Positions 1 to 64,000 of a stretch of 64,000 bases of DNA are shown here, piece by piece. Both the position numbers and the translations under genes were made by a program. Position 1 is the first letter of the stretch, and every line of letters starts with the position of its first letter. Source of the stretch: Dictyophora rubrovolvata. Taxonomy: Eukaryota > Basidiomycota > Agaricomycetes > Phallales > Phallaceae. The stretch spans positions 930,001 through 994,000 of the forward strand of contig CP114118.1 in NCBI GenBank assembly GCA_029959195.1, given 5' to 3'. The notes under the pieces are model-generated. The model worked only from the letters and a program-made list of their open reading frames with translations. It did no database searches and was not told the origin of the DNA.

Positions 1-861
1 CTTCAGAGATTCGGTGGGGTTCGACTCCTTCACCTGTTATAAGAGGCGGAATTCAGTATATGACGTAGCCAAAAAAAAGAATAAACGGAATTAATTGCGA
101 ACCGAGACTTTGAGGCGGAAAGACTTCGAGAACAGTCGCCCAGTATCTAATAGACACTTGGTTTGAATACAGAAATACGGAATTAACTTTTGAGATGTTA
201 TACTCACCGTTCACCTTCAATTTCAACGTAAACGCCTGTGAAAACGGGTGAGATTAAGTGGGACGTTTGACGAAGACATTTAGAACATACGTTCTCTTTC
301 AAAGTAACGGTCTTTGAAACGCTCGTATACGGCTTCTACAAGATGATCTAGACGCCCGACAACCTCTGAATGGTGAAGGGGACAGTGAGGTATCAGGTAT
401 TGAGTGGAAGTGAGATGAGGTTAGTTGATGGAAACACGTACGCCATTGAACAGCGCGAAGAACGGGTGCTTTTAAATGTTGGGGAAAGCGAGTATGGAGA
501 GTACGAGCTTCTTGTTGTTCGCTTTCGAGAGCCTGAAAGTAGTCCAAGCCGCTTTTACCGGTGACTTCGCATTGGAATTGTTTTAGTTTATAAAAGGACA
601 AACGGGCGGCATAGGATCTAGAAAAAGAAAGAAATAAAAAAAGGAAATGAAAGGATGGAGAAGTGGATTCCCCCGGGGGAATGAGATTAGTGAGATGTAC
701 GGGGAAGATTTGATTGAGGATTGAACTTGCTCGTAATCTTGGAAAATTTCGCCAGTTTGTTCCATGTAAAAAACGGGCATTAAGGGTGATGATTTGGCTT
801 GTTCGAGGAGGGAAAGTGGGAGTTCCTTGAGCATGACACGTTTGCGCCTGCATGTGGGCAT
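1..861 (-). CDS. ITC1: ITC1/ACF1-like WAC-domain chromatin-remodelling subunit (5' part, runs off window)
   Basis: Large accessory subunit of an ISWI-type chromatin remodeller (Itc1 of yeast Isw2, Acf1 in animals); the WAC domain binds DNA in the nucleus. Only the N-terminus is here. Exons read as 701-861, 442-617, 291-365, 208-235, 103-146 and 1-33, with phases that agree throughout. The protein starts MPTCRRKRV. It then shows the WAC signature: MEQTGEIFQDYE, FQCEVTGKSGLDYFQ, ALESEQQEARTLHTRFP, and VVGRLDHLVEAVYERF crossing into exon 3. The ATG at 861 fits because WAC proteins begin a few residues before this domain. The first exon-intron boundary (donor near 700) is the least certain. DDT and WHIM regions would lie outside the window. 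The assignment rests on the WAC domain; ITC1 orthology is inferred. Confidence 0.8.
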
Positions 862-3432
862 GGCGATGAGAGGGGAAGAGAGAGAAATATGTGGAGGATG
901 GTTGGCAAGTGAAAAGGGGGAAAGACGGTGGCAGACGGAAGTAGCCAGTGTAAGATTTTGGATCCTGCCATTCCGTCGCCTGCCAGTTGGAGCGGAGCGC
1001 GAGAGAAACTCCTCAGTCTCCGCTTCAACTTGGAACTTTGGACTGCACTTGAAGCTTGAAAATTGGACAACAATTGGACAACAAACTTGCGAGTAATTCT
1101 GCTCAGGTTGGCCCAGAAATCATAACCGGAGTTCATAAACCAAATATAATCTATCTATCTGCCAGCTGGTCCGAGTATCACTTGCAACACGTCGAATCAT
1201 ATCAAACAAAGACATGGATATATCATATATGTATCATCATATATTATTATTTTTCATATCTTGGTTCGTTTCTAGTCCGAAGACTTCTTATTGAAACCAT
1301 ATATTCCACTGCCTGGCTGTGCATGAATGAATAGCACTATAGCACGCAACTGTGTCCGGTCCGACCTTTGCACCCTGACCTTGCACCTTGGACTTTGGAC
1401 CTTGACCATACTCAATTGATACACCACACGGCGTGTCATACAAGTCGTGATCGCTGTGGGGCCCGGCTCGACGTCTGTCATCTCTCCCAGAGTCCTCTCT
1501 ATCTTTCTTTCTTTCTTTCCGATTCAATACTGATAGTAACTGCTCTTGCTCCGACCCTCACCGCACTGATCTCACTGCCAGTAGGTTAACCTTTCTCCAA
1601 TCAGATATTGACTCGGACCTTGGAACGGACCTGAACACACTCGCGATAATTTCACTTGGATCAGGTCATATGCCAATAATCTCGTCCTTCATTTCTAGAC
1701 TTATTACGCTTTTAGTCCCCTGAATATTGAATATTTGAATACCCTCGGGCCCCTCTTCAAGATCCCCTTTGTTCGGTATCTAATACACATATACACTCTC
1801 AGGGTTGTCCTGGCAAATAAAAATGAAATAAAATAAAATAAAGTCTTATCAAACCCAAAAAACGAATCAAGCGTCATCATCGGATATTGCGGAAGTCGAA
1901 GCGATCATGCCAAAGTGTAATACTTAACTCAGACTGTCTAAGTTCAATCATAATGCAGATTCTCATGCAAGCGCTGTTCCCGTCATTCCTTGGAACCCAG
2001 CTCAAATTTGTATCTTTTATGACTGCCTGCGAAACAACAATACAATTAATGTATCTATGTATTCAAATTTTGTACCACACCACCACTATCGGAGAGACAC
2101 TTCTACCTAGGACAAGTATGAAAATGTATATTAGTACTGTCCATTAAATTTGAAATATACCTTGACATTTTGAATACATCCCACATTATACATATATATT
2201 CCTTCATAGACTTGGTTGGGTAGCGGACTCGATGAGCGCTATTGAAAGAAAGAAAAGAAAAAAAAAACTTCAACAAAGTCTTGGATCCGCTAAAGTCCCG
2301 CATATCAACTCCCATGTGGACACCGAAATACAGTTATATACATTGGGGAAAAAAATCTTCTAGAAGTTGACAAATGTGACACAAGAGAAACAGGACAGGC
2401 GGCTCATCTTCCTTTGATAGGACATCACACGGAAAAAAAGAGAAAAGATTTCACTACTATTAGTGCATACTCCTCTTGACTAACGATTTGTATATATATA
2501 TACTATGTGACTATCGTTTAGCAGTTCGTCCTGGCACTCTCTGTCATACATGCACTAATTGACTCGCACATCATAACTTGAAAAGGAACCACGATCTGGA
2601 GGTGAAACCGAAGCCCGATCTCGCAAATGAGAGGAAAAAGCAATCTATTTCTTTTTTCTTCTTCTTGTTTCCACCTATTTGGATCTGATGTGATTTTCTT
2701 CTTTTTTCAAAACTTGCAAGACAACCAATTGCAAAAGCTTGTCTTCATTATATGTACATATAAATATATATGTGCGAGCGCGCACGCGTGCGAAGGAGCC
2801 ACAGATTCTTCAACTCGAGTATCCATTTTTGTTAAAGGAAGCCAGAAGTTCTTCTTCTTGAGATCTGCCAGATCGCCTTAGATCGCGTCTTGCCCGAAAA
2901 TAGGTTTTTTTTTCTTTCTCGAGGGAGAAATAAAGAAAGATGATGATTGATTCAAAAGTGCATTAATTTTACCTAGCCGGAGATTAAATGTGCAATCTGT
3001 TCAATCAAGAAATACCGATTCGCATGGAGCACCAAGAAGGACTTCTCCTCCTCCAATAAGCAGTTCCTAATGCTGTTTTAAAAGTCAAGTCCGGGGGAAC
3101 AATTTGCATAATTTGCGAAATGGAGGAAGAAGATGATCATGCATGCATCTGGGGGCTAATAAGATCTATAGATTTCATGCAACAATTATCATAATGGAAT
3201 TACGCTAAACGCACAAAATCCAAAATGAACGTCGTCCTTTACCGCAATAATTTACCTTTTAACCCGACCGACATCACGTGTTTGCCACAAAGGTTTTTTT
3301 CATATCAACGAACGGCTATCGGGACCTTGATAGGGAGACAAAAGTACTTACGCTGCCATGACACTTGATTTCTTCTTCGAAATGCCAGGGTTCAGCGCAT
3401 GCGTATCACAAATTTCGACGAGGTCCTTCTTC
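862..3432. other. Intergenic, upstream of the ITC1-like gene
   Basis: About 2.6 kb between two genes read on the minus strand. It is AT-rich with T and A tracts. It holds a run of imperfect CTTG/GACC-type units near 1370-1410, an AAATA microsatellite near 1817-1846 and a TATATA run near 2492-2502. Short open frames on both strands show no family resemblance and no consistent splicing. I see no gene, RNA gene or mobile element. Confidence 0.6.
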
Positions 3433-4620
3433 TCAGCGTTTTCTGGATTTAGATTTCGGTTTAGCCGGTGAAGAAGATAAAGCCTGAGAAGCAGGTTTGG
3501 CCTTGTTTTCTGCATCATTGCCGAGAAGATTAGCCAGCCTGTCAAGTGATTAATTTTTAGTAAAACAGAAAATGAATTTGTTAAAAAAAAGCAGATGTCC
3601 ATACCCTCCACTAATGTCCATATTAGCTATAGAACTTTGAGCCGCAAGCATTCTACTTTGCTTTCCTCTAACTTCTTCAAGGGAGTCTTTGTCCATGCGT
3701 GACTACAAAGAAATGTAATAGTCAGAATAATGGACGGGAGAGGGGAGGAGAGCACACGAACCATTAAATAAGGAGTCACGAATAATAGTGCACCAGTTCC
3801 AATCATCATCAGCATCATGGGGCTTTGAAGCATCGCCACGGGATTAAAGCCTTCTCGGTCGATAAAGTACGCGTTCTTGACCCGAGGTGTTAACAGAATT
3901 GGGTACGCCAGTGGTGCCATGATGTTGCTCGAAAGAGGTGTTCCTGGTACAAAGGCATACACGGAAACGAGAGGATTTGTTTCGGAAACGTCTATCCTAT
4001 ACTGGATGAGATGAAAGATAAAGAGAAAGAAGGAGCGTTAGGTTAGGTGTATGATGATTTCGTAAGAAACCTCGGATACTAACATGATCAAATAGATAGC
4101 CATGGGCTATAACCGAAAGAACATAAGTGCCATTGTCTACACTGGGTCTATGAAGAGAGAACAGAATGACTGGTGTCAGCACACAAAAATAAAAAATGCG
4201 CTGGGCATGCCTCCCCCCCTCCATATATAAACCAGTCAACGTTACTTACATCGTGAATTGACCTTCTTTATTGACGTATGCCGAGTATCGACCACCACCA
4301 TTAAGGACAATTCTTGCACCTCGAAGATTTTCATATTCTTGATGATGCCGTGCCACACGCACATACGTGAGAAGAACGAAATAGGGAAGAGAATGACATG
4401 TTTGAGAGACGTACTGGGACAGACTTCGTTGAACTGAACCCTGCCAGCAAGATCGAGCGCGCCGCTTGCTAGGATCGGATAAATACACAAGCTACGAAAA
4501 CCAGAAGAAGGTTGGAATCAAAACGGAGTAAGTTATTATTATTATTAGCAGAAGGAAGAGGGAAAAATTATACCTCGTTAATACTCCTATTAACAGAGAT
4601 CGAATTGACTGTGAGAGCAT
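3433..4620 (-). CDS. EMC7: ER membrane protein complex subunit 7
   Basis: Lumenal beta-sandwich subunit of the ER membrane protein complex, which inserts tail-anchored and multipass proteins. Seven exons: 4574-4620, 4415-4491, 4250-4337, 4084-4147, 3762-4001, 3605-3702 and 3433-3538, giving 239 residues. The N-terminus MLSQSIRSLLIGVL is a signal peptide. The lumenal domain follows: DLAGRVQFNEVCP, then ARIVLNGGGRYSAYV, then DNGTYVLSVIAHGYLFD. The family signature YFIDREGFNPVAMLQSPMM precedes one transmembrane segment (about residues 165-185). The cytosolic tail has MDKDSLEEVRGKQ and ends in basic KPKSKSRKR. The ATG at 4620 was chosen because splicing at 4573/4492 joins the signal peptide to the domain in frame. 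Length and order match EMC7 (Sop4 in yeast). Confidence 0.9.
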
Positions 4621-5576
4621 GAAGACGTATTTTGCAACAATCAAAAGGAATGATATGGAAAGGTATGTAGCGCCCACAGAGACCCATTACGGAAGCAACC
4701 TTTTCTAGGGAGAGAGAAAAAAAAAGATCACAACAACTGAGTAGAAATGGCAGCTACTATTAAAAATTAAAAGACCATATACATATTATGCATGATGTAT
4801 GTGAGTATACAAATAATATTCACAATATCACAATAAACAAAATCGGTCGAGCGCGAATGAAAGGATATTCGGCAGTAGCCGCGCGCCGCCGACAGGACAG
4901 TTGGTCTGACAGCTTGTTGAGAGAAAAAAAAAGAGTTTATATATAAATTATATTATATTTTTTATATATATTTATAATTTTGCTTTACTGGCTGGTCCAC
5001 TGTGACATCACAATCGGCTCCGTCAGTCGTCCGACAAGCTCGGGTAGTGATAATACATCGAGTAAGTCATACTACTTGCTTTCCAGTTTGTTTGTTTTTT
5101 TTTCCAACAACCACACAGTTGGTAGTCCACGGATTCCACCACAAGGCGGGGAAGATCATTGATCACAACAAACACAATGTGGAATTACTGTTCATAGACA
5201 TTTTCTATCCAGAAGTATCAGAAAGGGAGGAGCATATGCTAATAGCTCAAAAAATTCCTGATGCGGACAAAACAAAAAATGCGAAGACTGCAGGGAAACG
5301 GGGCCAAGTTCCCGGAAACAATGATTATTTAAAGAGACGCGGCCTTCTTTTGAAATGTGAAGAGGAATTTAATTTGTGTACCAAATCCTTACTGAATTCG
5401 AATAACTTTTGATATCAAGAGTTAATCCTGGAATGGAGTATGGTGCATTACTTATAAGCGAGTCTGATCTGCAAAAAAAAAACTCAAAAAGGATCGAGTA
5501 CCGTCGTTTTCTTCTTCCTCTTTTTTTTTGTCTGTCTGTACGCATTTAACACTAACTACGGCCTTTGTCGCACATC
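4621..5576. other. Divergent intergenic region between EMC7 and a C2H2 gene
   Basis: This region must hold both promoters. It has a very AT-rich stretch near 4935-4980 and pyrimidine-rich DNA just before 5577. An open frame from about 5002 to 5412 lacks any recognisable motif and is probably leader or chance. No other feature was seen. Confidence 0.5.
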
Positions 5577-6596
5577 ATGGTCTTTGCGTCGTACCCATTT
5601 TCTGAACAATCATCTCCCCAACAATTCCGCTGCTCTTACAATTACGAGGACACGAAACCGGCTATTCATCTCGAGTTGGACATGTCCGCTGTTCAACCTT
5701 TCCAAGACGAACCATCGCCAAACCTCATGCAGGCTCTACAACCGCCACGACCATTCACAGCAGATCTACCTTTTTTCCCTACTTCTTTTCCCTCATCAAA
5801 TTCACTCCAACTGTTCGAGGATTACAGTCCGACGTCTCCCATCCTTTGGGACTGTCCAAACCCGGACCATAATGACTCGTTTGCAGACATCCATTCCATT
5901 CATGGCCCATTCGCCTCCTCCTCAGACTCGGGATACTCCCCCGAGACTTTCCTGTCCTCATCCCCGCTACACCACCCCAACCACCTCCTACGACACCATG
6001 CTTCCTTCCCATCGGAGCACACCTACACGCGCATGTTTCGAGGACGTAAAAGCAAATCCGCTGCCGAAGTGAGTAGTAGTAGCTCAGAACATGTTCTCAA
6101 ACCCTTTCCCGTCCTTTAAGGAAATAGTCTGACTCTCTGGTTCTGGTTCTTTTCACAAAGGTGTTAGACGAATTACGTCCGTATGCATGCGATATCTGCC
6201 AAGCGGCCTTCGCTCGATCACACGATCGCGATAGTGAGTGGACATCGTCGTCGTTTCTTCTACATGACATGAAACTCATTCCCATCTTCTTTTCCGTTCT
6301 TCATTGGTGCACATCAGGACACAAACGTTCGCATACCGGTGAAACACCTTATCGGTGTCACGGCTGCGGTATGGGATTCAAGCGGTCCGTGTCTATATCA
6401 AAAAAATTTCTTAATATTGCAGAGAAGCTTATTTGTCCCTTGTTTTGAATGCAGACCGGACGCACGTAAACGACATTGGGAACGCGACCCTGTTTGCGCT
6501 CAAGAGGATTGGCTCCGTGTCCGACATACACCAGAGGGAGCTAAACGACGAGCTCGCGCGAAAAGTAAAACATCAAAAAAGCAACCCGATCAATGA
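5577..6596 (+). CDS. Small two-finger C2H2 zinc-finger protein
   Basis: Putative DNA-binding regulator of 257 residues. Exons 5577-6068, 6161-6233, 6318-6384 and 6455-6596. Residues 1-164 are Pro/Ser-rich and probably disordered, ending FRGRKSKSAAE. The fingers lie at about residues 172-225. Finger one reads YACDICQAAFARSHDRD, then HKRSHTGE across an intron (C-x2-C-x12-H-x3-H). Finger two reads YRCHGCGMGFKR then PDARKRHWERDPVC, ending in Cys rather than His (C2HC type). The tail is basic (RRARAKSKTSKK) and could be a nuclear signal. All introns fall within or beside the finger region. This finger pair near the C-terminus is common in agaric regulators, but I cannot name an ortholog or target. 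Confidence 0.8.
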
Positions 6597-9500
6597 GCCG
6601 ATTTTATTTCTTTCTAATTTTTTTTTTTTCGTCTTTTTTTTTGGAAGGACTACTCGACCTTTTTTTACACTTACTTGTACGACACTAATGGTAATAATAA
6701 TAATACTCAAGCTTCGGAAGCAAAAAATTATTTGATATATACCTTGTCCTGTAATTGCTATTAAAAACACTTAGAATTTTACCACGCTATTAAAAAAATC
6801 TAATCTTTGTCTCCACTTTCTTGGATCTTGATTTTCAGTTGATTTAGGTGCCAAGTGGGACCGATGGACGAACAAACATCGGCTAGCTCGGCTTTCGAGA
6901 AAAAAAATCTTGACGGGGAGTGTACGTGAATGATGAAAATTAACACTGGAAAAAAAAGGTGACTGTCGCGAATTACAAAGGGTAAGATCATCGTGAAGGA
7001 GTTCTTATTACATAATAATTCGGAATCTAGCCTTGACTCGGAGTACGTATCACTTTTGGCTCGTTGAGCGTTGAGTGGATATTCCATTTCATTTTAGTAA
7101 ATGGTTTTCTCAATAGTTTTTCCCATACTTGTAATCTGCCGTAAAAGAAGCTGAACAATTATAGTACTCTCCGAATTTATCAAGAATCTTCCCTTCTCAC
7201 AAAACTCTAATTCTATATAATGTTTGAGTCAATAAAGCTCTGAATCTAATAAGTTTACTCAAAGCATACATACACATGGTACATGACACAGAGTCAACCT
7301 CGGTGATAGTACATACGAGTCAAGTTTCCAGTCCCAGATAAGATTCAATTTTCTTTGCCGATGTACATATCAAAAACTCGAGAATTCAAGCTTCCGGGCT
7401 ATTACCAAATTGGGAAACTTGAAACGATCTTCATCCGACTTGCCCAAAATGGGATGAGATGTTTTCCCATGGTGCATGGCCATCAATTGCGCTGTCCTCG
7501 GCAAACGTCCCTTCAGAAAACCCAATTGAAAAAGCAGTTTAGAGAAGAGCGGAAATGCCTCATAGACGCGAATAATTGAAATATAGTTTGTCCTCCGAGT
7601 CTGGTTGTATGTTCTTGCACAGCCGCTCGCTTCAGATAGTATGTAGGAGAATAGTTTCCGACATGACATGACATGACATTTCTCTTATAATCGATGTACA
7701 CAAAACTGGTGCCATGATACAGAGTTGCTTCGAATCTGGAGGTAAAAAGTTATTCCTGGATTTAAAAAGAAGCGGAGATGAGTGCCACCGTCTGTGGCTA
7801 GCAGACTAGTATGATGATGGTGTATATATTTACGACCTTTTCCGAGTCAGAAATTCAACCCCCCTCCCTTCAAAAGAGACAGCGCCCGATATCAACGGAG
7901 CAGGAAGTGCAAGTCATACAAACACTTCAAGTTCAGCAGATTATCTTCTCAACTAGTATCTTTCATATCTGGTTTCCAAGCTGGAAATTGATTATCAGTT
8001 GGCGTTGAGTGAACGTTACTATATGGAAACGAAACAGAATATCATTATCCCCGTTGTTCAGACGGCTTTACCTATAGCGCAATGCGCAACGGCGAATACT
8101 GATATGTACTTAAGGTTAAGCTTCCAATTGTCTTTGCATAATATGTATGCTCCCCGCACAAGTATTCAATCTTTCGAAACACCTACTGAATCCCAACCTT
8201 AATATACAAATGCAAAAGATGTACGATCTAACCAGATCTGATCAATTCAAGTACTGATGGAAAGAATACGCCCCCGACATAGTATCTATAATGATGGCAG
8301 TGGCAAAGTCTTCGAAACCCGGGTTTGCTTCATCGAAGGACGGAATGATACTGCTACTAGTTAGTCAAGTGAGCCCGCGTAACGGTAATTAAGTATAACG
8401 ATAATTCAATGAAGTCGCGTCAACGAACCCAATATTCATCTTCTGTCGGAAGTACTTGAGCCGACGTCGTTGTTACTCCAGACATGATTTCAAGTTGAAA
8501 GCAGCTGTCACTCCAAGGACTTCTTAAAAGTAAGTCATCTGCATTCAATGAAACCCAAAAAAAGAGCTTGCGTCGATGTTCACTTGGCAATTGAAAGCTA
8601 TTATGTAGTAATATCCCGATTGAACCGAGTCGATTACATTACATTTGGGCTTGGCGGAGGATTTCGGAATGTAGTACAGTACTTCCCTACTAGTACCAGT
8701 GTCCTTTCCCGAGCTTTTGCAGTAATCCCAAAAGCCCGGACGACAAGATACGGTAAGAAACTGAAGTCGGAGAGCCATGTTTTGAGGTTTACCGGCCAAC
8801 GATGACGGACCAGCGTATTTATTACTCATTGCTTTATTCATGGGGTTCAAGTTCTCGGGCCGGTTATGAATTTCGACTATCTAGCGTTGTAAGTCAATTC
8901 AATGATGCTCCTTTTATTGGAAGAGACAGGTGGTTCCTTCAACTCTGATGATTAGAAGGTGGGGCTATATCAAACATACAGCATATATATTTACCGTGCG
9001 CGCACAATATGAATGGCTTTACGACTCTGTTGTTAAAATTCGGGCATATTGTTCTCCTGCCAGTAACGTTTCTGGGCCCGTTCCAGCTAGTACTGACAAG
9101 GTCTATGCATTCAAAAGATGTCGGGATCGTGGCTTTACCGTGTTTCAGTTGCAGAACTTGAGAAGTGAATGAATAGTCACGCCGACTTGTGAGCTTCTTT
9201 CGCATGGAGTGTTGTGTCGTGGTTCGATTATTGACACGGGCGGCGGTCTCAGGCTCGATAGGGATAAGATCTTAAGCTTAAGAGCCCGTCATTGATGGGC
9301 CCGCAGCGTTCAGGACTGACTGGAAGACCATGCTTATCTGCATTTCTACCATGGACTGAGATCTGAAAATACTGCCTCCGAAGGCAATCGCTGTTTATTT
9401 GGGTTGATCAAGCTTGTATTGTTAGCTCACCACGTGCACCATATCATGACGCATGACGCATGGTATGCTAGAATGACAAAAACTCGCTTGTTCCGGATTC

Positions 9501-11702
9501 AATAGATGCCTTCGAAATTCTGATTATGACTTTGTATTGCCAACAGTAAGTCTGTGTCATCTTGCGTCTGACTTTGTATTGCCAGTAGTAAGTTTGTGTC
9601 ATCTTGCGTCTGGGGATACCGCTCACCTGAGTTCTGCGCTGACCTGTGTTGTACTTTTATTTTTATTTTTATTTTTCTCCGAAAAAAGAAAATTCGTGAA
9701 TCTTGAAGATGTGTAAAAGGCACCATATCTCGTCAAGGTCACATTAAATCAAATGCTTCAGGGTGCCAGTCATCAAGCGTATGGAAAAAAAATTTACTAT
9801 GTCACTGAGCGACGGCAAGTGTATGCAGTTTGCAAAAGTCAGTCAGTCCACCGGTCACTAAATCGACTATACTTGGGGGCAGGGTGCACGTGCTGGTAAT
9901 ACAAACAGTCATTATACTAAAAGACATATGTAACAAACAAAAAACATTACGTGGATATCGGTTCGTTGGGCAGAACCCCACCTTGGCAGATTTTTCATTT
10001 CGATAGCTTCGCGACCTGTAGATTCGACATCTTCGATACCAAAAGCTAAGCTTGTCGAAAATTGAATATGTAACGCGATTCGGGAATCGATTAACATCAT
10101 TTTCTGATGCACCGTACACACTTGCGACGTGCCGAATTGAATCGTAGCGGGTTCTTCACTTCGATTAATACATACTTGAGAGAAAATAATAATAATATCG
10201 CACCCTGATCAAAACTGTATCCCTGAATGGAAGCCCTCCAGCCCTTCTAGACCTATCGCATTTTATACCGTGGAAGAAACCAGGGTCAGTTCTGTGAACT
10301 ATGTAATTATAATTCGCCCTTTTCCGAACACACACACCATACCTTGAACAATGATATAATTAAGTTATACATTTCTAACTTGTTCACATCGAACGTCAGT
10401 CCGCTCTTAATAAATTTTCCGATACTCCGAGACACGAGACACAGCCACTGGCAAGAAATGAAGATCGAGGAGTTGAGCATAACACAAGGGGAGGATGGTA
10501 CTCTTGACAAGAGTAAGACGAACAAAAGCTTCCTTACAAGGATATCACGGCATAGCTAAATCAGGACAGTACCCTCCATCTGGAACACGTGTGATGTCAA
10601 ATTAGAGTTACACACTAAAAGAAAAAAAGAAAAAAAGATTGAAACATACAAATGAGAAGAGCCAGAATTTAAGAGCCGTATCAGAATGGTTTTGAATTGC
10701 CGATTCAGCGGATGTAGTAAGATAAGTATAGACATTCGAATCTGCGTTCAGATTCTCAGAACCCCGAAGTCGATTAATACCCATAGGCTTACACTTCGTA
10801 AACCATACTATTTAGGAAAGTTGAACCAGTTTCATTCATTATAAGGATGAAAGCTCACGCCCTTGTTTTCATTTAAGCACGTCTTCATTTTGTACTGAAA
10901 ATCATCATAATAACCATATCAAAAAAAAAATTTATGGGTGAAAAATCTTACAGTGTGTGATAGCTTCACTTGCGATTTTTCACAGACGTGCCTCTGGCCT
11001 GGTAAGACTGGGGACGTATCGAAATGACCACAAAGATGAAAAAATCCTCCACCCCAGTCTCCCCCAAAAAAAATATTCTATGGCAGTACTGGGAGGCGAG
11101 GGGGAGGCTCTATTGATAGGTGATGATAGTGAAGGCTTTGCTTATGTTTTGGTTTATATGAAGCTTGACAACTGAACGAGTGACTTTCATGGACCACCTC
11201 GAACATGTAGAGGTCTATAGCGTCCAGGCACTGGCCTAGACATATCTTGATGTCACCTTGAATGATCAAGCTAGAAAAAGATCGTCGAGACTGTAGAAAA
11301 AGATGTTGAGCTTCTCACAAATAAACAAAAAATGTGATAGATAATATAGCGAACATACCTAATCAAAACGAAATCTATTTAAACGGTCGGCAATACAGTG
11401 GTCGATCTTACTGTCTGTTTGAAACTAGTAGGCATTCCAAGCAATTGGGTCTTTGAAATTCAACTCAATGACGATACATAGAATAATTATTTCCTTAGTA
11501 TTTGAGAGATCTGTTGTATATGAAATGGGTTTATACTATCTTTTTAGATTTCCCACCCAAACGGAATAGGTACTAGCAATATAAAGCCCATTCACATGTT
11601 ACTCCTGCAAAGCTCGTGTTGGCATAACGAGAGGACTGAATGTTGAGAAAATGTAATATCACACCTATCTAACAGCAAGTACGAGACTTGGTTTTTTTGA
11701 GG
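6597..11702. other. Gene-poor interval of about 5.1 kb
   Basis: No open frame here shows a recognisable domain or a set of exons that join in phase. Short frames near 7355-7579, 8548-8850, 9802-10121 and 10307-10559 overlap antisense frames and look like chance. One minus-strand stretch near 9950-10110 is fairly clean but matches nothing I know. Contents are AT-rich tracts and a 42-bp tandem duplication (listed separately). No transposase, reverse transcriptase or terminal repeat was seen. Confidence 0.5.
9527..9612. repeat. Two-copy 42-bp tandem repeat
   Basis: The segment starting TGACTTTGTATTGCCA at 9527 repeats from 9569 with only three or so substitutions. The period is 42 bp. It lies in the gene-poor interval and is not part of a supported gene. 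Confidence 0.85.
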
Positions 11703-12703
11703 TCAAGCAATTTGCGCGTGAGCGATGATTTTTGTAAGCTCTGTCAGATCGGGGGAAGGTTGGATAACGAATCTGCGAGATTAAGTCTAACTCACGAGGG
11801 AGATGAATGCTTTCCCGGACCACTGTGGCTTCGATCTGATTGTCAGGGTTCTGTGGAACAATGACAGCATTTAAATCAGGATCTATCTGCCATCCTAACC
11901 GAGACAAATATTCATCTAGGGCACTGCCTTTTGCCACTATAATTCAGCGCGCAGAATCTCGGCGAATAAATCTGAATTGAGCATACCTTCCAAATCAAGA
12001 TAGTTCCCAAGTCTGTCCCTGCCAATCTTTTGAAAAGTGGCTCTGACGGCTCTGACAACGACATCTCTGACTGCATCCTCAAAACCGACGCATTCAACCG
12101 TATAATTGTCCCTGAGCATTTCTAATTCATTCGATCTGAAATATGACCAAAATTCTGGGAAACGGCATTGGTGTAACATTGATGAGAGTTGAGATAAACG
12201 TGGGAGGAGATATGGAAGCACGTCAGGCTCATCTTGTGGTGGTGGATACATCTATGACTCCATGAGCGACGCAGTTTTGTCTATGGGGTTAAAACTACCG
12301 TACATCGCGTTCGCCGAGCAATGCCAAACATAAATTAAAATCCGGTTGAGGTGCAGACGTCAAGGCCTTGATTAAAATGTTGACGGCAACGTCTGGATTA
12401 TACAGCTCAGTATTAAACTGATATCTGACACATATTAGACTATAACACGAGAGGAAAAAGAAAATAAAAAACTCAACAATTTCAAAATCGCCAAGTTCGC
12501 CATGCAATCATATTCCTGGCTCCTAATTTGGTGGAAGAGATAATCCTCCAAAATACTAATGTTTGACGGGTTATAGCGATCTATATACAGGGTCGGATGA
12601 TCAGAGAAAGAATAACACCGAAACATTGAATTCAATCCACACCTACTCCGGAAACAAGAGCTTCAATAACTTCAGGCCGTGTGGGGGGAGTGGCCGCGCT
12701 CAT
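11703..12703 (-). CDS. eif3k: Translation initiation factor eIF3 subunit k
   Basis: Non-core subunit of eIF3, which helps assemble the 43S initiation complex in the cytoplasm. Six exons: 12643-12703, 12478-12580, 12304-12424, 11987-12251, 11796-11936 and 11703-11740, giving 242 residues. Family landmarks appear in order. They are DRYNPSNISILEDYLFHQ, then YDCMANLAILKLYQFN, then NILIKALTSAPQPDFNLCL, then LHQCRFPEFWSYF, then GFEDAVRDVVVRAVRATFQ, and the C-terminal winged-helix part NAVIVPQNPDNQIEAT. The last exon gives LTKIIAHAQIA and a stop. Start ATG at 12703 gives MSAATPPTRPEVIEALV. It contains the CSN8/PSMD8/EIF3K-type PCI domain. Most introns are 50-60 nt. Confidence 0.93.
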
Positions 12704-13419
12704 GTTTTGATGGTGCGGTGTAAAAGATAGATGCTGACTAAGCTGAGAATCTTAGTCAGCCACCGACAGTTGTTGCCAACTCAACGATCCATTTCTAACG
12801 AACTGCGATTAATTGAAGATGATCATATGATAAGAATTGTAAACGCTCCTTTTCTTTCCTCGCTAATATGGCAAGAAGCCCCTGGTGACAAAACTTTGTG
12901 AGTTCATCGAGCATCAGAAGTTGTTGTAGCACGAATCCACGATGAACAAAGCTGCCGGTTCGTAATGGAGAATCTGAATCAGTATAACAACACACTCAGG
13001 ATGCTAAGACCAGCCACGAGTACAGGTTCATACGTAACATGCATTTTTGGACCGAGCCTGAAAGCATGAGAACATATGTATCAGTTTCTAACTCCACGTT
13101 AGCTTACTGCTGCTTGTGTTTTCGAGTTTTCCACCCCAAGCCCTTGCTGCCGCCTTTTTTATCAACGATTTTACTCTATAGCAGAGCAGCCAAGGTTCAA
13201 AATCGTAACCGAACGAGTAAAATATATCTCATCTGGTGAGAACTGTCTATTCATAGCAGGGAAAGCTGACATATAGAATTAGTAAACTCTTAGTAATTTC
13301 CCGAGAAAATGACGTCTTTCCTCTGGTTATCATAAGGTCTTATTCTTGCTGAATAATGGACTACCCATATAAATAACGACTTGCATGCCTGGAATTTCTC
13401 ACTCACTCAAAAAATCACT
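12704..13419. other. Divergent intergenic region between eIF3k and a GST gene
   Basis: Holds the two promoters. A minus-strand frame at about 12795-12980 (containing GSFVHRGFVLQQLLMLDEL) reads like coding sequence and ends in a stop, but I could not find an upstream exon that joins it in phase. I leave it as an unproven fragment. A TATA-like TATAA lies near 13372, about 50 bp before the GST start. Confidence 0.4.
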
Positions 13420-14670
13420 ATGTCTCCTACCATCACTTTATACAGTGCCGGAACCCCAAATGGTTCGTTTTCGTGACTATTCAGCTCATAATGAAGATCA
13501 ACCCCCATGTTTCTTGCTACTAGGTTATCCAATCACAAGCGCATTAGAAGAATTAGATATTCCCTGTCTGTCAGACAACTAGAGTTATATCACTAATTAT
13601 TAAGGCGTATTCTTTTCCAGACGAATTCAAACCTATTTCATTCAAAGATCAGGAACAAAGGAGCGAGTGGTTCTTAAAGATTAATCCAAATGGTTTGTTG
13701 GGACTTAATTCCCTCGTTTGCCACTTGTTTGGTGTTTCATAAATTACTTGTGTCTATTTCTATTAGGACGCATTCCTGCGATCGTCGACCATAAGCGTGG
13801 AGATTTCGCTGTCTTCGAAACCAGCGCCATCTTGCTCTGTAACATCTTATTTATGTATATCCTCAATATAGGGCGAATCTCGCTGAATTTTCACTCCCAG
13901 ATCTTGCGCAACATTATGATCCCGAACGAAAAATCTCTTATGACCCAGTTAAAGAGCCTAATCTGTACAGCGAAGAATTGCAGTGGATCTTCTTTGCTCA
14001 CGGTGGCCTCGGTCCCATGTGAGTCTATTAATTAATCTGTCAACTATACTTATTATATTTTGTGTGCCACATAGGCAAGGACAAGCGTATGAGATTTCTC
14101 TTTTTCATGTTAATTAGTCTGCTAATTACCGAAAAAGAGCTCATTTCCTTCGTTACGCCCCTGAGGAATTCCCATATGCTATCAAACGTTATACCGTAAG
14201 AATTTTTCTTTTGTTGCTATGTTTCCAGTTTGTTTAATCACTGGTACTCCAGGACGAGACAAAGCGTCTTTTCTCAGTCGTTGAACAGCGCTTACAGGGG
14301 AGAGAATGGTTGGTCGGTCCTCACTATAGTTTAGCTGATATTAAAGCCTTGTAAGTGCTTGCTTAGCTGCCCCGTTTTGTGACAAACTGTTAAACGTCTT
14401 TCGTTAGTCCTTGGTATGTACCCTTCGCCGAATCTTTGGGAAACAAACGCTATTTTAACTCTGCTCCTCTAAATTAGGGTTAGAATTGGACCATGGACAG
14501 GCGTAGAACTCGACGCCTATCCCAACATCAGAGTAAGTAACTTTTATTTGCTCGAAATGTATATTACTCATCTAGTTACTATCGCGTAGGCTTGGATAGC
14601 TCGTATTTCGGAACGTCCTAAAACAGATAAAGGACTGGGTGTTCCCACCCGCTTCAATCTTCAGGAGTGA
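13420..14670 (+). CDS. Ure2-like glutathione S-transferase
   Basis: Cytosolic detoxification enzyme that conjugates glutathione to electrophiles. There are 11 coding exons: 13420-13462, 13524-13565, 13621-13692, 13767-13838, 13901-14018, 14075-14086, 14138-14195, 14253-14350, 14408-14413, 14478-14532 and 14590-14670, giving 218 residues. The thioredoxin-fold half shows ITLYSAGTPNGYPITSALEE, FLKINPNGRIPAIVDH and FETSAILLYLAQHYDPE. The helical half shows LQWIFFAHGGLGPMQGQA, then HFLRYAPEEFPYAIKRY, and SLADIKAFPWVRIGPW. Asn14 in TPNG is in the position used by Ure2-like enzymes. Exons 6 (12 nt) and 9 (6 nt) are microexons; they are supported by the family motifs they complete (MQGQA and FPW), and skipping either keeps frame. 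Other GST subclasses are possible but less likely. Confidence 0.9.
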
Positions 14671-15093
14671 GTTCCCCCATTCCGCTCAGAAAGCCTATTC
14701 GCTAAAAAAAGGATATCTTGAAGGCAACTTAACAACCAGGCCCAAATCCGTGTTGCCATTCAACAGATGTTTGATTTCAAGAAGGTCTGAATGCCCAGAA
14801 ATTGTATACGATTCAAGTATTACGTTTTTAAATTGCCTAAAACGTCAATTATAAATAGTCGACAAAGATGAGTGATAACGCTTGAAGCGAGATTAAATAT
14901 GGAAACTTTTTGTAGACGATAGCACTGAGATGTCAAAGGCGTAATATACTAAGGTAACATGGTATCGTTGAAGTATCATACAGCGAAGGTCCAATAATCC
15001 ACAACATACGAAATAAGGTAAAAAATAAAGAAAGAAGAAGAGGAAAAACTTCTGTCCTTATCTAATAACTATCATAAACGAAAAGAAGCCAGT
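14671..15093. other. Convergent intergenic region
   Basis: Short AT-rich space between the ends of the GST gene and the minus-strand unknown gene. It should hold both 3' untranslated ends. Nothing else was seen. Confidence 0.6.
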
Positions 15094-17504
15094 CTACGTT
15101 CGCGATCGTCCATGAAGAAGTTTTTTAGGCTTCTGACGGCTCTTTTTTTCGTCTCCGGATGCGACGCTACTCTGTTCATCGTTGTCTTCCTTACGCGACG
15201 GTAACAAACGTGATATAATAGAAGGTCTTCTCTTGCGTGGAGAGTTCCCCTTGGGCGATTCCCTCACAGGAGCAGTCTGGTTCACAAAATGTACAGCACC
15301 TGAAGATGTCAGCGTCCCTGGTTTTGAACCTGTGCCATGTTCGGGTTGTTGAAGATCTTCTTTTGAATCATTTGAGTCTACGGCAGTAATGGGAGTAGAT
15401 GGTTCATTGTTTGGGAATATACTACGACGACTGACAACGACCCATGAGCCTGTATCTTTCCCCTCAGAAACGTCCTCTGCCGGAGAATCTGGCCGCGACG
15501 GTACTGGCGGAACGTCCTGTTGTGGAACAGTTCTCACAATTGCAAACTCGCTTTTCTGTCTCGTGGGTTCATATCCAGGTCTATTGGCTCCGTGAGAGGC
15601 CGGTTGAATTATTTGCGGCGAGGAAGAAGTGATAGAATTTGCTGTAGGTTCTTTCAACAAGTTAGGGTTTCGCTGAAGTGTTCCATTCAACGGATTCAAC
15701 GAGTTGGTGTGACCTGAGTCTTGTTTGGTCTGCAAAGGATCTTGAATGACGTCAGTTGGGGGTGTATTAACCCAACCTCCCGGAAGAACAGGATCATTGA
15801 CATCGGATGTTTCAGTTGACATCGAGACACTATGGGCTGTGGGGTTAGAAAAGGCTGATGGTGGGTTTTTTTTTGGGTCGTAGTCGGTGAATGGATTTAC
15901 AAGCTGGCCATTTTTATCTCCGTTCGTGTCGCGAGGGACCCAGGTTATTGGTACTTCAAAACTTCTCCCAGAGGAACGACTGGCAACGCTACTTCTTATA
16001 TCTTCTATCCCACTAGGGGTTCCGAAAGCATTTGGAACAAGAAGGGGAGAAAAAGGCAAGACGGGGGGATCATCAATCCTTGAGGGAGATCGGACGTCAT
16101 GACCATGATCTCCTGTTGTCGGGGCAAGATCGACAGTTCTGTTAGGATCTGGGTCGGTTCGGGGGTGCGGTTCATCTTCAGCATCTTTAGGAAGAGATAT
16201 TAAGGAATGGGTTGGTGGTTGTCTCCCTGTACTAGGTGTGGGTTCACTTGGGGAATCTATAAGGAAAGAAGCAGTATTTGCGATATGAATAGGAACCGGT
16301 GCAGCTAACGGAGGCTGCTGATGCACTTGGGGTTTTAAATACCCCGGCTCCCGCGATATGTTAAGCCCAGTGACATCGCTCGATGCTCTCAAATGGCCGC
16401 TATGATTCGAAGGTTTCAAATTACGGTCCAGTGAACTGTGATTTAACGATGAACTAGATTTATAATGAGATAATTCGTTGACTCGAGGCTCCGGCACTGT
16501 CAGATCTTCGGTAGAATGGGCTGCAGTATTTGATCCTTCTGATCCGTTAAACCCATCCTCAATTGGCTCGAACTGATCTCGTTTGAGCGGGGTGCCCAGA
16601 TTTACTAATGATACAGATTGAATGTGTTCATTAGGGGGAGGTGCCTCTGGATGGCTTGCAAAGATCCAGAAATCTTTGGTGCGTGAGCGGCCCGAGGATA
16701 GGGAAAGGGAAGTAATTAGACTCCAGGAGTGCTTATCAAGGGATGATAGAATTGTAAGTATGTGCCGAGGGGCATCCTCGCTGAAGGTATCCTCTTGAAA
16801 CCCTGTATCAATTAGTTAGGAAGAGAAGATAAAAATAACGAGGAGGACAGCGGCGTACATGAATAGCCTTTGAGTTTAAACTCATAACATTGCTCCCCTA
16901 GCTTCTTCTCCGATTTGACACCTTTCGGCCAGGAGCCTCTTATTGACTGTAAAATGGCTGGAGTACCCGTCAATGGTGAACAGACAACTCGCAGAGACGT
17001 GGCCGATGTAAAAGATAGCCCAAAGGAAGTTACCCCTGATTGGGAAGGGAACTGGCTCCCTTCTGGATACACAGCCGTCCGGGCATTTGGTCGAGAAAAT
17101 ACAAGGGTAACACGATCATTGGTTTCGCGACCGTAATCAATTTGGGAGACGAAGCTATAATCGTAACGAAGCATAATTGCGAAGACTTGAACGAGTACTA
17201 TTTCAGTACTTAAAAACCTAGCGTTCGACCATGGTTTGTCAAGTAAAATAATTTCGCCTAGCGTATGTTCATCATTCTCGCGGAAGGCACGCAAACCGAT
17301 TACTGAATGTAGTCTAGCCTTGAGTTCATTGAATACATTGTGGTCGAAGTTCGTAAGTCTGATAACGTTATTGGAGCTGAACGAAAGCAAAGCGAAAGAT
17401 GAGAACTGTCGAACAGACGAAGACACGAATTCCTTCCGAGGAATGAAATTATCGTCAGGTGAGGAAGTTATGAATGGGATTGGATTACTTGTCATGGAAG
17501 CCAT
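15094..17504 (-). CDS. Large Ser/Pro-rich protein of unknown function
   Basis: I do not recognise this protein. Two exons, 16859-17504 and 15094-16802, join in phase to give 784 residues. The start MASMTSNPIPF at 17504 opens a region of about 215 residues with mixed hydrophobic and charged content that could fold (FSSNNVIRLTNFDHNVFNEL, IVLVQVFAIMLRYDYSFVSQ). After the intron, SLITSLSLSSGRSRTKDFWI keeps this character to about residue 275. The rest, to about 740, is rich in Ser, Pro, Thr and Asp with no repeats and is probably disordered. The tail is strongly basic (KKSRQKPKKLLHGRSRT). There is no signal peptide or clear membrane span. The ordered head and basic tail would suit a scaffold or membrane-surface protein, but this is a guess. 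Confidence 0.75.
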
Positions 17505-20500
17505 GATGATGTAGAACCTGCACTGTGCATTTCGTGGTCAGCGTGGGTTTCTGAGACTGAGTCATCGTCGGAGACGGCCACAGTGACGTCACAGCCTGGG
17601 CTGCTTAGCCGAGCATGAGGCACACACTTAAGCGAAAACGAGGAGTGGCTACATTGGTAGACAAAAGTTATCATATATCAAGAATGGAGCCGAATGCTTT
17701 TTTTCTGCAGAATGATGCCACAGATGTGACAGAAATTGCATAATGGAATTACTCAGGTTGATTAAAAGTCCATGCACTTGAGATTACAAGGATCAAACAG
17801 GAATGAGAAATTTGTGTCAGTCATTTACTATTCATACAATGCTCGGGCTGCCGACGGATTAATAGTCTGCATGGCGCAAAACCAGGGTGTTTCGTATGAT
17901 AGCGACCACTCACGTAGTAATCGGAGGTCCTCAAATCTTCGGAAACTGAATCAGGCCAGAAAAGATTCTTCATATGGCGACGATCTGGATCCATTTAATC
18001 GGGCGGAGAACACATGAACAAAACTCATTCGTTTTTGAATTCAAGTAAGTTTACTTGAGGACTAAAGAAATGCCTGGGAATAACCCCCCCTTGCGTCTTC
18101 CTGTTCCGATGGCACCCACGTTCAGTGCGGGGGGGACGCAACTTTCCGATGTCGATAAAGTAACGAGAAGCTGTTGTGAGATAGTGAAAAGCCGATAGCC
18201 GGGTGTTTCCTATGAGTTCTTACTTAACGGCAAGAAGTCCTGTTTATCTAAGACCTGGGAGAAGTGGTGCTGGAGCTTGAAGCTTGAAGGGTGGCGATTA
18301 GAAAACTTCTATGTTACTAGTGAATTATCAGCAGCTAATTTATACCACAACTACGCGGCTGACAGATATGTACGTTACTCAGTGTGATAGAGTCTTAATT
18401 TTGAAATTTCTATACACTTCCCGTTCAGGTAGTCAAGCAGGCTTTTGATTCTGTGTAGTATGATTCGGTAGGTTCCGTGCGGCTCTGAGTTGCAACAAGA
18501 AATTCATCCGAATTGGGACTGGAAAATCTCATTTTATTTATCATCGCGGATCCTCCTATTGCTCAGATAAGCCCGATAACTCTGAGAAGTGATACAAAAC
18601 TTACCCTGCCAGGTCACTTCAGTTCTTATCGAAATAGAACGCGGCACTGCATCAATGCGATTATTACGGAACAAAGAAACCATACATTACCATTATTTTT
18701 GCTTCTCCAATTTGTGCAGCTAAAATATTCTTGAGCTGACACATTTGGACAACCTGATGAGAAAAGAAGTTAGAAAAAGGGTTTTTGACTTTGATCGGGG
18801 AAACGAGATGGTTTCAGGGCGACGACAACATTAGGCAAGATTCTTCACAATCGCTGTGGCTTCAAAAAAAAGCCCCGGAGTCGGAAAGAATACTGAGAAC
18901 CCCCAGAAGTACATCTTTTGAGCTTCAATGGATGGTGGCAATGTATGGGCGCATCTAAGTATTTGAAACCTGTCAATAACATGTCTGATGAAAATCAAGA
19001 GGGTGTCTCCGATTCATCCTTGAAAAGGTGGCAGTAATAGACGCTTGACAGATATATTCCATGCTGGACGGGTTTTTCGATGGGACAATGGTCAGTGTCC
19101 AACTTGCCCCAGACGTGAGCTTCGCACCATGAATCAAAAATAAATCTATAAAAGAAGAAAATCCAGGTATCTGTAAAAGACATAAAAGAGAGTAAAATCA
19201 GACAGAAAACCATGGCTTGGTGAGCGTAGGTGCTATTGATCACGAGGCTTTGAGGGAAGAAGACCACACAACAAAAATGGGTGATTCGGAGTATATAATG
19301 TACCGTAAGTCAAAGGGGGAAAGTATTTGCCGTTCCTTTCCCGTGTAATTTCAATACTTTGCCTTCCCTGTCATCGAAAAAAAAACAGGGAAAGGACCGT
19401 ATAAACTAATAACAGGACACAACGTTAATGAGTCAAATTTGTCATAAAATAGCTGAAAGGGTAATCACTCACTAGTTTGATATATCAGATTCCCAAATTA
19501 TTGTTACCGGTGGAGCCAGAATACCCTGTTCTGAGGAGCTACATAGATGAGAGTACGGCCATTGGAATCGTATGATGGACGACACCAAGAAATGTCAAAT
19601 GTATGGGAGTTCAATTACCAATGAGTCGCACGATTACACTTGAGGCAGTCGCAGCAGGTTTTCATTGGGTCATTCATCTCCTTCGTGGGATTGCTTGCGA
19701 ACCGAAATCGATCCAATGCGGTTAAGTGGATAAGCACATTCACTTCCCCGAAACCAATCAGGATGTACGGATGATTTCATTCGACGGTTATCTGGCACTT
19801 TGTGATGCCGGGAGGATGACGATACAAACTGACAGAGGATGGAGCGTGCCTGCGGAGAATACGGAGCAGAAACCAAGAAGGAAATCAAAACGAGTTCACA
19901 ATTATGCGATATCCCCTGGATAGATGGAAATCTCTCCTTCTGGTATTAGGTAAAAATCCTCCTTCCTTATTTTGGGAATATGGCCATGAGCAAATACGCA
20001 GAAAACAGCCCAAACCAAATAGAAACACGAGGCAACAATGGCATTGATCACGACATACGTCAAAACTTGGATATCAGCGATTTTTGAAAACTTTTGCCAA
20101 CGACTGTCGGAAAAGTCATTGCTGCCTTGCCTACAAGCATCGCGCGAGCGCTGTCTCAATTTAGCTCGTGTTTTGTACGGCACGTGCACCAATGGGAACA
20201 TGGTAAGAAATCGACAGATGCAAAAAGGCCAGAACGATCAACCCCCTTGATTTGTTGTAATAAAAGTGGAATATAGACAAAGAAAAGACCTCGAACAAAC
20301 AAACAAAGACGCGATGTATATATAAAGGTAAGCCATGGTTTCCGTTTGAATTTGTTTTTTCCTTGGTCTTCGGGTCATTTCGGTGGAAAATTTTGCTAGT
20401 CAAAAGGTAAATGTAACGCCTGCGAGAGTTTAACGGGGTGAACGAGATTCCGAACTTCGGCGACTCGTGTACTGATATTCTAGTGGACAGAGGTAAAAAT

Positions 20501-21342
20501 ACCGTCGACTTCGAAAAGGAGAACAAAAAGGAATCAAGTCAATACAGCGGGGTCCCAGTTGTGCCAGAAAAAACTTTGATTGCCCTATTCGACCTAAGCT
20601 GCGTTTTGCGAGTACAAATTTTGCAGTTATGGTGAAGACGAGAAAACAAGCGGTCTCGGTTGCTTTTCGAGGTCCGCTTTGGTGATGAATCCACGCGTCC
20701 GGCTTCAGAGTCTGGCGGCATATAAAATTGACAGATCGAGGTACTGCGCACAGGGGCTGTGCTATATATTAAGTTATTATGTTGAAATAGACTTGAAGAT
20801 GAAAAAGCCAGCATGGAGATAATTTGCTATGATCTGTGCCAATATGAATCACTGGGCTGCGAACAGTGCCAGCATCTTTTCAAAATATTTGAAAGATAGA
20901 TTGCAGGAAATACTTTTTAACATGCTTTCCCCACAATTCTCAAGCGGTTCGCTCGGGTTTCATCGTGTCTGTTATCTGACCAGCCACGCCTGGCAAGGAT
21001 GCTGGGTCCTGACAGCTGTTTGGCTGATGTTCCATGGGTACCCGCAGGATAATTTTGCTTAGGCTATTCAGATTACTACTTCGAATTTGGAATTCCCCTT
21101 CCTGAAGCAACATCTCACTTACCTGCCTTCCGTGAAAATGTCGCCGCTGGAGCATTGCTATTACTAGAGCCGTTCGCATTCCCGCGCAGCTGGCCTTTTT
21201 TGACTTATCACTGGGGGTTCTCTAGGTTAGTCCAGCCGCTTCTCTCAAATTAAAGTTCTTCTGATCCATGATTTCTCATTGAATACTATGCTTGCTCCAT
21301 GCTTCGTCAATAAGGCACTGGGGGGTGGCGAAATTTCCTGCA
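17505..21342. other. Gene-poor interval of about 3.8 kb
   Basis: No supported gene. Minus-strand frames at about 19900-20200 and 20160-20530 contain hydrophobic runs (for example VINAIVASCFYLVWAVFC) that could be membrane spans, but I found no start or phase-consistent splicing and no family match. A plus-strand frame at 17772-18017 also matches nothing. Some short homopolymer runs occur. No RNA gene was seen. Confidence 0.4.
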
Positions 21343-21348
21343 TATAAG
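21343..21348 (+). promoter_or_regulatory. TATA box of secreted-peptide gene 1
   Basis: A TATAAG element sits 106 bp before the ATG at 21454, with a short leader expected between. Inferred from position and sequence. Confidence 0.5.
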
Positions 21349-21453
21349 AGACCCTCACTTCCTCAACCTGAAGAGGTCACAATACAGCTCTCATAAACAG
21401 CCCGCCCGAGACAACTTCTGAATAGCAACACTTCTTCGATTTCTCAAAAAAAA

Positions 21454-21690
21454 ATGCATTTTTCCTTTTTGACCGCTGTCAAAGTTGCCGTTATCGGCAT
21501 ACTTTTCAACTATGCTAGTGTCGGCAGTGCAATGGTCCTAGGTATTTGCAGTTTTTTTTGTTATCGATGGGACGGTTCTCTGATATCGTATCCGATTTCG
21601 TCATTACTAGTTGATCGTGGGCTAATCGATAGTCCCGTCTCTGATGCTGTGAACGGATGCGGCGGTCCCACTGCCAGAAGCTGCAATTGA
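21454..21690 (+). CDS. Small secreted peptide precursor, copy 1 (GCGGPTARSCN family)
   Basis: Not a family I recognise. Exons 21454-21541 and 21611-21690 give 55 residues. MHFSFLTAVKVAVIGILF, followed by a small-residue stretch ending SVGSA, is a signal peptide. The spacer VDRGLIDSPVSDAVN follows and the protein ends in GCGGPTARSCN. The two cysteines, eight residues apart, could form a disulfide loop in the secreted product. There is no CaaX end, so it is not a classical basidiomycete lipopeptide pheromone. The 69-nt intron has no stop and is a multiple of three; retention would give 78 residues with two extra cysteines. The partner gene at 23391 shares the C-terminal 11-mer and the phase-1 intron position. 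Function could be signalling, toxin-like or effector; none is shown. Confidence 0.72.
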   Translation: MHFSFLTAVKVAVIGILFNYASVGSAMVLGICSFFCYRWDGSLISYPISSLLVDRGLIDSPVSDAVNGCGGPTARSCN

Positions 21691-23277
21691 GACCACCGGG
21701 TGAGTTCATGTTTGGTATTTTTATTTTGTCCGCCGCACCTTACCAACATTGAAGTGGTAGTTCATTCTATTTTCATGATGCAGTCATGTGCTTTTCTCTC
21801 ATTTCTTCCTTTTATATTAAGAGACCACTCATACCGCGTAGGACTGTTAATGTTACTGTATATACTGTAGAATATATTTTCTTCCCGTGAAGGCCCCTCA
21901 GAGTTCACATTATTATAATTGATACTTAACATCGCGAATTTTAGCAATTCTTTGGCTGCACGTCCTATAATCTTTCGGACAAACCAACCGCCAATAATCA
22001 GCGGTCGATAACTTTACTATACTTAAGATGGACAGTTAGTATTAATAAAAAAAACCGCTTAAACTTATCGCGACCGTATAGTACATAATATGGTAGATAT
22101 TGCCATGACTAGCGAATCGAGCCGGGAATCGAACGGCGAAGCCCATATCAGGCCGTCCCCCACTCACGTGTCTTTACAAAGATGGTGTCATTTATTTAGT
22201 TGATTATCAATGAAGTTTCCTTGGGAAAAAGATACGAGAGATAAATTTGGACTCAAATTCAAATTCGTTGTCCTATGCGCGGAGACCCATTGATGGCATG
22301 TATGTCACCATGCTAGCCAGCATATTCCACGCATTTTACAGGTATATCCGTCAACGGGTTCATTTCTGTAAATCATGAAACATTTTTCCTTGGGGTTTTT
22401 CCGCTTCAGCGCACTGTAACGTGCACATGTTGATGAAGACCAGTTCCAAGTTAAACCGTCTTTATGCTCGCCATAAGAGAAATCTGATGAAAATGACAGA
22501 AAGAGGCGACAAGAGATCCTTTCGAACCCACGTGGCAATCGATTTGGGATAAACCAAACAAGTATACGACAAACGGAATAGCGAAATACCCCTCTTTTAA
22601 ATCAAACTTGCCATATCAGGCATTGTCCTCTCAAGAGAGATTCAAAGGACTTAATCATTTTTAAGTAAATAACCTGCCACGCTGCAAGCGATGAGGAGAG
22701 ATGGTGCTTCTTTTTTCGGGCTGAATAGCTGGAAACAACGATCGCTTGTCAATTTCTAGGACAGACAAAGACATCAGTCTAAAACATGGTGAATCGCGTA
22801 AATTCCGGCATTTCGGTTTGACCTTTGACCACTCGTGATGTTCCTGAGTTGGCGAGGATCAACTACCGATGATGAACCGTAAGCAGCCCCGTTGTAGCAT
22901 GGCAGCTAACTCCAAGATTATCCTTGCGGGACAATCGGTTTTCGTTTGACATCCCACTTTTTTTTCCACACTCCAGAGCACCGTGACCCAAAGTATCGGA
23001 ACAACTTAGCTCCATATTTGTTGCTGTGTACCTGAGTGAAGTCTGCTTTTTTTGCTGAAAAGGGTTATACGAAGGAACATTTGACTCGGAATCGGCTCAA
23101 TTATGCGGCATATTCGTCGAAGCGAGGAAGGGGGGCCGTAATGCGTAGGTATGCATCTGTTACCCACATCGATATTAGGCAATACGCATTTAGCTCATCG
23201 TTTCAAATGCAGTGCTAGATGTTTCTAATTGTCGTTCGTTTTTATTTATTTATTTATTTTCACATGTAACTTCAGGG
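21691..23277. other. Space between the two peptide genes
   Basis: About 1.6 kb without a supported gene. A tRNA B-box-like segment on the minus strand near 22110-22135 does not fold (see rejected items). I searched by eye for a third copy of the 11-mer and found none. Confidence 0.5.
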
Positions 23278-23285
23278 TATAAAAG
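23278..23285 (+). promoter_or_regulatory. TATA box of secreted-peptide gene 2
   Basis: TATAAAAG lies 113 bp before the ATG at 23391, almost the same spacing as in the partner gene. The leader between is rich in A and C, as in strongly transcribed fungal genes. Confidence 0.6.
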
Positions 23286-23390
23286 GGCATGAGGTTTTGA
23301 GTATCGTATCGCAACAACAAACTCACAAACGGTTTAGTTTTGAACTCGAGTTCCTCTAAACACACTCTTCTCATAATACACTCAAAAACA

Positions 23391-23572
23391 ATGCGCTACT
23401 TCACTACTCTGTTCACCGTCGTCGTCCTCTCCGTCTTGGTTGCAGCTGCACCAGGTAGGACGCTAAGTGACATTGCTCCAGTTCGGATTTCTGACTGCTA
23501 TCATTATTAGCTCCCCTTGAGCCTCGCCAAACCGATGGATGTGGTGGTCCAACCGCACGTTCATGTAATTAG
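23391..23572 (+). CDS. Small secreted peptide precursor, copy 2 (GCGGPTARSCN family)
   Basis: Exons 23391-23454 and 23511-23572 give 41 residues. MRYFTTLFTVVVLSVLVAAA is a clear signal peptide. The remainder reads APAPLEPRQTD followed by GCGGPTARSCN and a stop; the intron splits the codon after AAAP in phase 1. The 11-mer is identical to the one at 21454 although most of its codons differ. An Arg in EPR-QTD could mark a trimming site before the core, but there is no dibasic Kex2 site. The gene is too short for most gene finders. The two-exon structure, TATA box and paralog together make it convincing. The biological role is unknown. Confidence 0.78.
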
Positions 23573-23861
23573 ATCCATACAATTCGTGTGTAAGTCAAAT
23601 ATCTTTGCATACCTACAACAACTCCCCAAACTCCCACTAACACGAGAGATCTATTAGTCTCGGACCGACTTTAGGCGAAAACCTAATCTTCTACTTTTTT
23701 TTTCTTTTTATAAATTTTTGATTTTCGGAGAATTACGAAGAAAAAGTGTACTTTTATAAATAATACCGAATTGGAGATTGTTATGGAAAGTAGTGTTACC
23801 GTTTACGTAATAATTCTATTTTTCCCAGTTTCCTTTCAAGCTCTCTCTGCACTCGGGCAAA

Positions 23862-25379
23862 ATGAGGCAAAAACGAGCGAAAACATATAAAAAGCTAATG
23901 CAGCTATATCACCTTACTTTCGGGTTTCGGGAGCCATATCAAGTTTTAGGTAACATTCTCTGAAAGAGGACGAAGGCATGGTTATTGATCAAACTCAGTC
24001 GACTCGAGCATGTGCACTGCAGCCACGTCCCTCAAAATTGACCTTAAACGTCAGTTCGAAAATATCTTGCTAGGAAGTGTCAAACCATGTAAGAAATGTT
24101 CTTCTCCGTGTGTCGGTCGATTTAACCTTATATGACCTGTCCCGTTTCATCCATGACATGCCTGAAATTTCTCGACGATTCTTTCTTTTGAAATTGACAA
24201 TGGACACGCTTTTTTCGCATCGATTAATCTTGCCAACACATAACGGACATACCATGGTTGCAATCTAACCAAAAAAACTGTCATTGAAACTGAATCACAT
24301 GTACTCTGCTACTGTCTACGGTAACCCATTTTCCCGAACAATAGTGATAACTCAATGCTCCATTGTTGAACTATACAAGCTGGGAAAACAAGAACAACCA
24401 TCTGTTGATATAGCGAAATCTTTTGAAAGGAGAAAGTGCAACCACAAAGAGGCTATAAATGGAACAGAATGCATTGCCAGCGTCGTGGGTATGTTTTCTG
24501 ATTTATCCCCTTCCTATCCTCTTCCGCTCTTCCCCCCTTTTTGCGTTTCCCAACATCGTCATCATCATCGTTTTCGCGTCCCTTTTATCTGTCCACATCG
24601 TTCTGTATCTGGCCCATAGGCATCCATATCGATGCGCAGATCGGCGTGTGCTTGCAAATCGGGGATGGCTACTATACCGTCTCTCGGAGAAATATGTAAA
24701 TAACTGCAGAGTGAAAAAAAATGCAAACTCGCAAGTGACAGCGGCCTGGAAAAAGAGACCGTGACATAATACCAACACTATTTTCTTTCTCTCCGATTTT
24801 TTCCATTCTCTCCCGTGTTTTATCAATTGTGATTTAAGCACTGACTAATTGTTGATTTTTCAATAGGCGAGAAGAATAAACATCGTTACATCATTGCCAG
24901 TCAATCTGATGAGACACGTTCATGTCTACGAAACACCCCAGGCACGCCGCTCGTACACCTAAACCGTACAGTACTGGTTCTCGAACCCCCTAGTGATGCA
25001 ACGCTGAATGCTAAAGGAGAAGTAGGTCCTCATTACTGGACAATATTTTCATGCTCTTTTCAACCAAGCGTCTTTCCAGATTGAAGAAAAAGCTCTCGTT
25101 CCCCAAGCATCAACACCATCGAATATCACATTATCCACCGACACTGAACAACCTAAAAAGAAACGGAAGGGCCCGAAGGGCCCAAACCCACTAAGTGTGA
25201 AAAAGAAGAAAGTGCGAATTGGGACTGAAAGTGCGGGACTTGGTGACGGGCAAGGTCAGGTGAAAGTAGGCGCGAAACGGAAGTTGGACGACAACGATGA
25301 TGATTCCCATGAAAATGAAAAAAAGAAGCCTATGAGGAAAAGAAGAAAAAAGGTCAAGAATGAGATGATCCCAGTATGA
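23862..25379 (+). CDS. UTP23: rRNA-processing protein UTP23
   Basis: Nucleolar protein of the small-subunit processome with a degenerate PIN domain, needed for early pre-rRNA processing and release of snR30. Exons 23862-23949, 23999-24088, 24345-24488, 24867-25021 and 25080-25379 give 258 residues. Landmarks are MRQKRAKTYKKLMQLY and FGFREPYQVLVD at the start, then KIDLKRQFENILLGSVKP, ITQCSIVELYKLG, the metal-binding stretch FERRKCNHKEAINGTECI, NKHRYIIASQS and TPLVHLNRTVLVLEPPS. The C-terminus carries the conserved KGPNPLSVKKKK motif and a long Lys/Arg-rich tail. Introns 2 (256 nt) and 3 (378 nt) are much longer than the usual 50-60 nt. The gene ends about 200 bp before the convergent polyubiquitin gene. 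Confidence 0.92.
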
Positions 25380-25582
25380 TTCTGTAGTTCTTCCCTCATC
25401 TGTCGTCCGAGCCTAGTCTAGACTTACTGTCGTTGATATAAACCATCTTACGTCGTCATATGACTTCTTCCGCAGCTGATGCAAAGCATTTTCGCAACTA
25501 TCTTATTCTTAAACCTACTGAAATAATATGTATACACTATTACATGATAGCTAATAAACATGGACAGTATAATAACGCATCA

Positions 25583-30269
<4,687 letters not shown>

Positions 30270-30277
30270 TATAAAAG
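30270..30277 (+). promoter_or_regulatory. TATA box of the DyP peroxidase gene
   Basis: TATAAAAG lies 63 bp before the ATG at 30333, giving a short leader with transcription expected near 30300. Confidence 0.6.
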
Positions 30278-30332
30278 GACGCGGAAATTGGTCTTTCGAA
30301 ACCAAGAGCTCAAGCACTCGAGTCACCTAGCA

Positions 30333-32238
30333 ATGCAGTTCTTTGCACTCTTAGGCGTATTTTTCACCCTCAACGGTATTTCCTCCGCTACGGCGACGAA
30401 CCAGAAGCGTTCGTCTGGACTTCTCTTCAGTGAGTGTATCTCGTTTCGCGTAAGATGTTCATGCTGAGGAGATCCCCTCAACAGGTCCTCCTGGATTTGC
30501 CCCTTTACCGAGGCCCAACGAATTACGTCCCACACCTTTGGTCAGCAATGGCTCCCCTTCAGCTACCTTAAATTTAAGCAATATTCAAGGTGATATCCTG
30601 TGAGTGATGATCCGTCTATGTTGCATCCTGATAGAATTTATATCTCACGTAAAATCCAGCGTCGGAATGACAAAACAGTTTGAACTATTCTACTTCTTTG
30701 GAATCAGCTCTCCTTCAGATTTCAAAACGAGACTTGCCTCGGGTGTTTACCCCCTCATCACGAACACCCTTCAAATCCTCGAGAATCCTGATTCCGCAGT
30801 CAATGTTGCTTTTTCGAATAGCGGTCTTGATACTTTGGGGATTACTAATCTCACAGACCCCACAGATCCATTCGCACAAGGCCAAGCTAGTAATGCAGCT
30901 ACTCTCGGTGATCCTCAACCCATCCAAAATAACTGGGAACCTGTCTTTGTAAACACAGCGAGTTTGCATGGTGTTTTCATTATCACCGCTGATGATATTG
31001 CTACCATTAACTCAACATTGGCCCAAGTTACCACAGCTTTGGGAGACTCCATTGTGGAACTTTATAGTCTTCAGGCCCAAGTCCGTCCAGGTAATGAGGA
31101 AGGCCATGAGCGTAAGTAGTTTTTTTATTTAAGTAAAGACAATTCTTCAATCTGAACGTAATATGCAGACTTTGGTTTCTTGGATGGGATTAGTCAACCT
31201 GGTGTTGAAGGTTTCACAACGAACCCTGTCAACGGACAAGTCGTTGTGCCGGCCGGTATTATTCTTGCTGGTGAAAACGGGGATCCAACTACCGACCGTC
31301 CCGCATGGGCCCTAGATGGTTCATTCCTAGCTTTCCGTCAACTAGAACAGCTTGTTCCCGAATTCGACGCATTCCTTCTCAATAATGCCGTCTTTGTCAC
31401 CGGAATTAATACAACCGAGGAAGGTGCTGAACTCCTTGGAGCCCGGATGATGGGTCGATGGAAGAGTGTAAATATTATTAAAAAAATTCGTACAGCATTT
31501 AACATATTGATTGCATTATTATAGGGTACTCCCGTAGAGCTCTCCCCTCTACAAGATAATTTGACCATATCGCAAAACCCGAACCTCATCAATGACTTCA
31601 ATTTCACCCTTGCAGGAGATAACTCACTTTGTCCCTTCGCTGCTCACATCAGAAAAACGAATCCCCGTTCCGACCTCCCTGAGACAGTCGATGACGCTCA
31701 CCGAATCATCCGTGGTGGTACTCCTTATGGACCTGAAGGTGAGCAGTGATCGAGTTAGCTGAAGGATTATATTTAGTGATAATATTTTTCCAGTTACTGC
31801 TCAGGAAGCTGCTTCGAACACGACTCTTATTCAACGTGGTTTGGCGTTCGGTAATCGAAGATTTACTGATTTATAAAAAATTTCGCTGACTGCGGATTTT
31901 TTTTCCAGTGGCCTATCAATCTAACATTGCCAACGGATTCCAATTCCTACAACACACATGGGCCAACAACCCTGGGTATGTGTCTTAATTTTTTTGTCTA
32001 AAGCTAATATTCAGACATCAACCATACACATAGCTTCTTACCCCATCCTAACTTCCCAGAGCCTGGATTCGATGGTATTATTGGCGCCAATGAAGGACAA
32101 CCCCGATTCACCCAAGGGCTTGACCCGGCCAACCAAACGCGCAATATTACTTTGCCCTTTGACTTTATTATTTCTCGCGGGGGAGAATACTTCTTCAGTC
32201 CATCTTTATCCGCAATCATCAACACGATCGCAGCCTAA
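30333..32238 (+). CDS. Secreted DyP-type (dye-decolourising) haem peroxidase
   Basis: Extracellular haem peroxidase that oxidises dyes, phenolics and lignin-related compounds with hydrogen peroxide. Eight exons: 30333-30429, 30485-30599, 30660-31111, 31169-31467, 31525-31738, 31794-31850, 31909-31975 and 32034-32238, giving 501 residues. MQFFALLGVFFTLNGISSA is a signal peptide, followed by TNQKR, a probable Kex2 site ending a propeptide. The mature part opens with LNLSNIQGDILVGMTKQ, typical of fungal DyPs. The catalytic GxxDG motif is GFLDGISQPG, whose Asp is the distal acid. The proximal haem ligand is His in FAAHIRKTNPRSD, and the distal Arg is in HRIIRGGTPYGPE. The C-terminal part has EPGFDGIIGA and GGEYFFSPSLSAI. 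All key residues and length fit an active enzyme. Confidence 0.95.
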
Positions 32239-33580
32239 TTATTGATTTCTTCGAATTAAATAGAGTTTCAATGTTTTATTTGTTATTATGCAAATATATT
32301 TAAATGTTAGGCCCTTTGAGTTTCCAAAGTGATTTGAAGTCTTGAAATCGACGCTTGACTCTGAATCGGAATAAGCGAGGGTCCAGCCTGGTCCAGCGTT
32401 AAGGTCCTGGCTTTACTACTTTACTCAGCCATCGTCACCGCGTCATCACTGATGCACGCAGCCCTTGATGCCACTTTTTGTAGTTTCGGCCATCTGATAT
32501 CTAGGCATTAAGGTTCAAGGGGATAGACATTCCATGACATCGGAGTTTTGCCAATTGCGTGCGGGCGATACCAATCCTGTAGGATAAGTTTCGCGAGCGC
32601 TAAAATCAAATGTTCAATCTTACAGAGAATTCTGAAAATAGTCGCAAAAAACCTTCGAGACATACCGGCGACCCTGACCTATCATTCCGGAGACATGGGC
32701 GGGTCAAAACAGGCGGGCGGCTAACATTAGTACGAACAGTCCCATCGTCGCCGATTCTTATTTTGCACCATCCAGCCTAAACTTTAGAAATTTGAAATTT
32801 TATTACTTTATTTATGTAGTTACACCACAAATTGTCTAATGTTTAATGAGATACGCCAGCTATACTAACCATACCCGTGCCCAACCCGCGCCCCACAAAC
32901 CCACCATTACATGCACCTGCACCCACCCAACAAACTCGCTAAAAAAGGTGAGCCGGGGTTGAAACCCAAGACGGGCCATGCGAACGCATGGGGGTAAAAA
33001 GGGAGAGGTGAGGAGAAAAGGATGGGGCCAACATGGTTGCAGCGTTCGGCTCTAGCTATATTCGGGGCGTTTAAGTAAATCTATAATAATGATGACTCAC
33101 TAGTGGCGATTTTTTCCAAAATAGAGCAAAAAAAACCCTAACCGGAGGTGCGCTTCATGAGTATATGAACACCTCAACCACCTGTAATGAACAAAAAGGC
33201 ATTAGAAAGGCGGAACGAACATTCCGCAAACGAATACTTACTGATTCCATTGCTGTTCCGCATCCATCCCTGTTCAGACGGAAAAGCGATGCAGGCTTTC
33301 GCAGCTCCAAGAGACGCGACCGCCGGCAAAAAAGAAATTGAGCTGAAATTGATTGCAATATTGAAAAAAAATACTTGAGGCTCTTCCATCCTACTCAATG
33401 AGAGTCTCAACGGCCCATTTTTTAGAGAGAGAGAGAGGCGCCGCCGCCGTTGATGGGAGTGATGGTGGTAGAGAAAAAAGGTTCGTGACCAAACATTCTC
33501 CAGGTTGCCTCTCATGTACATACATAGTCACCCACAAGCCCCGCCCCCCCCCCCTTAATCACTGACCCGTGCGCGCGCCT
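32239..33580. other. Intergenic region before the GC-rich protease gene
   Basis: No supported gene. It contains the left copy of a 50-bp repeat (32449-32502), a C-rich stretch with CCCAACCC-type units near 32875-32935 (G-rich on the other strand), a GAGA run near 33425 and a poly-C tract near 33543-33554. A TATATA element at about 33581, just past its end, could serve the next gene. Confidence 0.5.
32449..32502 (+). repeat. Left copy of a 50-bp direct repeat flanking the protease segment
   Basis: It begins CTGATGCACG and ends CATCTGATATCT. It matches 36007-36053 in the same orientation with a few substitutions and a gap of about seven bases. Together they flank the GC-rich segment. Confidence 0.8.
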
Positions 33581-33728
33581 TATATACTCCTCTCCGGGTC
33601 TCTCGTCGTCTCTGCCTCCCAAATCTTTACTACAAAACAAAAAGACCGTCTCTTTACAAGCAAGCCCCCTTCGCTTTTATTGATCCCTCCTCGTTACCGA
33701 CCATTGGTTTTTTCTTTCTCGTCGACAG

Positions 33729-35565
33729 TGACGTCCATCATCGATATCGCTCGCTCTCTCAACCTCGATGAGGAGTTCATCACCAGCTGCTTACTCGTTT
33801 CCCCGACTGCCTCCTCTCTCGGCAGGCTCTCGCTCTTGGCCACGGACGACGACGTCTCCAAGGCAACCCGCCTCACTGACAAGTACCCCAACGCCTACAG
33901 CGACTTCTATGGCAGCGGCACTCCCTGTGTCTTCAAGTCTGGCCCTGACTGGCACGTCCGCAAGGGCCCTCAGGCCCAGGGCATCGAACGCGAGGCCCGT
34001 CCCGTGTATCGTCACCCCATTGGGGGCACCTGGCTCTCTATCGGCAAGCGCATCTACGACGAGCTCGACTCCATGGGCGTACAGTGGACGTGCATCGCCG
34101 GAGAGGCCAAGCCCTTCTGCTCACTCATCCTCTCCATCGGTGTGAAGCCCTACTCCCTCTACGACAACGCCGTTGCCGCTGCCACCGTCGTCAAAAAGAT
34201 CCTCGCCCAGGCTGGCTTCCCCGCCATTGAGGTGGCCTTTGTCGAGTCGGTAGTCACTCGTTCCGTCGCTGCCGGCCCCAAGCTCCTCTCGTTCAACCCC
34301 CTCCTCGATGGCGTCCCCGACCTGCGAAAGCCCTTCACCACCGCTCTCGGTCTCTCCATAGCATCCCTCAAGTACCCCTACTATGAGGGCACGGCCGCTC
34401 TCTACTTCCGCCTTAGCAAAGACGACAAGCGCACCGCCATCCTGACCTGCGCCCACGTCGCCTGTCCCCCTCCTGTCTATGCCAACACAGGCATGACGCG
34501 TAGGAGCACAAGCCAGGCTCGTGAGGAGTTCGTCCTGCTCGGTAACCTGGGCTACAACAACGCCATCAAGGCCATGATGGGCACCATCGGCGACCTCCTC
34601 ATCTCCATCGAAAACTGGAACGACGTGCTTGGCAGGCTGGGGGAGCCCGTAGTGGGAGAGGACAGCGAGGACACCGAGAGGCGCGAGGAGCTCAAGGGGC
34701 TGGTGGCGAAGGCGACGAAGGAGATCAAGAAGGTGAACGCGATCCACGACGAAGTCACCAAGCGCCGGACCACCCCTGACCAGCGTGTCATTGGCTTCGT
34801 GCTTCACTCCGAGAAGATCGAGGTCTCGGTCGAGCCCCACGGTTTCACCAAAGACTGGGGCCTGATCGAGCCGTACGAAGAGAAGATTGATTGGTCTACG
34901 TTTAAGGGAAACAAGGTCTACATCGGTACGTCTTTTTCCATATCTTTGTCTCTATCTCGTCTCCATCTCTCGCCTTCTCCATCTCCCGTCGCGTTTTCCA
35001 TCTCCCGTCTTCAATTTTAGCTGACTATTACTTTTATTTCCTCTGCAGGCGGTAAACTCTCGGTCCCTGACTTTCGCAACACAATGTTCCCTCAGCCCGT
35101 TGATCAAGCGACCTACCGGTACCCCCAGGATGGTCTCCTCCAGGCCTACGGCGTCGTTCAGGATGACGAGATCCGCAACCCCCAGCACCTCTCGATGTCC
35201 ACGGTGAGAAGTGCCTGCTCGTTGTGAAGAATGGGTTGACCACGGGGACCACCGTCGGTCGCGTCAACGGTCTTGAGTCCTTCACCCGCATCTATGCTGA
35301 ATACGGCATCGAGCACACCTCCACCGAGATTACCTCCACCGAGATTGCCGTCTTGCCCTACGACAAGACGCGCGGCAAGTTTTCCGATGTTGGCGATTCC
35401 GGGTCCATCGTCCTCGCCAGGGATGGTCGCATTGTCGGAATCCTCACCGGTGGCGCAGGCCCTACCGACAGGACCGACATCACGTACCTCACCCCCTACT
35501 GGTGGGTCGAGAAGCAGATCAAGGCCAAGTTCCCTGACTCCTTCCTCTACGATGTCGTCCAGTAG
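33729..35565 (+). pseudogene. Chymotrypsin-fold serine protease-like gene, probably broken
   Basis: Large protein with an unknown N-terminal half and a trypsin-like C-terminal half. The catalytic triad is visible: His in LTCAHVA (about 34453), Asp in TKDWGLIE (about 34853) and Ser in VGDSGSIVL (about 35398). A charged, probably helical stretch (ERREELKGLVAKATKEIKKV) lies between His and Asp. One intron, 34926-35048, joins VYIG to GKLSVPD in phase. Oddities: no ATG precedes the conserved frame (first in-frame ATG near 34072); I placed the left end at a possible splice acceptor. A TC duplication near 35192 shifts frame between NPQHL and DVHGEK. Codons end mostly in C or G, unlike neighbours. 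A missed upstream exon or a sequence error are alternatives. Similar proteins are, as I recall, multi-copy in agarics. Confidence 0.6.
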
Positions 35566-36123
35566 GTATGCCGCAAGCTTGACAAGCTCGATGTGGAGCG
35601 GACCTTTTCTCAGCGGACTTTTTCCTTCTCCCCTTCCCACTTCCCCCACCGCTATGCCACTTCTCGTCTCGTCTCTTCCCATTCCACTTCCCCCCCTTTT
35701 CCGTCGCGCTCGTCCTATCTATTAGCTCGTTGTCGATACTGACGTCGTGGATCGCTGTTTAGGTTTGTCTTTTTATTCTTCTTTTTCCTCTTTTCACCTT
35801 CAACTAACGCCGTCTATCCTCGATATATAGGTGGAGACCTCTCAAGACTCGTCGACTTTGTCGTGTAAACCCTGGACTACCCTGTTCGACCTTAGTCAGC
35901 CCTCGTATGGTATCGCGTATTTCGGACATTCGCAGCGTAGCTAATGTGTCGTCTCAATGTACTATTACTATCGACTCTCGCCTCTCCCTTCTCCCCCATC
36001 CGCGCTCTGATGCACGTAGATGCCACTTTCGTAGTTTCGGTCATCTGATATCTATCAAGTTGTTTGTGGGAGTGATGTTTTTTTTTAATTTCAAGTTTCA
36101 GTTATCAGGCTCTATGTCTTCAA
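35566..36123. other. Downstream flank of the protease gene with the right repeat copy
   Basis: CT-rich DNA follows the protease stop and may be its 3' untranslated end. The right repeat copy lies at 36007-36053. No gene was seen. Confidence 0.5.
36007..36053 (+). repeat. Right copy of the 50-bp direct repeat
   Basis: Same sense as the copy at 32449-32502, with matching ends (CTGATGCACG and CATCTGATATCT). It lies about 440 bp after the protease stop and directly before the RBR fragment. Confidence 0.8.
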
Positions 36124-36600
36124 TTGGTCAAAGAGTCCCATCCCAGACGCGCAAACTGCCCTCAGTGTGGGCACACGATCTTCCATTTAGGAGGAGGTAA
36201 GTCTTTGGGACTGCGGTACTATATTTGCTTTGGTTTTTTTTACCATTGTCATCATTATAGAGGAGACACCAATAGTCCACTGCGTTTATTGCACGCACGC
36301 CTTCTGTCTCAAACACAGGGTGGAATGGCAGGACGGGCATAATTGTGACACCTATGAGTTGTTTAAAGAAGGTGATAACATGCACGCTTGTCCCAGTTGC
36401 AAAGTTTTGGTATGTAATAATTTGAATAATAATTGATTAACAAAGGTCTAATATTTTTTCTTAGATAACGAGGCCTTATGGGTTAAGTCACATCATGTGC
36501 TTTGTACACGTCGGTATTTCAACGTTCATCAAACGCAGGTGTAATCATATGACTTGTAGTGCGTTTCCGGCTCAGCGCTTTGACTGACTTGCTCATAACT
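36124..36600 (+). pseudogene. Fragment of an RBR-type E3 ubiquitin ligase (IBR and RING2 region)
   Basis: Three short coding stretches read as the IBR zinc-binding region of an RBR ligase. They are CPQCGHTIFHLGGG near 36150, then VHCVYCTHAFCLKHRVEW and DGHNCDTYELF near 36275-36370, then MHACPSCKVLV near 36380-36410. RRCNHMTC, the start of RING2, appears near 36536. GT-AG introns fit at 36197-36260 and after 36411. No RING1, no start codon and no full RING2 are present, and frame is lost after RRCNHMTC. It is probably a truncated remnant. A tiny expressed IBR gene is less likely. It sits right of the direct repeat, which may mark the rearrangement that cut it. Confidence 0.55.
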
Positions 36601-36890
36601 CCGTTCGAACAGGTAATTGCAGCTATCGGTTCCCCAGACCTAGGAAGCGGGGTACACATACGAGTAATTACGTGTGCCCTTTTCCATCTGCGTGAAGAAG
36701 CAAGCACAGTCAAGGTATATTTCTTCCTGCCGCTCACAATCACTTCATAGAGTAATTAAGCTTTCGATTACTTTTCTACCGTGTAACTACCGGATATTAC
36801 CCAGATTTAAATACTTAAATATATACTTCATTATCCCACGGAAAGGGGACTTCCAACCAATAAATTAATAAACCCAACCACTAATAACAA

Positions 36891-38807
36891 TTATAAACCA
36901 AGAACATCAACCCATCCTTTTCCTCTTTGTATCTGTGACCCCCAAATATCATCCCAGTCGTGCCCAAGCCGAAGTAAAAGATCCTCAGAACCCCATTCAC
37001 TCGTGCCCATAAGCCCTATAGGTATTTCTCTGGTCTCTTTGCCCCCATCACTGCTACCTACTTCCACATACCCACAAGGCATGTTGATACTTGGACATCC
37101 CGTCCAATTAGCCAGGTAAACATATGTCATCGAGCTGGATGCACTGCCTCCATCGCACAAACCGGCTGTGCCTTTAATACCTGCACCTGAAGGAATTCTC
37201 AAACCGGCACGAGGAGTCGTCGGTGTGAGAATTATAAGACCCGGATGAGCAGTAAAGAGGTGGGAAAGATGCTCCATCATTTGGGTTCGTAGACGATTTG
37301 CGCTGATGAAATCGTACGAGGTCGTTCGGGAAGAAACGGAGGTGAGTATTTTGGTGTACGGTGTGAGACCTGCTATATCCGCTCCCACGGAGCACACCAT
37401 GGATGCGAGTTCCGACATAATCACCTGTCGATGTGCTGCGTGATTTGCGTTGAGATAAGGAAGCGTTATGTTGACTACTTGATAGCCTTTCCTCTGGAGA
37501 AGTCTGACAGAAGACTCAAAAACGGACCGAACTTGAGAATCACAAGGATCAAGCCAGGGGATGCAGATTCCCAAAACTTTCTGAGAAGGAACTGGGATGC
37601 GTCCCGGTGGGGAGAACAATGCCGACGGTGAACTATCGAATTCGTTTCCTTCCTCCGGGGTAGCCATAACACGATATCCGAGCTCCAAATCATTGATGGT
37701 GGCGGCCAAGGGCCCGACCACTACTACTGATGGGGCGTAACAAGGTGACGGATGCGTGCTGACTCGTCCATGAGAGGGCTTGATTCCCCAAATGCCGGTG
37801 AAAGCAGACGGAATACGAATGCTTCCACCACCATCTGACCCAACAGCTATTGGGACAAGACCGGCTGAAACACAAGCAGCTGAACCAGAAGAGGAGCCAC
37901 CGGTATAATAATCTGGATTGAAAGGGTTGGAAGGTGTACCCCAATGCGGATTATCACCGGACGGGTCAAGCCCTAATTCAGGCATGTTTGTTTTTCCCAG
38001 AAAAATCATACCGGCATCTAACAGCTTTTGGACACAAAACGAAGTATACGCTGCAGGTGCCCCCTTTCCTTTTGCGCGTCGTGCTGTTTGTTCACTAGAA
38101 AGGCCGTGTGTTGTGGGTAGTCCTTTGACGTCTATTTCATCTTTGACGGCGAGGGGCACGCCATCTAACGGCAAAGGATTGCCTGTTTTATACCTTTCCG
38201 TTGAAGCGGCTGCTTCCGCCAGAATAATTTCGCGCGATACAAGGGAGTTGAAGTAGTATGCTTTGAGGGGATCAGTTGAGATAACCTCGAGGACCTTTTC
38301 GATTACTTTCGTGGGCGTTGTTTTGCCAGATTTATAGGCAGTGACGTAATCGGACACGGAATAGAATAGAGTGGTAGACTCAGAATCATGTTGAGACTGA
38401 GATGTGGTGAGAGTAGAGAATGGGTCATAGGTTGTTGGCGCCTGCGATGATCCCTTGACAGGGGGAGAAAGAGGAACGACGGTTGGGTCAAAGCATGGTA
38501 CGATATTCTTCAGAGCACCCTTTCGCTCCAGACTTGCCGCAGCTCCCAGTTCGGCGTTATTCCAAAGGATGGATTGGACAGATTTGAAGAAAGGTACGCT
38601 ATACAATGTACACGCGAGTCGAGTCAACCACTGAACCACGCGCGCTCACGAAAAGAAAAAAAAGACTCACATATAACTGGCAATGTGCAGCTGAAAGCCC
38701 GTCAAAGCAGGCACATATTTGCCATCGTCTTTATACTCTGTCTCTCGACCTTTGGTTTCTACTGGATTAGGATACTTGAGAAAGGGCGTCTGAGCTGTTG
38801 GAGGCAT
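36891..38807 (-). CDS. Amidase-signature hydrolase (fatty-acid-amide-hydrolase-like)
   Basis: Hydrolyses carboxylic or fatty-acid amides with a Ser-cisSer-Lys triad. Exons 38671-38807 and 36891-38598 give 614 residues. The start MPPTAQTPFLKYPNP at 38807 follows stops and fits the length of fungal FAAH-like amidases. The catalytic Lys is in AVKDEIDVKGLPTTHG (about residue 200) and the Ser pair is in TGGSSSGSAACVSAG (about 280), followed by IAVGSDGGGSIRIPSAF and GIKPSHGRVS. C-terminal landmarks are GLIILTPTTPRAGL and NWTGCPSINMPCGYV. There is no cleavable signal peptide; a weakly hydrophobic N-terminal stretch could touch membranes. All catalytic residues are present. The substrate is not predictable. 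Confidence 0.92.
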
Positions 38808-39197
38808 TATGGGCGATCTGAAAAATGTGCGAGGACGGGTGAGAAACGAGTGAATAAATAAGTTTTTAGTATGTAGTTTGTCCTGGTTGTTAGCGCGTCT
38901 GTCCCTGACCAATCCTGTTCCTGCCCACGAAGTGCTGGGAAATCTCCGGGTATGCTATTTGCCTGACATAATCGCAGGAAAGAATCTCTGGACTTGACAT
39001 CATACTGGACGCATTAAAATAGAAGGAAACAGTATATTCATACTAATTACAACAAGACGTAATAAACACAGAACTTGATCCCTGACATCAAAAAGCGAGC
39101 AATGCCACAGTGACATGCCAGAATTGATGAGGGTAGCAAAACGTTATCCGACGCAATGGCGAGTGTTTTTGGAAGGGCCCGTAATCGAGCCGGACAT
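38808..39197. other. Intergenic region between the amidase and SmD2
   Basis: Both neighbours run on the minus strand, so this is the amidase promoter plus the SmD2 3' end. A GGTATATAAG element near 39225 lies inside the SmD2 gene and is not assigned. Nothing else was seen. Confidence 0.5.
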
Positions 39198-39815
39198 TTA
39201 GGCGGTGTTTCGTAGTACTGTCGAGGTATATAAGCTTAAGAAGTTACAACTGGTGGCAATGGACATACTTAGGATAACCGAATCGCCCCTGGATAAAAAT
39301 CGTAGTATTAGTACATACCATCAAAAAGAAAAACATGCAATAATATTCACCGTAAGAACATTTTACTGATGAACCGGTCTTTGTTGACTGGCTTCTTATT
39401 CTTTCCCTTCGGCACCTCCGTCCACATCTGAAACAAAACACATAAGTAAAGCAATTTATAGTAATGATTCAAGAGGATAATGACCTCTTTCACGTTTTCC
39501 AACACCTAACAAGTATAATCAGATATGAACAAATCCAGATTCAACAGACATACCATATTACTATGTCTATCGAACGCTTTGACACGGGCCAGCAATTTTT
39601 TATTATTGCGGAGGGAGATAAGTACCTGTGTATGATTTCTGACAGATTGTTGTAAAACCGATAATGGTCCTTGGCTGATTTCGTGTTCTTCTAATTGTCG
39701 CAACTGTGCTTCGTCGAGTTCGGATTTTGGCACGTGAACGTACTGACTGTTGTGAAATTATTAAATGAGATGGTTTAGCACTACGAAAGAATAATTTTTT
39801 CAACGCATACCTCAT
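39198..39815 (-). CDS. SMD2: Small nuclear ribonucleoprotein Sm D2
   Basis: Core Sm-ring protein of the U1, U2, U4 and U5 spliceosomal snRNPs. Exons 39811-39815, 39554-39746, 39485-39505, 39351-39427, 39269-39288 and 39198-39217 give 111 residues. Sm1 reads [18 protein letters not shown] and [19 protein letters not shown], then [17 protein letters not shown]. Sm2 reads [19 protein letters not shown], ending RNTA. The first coding exon is only ATGAG, and three others are 20-21 nt. Each is needed to rebuild conserved residues: VLENVKE from the 21-nt exon, RGDSVIL from one 20-nt exon and LRNTA from the last. The gene is back to back with pescadillo across 183 bp. Confidence 0.93.
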
Positions 39816-39998
39816 GACCGTTTCGTTTTGTCAAAGTGCTGAGAGAGCGTTGGGACGTCGACGGCGTGCAGGAAACGCGGTCGGACTTTTAAATTTTTAG
39901 TATTTTCGTTCAATTTCCCTTGCAAGTGCCTCGACTGGCTCGGACGAGTCGCCTTCCTTAAATTCAGATTCCACTGAGGTATTTTCTTTATTTGACCT
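39816..39998. promoter_or_regulatory. Shared divergent promoter of SmD2 and pescadillo
   Basis: Only 183 bp separate the two start codons, so promoter elements and both leaders must fit here. No clear TATA box was seen on either side. That is usual for housekeeping genes. Confidence 0.6.
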
Positions 39999-42207
39999 AT
40001 GGGTCGATTAAAACAGAAGGGAAAAGTAGGTGCTGCTAGAGCCTACGTCACCCGCTCTCAGGCCGTAAAAAAATTACAATGCTCTCTCGCTGATTTCAGA
40101 CGGTTGTGTATTTTAAAAGGTACAATAACTTTCTCTCATCACATTTCATGAAAGACCCTGTAACGATCCTTTTTATATAGGCATATTTCCTCGTGAACCT
40201 CGCCATCGCAAGAAAGCCAACAAAGGCTCAAGCGCACCAACTTCGTTTTACTATGCGAAGGATATTGCGTATCTAGCACACGAACCTGTTCTTCGAAAAC
40301 TCCGGGAACATAAGGCTTTTGCGAAGAAACTCTCTAGAGCACTAGGGAGAGGTGAATGGAGTAGTGCAAAAAGTCTGGAAGAGAATAAACCTGTTTACAC
40401 TTTGGATCATATTGTTAAAGAGCGGTATGCTATTTCTTTGCATCTGAATCCTATATAACCCCTGTCATTGCCTTTTTTTTTGCAGATATCCTACCTTTAT
40501 AGATGCGCTCCGTGATATAGACGATGCATTATGTCTCGTCACACTATTTGCGAACTTGCCGTCGAACTCCCGTATCCCTTCATCACTCATTGAAAACTGC
40601 ACCAGGATTTCATACGAATGGCAATTATATATCATGCGCTCTCAGACCTTGCGAAAAGTTTTTCTGTCGATAAAAGGCATTTATTATCAAGCTGAGGTGC
40701 TCGGACAGCCCATAACCTGGCTGGTTCCGTATATGTTTACACAGAATGTAGGTGTTCCTTGTCTCGATTTATGATCTTTCTCTTTTAATTATTCAATTCG
40801 TAGATCCCTTCAGATGTGGACATTCGTGTAATGTTGACCTTCCTCGAATTCTATCAAACACTACTGGGATTCGTGTTCTTTAAGTTATATACCGACATTG
40901 GGCTTGTCTACCCTCCACCAATGGATGTCTCGAAAGTTGAAGCTGCGGCCGGTGTCGGGGCATTTAGCCTTCAGTCGAGGAGTAACGACACGACATCCAC
41001 ATCCACCCAGGACGCTGTTAAAGTTGCGGGAAAAAATATTTCCGGAAAGGATGTCCGAAGAACCATTAAGAGCATCGGAGCTTCCGCCACAGCTAAAGAG
41101 GATATCCCAGAGTCGGCTGTAGCTGCGGTAGAAGTAAATGAGTCTAGGAAGAATGACATGTCTGGAGACGATGATTTTGTATCTCAACCTTCGAAAACCC
41201 AACCGGAGGAAGGAACACCCACCGCATTGCCGTCCCTTAAAACATTGATGGAGCAAGCTCCGTCTGTTAACACGCAACTTTTCGCGCCGTATACGTTCTT
41301 TATATCTCGCGAAACCCCGCGCTCATTAATGGAGTTTATTATTAGGTCATTTGGTGGACGAATTGGATGGTCTATTTCACAAGGCAGCGGTAGCCCCTTC
41401 CAAGAAGACGACGAAAGTATAACGCATGTCATTGTTGATCGCCCTGTCCAGCAAGGGGAGCAGAGCCAAGAACAACCTCAGCCGCAGATTGAAGAAACAG
41501 AGGAACAACGACGGTTGCGTCTCCGGAGGAAGTACGTTCAGCCCCAATGGGTTGTGGATTCTGTCAACCAGGGAAAGATTCTTCCTGAAGAATTGTATGG
41601 ACGGGGAAAAACACTACCCCCACATCTGAGTCCTTTCGGTGTTGAGGAAGGAACCTATGACCCTGCAGATGCGGTCATGAACGAGGGTGAGGCTGAAGGG
41701 GTTAGTGGTGACGAGGAAGAGGAGGAGGCGAAAGAGGAGGTCGCATTGATTGAGGAAGACGTCATTCCGGAGGAGGCTGAGGGGGTTGATGTGCTCCGCA
41801 CTGCCGAGTTAAAGGCTGAGGCCGCTGGTGTGGATTACGACACGTTTGAGAAGGCTGTTAAAAAGAAGACCAAGAATTTGGCAAAGGAGAGGAGTCTGAA
41901 TAGGTATGGAGTTTCCGCGTGATTTGGATTTGTCCAGTTCTGATGACTCGTCGTTCTTGTTATTTCAGAGCTGCACCTGAGCCTGATATGAGGAAGATGA
42001 TGATAAGTGGGAAGAAGCGGAAGTTGTATGAGAAGATGAAGTATACCGAACAGAAGAAGACGCATGAGGTCGGTTTATAATTCTCTTATTGCGACATTTC
42101 GATTTATATTAACATCTTTGTTTCACGCACAGCGCGAGGAATTGAGGAAACGGAAAGAATTTCTCAATAAAGAGAAGAAGAAAAAGAGTACCAAAACTTC
42201 ATCATAA
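39999..42207 (+). CDS. NOP7: Pescadillo homolog (NOP7), 60S ribosome biogenesis
   Basis: Component of the Nop7-Erb1-Ytm1 (PeBoW) complex in the nucleolus, required for 27S pre-rRNA processing and 60S assembly. Exons 39999-40119, 40181-40424, 40486-40747, 40804-41903, 41969-42068 and 42133-42207 give 633 residues. It starts [20 protein letters not shown], the conserved pescadillo N-terminus. The N-terminal domain continues with [38 protein letters not shown] and [12 protein letters not shown]. The BRCT domain is at about residues 365-480 ([20 protein letters not shown] to [15 protein letters not shown]). An acidic stretch follows ([12 protein letters not shown]), then a basic coiled tail ([14 protein letters not shown]). 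The family order is complete. Confidence 0.95.
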
Positions 42208-42522
42208 GAAGAGATATGAATTATGAAATTCATACACTGTTCAGTTCCGTCTCTAGTCTAATCAAAAAGTATTTGTTGTATACATTCGCGTTCATAATCA
42301 TAAATGAGCTAGGCTTTGCACTTGAGGAGGGATGAAAGAATCCCTCTTAGCTGATCCCGGTCACGTGCGTGACAGGCTTTAGCGATGACAGTGACACGGT
42401 GGTATTTCACAGGTACCCAGTGTCTCTCCTCACCCAACCAGAAAAATTACAATCCCAAGCCTGTAAAACGTTAAGCCCGGGCTCACACTGGCCATCTCTC
42501 CAGTTGCACGCGCTCGACCCGC
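42208..42522. other. Intergenic region between pescadillo and the Sec7 gene
   Basis: Contains the pescadillo 3' end and the promoter of the next gene in the same direction. No distinct element was seen. Confidence 0.5.
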
Positions 42523-45500
42523 ATGGCGGGTCTATTCGAATTGCAGCTTTCTAGCGAATCTCCTCGTCGATCGAATGATGCTCCCCGGGCGTCGGTAGCC
42601 GCTTTCAGGTCTCCCCCTTCCCGTATGCAATCTCCCCCCCATCAAGTTTCAGCTAGGGAGATTGTGAATCAGGTAAAGGAAAGGCAGCGGCAGCAGGAAG
42701 AGCAACGGCAAACGTCGACAGCGTCGCACTTTACCCATGCATCAAACCTGTTCTCGTGGAGACGCAAAGGGGCCACGCTACCCCAGGAGTCACCTCGCAT
42801 CTCGTCGGACAGCCTGAATGGCTACTCGTCCGATACTCTGCATCACCATTCTACTCACGCTACAATTCGTGATTTGACTAGACGGTCAGCGACGACAACG
42901 ACGAAAACTAGGCGGTCGTTGACACAATCCCCTCGACAGTCGCTTTCACTGGAGACTGCTGGAAGCGCAGGTACCACTGTCGCCTCGCCTTCGGTAGGCA
43001 GCCCTCCGAGCATCAACTCCACTAATACCCAGAAACATAATAATAATAATGCCGCTACCACAGCCTTAGCTCAGGCTGGATTCAGCCTTAGTATTCCCTC
43101 GATTGTTTTCCCCAATCCTTCTCCTTCGATAACTTCTACCATAAAGCGTAAGAAAAAGGATTCTGTCACTCGTCCCGGCACATCCCATGGCCATGACTCG
43201 TCTTCCAATTCGTCGCCCGCTGTCGCACCAAACTCGGGAAATGGGACAATGAGGAGAGTCAAGAGCTTTACAAAACTTGGAGATGCCGTGGATAACCAAG
43301 AGATTATCAACCATGACTCTTCTCCAACTCCTGGTGATATTCTGGTATTCTCCCGTCATCCCTCGAAAGGTTCTGCTTTGACGCGTTCCATGCCTGAACA
43401 TGGTCCGATTTTCAATCCTGCAATGGCAACAACTTCATCAACGTTTTCGTTTTTCTCCAAAGGAAAATCACGTGAAATAGTATCTGATAGAGAAGACACC
43501 GCGGCTACTGTGGTACAGAACAGTGAGTCCCAACGAGGGCGATCAGATGGAGCGTCGGCTACCAGCGATACGGTCCATAAAGAGCGGGAAAAATCACTCA
43601 CAAGGCGTTTGACATGGTGGCCCCGTCGGCGGGTTGATTCGTCTGCAGCTGCGAGACCACCGCCTCCTATGACCGACCCCCCACCAATACCGGCTCGATC
43701 CCAAGATCGACCCGTCCCTGTCAAAGTCTCCCTTCCATCTCTACCCTCGTTCAGACCTTTCTCACCTCTTTTGAATGACTTCCGAACGTCAGAAGCCAAA
43801 AGTCCCAGAGATCCTTCTGACACGAAAGATGCAAAGCATGCGGATTCTCAATCTTCAATCAAGCGACGACATTCCCTTGGTGGTCACTCGAATCAATCAC
43901 ATTCCACTATCAAGCCTATTCCGTCTAGTAGACCAACCTCGCAGACGTTCTCCGCTTCGCATAGATACTCATTATCACTAAATACATCGGAACATGGTCA
44001 AATGCTAATAGACGGAGCTCTTTCTCAAAACACGCACCCTGTGTCAATTCCACTCGATAATTCCCCTTCCGAAGCATCATCCGCGACCTTCGCAACTGCT
44101 CCATCCCCGTCCGCCAGCACGAGAACCAGATCAAATACCCAAACGTCTAGTAATTCATTATCCCAAGTTAATCGTGACACTCCGTTATTACTTCGTCAGC
44201 CACTCAATCGACCGACTTTATCTGGGGAGCCTCTGGACCCTTTCCATTCGTTGCGTCCTTCCGCACCTATTCAATTGCAACAGGAGGTTCCTCCTAAGGC
44301 TCCTACACCCTCGCGCTCCCTACCTGAGCCAGTTACTTCATCGACTCTCCCGGTAAAGTCTCCCGAAGTTTTACCCACGAATGCAAGTAAATTATTATCA
44401 TCGACCCCACCGTCTGCAGTTTCTAATCGATTACTTCGTCGACTTTCTACTACATTATTTCCTTCTTCTACCACCCCAATGCTGACGACGCCTATTGAAA
44501 GATCGTCCATTGATCTGTCTTCTTCCTCCTCTAATTTGTTTAATGGCATTAATGTTGCTTCCGGGATAAATACTCCTCGCACTAGTGCTGGTGGATCTAG
44601 TCCTTCCAGATCCAAGGAAAATTTGCCGCCGCTTGGCTCTACTCGAAATTCCGCTGAGGAACCAAAGGCCAAGCCGTCTAAAATTACCTCCCGGCTTTCA
44701 GACGAAACGGCGGAAGACTTTTTACTGAGGCTGCTTTCGACTGTGACTCGAGCTGAAGTGGCGCATGTTTTGGCATCTAGGTACATTTTAATTCATCGTA
44801 TTCATGAAAGTCTAATTTGAGATGTTGTGTGAACAGTGGCGATGAATTTTATACCCAAGCTTTACGGTTATTCTTGACACGTTTCAAGTTCTCGGAAGAA
44901 CCCCTAGATGTAGCTTTGCGACGGCTGTTGATGGAGATCGGTCTACCTAAGGAGACACAGCAAATAGATAGAATGATGGAAGCCTTCGCTACCAGATATC
45001 TCGAATGCAACTTAGATTTATTTGCCGACAAAGGTCCGTGTTTCGTATACCTGAAATACATGAACGGACTAACAAGTTGATTTTAGACCATCCCTATATC
45101 CTATCTTTTAGCTTGATCATCCTACACACAGATGTATTCAACAAGTCCAACAAGAATAAAATGACTAAAGCGGACTATGTCAAAAATACTAAATTGCCGG
45201 GCGTCTCACCCGAAATGTTGGAGGTGTGTGTTTTTTCAACTGCCATTTTCTCCACTGATAGAAACCATCTTGCCTAGTATTTTTACGATAATATTATTTT
45301 CGCGCCATTTATTTTCATAGAAGATCCGGCGGATGGTACAACGGGCAAATTTACTATGGACAACTCGCGGTTGACCGCTGGCGGTTCACCATCTGCCAAC
45401 CAAGGAAATGGAAGTAGTGCCAGTGTATTATTAGGCAGAACGAAAATAGACCCTTATTACCTTATTACCCAAGTAAGTAGTTTCACGTTTTGGCCTTTTA

Positions 45501-47590
45501 CTTTGACTAAAGATTAAATCTATTTATTCAAGAATATGCTGGGTCCTCTTCGAGCGGATATTAACAGGATAATCCCTCTTTATAGTCCTTATCTCTTTGA
45601 AGGGACAGACTGGCCGTGGGATATATTGAGTCTTCATACGACGTTTGCTCTAGCTCGGGTCTTCTATGTCAGTTTCGAACCGCCGTCACCAACGTCCCCA
45701 GTTGCTCCTGTGTTGCCGTTAACTCCTGGAAGACGCAAGTCTGTTGCTCTTTCTGTACCGTTGCCTGTCAATTTGGGACCCTTCATGGGTTCTTCATCGC
45801 CGTTGCCAATGGAGGTTCTTCCAGCTCCTCGGGCATCAATGGTCATCACGACAGCCAAGCATGGCGCGAAGGCATTTAAAATTGCAAAAGTCGGGACTTT
45901 ATTGCGCAAAGGTTTGTGATAATAGACTTGTATGATACTTTTTTTGAACTATCAGTATAGATGATACCGTTGATGGAGGTAGAAGATCGACGAATCGCAA
46001 ATGGCGGGAGTTTTCTGTCGTATTGACAGGATCGCAGCTCCTCTTCTTTCGAGGTGCTGCTATCGCTGGTAATCTTCTCGATTTAACTGAGGATGATGAC
46101 TCGCGTCGCGTCGAGACAGAGGAGGCATTACTAAATCCCGATGACGTGTTGGTTCTTTCGGACTCTATCGCTCTTTACGATCGCACATATATCAAAGTAA
46201 GGATTACGTCCGTTTTCACAGTCTGGGGTATTTACAGAAATTACAGTATCCCTTTGCTTTCAGATTCTTTATGCCTAATGGTAGACAATTTATATTACAA
46301 GCGCCTGATGAAGCCATCAGGAACGAATGGATCTCTTCAATTAACTATGCTTGTTCATTCAAATCCGCTGGTGTTCATATCCGTGGTATCGGAATGTCTC
46401 ATAAGGATATCGAATTGACAGGCCTCGCAGCAGCCGCTTCGCATTTGAAGGATCTTCGTGCATCTGGGAAACCTAATTCAACGGTTAACACTACAATCCA
46501 CTCTTATACAACGTCGAATACCAGGCCTCGTAATAACAACGTTCCCAATTTACCGCTGCAACATACTTCGCCTTCGCCCAATCGACTTGTAGTCATATCT
46601 AATCAGGTCGACCTTGAAAGCCCTAGGTCGCTTCAAATGGAAGAAAGCAGACTTTTCAAGGCGACATTTGATGAAGTGAAAGCTGAACTCGCACATTCAG
46701 CCGGAATAGATCAATCTCATGGCCGTTCTCGTACTGTTAGCATGGGCAGTCGACCTGCGCCAACCAAGAAGATAACACGACCTAGCACAGCCGGTTCCAT
46801 GGCCAAAAGCTATGAGTCTCATTCATCATCGCTCACATCTCGTTCGAGAAGGGACGTAATTCAAACCCATGTTGATACATTGGATGAGAAGATAAAGGAG
46901 ATGCAGCTTAAGCTTGAAGAAGAATTGCGGCTTTCGCGCAATCTTGCCATCCTGACACCTTTTCAGCGTTCGACACGAGATCGTATACAAGCGGCCCTCA
47001 TTCCTCTGGCGAAAAAAGTTAGTTCGTTACGGATTGAGATAAGCAAGTATACATGCTACCGCTTCGTGTTATTAAGTGATCTGGCTGAGGAGGAACGTCA
47101 ATGGGAGCAGGCGAAACGGGATGCTTTGCAAGCGGCGTCTCATAGGCTGAGTTTGGATACTGATACTGCCTTGGACACTTCTCAAGAAGTGTCTTACTCT
47201 GCAGATGATGCGGATAAGCAGGTCAAAGTTTCCCGATCGGTTTCCACCCTCGAATCTTTTTACTCTTCCCCCGAAGCACTGGCAACTTCGTTAGCGACAA
47301 AACCATCCTTGCTTGCTATCTCGACCGATCTCCCAGACTTAAACGGTCAATCTTCTGAACTACCTACTCCGGCTATGACTCAATCTCCATTGGGGGTTTT
47401 GGAGTTGTCAGATGTAGCTGGCGAACTGCAGGAGCGCTTTTATGGTGCCGTGGAGGCCGTTGATGAGGTTGCAGAAGAATGGAGCGCAACACGAGCTGCA
47501 AAGCGAGTTTCACTTGTCCGAGTGCCGTCAAATGTGAAGCCGGGACGTGCTCTCCGAAATGTTAACGATAATGTCTCCCAGTTTTCTTAG
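42523..47590 (+). CDS. Sec7-PH domain ARF guanine-nucleotide exchange factor
   Basis: Activates ARF-family GTPases at membranes to drive vesicle traffic or cortical organisation. Exons 42523-44780, 44837-45033, 45087-45223, 45278-45472, 45533-45911, 45961-46196 and 46247-47590 give 1581 residues. Residues 1-720 are Ser/Pro/Thr-rich and probably disordered. The Sec7 domain lies at about 725-900. The catalytic Glu finger is in GLPKETQQIDRMMEAF, and the second motif is SFSLIILHTDVFNKSNKNK followed by KMTKADYV. A split PH domain lies at about 1055-1160 (RKWREFSVVLTGSQLLFF to QAPDEAIRNEWISSINYA). A coiled coil at about 1340-1410 (LDEKIKEMQLKLEEELRLS) follows. The order Sec7-PH-coil resembles EFA6/PSD and yeast Syt1/Yel1 proteins; which one is uncertain. 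Confidence 0.9.
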
Positions 47591-47994
47591 TCGTGAATAC
47601 TATTCGCATTGAGGCATAGGAATGGATTTGAGTGTTTTATTCTCATATTGCCCTCCATTGTTCCATTGTTCCATTTACATAACTTCACTTAGTTATCATG
47701 TATCTTATTAATAAATAGCATTTACAACCAATCAATTGGAATTTACTCTAGCCAATCACCTGCCTTTTAGTAGTAAAGGAAAAAACTTCTGATTACTTTG
47801 GGAATGATTCACGGACCCAGCCGGGTGATAATGTTACCTAGACTTTCGGCAAATAGCCACTTCGCCTCGAGGTTCAGGCTCCGGCTTGCATCACTAGCCA
47901 AGAATACCAAAATGTATTTAGTACGCCATATAAGCGCGGACCCAAGTTGATCAAATATAAATAAGTTCGTTCTCTTTTGTCTTTTCTCCTCTGC
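47591..47994. other. Intergenic region before the first CorA-like gene
   Basis: AT-rich, with a CCAAT motif near 47752. It holds the 3' end of the Sec7 gene and the promoter of the next. Nothing else was seen. Confidence 0.5.
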
Positions 47995-50146
47995 ATGACT
48001 TCCGCTGTCGCTCTAAAGGAGTATTCGAACAAATACCCTAGTCAGGGTCAATTACCGCAACGGATTCCACCGGCTCCCTACCGTCATGCAGCTCCTTGTG
48101 GTCCGTGGCCATGGCAAAATCTGGATGACCCGATTCCACCAGCTGAGACTACATCGAGGCTAGTTCATAGACCCCACGACGACGTAGATTGGGATCCGGA
48201 ATGTGACGGATGCCACTGGAGCAATTATCCTGAATCGCTCTATCCCAACTGGAAGTCGGACCAGGTGGAGAGAAGTAAAATGATAACGACCTTCCCTGAA
48301 GAGGGAACGACGACGATTTACCAGATTGATATTGACGAACAAGGACACTTCAATGACAAGGGCAAACACGAAGTTGCCCACGATAATTGGAAGAAGTTTC
48401 AGCAGGTCGTTGGTGAGCCTGTAAGCTATCTGAGGGCGATATCATCCAGCTGGACGACGTTTAATTGTTTATTTCTTTTTCAGTCGAGAGAACTCCGACT
48501 TCGTGCTTTCTTTTTAGATAATCTGACGGTTTCTGTGATGCAAATGGTTGGGACCAAGTGAGTGTTGTCGTTTATGTAATGGCACGCAACCGTTCAGTTG
48601 ATGCTTTCGTTTCGTATAATCGAGGTACAATGTCGAGCCATTCTTTTGGACATCATCTGTGAATTGGATCCCTGCAAGATATCAGGAGAGCTCAAAAGAT
48701 CGTATTGGTGACCGTGCGTATGGATTTCATGTCTATGCGGCCATAATTTCAAGCTTCAAGAATCTTACACGTTCCGATTAGATATCACAATTACGCTAAA
48801 GTTTCCCCGTACTGTTCCCCTTAACAACCGGCTCCCCCTAACACATTCAGAAAGCAACCTAGCCGGTAATTATTATATTTTGAGACCAAAGAAAGAGCTC
48901 TTTTCTCATTGAAGATCTCTAGATGGTGAGATCATTGATACCCAGCGACCTTTGCCTTTGATCGGTATTGTCATTCTCCCAGACGGATTGAGATAAATTT
49001 TTAACCACTTTGTAGACGATGAACACCAAAGGGCAAACATTTTGATTATCGATTACCTTGCTGTCCACATGATACGTGATATTAACGGCAGTACCATGCT
49101 AACATACCACCCGGCTGTGGAATGGAAAGCTACAACAGCTGCTAACCTACATACCCGCGTTTATCTGGCAGGTCAAAGTGTTTATTGGCAAAAGATTTTC
49201 TATAGGTCCTCCGATCCAACTTTCATGTTTCTTGCGACCTTGTGGTATTCTTTGTATGCTTGGGATGAAGCTTTTGAGACGCTGTGGGACTATATATGTC
49301 TTTTGGTTAGTGCAGCTCAAACATCACTTTATGAGAGATCACGGCTAAAATTTCGTACAGGAATCGAAAGTTATACTCACGAATGAGTCTAAACTCACCC
49401 ATGAGCTACACAAAATCCGGGCACATCTACTTCATTATGCGTCGCTTTTGGAAGATTTCCATCAAGCGGTTATCTTCGTCCGAGATACAGTCAACCCTGC
49501 GATGGAAGCTGATTTGCATCTCCTCGAAAAGGATTCGTCTCGTGATTTATTGAAGACCGAGTGCGGCAATCTCTTGATGCAAATCGACCGGTTAAAAAAG
49601 AACAGGCTGACATGGGATAATCGGTTGCAGAATGTAATGCATTTGGTGAGGGTTTTTTTTTTTTGCATAAAGTCCCATTCTTGAGTTTACTTAAAATTTT
49701 GAAAGGTATTCAGTACCGTCAACATTCAAGATAGCAAACAGATGCAAGAGCTGACTATCGCAGCAGTACGAGATAGCGCGGCTATGAAACAAATATCCTA
49801 TCTCACCATGGTTTTCCTTCCTGCTTCTTTCATCGCAGTATGTGTGATTTGTTTGTCACATCAAACGATTGACTTAGAAATAATTCGATAGGGTTGCTTT
49901 GGGATGAACATTGGGGAATTAAATTCTGGGACTTTCGGCACCCTCGGACACTACTTTGCGGCCGCAATACCTCTTACAGTTTTTACAATTTGGGTTTTTG
50001 TTGCATATCAAGGCGACTGGCACTCGGGCGTTGGAGGTGGGGTCGGACTCATGTTTCGATTTATGTGGCCCTATATATATGTAAAGAGGTACTTCGTAAA
50101 CCGCTGGCGCGAAAGGCCTGCTAGAAGTGAAAGTACTGTAGTTTAG
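47995..50146 (+). CDS. CorA-like membrane protein, tandem copy 1
   Basis: Member of the CorA/ZntB-like two-TM family, whose known members move Mg2+, Zn2+ or other divalent cations. Nine exons: 47995-48420, 48484-48557, 48625-48713, 48782-48865, 48923-48964, 49016-49305, 49361-49645, 49706-49837 and 49892-50146, giving 558 residues. The N-terminal domain starts with a Pro-rich module (RHAAPCGPWPWQNLDDP, CDGCHWSNYPESLYPNW) also found in the next gene. A long helical section runs from about 340 to 475 (LHKIRAHLLHYASLLEDFH). The C-terminus has two membrane spans around the family motif GMN: SYLTMVFLPASFIAGCFGMN and AAIPLTVFTIWVFVAY. The GMN motif supports a channel fold. The ion is unknown, and a non-transport role is possible in this divergent fungal group. 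Confidence 0.85.
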
Positions 50147-50616
50147 AACTGACAATTGAACACCAAAGCTTTGCCCGTTGAACTAGGGAGTTTGACTGTA
50201 TTTGGTCCGGTCCGGAATGATAAGCGGCCCAGCACTAACGCTAAAGCGCTCATTGTGTGATATGTAACTTCTTGGCAAGCACAATCATTGTTCAGTATTT
50301 TCTTTCAACGGCCACTTCTTTGGTACTTTCTGAGAGGATGGGAGATCTCGAAGCATCCTCTCAGCCAATCTCTATAGTGAAGATTTCCCAGTGGTTCGGA
50401 CCTCTTCGGCATGGCGTCAAGGCGTAAATTGTTTGTAAATCATACCTCTTTAGGGTTTGCTTCCGCTCAGGCCGAGCGTGGGAAACTACTCTTGAGAAAT
50501 GCTCCCGTTGAATCCTTAAAGCTACTTGTAGCTATTTGTAGGTCCGCATCATCATCATTTTGTTATGGCAGTGATATAAAGTACACTCTTGGCTTTATCA
50601 TCCTGTTTCTATCCTC
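50147..50616. other. Spacer between the two CorA-like genes
   Basis: About 470 bp holding the 3' end of copy 1 and the promoter of copy 2. An open frame overlapping the start of copy 2 (from about 50411) shows no motif. Nothing else was seen. Confidence 0.5.
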
Positions 50617-52726
50617 ATGGAATCCCTTGCACCTCCTTCCCTACGTCGAGCGTCCTCTTTCATACCTTATGATAAAGTAGTGGCAAAACGCACTCTTTCC
50701 AAGCATCGACACGCAGTGCCGAGCGGTCCTTGGCCATGGACCGATCTTTCCGACGAAATTGATCCTGTCGTACAAGCTGCCATCCCGAAGACTAGACACG
50801 AATGTCCTCATGAAAAGAACAAATGTGAAGGATGTTGGAAAGGCTACCCCCAGGCACAATATCCCAATTGGACTCCGCCTCAGGTCGACAGGTGTGGCAT
50901 TTCGAGAGTTCATCCAAGTCCCCCTGGTGGTTGCGGAATACATTACATCGACGTCGATCAAAACGGCAAGTTCTCGGTCCCCATAGATAAGCACTTTGAT
51001 CATGGCGATCACGAAGTGTTTTGGAAGGATATTCAGAGCTTTGTTCGTCGCACACATCAGTGTAGTACGTAAAGAAGAAGACTAACCTGACTACCGTTGT
51101 TTTGTAGGAACGTCCACCACACACGCGCGTACGGTGTCTGTTCATTGAAAACTTGTCACATTCAGTCCTACAGATGCTGGGAACTAAGTCAGATTTTCTG
51201 TTTTCTGACGTCTTGGTGATATCCTAACGTATGTCAGATATGACATTGAACCCTTCTATTGGTCTTCTTCCATCAACTGGATACCCGCTCGATACCAAGA
51301 AAACCTCCAGGAAGGAAGTGATCGTTAGTCCGTCTCTCAATCGTTGAAGGAGAATTCCTGACTTTAAAGACCAGATATCACAATATCGATGGCTTTCCCG
51401 CGAGTAGTTGTAGATGACCGGGTCGAAACGGCTTCAAGATGTATGTTGTTCGTACCTGTCCTTTGTACGCCTAGCTTAACCCCTCTTTTCATTTTCAGAT
51501 GCTGCATATGACGATGTCATCGACACTCAACTGCCTTTGCCCCTGAAACGTACTTCAACTTCTGAGGCTCGTGAGATATGTAACAGAGACGACGACCGCC
51601 TATTAGACCTCGACATATTGGCGGTTCATATGATCCGCGGCGTAAAAACGAATACTATTATATCTCATCAACCTGCTTTCAGGGGACAAAGTATCACGTC
51701 GTCCGAAACGGTACAAACTCGTGTCTACTTAGCTGGTCAGGGTGTCTATTGGGGCCATATATTTCGTCAATCGAAAGATCCTACATTTGTTCTATTGACT
51801 ATGCTCTGGTATGCACTTTACGCCTGGGATCAAGCATTGGAATATATGTGGGAACATATATCGTATTTGGTAAGAGCGCCATTTGCCTATTAACTGTTTT
51901 TTTCACCCATTTTTACCTGATTTGGCTAGGAAATAAACATTCTCAATAGTAAAGACATTGCATTCACGCAAAATCTCCACAGAGTACGAGCCTATCTCCT
52001 TCATTATGCTTCACTACTGGACGACTTCAAAAAATCTGTCATATTCATTAAAGAAACGCCCAATCCAGCCATGAATGCCTTGAGTAAACAAGAGCGCGAA
52101 GCGTCTTCAAAACTTTTAGAAAAAGAATGCCACAACTTATTAGTGCAGATCGATCGACTCCGGGAAAGTCAAGACACATGGGATCTGCGGCTCACTAACA
52201 TCATGCAACTGGTGGGTTTTGATCTTAAACTGATCCCAATGAAGGGAAGCAAGCTTATGCAGCCGCCGTATTAGGGTTTCAACAATGTAAATATCGAAGA
52301 CAGTCGACAGATGAAAGATCTTACAAGAGCGACCGTCCGAGATAGTTCTGCGATGAAACAAATAGCATATTTGACGATGTTTTTCTTACCGGGAACGTTC
52401 GTAGCCGTAAGTTACTAATTCAAGCAAATACTCGCGCGTTTGACCAAGCTATCTCTCTATAGACCGCCTTCGGAATGAATATCAAGCCTCTTGGCTCGGG
52501 CACTGAAACAATCCCGCACTACGTCATTGCCACTGTTTCGTTGACCTCGTTTACCATTTGGATTATCATTGCGTTACAGGGAACGTGGACGAACGACAGA
52601 GGAGAAAATATTAAAGATATGAAACTTCGTTTGGCATGGCCTTGGATAATTGTCAAACGTATGTGGAAAAAAGCAAGTTTCAAGCGGAGACAGTCGAGTT
52701 TACCAAAGTACATTCATGGTGACTGA
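50617..52726 (+). CDS. CorA-like membrane protein, tandem copy 2
   Basis: Paralog of the preceding gene, same strand, 470 bp downstream. Eight exons: 50617-51042, 51108-51187, 51238-51323, 51375-51440, 51499-51869, 51930-52211, 52275-52406 and 52463-52726, giving 568 residues. Exon 1 is 426 nt in both copies and the penultimate exon 132 nt in both. Shared modules are RHAVPSGPWPWTDLSDE and KCEGCWKGYPQAQYPNW, then RCLFIENLSHSVLQMLGTK. The C-terminus reads SSAMKQIAYLTMFFLPGTF, FGMN, and VSLTSFTIWIIIALQGTW as the second span. The GMN motif is intact. The exon 1 donor (GTTCGT at 51043) was chosen because it keeps frame and matches the length of copy 1. Residues KRTSTSEAREICNR replace an intron of copy 1. 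Both genes look functional. Confidence 0.85.
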
Positions 52727-53581
52727 ATGAATGAATGGATGGATTGAGGGACTTGGGACGTTGTTGCGACATCTGTGCTACGCTGGTCGAAGACACTTCT
52801 TCTTTCATGAGGAGCAATGCGGGTGAAAAGAATATTTGAGCCCGTGGGCTAGAGGGTTTGTATAGAGCGGATAACGATTGGATATGAGACTCGGATTGCA
52901 TTGGGACATTCATTTTCTTAATTTACGAGCACGTATTTCTTGCATGATTTTGTACATTATTTAAGCTGATAATCTTGTCACGTCTAACGTATACTGCATA
53001 AAAAGATTTCTTTCTTCGGAAATCATCCAACATCCAAAACCCCTGAAATGATTCATAACCTTAACAGCAGAGACACCTCCCTAACAAAAATAGTAACACA
53101 ATTCAGAGTTGCAAGACGTTTAATAATGATACCAATCGCAAAACTACTTGCGTAATATACATTTTGTTTCGTCAGCTAATTTGGGTCCATTTGTCCGTAT
53201 AAACTTCTTCATTGGGTTCGTCTAATTTTCGTAAATAATAACAATATACATTCATATATACACCGTTCGTCCATATCATACCCATGCAATTGGTATAAAG
53301 CACGCAAACTGGACGGTGAAAGTACACGAGCTTGTCGTGAATTATTTGATAGGTTGAATGAACGCCACCATCTATTCGGTATCACTACCAGGCCGCATAT
53401 CTCCGTCATGTTGTTACGACTGGACGGCTCACGATGAGTTAGAGATCATGTGAGAGGAGACAGCCAAACGTGATGCATACATGACGCCTGACATTTGCCG
53501 CCCAACGGTATTATTACCTCCTCTATAAGTTTCTCAGTACCGAAATGACATGAGAATGGCAGGAAATGAGCTGACCACCAC
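52727..53581. other. Convergent intergenic region
   Basis: About 855 bp between the end of CorA-like copy 2 and the end of a minus-strand transporter. AT-rich; no supported gene or repeat. Confidence 0.55.
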
Positions 53582-55243
53582 TTAGAATTTACTGCCGTGG
53601 TATAAAACCGCCATCTCGGCCGAGACGATGGAAAGCCCAACAGCAGTCATTGCCAGGAGTGGAAGTACATTCCATTTCGCAAAAGTATATTGGCGGATAT
53701 TAATGCCTTTTTGTCCAAGTATATTCTTCCACAACAATCCGGCGAGACTGGCAGAGAAGGTGAAACTAACTGCTCCAATATTACTTGCCACGGCTAAAGC
53801 GATCGCAGCAGCCCGTAAGGTGTGAGGGGGCATTTCGGCGGCATGAACGACTTTAGTAAGCAGAATAGTTGCTCCGATGTTAGTTCCGGCAATATTGCAC
53901 ATGATGACTCCGATAACGCCAACCAGCCAGATAGTGGGATGAATCTCCCGGTGCGATGCACGTACGAGCCATGTTGCAAAAACCTCGATCCAGCCTTGAT
54001 GCGACAATGCCTCAATGAGAATAAACTGTGAGAATGCGAACGGAACAAGGGCGAATGGAAGACGAGGGAGAGCCGTGAAGAAAGTTGGGAAATGGTTATG
54101 AAGCCGATTATATCGGGACTGGGGTTTTTTTCCATGCGTATCGTCCGATAGGGAAAATGATTGATCCTTCATATGATCGGGAGTAGTGGTATGAAAATGA
54201 GCATCGGTCATATCGTCAGGAACTAGTGTTTTTTCATTAGTGAGGTTGGTCTTATCTGAATCTCCGGTGCCTCGACGTGTTGATGGGTCGCTGGCCACAA
54301 TTGGATCCAGGGTATGGGGTTTTTCCGGAGTTGTTGTTTTGTCCGAGTTCTTCAGTTGTCGATAATGATCCCAGCTCAGGTCCCATACGAACTTGGCGAC
54401 TGCAAATGGAAGACTAATTTTCCATACGTCGATACCGAAGAAACTGACAATGATAATAACGATCAAGCATGATCCAAGCAGGACGCTTCCAACGCAAGCG
54501 CTGACCGGATCCAACAGGACAGATCGTACGTTTAATTGAGTTGGGGTGATGTGACGGGGTATAAATTTAGGGGAGCGGTACTGCGTTGCAAGTGCGAGGA
54601 AACAGAGTATATTGCAGGCGATGAACGGGAGGATAGTGTAAGCCGTGAAAGCCACGTTGTTGACGCCGAATCCTTCGCAAACTACGACATTAGTTGGGTT
54701 ACCGACGAAGAGGACCATACTGGCAGTATTAGCCGCAGCAAATTCGGAGATCAGCCAAGGGATGGGATCGGTGAGCTCCTCCACGACATGGGTGTAGTAA
54801 ACGAGGAAGGCTGTACCGGATAAAATGACAGGATCATTACCTAGCAGAACACTGAGGAGTGTTAACATGACGTAGAAATAGAAATAAAGTCTCCATCCGC
54901 TGGCACCACCTCTGTTACTGACCCAATAAGCTGCTGATTGGAGAATTCCGGTCACATCGAGCGTGATTGCCATGTACGCCAAGGAAAAGAAGAGAATAAG
55001 TATATTGTATGGCTTGACACCCTCGGTTCCCACTATACCGTCTCGTATCTGAGTGGGACCCAGACATTGAGCAGCCCATAAAATGGCTATAGCAAGAATG
55101 GGGGCTGTGGTAAGATTAAGGGGTAATTTTTGTTTCCCATAGCGAGGGAGTTTGATTGGGATGTCGACATCGTGAATAACAAATACGATCGAGAATATGA
55201 AGACAATGAGGGTTCCAATTGACTTTCCAGTAATGTTACTCAT
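53582..55243 (-). CDS. Ion-transporter-superfamily permease (ArsB/NhaD/citrate-transporter-like)
   Basis: Multispanning anion or sodium-linked transporter of 553 residues in one exon. The start MSNITGKSIGTLIVFIFS at 55243 leads into the first span. About ten to twelve hydrophobic segments are visible. The first half has two landmark stretches, LLGNDPVILSGTAFLVYY and LFVGNPTNVVVCEGFGVN; the NPTN element resembles the substrate-site hairpin of this superfamily. A hydrophilic, Lys/Asp-rich loop at about 295-375 separates the halves. The second half has the matching repeat GVIGVIMCNIAGTNIGATIL followed by LLTKVVHAAEM. This inverted-repeat layout is typical of the IT superfamily (Pfam CitMHS/ArsB). 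The substrate cannot be named; arsenite, sulfate, citrate and sodium/proton exchange are all possible. It is the only intronless gene in the right half of the window. Confidence 0.85.
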   Translation of the reverse strand: MSNITGKSIGTLIVFIFSIVFVIHDVDIPIKLPRYGKQKLPLNLTTAPILAIAILWAAQCLGPTQIRDGIVGTEGVKPYNILILFFSLAYMAITLDVTGILQSAAYWVSNRGGASGWRLYFYFYVMLTLLSVLLGNDPVILSGTAFLVYYTHVVEELTDPIPWLISEFAAANTASMVLFVGNPTNVVVCEGFGVNNVAFTAYTILPFIACNILCFLALATQYRSPKFIPRHITPTQLNVRSVLLDPVSACVGSVLLGSCLIVIIIVSFFGIDVWKISLPFAVAKFVWDLSWDHYRQLKNSDKTTTPEKPHTLDPIVASDPSTRRGTGDSDKTNLTNEKTLVPDDMTDAHFHTTTPDHMKDQSFSLSDDTHGKKPQSRYNRLHNHFPTFFTALPRLPFALVPFAFSQFILIEALSHQGWIEVFATWLVRASHREIHPTIWLVGVIGVIMCNIAGTNIGATILLTKVVHAAEMPPHTLRAAAIALAVASNIGAVSFTFSASLAGLLWKNILGQKGINIRQYTFAKWNVLPLLAMTAVGLSIVSAEMAVLYHGSKF

Positions 55244-56108
55244 GAAGGGCGGGGTATATGTAGATGCGGGAATAAGGAAGATGGAAAGCTGAGATCTGTA
55301 ACCACACCCTATTGAAAAGAAGAAAAAATGAGCATTGGGGAGACAAAAAAATGAAAGAATTTGACCTTCAAACTGGCGATATTTACAAACAAAGACTAGG
55401 GTCTGCTTAGGGTGTGTGAATCTTCATTGCAACGAGACAGGGAGCTTTTAAATTGAACTGGGCGCTAAGCAAGCACTGCCTCATTTCTACATATGCGACT
55501 GACTCTGGCTGAATTCTTTGTAAAGAGCTTGCAATCCGGTACATAACGTAACATTCGCAAAAGTATTTTCTCCGGCATAGCTTGCTTTGCAGCTTGAGGA
55601 CTTTCTGCGCCATCCGAGTCGGGACAGCATTTTTTTTGGCATGCAAGCAAGCGACATAAGCGATTATAGGCGATTGTTGTGTACAAGTGTCGGAGACCGA
55701 ATCCCCCTCCGATCAGAGTGACATAATCATACGATAAGATTTCCAAGTGACCGTAACGCGAGTCCGTTGCCTCACAACAAATAGGTCACATCCTGCCATG
55801 CACCCTGCTAATCTAATTCTTACATGTGTTTGGCAGTACATATAAACGTTGATTAGCTATTCTCTATTCAACCCAGAAGTTTGATAGTAAACTCACTCGA
55901 CAATTCTTAGCCTAGACGCCCGACCGTATATGGCCTAGCACTCTTTGTCGGCTTACATACGCCACACAAAATCTGAGCTATACTAGTTCTCTCCCTATCT
56001 CACCTTGCTTTTTTTCTCGTCTTCCCTTCCCCGTCCCCTCTTTCCTCGATTTCCCCCTTCCCCTCCTTAAAATATTCGATCCTTGTCACTCCTTTTTTCG
56101 TTTGTATT
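55244..56108. other. Divergent intergenic region
   Basis: Promoters of the minus-strand permease and the plus-strand coiled-coil gene. The last 100 bp before 56109 are pyrimidine-rich (CCCCTTCCCC-type), a common fungal promoter feature. No gene was seen; a minus-strand frame near 55407-55746 has no motif. Confidence 0.55.
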
Positions 56109-58587
56109 ATGTTTCGTTCCGAGCAGACTACCAGCAGTCAGTACAGGGATATCCACACTCACTTTTCACCTGCCTCTTCCGCTCCCCAGTATCAGTCTTC
56201 TCGTCACGATACCTCTCCAAATTCTTATACCAGTCCACCAGTCTCCAATGGCTTGGCTGATCAATTCCGAGAATACCCCAATCCCACAGCGGATCCCGAC
56301 CGCTATCCCTTTAATGACCGTGAAGATGACAAGTGTACTATATCTCCCAAACAGTCTTTCGAAGTAGCACCTAATTATGAAGATTGCGTATCCTTTTTCT
56401 CGTCTCCTACCCCTACTCCTATGGATCCGGATTCTGACGACAAAGACGACTCGGACGGCTCCGAAGCTGGCATTGTTGCGCTCGACCCCGAAAATAATAC
56501 TCTGTCAAATTTTGGTCCAAAAATGCGGTTTGTTAGTCCTCCTCCCTGGGAAACCCAAGGCGAGTCTTATGACGACGACGGCGACGATAATATCAGTATC
56601 TCAGACGGATTCTCCGTGTTCAGCGGGAGATTCGGTCCTCGCAAACATCGTGAGCATGAGAAGGTCTCTATCAGGAGTCTGGCTCTGGCTAGCATGCGAA
56701 CCCCAAGTCCGACACCAACTACCTCTTCACGTCGCAGTCCATATGAAAGGTTTAATTCAAATGCAACTCAAAGCCAAATATCGCTTTCGTGAGTCGAAAG
56801 ATTTTTTTCTCTCCTTTTCTTGTTCTCCCACTGTATCAAAGCCAGAAACGCTAACACTGTTTAAAATTCCGAACAGCACGAAAGAGGCACCCTGGGCATC
56901 TAGATCAACTTTAGAATCACCATCTTCGGAACGACCAGAACGACCCTCCTTCTCGTTTAGCATCCGCGATAGAGGAGCGTCTTCTCCCGGCTCATTAACC
57001 GAGCGTTCCTTGAAGCAGAAAGCACGAACTCAGGTTTTCCCTCAGTCTCAAGATGATACTTCTTCAATCGTCTCTTCCGATTCGCCAGTTTCTCACTATC
57101 CACACCCTTATGCGAACCCGGATGTGATACCAGTTTCGGCTTCTCCAAAGTTACCAAGTGGGGCAGAAGCGACGCGTCATCAACAAAGGCAATCGAACGA
57201 ATCTGATCCCGGATACATCAGACGGGCTTCGGAACCTGCTACTGTCGCGACGCCTGTAGCGTCTACTTTTAGAAAAGGCTCTGCCGGTAATTTACCCATG
57301 TCTCACAACAAGGCCTCATACAAACCTATGCTGTCGAAGCATGAGGAAGCTGAGATAACTTTGTTACCGCCTACGCTGCGGCGTGAAGAATTTCCGCCTG
57401 TGGGATCGCCTCAATTGTCCCATTCATCCGTTCCATTCCCGGATAGCCCTATGAGTAACCTCATGACTTTGGAAGAGGCACAGCGCGTCAAGAAGTCGTC
57501 CTCGGAGTCACCTATACAGACTCGAGTTCGCACAGCTTCGACTTTGGTCGCTGGATTTGGTCTTCAGCCAGGAGTAGATTTCGAAGTCAGACGCAATCAA
57601 CCTTCGTCACCTTTATCTCCCAGTGACTCTTCATTCACCGTTCGGGAATCAAAGCCATCAAACGCCAGACAACGAACCATTAGTGGTAGTACAAAATTGT
57701 CTACCGCCACTTCTAGCTCCCCGAACGATGATGTCGGGTCCACCAAAACCCTCAAACACAAGAAAAGTGGATTTATGAGACTTTTTGGGAAGGATAAGGA
57801 TACTTCTACCCATAAGGTCGACCCATCCTCTACCGAGTCCATTCCGCCGGTGCCCAAAAGAGTTTCCCCGCCGTCATTATCTGTTGTCGTCACTTCACCA
57901 TCTGTTCCCTTTCCGGAAAACAAGATCCAAATTCAGCAGCCAAGTCTCCCGCCTTCCCGCCAACAGGCACCTCCTTCTCCTGCACCCGTTCTAACGAGCC
58001 CTGTGGAAAATAACAGACTTCAGAGTGGTCATTCTCCAGATTTTCGACCCGTATTGTCTGCGCCTCCTTCTCAGACTACGTTTGAGGGTTTGTCTTTGCG
58101 GCCGATGTCCACGGTATTCAGTGCCAAATTTTCGGATATGTTCAGCGCGCTGGATGACTCTGAGGGATCTCTTACTCCACCTGTAATGCCAGCCGCTTCA
58201 AAATCCTCAGGGGCAGGATCACCAACTACTTCGGATTTTTCGTCTCGGTCGAATTCTTCGGATTATCCGATCACACCGGCTTCTACTGGCTTACCTGGAG
58301 TCGCGGTGAGCATTGTCGGACGTCAGGAAGATGCCATTGCTTCGCTACAAGCTCAGCTTGTCAATATGCGAAAGAACCATCAGAGAGAGATTTGGGAGCT
58401 TGAGTCGCGAATTAAAGATTTGAAGTTGGAAAACCAGGAGCTTCGGAATGCTGGAATGTGTGAGACGTGTGGGAAGTCGAAGCGTGAAGGTCGGTTGAAG
58501 TCCGCGACAAGTGCACTTGTCAGTGTTGTAGATCGTCCGAGGCCTAAAGTTAGCAGGGACGTTCGATCGGTATTTGGCGGAAATTAA
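56109..58587 (+). CDS. Disordered protein with C-terminal coiled coil and CxxC tail, unknown function
   Basis: I do not recognise a family name. Exons 56109-56788 and 56877-58587 give 796 residues. Residues 1-700 are rich in Ser, Pro, Asp and Thr, with an acidic patch (DPDSDDKDDSDGSE, about residue 108) and another (YDDDGDDNISISDG). KKSGFMRLFGKDKD at about 535 is a short basic-hydrophobic motif that could bind membranes. The C-terminus is a clear coiled coil (REIWELESRIKDLKLENQEL, about 730-750) followed by MCETCGKSKREGR, a CxxC pair. Such coil-plus-CxxC ends are common in fungal cortex and polarity scaffolds, so a scaffold role is a guess. No signal peptide or membrane span. Confidence 0.8.
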
Positions 58588-59034
58588 AGGACATTGTATT
58601 CCCTCTCCCCCTTCACTCTCCCTCAGCGCAAGAAAAAAAAAATAAACTCGCTCTTTGTTTGCTAATTTGACGTTTTTCGCTTTCTCTTTTCGCTGTACAA
58701 ATTTCGACTTTCACCCGTGCATGTGTAACTTTCGCCATTCTATCATGATTTTCCTCGATACCGATCTAACCTCCCTGTTCCCCCTTTTCTTTTTTTTCTT
58801 TCGTATTTGTAACGGCACCTTTTAAGACTTCCTCCTCCTCGTGCTGTACTCGCATGATTAATAATATACCTCCAAAAAAGGACAACATACCACGCTCTCT
58901 ACTCATTTACCCACCAGTAATTTTTTTGTGTATCCCACAACTTACGAGGAACCCATAGTTTTGACTATAAAATATTTTTTTTCTTTATTATATTATCACT
59001 GAGTCATGAGGCTACTATATTACACATGACTCGG
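58588..59034. other. Convergent intergenic region
   Basis: Space between the ends of the coiled-coil gene and SEC39. It is T-rich with AATAAA-like and ATTATATTAT stretches suiting two 3' ends. Nothing else was seen. Confidence 0.6.
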
Positions 59035-62000
59035 TCATTCCTCATCTGCTCCTATGAGCCAACCAATACCTCTCGCGAGTGCCTGCTTAGCGTGAACGGA
59101 AACCTCTGTCCCAGCCAAAATATGCTGATGATGTTGGTGCTGTTGCTGTTGCTGTTGCTGTGAATGCTGTTCATGATGACCGTGTCGCTCGGGAGAGCTT
59201 TCCGCCTGTCGGCTACCGCGCATAGAGAAGGGGAAATTGGCCGCAACGCCTTTGAAAGCGCGACTTGCCAGCGCAGCGGCGTCCGGAGCACTAATTCCCG
59301 CTGTGGTACCTAAACTTAATTCGTGAAGACGTGCACGGATAGACGCCGCAGTAGACGAAGTGGGTATTCGGCGTTTCCGTGATGTTGTCGCTTGTCTCGA
59401 TGCGGCGAGCCTCTTCTTCCGGTTTGTGACAGTTTCACCTTCAATACGTTGCCACACGTTCAAGACGTTTACCAAATGTTCTTGAGGACAGAGTTCGAGT
59501 GCGTGTCCTAGCAAGCGTAGCTTACTGTCGTTATCTTCGTATTCCGTTTGTCGTCCCAATTGGAAACATGCTCGCCAACATAGTTCTCTAGACGTTTCCA
59601 AAACTCCTGTTTTATCGTCCTGAGGAATTTGACGGACAACCTCGAGCATTTGATTGATGGTTTCTACCGCACGAGTAAAATCTTCTGCTTGCAATGCTGC
59701 TTCAGCGAGCATTGTGTGTACTCTTACTTCCGCAGCGACGTCATTTTGATAACCCAACTTGTGGACCAATTCCAGTATAACACTTGAATGCTTATAGGCG
59801 TCCTGCGTACTTGAAATCACACGTGAGACAAGGCTGAGTTTATCTTTCTCTAATCGGATTTCGATAGGTGATATAGGAACACCATGGGCTGTGACGTTAA
59901 ACGAGCATATTCGACTTGTGGCTTCGATGAAGTCCCGTTCACGGTGGATAGCTGGGCTTGGTTTTGCAACAGTGAGACTGGTATTTATTTTAGCATAGAT
60001 TACTTCTCAGATAGGAATTTTTTACCATTCATATGCTAGTTTCATATCGCCTTGATGAAGATTGCCAGAACTAGCGTTGTCATATAATTCTCTTGAAGTG
60101 GCCAAAACCTGCTCTTCTATGATATGTGAGGCTAATGGATACGCCATCCTCATTTCTCGTATAATGTCCTTTGCTATTCGGAAATCTAAAAATACTGAGT
60201 GCCAGTGTATTGCACAAGCGTATTTTGGATGACTCACTTCCGGAGCTCAGTAAACCACTGAAAAATATACGACTTACTTCTTCCTTGCTTAGCAGACCAA
60301 ATGCCCCACGTAAAGGACCTTCTCCAGATCCGACCAATTTGAGCATATCCTCCAATAATTCCAGCCATTCAGCTTCAGTTTCCGGCTCACCTCCTCCATC
60401 CCCAGCGCGACGAGACATTCTAGTGGCCCAAGCCCTTTGTTCTTTCTCGTTATTAGCGCTTTGCAAAAACCATCTTAAAGGTGCAGGGACGTCCCAGCGA
60501 GACAGAATTTCTCCAGACTCTAAGTGTACATCAAGAACGTCGAGAAGACGTGATAATGCCGAGGCAGTAAGCGGGGAAAAGAAGAGGAAAAGATCCTGAG
60601 AGGTGCAGAGTGCTCCAGACGCTTTGGGCGTAACAAAATCACCGAGTGACGTTAGTGTCGTATCGGCCTCGTCTGTTTCATCTTCACTGATGTTGCCCCA
60701 CTCAGGAAGACACTCAAATATCTGACTCATTGTTTGCCATTCGTCCAAAAAACTGCTTTCATATAAGTATGATAATGCTAAGCGAACCATATCTTCGTCG
60801 GATTTAATGATCCTTTCGGAAAGAGGCAAGATTGGCTTAGAGGCGGCAAAAATAGACGCGACAAATTCCAAAGGCGACTGAAGTATGTACTCGTAGAGTA
60901 GTCGAGTAACGATCCCGGGATCTGGTTTTCCTGCTCTTTCAGCCCGTGCTTCGAGAACGTATAGATACGGCATGACCAAACGCTTGATGTCGTTAGGTAT
61001 CGACTTGGGGGTAGAATGTGCCAGGTATGCTCGGAGAACTTGAGATGGGCTAAGAGATTTCCATCGAGAGAGAGTCCAGTCATTATCATTTTCATCTATG
61101 TCTTCAATGGAACTCGGTTCATCGTAAACCAGTCGAAGGAGTAAACTCAAGTCCTCCCCAAGTTCGTTGAGCTCTATGATACCCAAAGAAGCACCGTGTT
61201 GAACCAGCGCCAACGCGATATCAACCAAACCCGACTCATCCGCCCGATGCACACGATTTCGATACCATTCAGCTACTTCAAGCATTGTGTACTTCTTTGA
61301 GTCTGTGATATTTTCTGTAAATGGCGGGTTGGTAAGAGCTGAGATGCATTCTACGCTCTCCGTCCAATCCGAGGAAGGTCGCCAAGGATCCTCTGGAGCT
61401 GATTCATTACCAGTTATGCCACTACTCGCAGGAAGGAGAGTTTGAAATTGTGAAGGGTGAACGTGGTCGGGTATAGAATCCAGAATGGTGAATTGATGAG
61501 GTGATAGAGTTTTGGAATGTCGTTTGAGCAAAATGGAAAGTTGTGTAAAGTATGAGTTAGATGCGAGATGCATTGCAGATGTCAGAAGAGGTTGTTTCAT
61601 GAAAGTCGGCAAAGGGAGGACAGGACCCGTGCTATCATTTACCTGGACGTCTGCTCCCTCCTCCCAAGCATCGAGATCGCCCCACCCGTCTTCTTCGTTA
61701 CCACCAGTATCAGAGGCATTGGTTTGGTTACTGACGGACATTTCAACATAAGTCTCCAGTTTATCCAGCTGCTGTAGCAAGAGTGCACGGAGCCGACACA
61801 GTAATTCATCGGTGGGGTGTGTTGCAAAGTGCACTGCCAGACGCTGACGTTGATCACTGCCTACACCCTCGGAATTCTCTTCTCCTGCGGACTCGATGGC
61901 TAAGGTTACAGTTTGTCGTGAACGTTCCACGGCGGGCAACGTTTTCTCAATGCCGAGTGTAAGCAACGCTCGCTGTACAGTAACGTCATCGACGAGTTTA

Positions 62001-62128
62001 TTGGCGACAGCAGCAGCGACCCATTCTTCCTGGGATATATTTCCAAGGATATTGTTGACATTCTCCACCGTTAGGTCCTCGTCTGATAGTTCGAGCCATC
62101 GCTTGCAGAGTTCGTGGACGGTGGACAT
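59035..62128 (-). CDS. SEC39: Sec39 domain protein (Dsl1 tethering complex, NBAS-like)
   Basis: Helical rod subunit of the Dsl1 complex, which tethers Golgi-derived COPI vesicles at the ER. Exons 60238-62128, 60026-60185 and 59035-59977 give 997 residues. It starts MSTVHELCKRWLELSDEDL at 62128. Signature Sec39 stretches are DIALALVQHGASLGIIELNE at about 290-310, then RDFIEATSRICSFNVTAHG and ISPIEIRLEKDKLSLVSRV across the last exon, continuing to DAYKHSSVILELVHKLGYQ. The C-terminus has a Gln/His-rich tract (HSQQQQQQQHQHHQH, 59110-59180) encoded by CTG-type repeats on the plus strand, probably a flexible tail. The start lies only 47 bp from the divergent CGR1 start. Confidence 0.92.
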
Positions 62129-62175
62129 CGAAAATAGAAACCTGGGCGTCTAGAGTCTTCATTGAAACTCTCCGC
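62129..62175. promoter_or_regulatory. Very short divergent gap between SEC39 and CGR1 starts
   Basis: Only 47 bp separate the two start codons. Each gene's 5' leader and promoter must therefore overlap the other's transcribed or coding sequence, or the leaders are extremely short. No TATA box is visible. Confidence 0.6.
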
Positions 62176-62727
62176 ATGGAGTCGTCGCTGGAAACAAGTG
62201 GTGAATCTGCCCAGTCCGCCGTAGTAGTTGAATTATCGAATTCAGCAAATGGCCGTGTCTCTGGAAAGGGATGGAAAATGCAAAGAACGGCAACTCGGTG
62301 TGTTTTCTATCTCAAGATTCAGAAAGCTGATTTTCGTACTTATATTCGGAAGTCGCTCGCATCTTTCAGAAGGTCTGAAATCAAGTTTTGAGGAGAGAAT
62401 GGAGAAGACACAAAAAGAAAAGGCTTTTAAGAAGTTACAAAGGGAGTTAAAAGAAGAAAAAGAGGCAGAATTTACAAGGTTTGCAGCTCGTTTTGGGTAA
62501 AACTTTTGACAGTGAACAACCTGGTATTTTCCAGACGAAAAGAGATTACAGCGGCTCGCAAGAAAGCGGCACTTGAGAGACAGCAATTTGAGGAAATGAA
62601 GGCGAAGGTATGTCAATACTCAGTTAAAGTTGAAGTTTCCATAATGATGGTATATTATTAGATGGGAGCAAGAAAGGCTGCTAGGTTAAAAAAGAAAGCA
62701 GGTCGCAGTAAAAAGGTCAACGGATAG
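62176..62727 (+). CDS. CGR1: rRNA-processing protein CGR1
   Basis: Small basic nucleolar protein needed for pre-rRNA processing and 60S subunit production. Exons 62176-62297, 62353-62478, 62535-62607 and 62662-62727 give 128 residues. After a short head (MESSLETSGESAQSAVVVEL) the family motif appears: NGRVSGKGWKMQRTATR, joined across intron 1 to RSHLSEGLKSSFEERMEKTQ. The rest is a highly charged helix (KAFKKLQRELKEEKEAEF, then TAARKKAALERQQFEEMKAK) ending AARLKKKAGRSKKVNG. Length and charge pattern fit fungal Cgr1 (about 120 residues). It ends 38 bp from the convergent VPS18 stop. Confidence 0.9.
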
Positions 62728-62765
62728 GACGATTGTTTACTTGAGAATATATATAAAGAAATGCA

Positions 62766-64000
62766 TCATAATTTCCATGAATCGTCGACCTCTCCCTCTG
62801 CTATGAATGGTTTGTCCAATCCGGCAACGACAGAATCGCATAATGGGCAACTCGATGCCAATAACTCGTCCAATTCTTCCCTCATTTTCTCAATTTTATC
62901 TGCATCCAAACCTTCCATCGCGTCTTGTTTAATGGCTCCCCACCCCCCGACGACACTCGCAAGTGACTCTGGGATGATCAATTCCCGTAGTTGGGTCCCG
63001 GCAGCTACGAGATTGCGAGTCAAGCCCATGCCCGGAATTGTCGAAAGAGCGCCTTGAGGACTGTTGAAGTTGGCTGACAACAGAGCTCGTTGAGGTGTAT
63101 TGCTTGAAACATCTCGCCGATGTCCATTGACATTTGCGCGGTCTTTTGTGGAGTGAGGCCTGATGATATCGTTTTGTAATGCAAGGATACGCCTCAGAGA
63201 TACCGCTGACAGATACTCTTTGACCTAAACATTTGTCAACTAAGGCCATTCAATTCTGAGCCTTTTATACACTCACAATGCTAATGAGACAATCCGCGTG
63301 AAACGAGTGCTGGCAAGGGAAGACGTAAAATTGCCGACTGAGGAGGGGAGTGGCACACTTTGAGCATCGTTCACCTGGCTGGAGAGTTATGAAACGGTTC
63401 TTCAAATCTGATATTTCTTTCTTTATAGCTTCCGCATTATGAGTTGCTTCGTCCATTTCCGTTTTCAAAGCTTCGATGTAGCTGCTATAGCTCTCCAAAG
63501 CAGCACAAATGTCGTCTTTGAAATCATCAATAACCACGAAATCAGGAAAGAAGGGTAAGATATCTTCGATTTTTAGTTGATCGGTATCTTCAAGTAAACG
63601 CATGGCACTACACAATTACATTGAGTAACACCAAAAAATAAATAAAGATGAACATACGCTTTGAGATCTTGCTTTTCCTGAATGATGTATTTCGCAATTT
63701 TAAGCCAAAGTTTCTTCTTTAACGGTCGATCATCTTCTGGTTTATCAGCGTTAATCTTTGCCAACTCCAAATCCCCCTTCAGCAAGGCCAAATCTACACT
63801 ATTCTCATATAGACCCATTTTGGAATAGATGTGAACGCATGCATGTGTCCGACCGCTTTGCTTACAGAGCCTGAGTGCGTAATCCAGATCATAATACGGC
63901 TTTCCAGTCAATGCATTTTCAGGAGCTGAGGACAGAAAACGTAATAATGGTCCGTCATGTTCAGGAGCGGAAGCAGAGACCGTGAAAAATGTAATGAGAA
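62766..64000 (-). CDS. VPS18: Vacuolar sorting protein VPS18 (C-terminal part, runs off window)
   Basis: Core subunit of the HOPS and CORVET tethering complexes, acting in fusion at endosomes and the vacuole. The 5' part lies beyond the right edge. Exons read here are 63658-64000 (open to the edge), 63277-63607 and 62766-63224. The clathrin-repeat region shows YYDLDYALRLCKQSGRTHAC, LYENSVDLALLKGDLELAK and KKLWLKIAKYIIQEK. It continues with LLEDTDQLKIEDILPFFPDF and a coiled coil (YIEALKTEMDEATHNAEAIK). The split C-terminal RING is CSKCATPLLSRQFYVFPCQH then SFHADCL, about 110 intervening residues, and finally CPLCDSVVAGLDKPF. All RING ligands are present. The stop at 62766 follows DDSWKL. Confidence 0.93.

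Follow-up and report, generated by a model that had tools for sequence, protein, structure and literature searches.

Results

The window analysed here, i.e. the whole stretch of 64,000 nucleotides at positions 930001-994000 of contig C2 in a genome of 28.2 Mb and 11 contigs, carries two short genes, A and B, located 1.7 kb apart on the same strand (Table 1). Both exhibit the same order of elements: a signal-peptide-like start, a short spacer, the 11-residue core GCGGPTARSCN, and a stop codon. The predicted spliced product of gene A reads MHFSFLTAVKVAVIGILFNYASVGSAMVL before and VDRGLIDSPVSDAVNGCGGPTARSCN after the place of the intron, and that of gene B reads MRYFTTLFTVVVLSVLVAAAP and APLEPRQTDGCGGPTARSCN, respectively. 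The leaders, which begin with MHFSF in A and with MRYFT in B, are hydrophobic; the secretion signal was judged by a hydropathy filter applied to the start of the protein, hence the term "signal-peptide-like". With the filter set at a 12-residue mean of 2.2, gene B scored 2.96, and an alternative splice form of gene A with the same start scored 2.32.

A sequence-only reading of this DNA had proposed for each gene one phase-1 intron at the end of the signal-peptide region and a TATA box approximately 105-115 bp before the ATG. On re-reading the sequence, we found the claimed frames, splices and TATA boxes all in place: the phase-1 intron follows the hydrophobic start at a similar point in both genes, and both measured TATA distances fall within the proposed range (Table 1). 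On the + strand of the window, the probability of a TATAA in a chosen 20-bp slot is about 2%. Each intron contains one well-placed match to the branch-site pattern CTRAY, 28 nt (A) and 17 nt (B) before the end of the acceptor. In gene B the splice is required to connect the ATG with the core, which is not the case in gene A: there the intron is a multiple of three and free of stops, so that unspliced gene A reads through to give 78 aa, and further donors likewise keep the reading frame. Since the intron of gene A is stop-free and frame-keeping, we predict its splice from the example of gene B.

Table 1. Coordinates of genes A and B and of their elements in the window
Feature	Position	Strand	Remarks
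Gene A	21454-21690	+	predicted product of 55 aa
TATA box of gene A, TATAAG	21343-21348	+	111 bp before ATG
Gene A, exon 1	21454-21541	+	predicted signal-peptide-like start MHFSFLTAVKVAVIGILFNYASVGSAMVL and first base of the next codon
Gene A, intron	21542-21610	+	69 nt, phase 1, GTATTT...TTACTAG, branch-site match CTGAT, stop-free
Gene A, exon 2	21611-21690	+	spacer with LVDR, core, stop TGA
Core of gene A	21655-21687	+	GCGGPTARSCN
Gene B	23391-23572	+	predicted product of 41 aa
TATA box of gene B, TATAAAAG	23278-23285	+	113 bp before ATG
Gene B, exon 1	23391-23454	+	predicted signal-peptide-like start MRYFTTLFTVVVLSVLVAAAP and first base of the next codon
Gene B, intron	23455-23510	+	56 nt, phase 1, GTAGGA...TTATTAG, branch-site match CTGAC
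Gene B, exon 2	23511-23572	+	spacer with LEPR, core, stop TAG
Core of gene B	23537-23569	+	GCGGPTARSCN

The pair lies in a region (17.5-25.6 kb of the window) without open stretches of at least 130 aa, between ORFs that have no Pfam match and a polyubiquitin gene, all on the minus strand. The former (15097-17537) are adjoining ORFs of 573 and 241 aa for which Pfam gave nothing at E up to 1; the latter (25583-27333) comprises several ubiquitin units, one of which carries an in-frame insert resembling an unspliced stop-free intron. The Pfam scan, which covered 21 of the 42 stretches of at least 130 aa in the window and two shorter ones, named genes for a WAC/Acf1-type protein, EMC7, a DyP peroxidase, an amidase, Pescadillo, a citrate/arsenite-type transporter and Sec39; these neighbours offer no functional hint for the pair. 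Neither Rfam nor tRNA scans of the window gave a match, and a scan of the window for bacterial-type promoters and terminators was uninformative, with 5 and 3 matches versus 5.6 and 1.9 in shuffles, respectively.

The sequence-only reading had looked to agaric genomes for further families. The Pescadillo exon (40804-41919) places the fungus, on the evidence of this one gene, in or near Phallomycetidae, the stinkhorn group, and not among the agarics. Among the matches listed, the top two database proteins show 85% and 71% identity to this exon, and the named species are, in order of E-value, Clathrus columnatus (68%), Hysterangium (59%), Sphaerobolus (62%) and Ramaria (55%), with Clathrus belonging to Phallales within Phallomycetidae.

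The claimed identity of the C-terminal GCGGPTARSCN holds at the protein level, while the DNA that encodes it differs between the genes at 11 of 33 nucleotides. The differences affect 8 of the 11 codons and are all synonymous; they include AGA/CGT as well as AGC/TCA, the latter being serine codons that are not connected by any single synonymous step. Assuming common descent and equal likelihood of all changes, the probability that 11 randomly placed differences all leave the core peptide unchanged is 5.5e-9. Outside the core, the genes have no detectable similarity: the observed A-versus-B score was reached in 137 of 300 shuffles for the promoter, 142 for exon 1, 137 for the intron and 260 for the 3' region (compared to 7 of 300 for exon 2, which contains the core), and the spacers, about 10-18 residues that link the hydrophobic start to the core, are not conserved. 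The layout of a conserved core behind a variable leader, proposed earlier, is thereby substantiated. When all pairs of the 3246 open 11-residue C-termini in the six frames of the window were compared, the cores of A and B were the sole pair identical at 11 of 11 positions; seven pairs reached 8-10 of 11, all of them opposite the polyubiquitin repeat (25.7-27.0 kb), and beyond this repeat the best pairs reached 7 of 11. Because the divergence of the core is entirely synonymous, we infer selection on the core peptide and regard A and B as putative old paralogues; convergence appears less likely than an old duplication.

Exact codon patterns were used to search the 28.2-Mb genome for further copies. 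CGGPTA was found at two places, which are genes A and B; the two genes likewise account for two of the 10 places of CGGPT, two of the 16 of GCGGP, two of the six of the PTA-[RS]-x-C type and two of the 11 of the A-[RS]-x-C-N-stop type. Among the other nine places of the last pattern, five lack the CGGPT half and four are copies of one repeat. This closely similar sequence, located at C4:10573, C5:1588, C6:2704584 and C8:20601, inflated the count; with three of the four copies within about 21 kb of the contig start, it is probably a subtelomeric repeat. A GCGGPSANCFS-stop reading on C1 was discarded, as it has no splice acceptor between the in-frame stop and the motif. No third complete core was thus found in the genome by exact codon patterns, which may miss paralogues with an altered core; the protein search of the same genome recovered the query gene only and never its twin, and is too coarse for such paralogues. 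A filtered scan for genes of two exons that begin with a hydrophobic stretch and have a similar C-terminal Cys motif, covering both strands of the window and 6 kb on each side (76 kb), returned the places of A and B and no third gene.

Beyond the genome, a protein database of 5.8 billion sequences yielded no homologue of spliced gene B (no candidate shared three words) and none of unspliced gene A at E up to 10 (three candidates screened). The control search with the Pescadillo exon in the same database retrieved 2223 proteins, with many Agaricomycetes among the matches listed. Gene callers often omit proteins below 60 residues; hence, the empty result is informative for annotated proteins, not for unannotated very small genes, and does not prove that other species lack the family. 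Neither Pfam nor NCBIfam profiles matched the spliced precursors at E up to 10, and the core pattern had no match in bacterial and archaeal contigs. Nine stretches of viral contigs fit a shorter pattern without the N-stop; none of them reads CGGPTARSCN-stop and we judged them to be chance matches. The sequence search of the PDB gave one weak match, to a tsetse thrombin inhibitor (E 0.94), across query residues 1-32, i.e. mostly the leader. CGGPTARSC and PTARSC were absent from the literature searched, most subscription journals being outside it; CGGPTA gave only a match that, judging by its listing, is on another subject, and topic searches returned no such peptide among the titles and opening lines of abstracts listed. 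In the genome itself, the patterns recovered these two complete copies, and the small families anticipated in the sequence-only reading did not emerge from the protein database.

Domain searches of the genome returned 17 matches to STE3, all on C11, whereas the peptide pair is on C2. At the level of exons, they fall at C11:864346-874372 and 1012125-1013087, corresponding by position to about four genes within 10 kb plus another some 140 kb distant, and this cluster is probably a pheromone-receptor mating-type locus. UstYa-domain matches are located at C3:645793-647130 and C3:706586-708349 (two pairs about 60 kb apart) and at C4:2608878-2609547; these places are possibly RiPP clusters. The P_proprotein domain, which occurs in Kex2-type proteases, has one match in the genome.

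Discussion

We propose, with a probability of roughly 0.42, that A and B encode precursors of an extracellular signal, a C-x7-C peptide closed by a disulfide. A disulfide-closed loop had been considered possible before, and the two cysteines of the core, arranged as C-x7-C, agree with it. According to our proposal, the hydrophobic start would direct the precursors to secretion, the two cysteines would close a nine-residue ring (C-GGPTARS-C), and the spacer would be trimmed, possibly by a Kex2-like protease cutting at LxxR, between LVDR and G in A and between LEPR and Q in B. Such cleavage would leave peptides of 23 (A) and 14 (B) residues with the same ring. Outside the cell, the ring would signal to the hyphae of the fungus itself, in development, mating or density; a partner reading it would constrain every residue of the core, and each of the two genes, having a promoter and leader of its own, could deliver the shared ligand at a separate time or place.

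Dibasic sites (KR, RR, KK or RK), already said to be missing from the core, are absent from both precursors, although LxxR is present in both. Of the motifs that precede the mature part in Kex2-processed pro-domains (KR, RR or LxxR), both precursors thus possess one; cleavage at this site is only predicted, and LxxR is short enough that it may have occurred by chance in both. Passages of a review describe LxxR as an expanded Kex2 motif in the pro-domains of fungal effectors, where P4 is preferably Leu or some other aliphatic residue and P2 is tolerant (PMC8528282). The one P_proprotein match in the genome is in keeping with such processing. Weighing against the proposed signal are the empty result for homologues in the protein database, the location of all STE3 matches on another contig than the pair, and the fact that gene A can be read without its splice.

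It is tempting to go further and assign the pair to an undescribed class of basidiomycete peptide hormones, with a short, disulfide-ringed ligand, two anciently duplicated genes and a dedicated receptor that fixes each residue, hidden from annotation because an intron interrupts the precursors and these are shorter than 60 residues. We regard this wider proposal as doubtful.

The most serious alternative, which we nonetheless find unlikely, is that the peptide serves in defence, competition or interaction with other organisms (bacteria, nematodes, insects or plants) and carries no signal to the fungus itself. Small secreted Cys-containing peptides are common in such roles, and the core has no feature of its own that favours signalling over defence. 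However, defence peptides often diversify, and the usual antimicrobial peptides differ from a core with one basic and no acidic residue. Our preference for a signal, which is modest, rests on two copies that diverged long ago yet retain all 11 residues, and on searches that revealed no expanded family: exact patterns detected just two complete copies in the genome, a count more in keeping with a specific ligand than with a diversified arsenal.

Two further readings appear quite improbable, to a similar degree. Firstly, A and B could be RiPP precursors, with dedicated enzymes that cyclise the C-terminal core or modify it in another way; a conserved C-terminal core behind a variable leader does resemble such precursors. 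Against this, the six UstYa matches are distributed between C3 (four) and C4 (two), with none on C2 and hence none beside the pair, as a dikaritin-type RiPP would have, and the ORFs of the window covered by the Pfam scan (21 of the 42 stretches of at least 130 aa and two shorter ones) include no recognised RiPP enzyme. The nearest enzymes among the scanned ORFs, the DyP peroxidase (30.6 kb) and the amidase (36.9 kb), give no reason for a link. Secondly, the small proteins could act as a whole, e.g. in the cell wall, with the core as an anchoring or assembly motif. That both proteins end in the core, and that cleavage is only predicted, would agree with a structural or binding tail, but the 10-18 unconserved residues between the start and the core leave little to anchor.

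Slightly less probable again is a sexual peptide of the alpha-pheromone type, i.e. a ligand that is closed by a disulfide and binds a Ste2-like receptor, which would be unusual for a basidiomycete. Passages of PMC6339444 describe two-cysteine alpha-type pheromones in ascomycetes, which are secreted and short, like the predicted A/B peptide, and quote from the basidiomycete Trichosporon oleaginosus a repeat peptide, QSWGGCGGRGTPCW, which shares GCGG with our core and has a second Cys; we consider it a lead and not a sign of membership. On the other hand, the two peptides quoted there have six residues between the cysteines, compared to seven in A and B, and occur as repeated cores cut by KEX2, whereas A and B each contain a single core and no KR or other dibasic site; the same passages state that basidiomycete pheromones are of the a-type only (PMC6339444). 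STE2 (PF02116) had no candidate in the genome, but all 14 control genomes were equally silent, so that this blank weighs neither for nor against.

Finally, chance or artefact, i.e. a coincidental identity or unexpressed genes, seems very remote: unspliced gene A reads through and the protein database yielded no homologue, but the cores form the single 11/11 pair among the 3246 C-termini of the window, their divergence is synonymous only, and the gene anatomies match.

Several known peptide systems can be set beside the pair. In lipopeptide pheromones of basidiomycetes, the C-terminal CaaX has Cys fourth from the end, whereas A and B end in S-C-N; MSDIN cyclic peptides have an MSDIN-type leader without a signal peptide, and the hydrophobic leaders of A and B are not of this type. 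The loops of Bowman-Birk inhibitors share the spacing of seven residues between cysteines; a protease-inhibitor loop was dropped, since the order of residues does not appear to fit. The mature Qsp1 peptide of Cryptococcus neoformans reportedly has 11 residues, and is said to contain no cysteines and to show no sequence likeness to the A/B core. In function, Qsp1 is the nearest studied case: excerpts of PMC7537855 present it as a basidiomycete pro-peptide that is secreted and then undergoes extracellular proteolytic maturation by Pqp1, with Opt1 serving for its import. KEPs of Agaricomycetes, as described in passages of PMC9769878, are small secreted precursors of short peptides from the same fungal class, but they carry several similar cores between dibasic sites, in contrast to the one core and no dibasic site of A and B. 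In plants, CTNIPs are secreted signalling peptides whose active C-terminal region has two required cysteines; the filter quoted in the excerpt of PMC9191895 places these 9-11 residues apart, compared to seven between them here, and the family is a plant one. The previously claimed misfit to CaaX pheromones, Kex2-processed repeat peptides and MSDIN peptides is therefore upheld, with a defining feature missing in each case, in some by the definition in general use.

Conclusions

Judging from gene anatomy, A and B are probably a well-delimited pair of secreted-peptide genes, and the synonymous-only pattern of substitutions constitutes strong evidence for selection on one short core. No described relative was found in the searches of the genome (by pattern), the protein database and the literature. 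To our knowledge, few peptide signals besides the lipopeptide pheromones have been described in mushroom-forming fungi. An identical core amid diverging DNA and a diverging remainder of the genes suggests that its binding partner is a strict one. The pair also indicates how such genes could be found, namely by looking among very small spliced genes for C-terminal twins that differ only synonymously, and the core is short enough to be synthesised, which makes the existence of further secreted peptide signals in basidiomycetes directly testable. The same short peptide, apparently produced from both genes, may represent a fungal signal that has not been described before.
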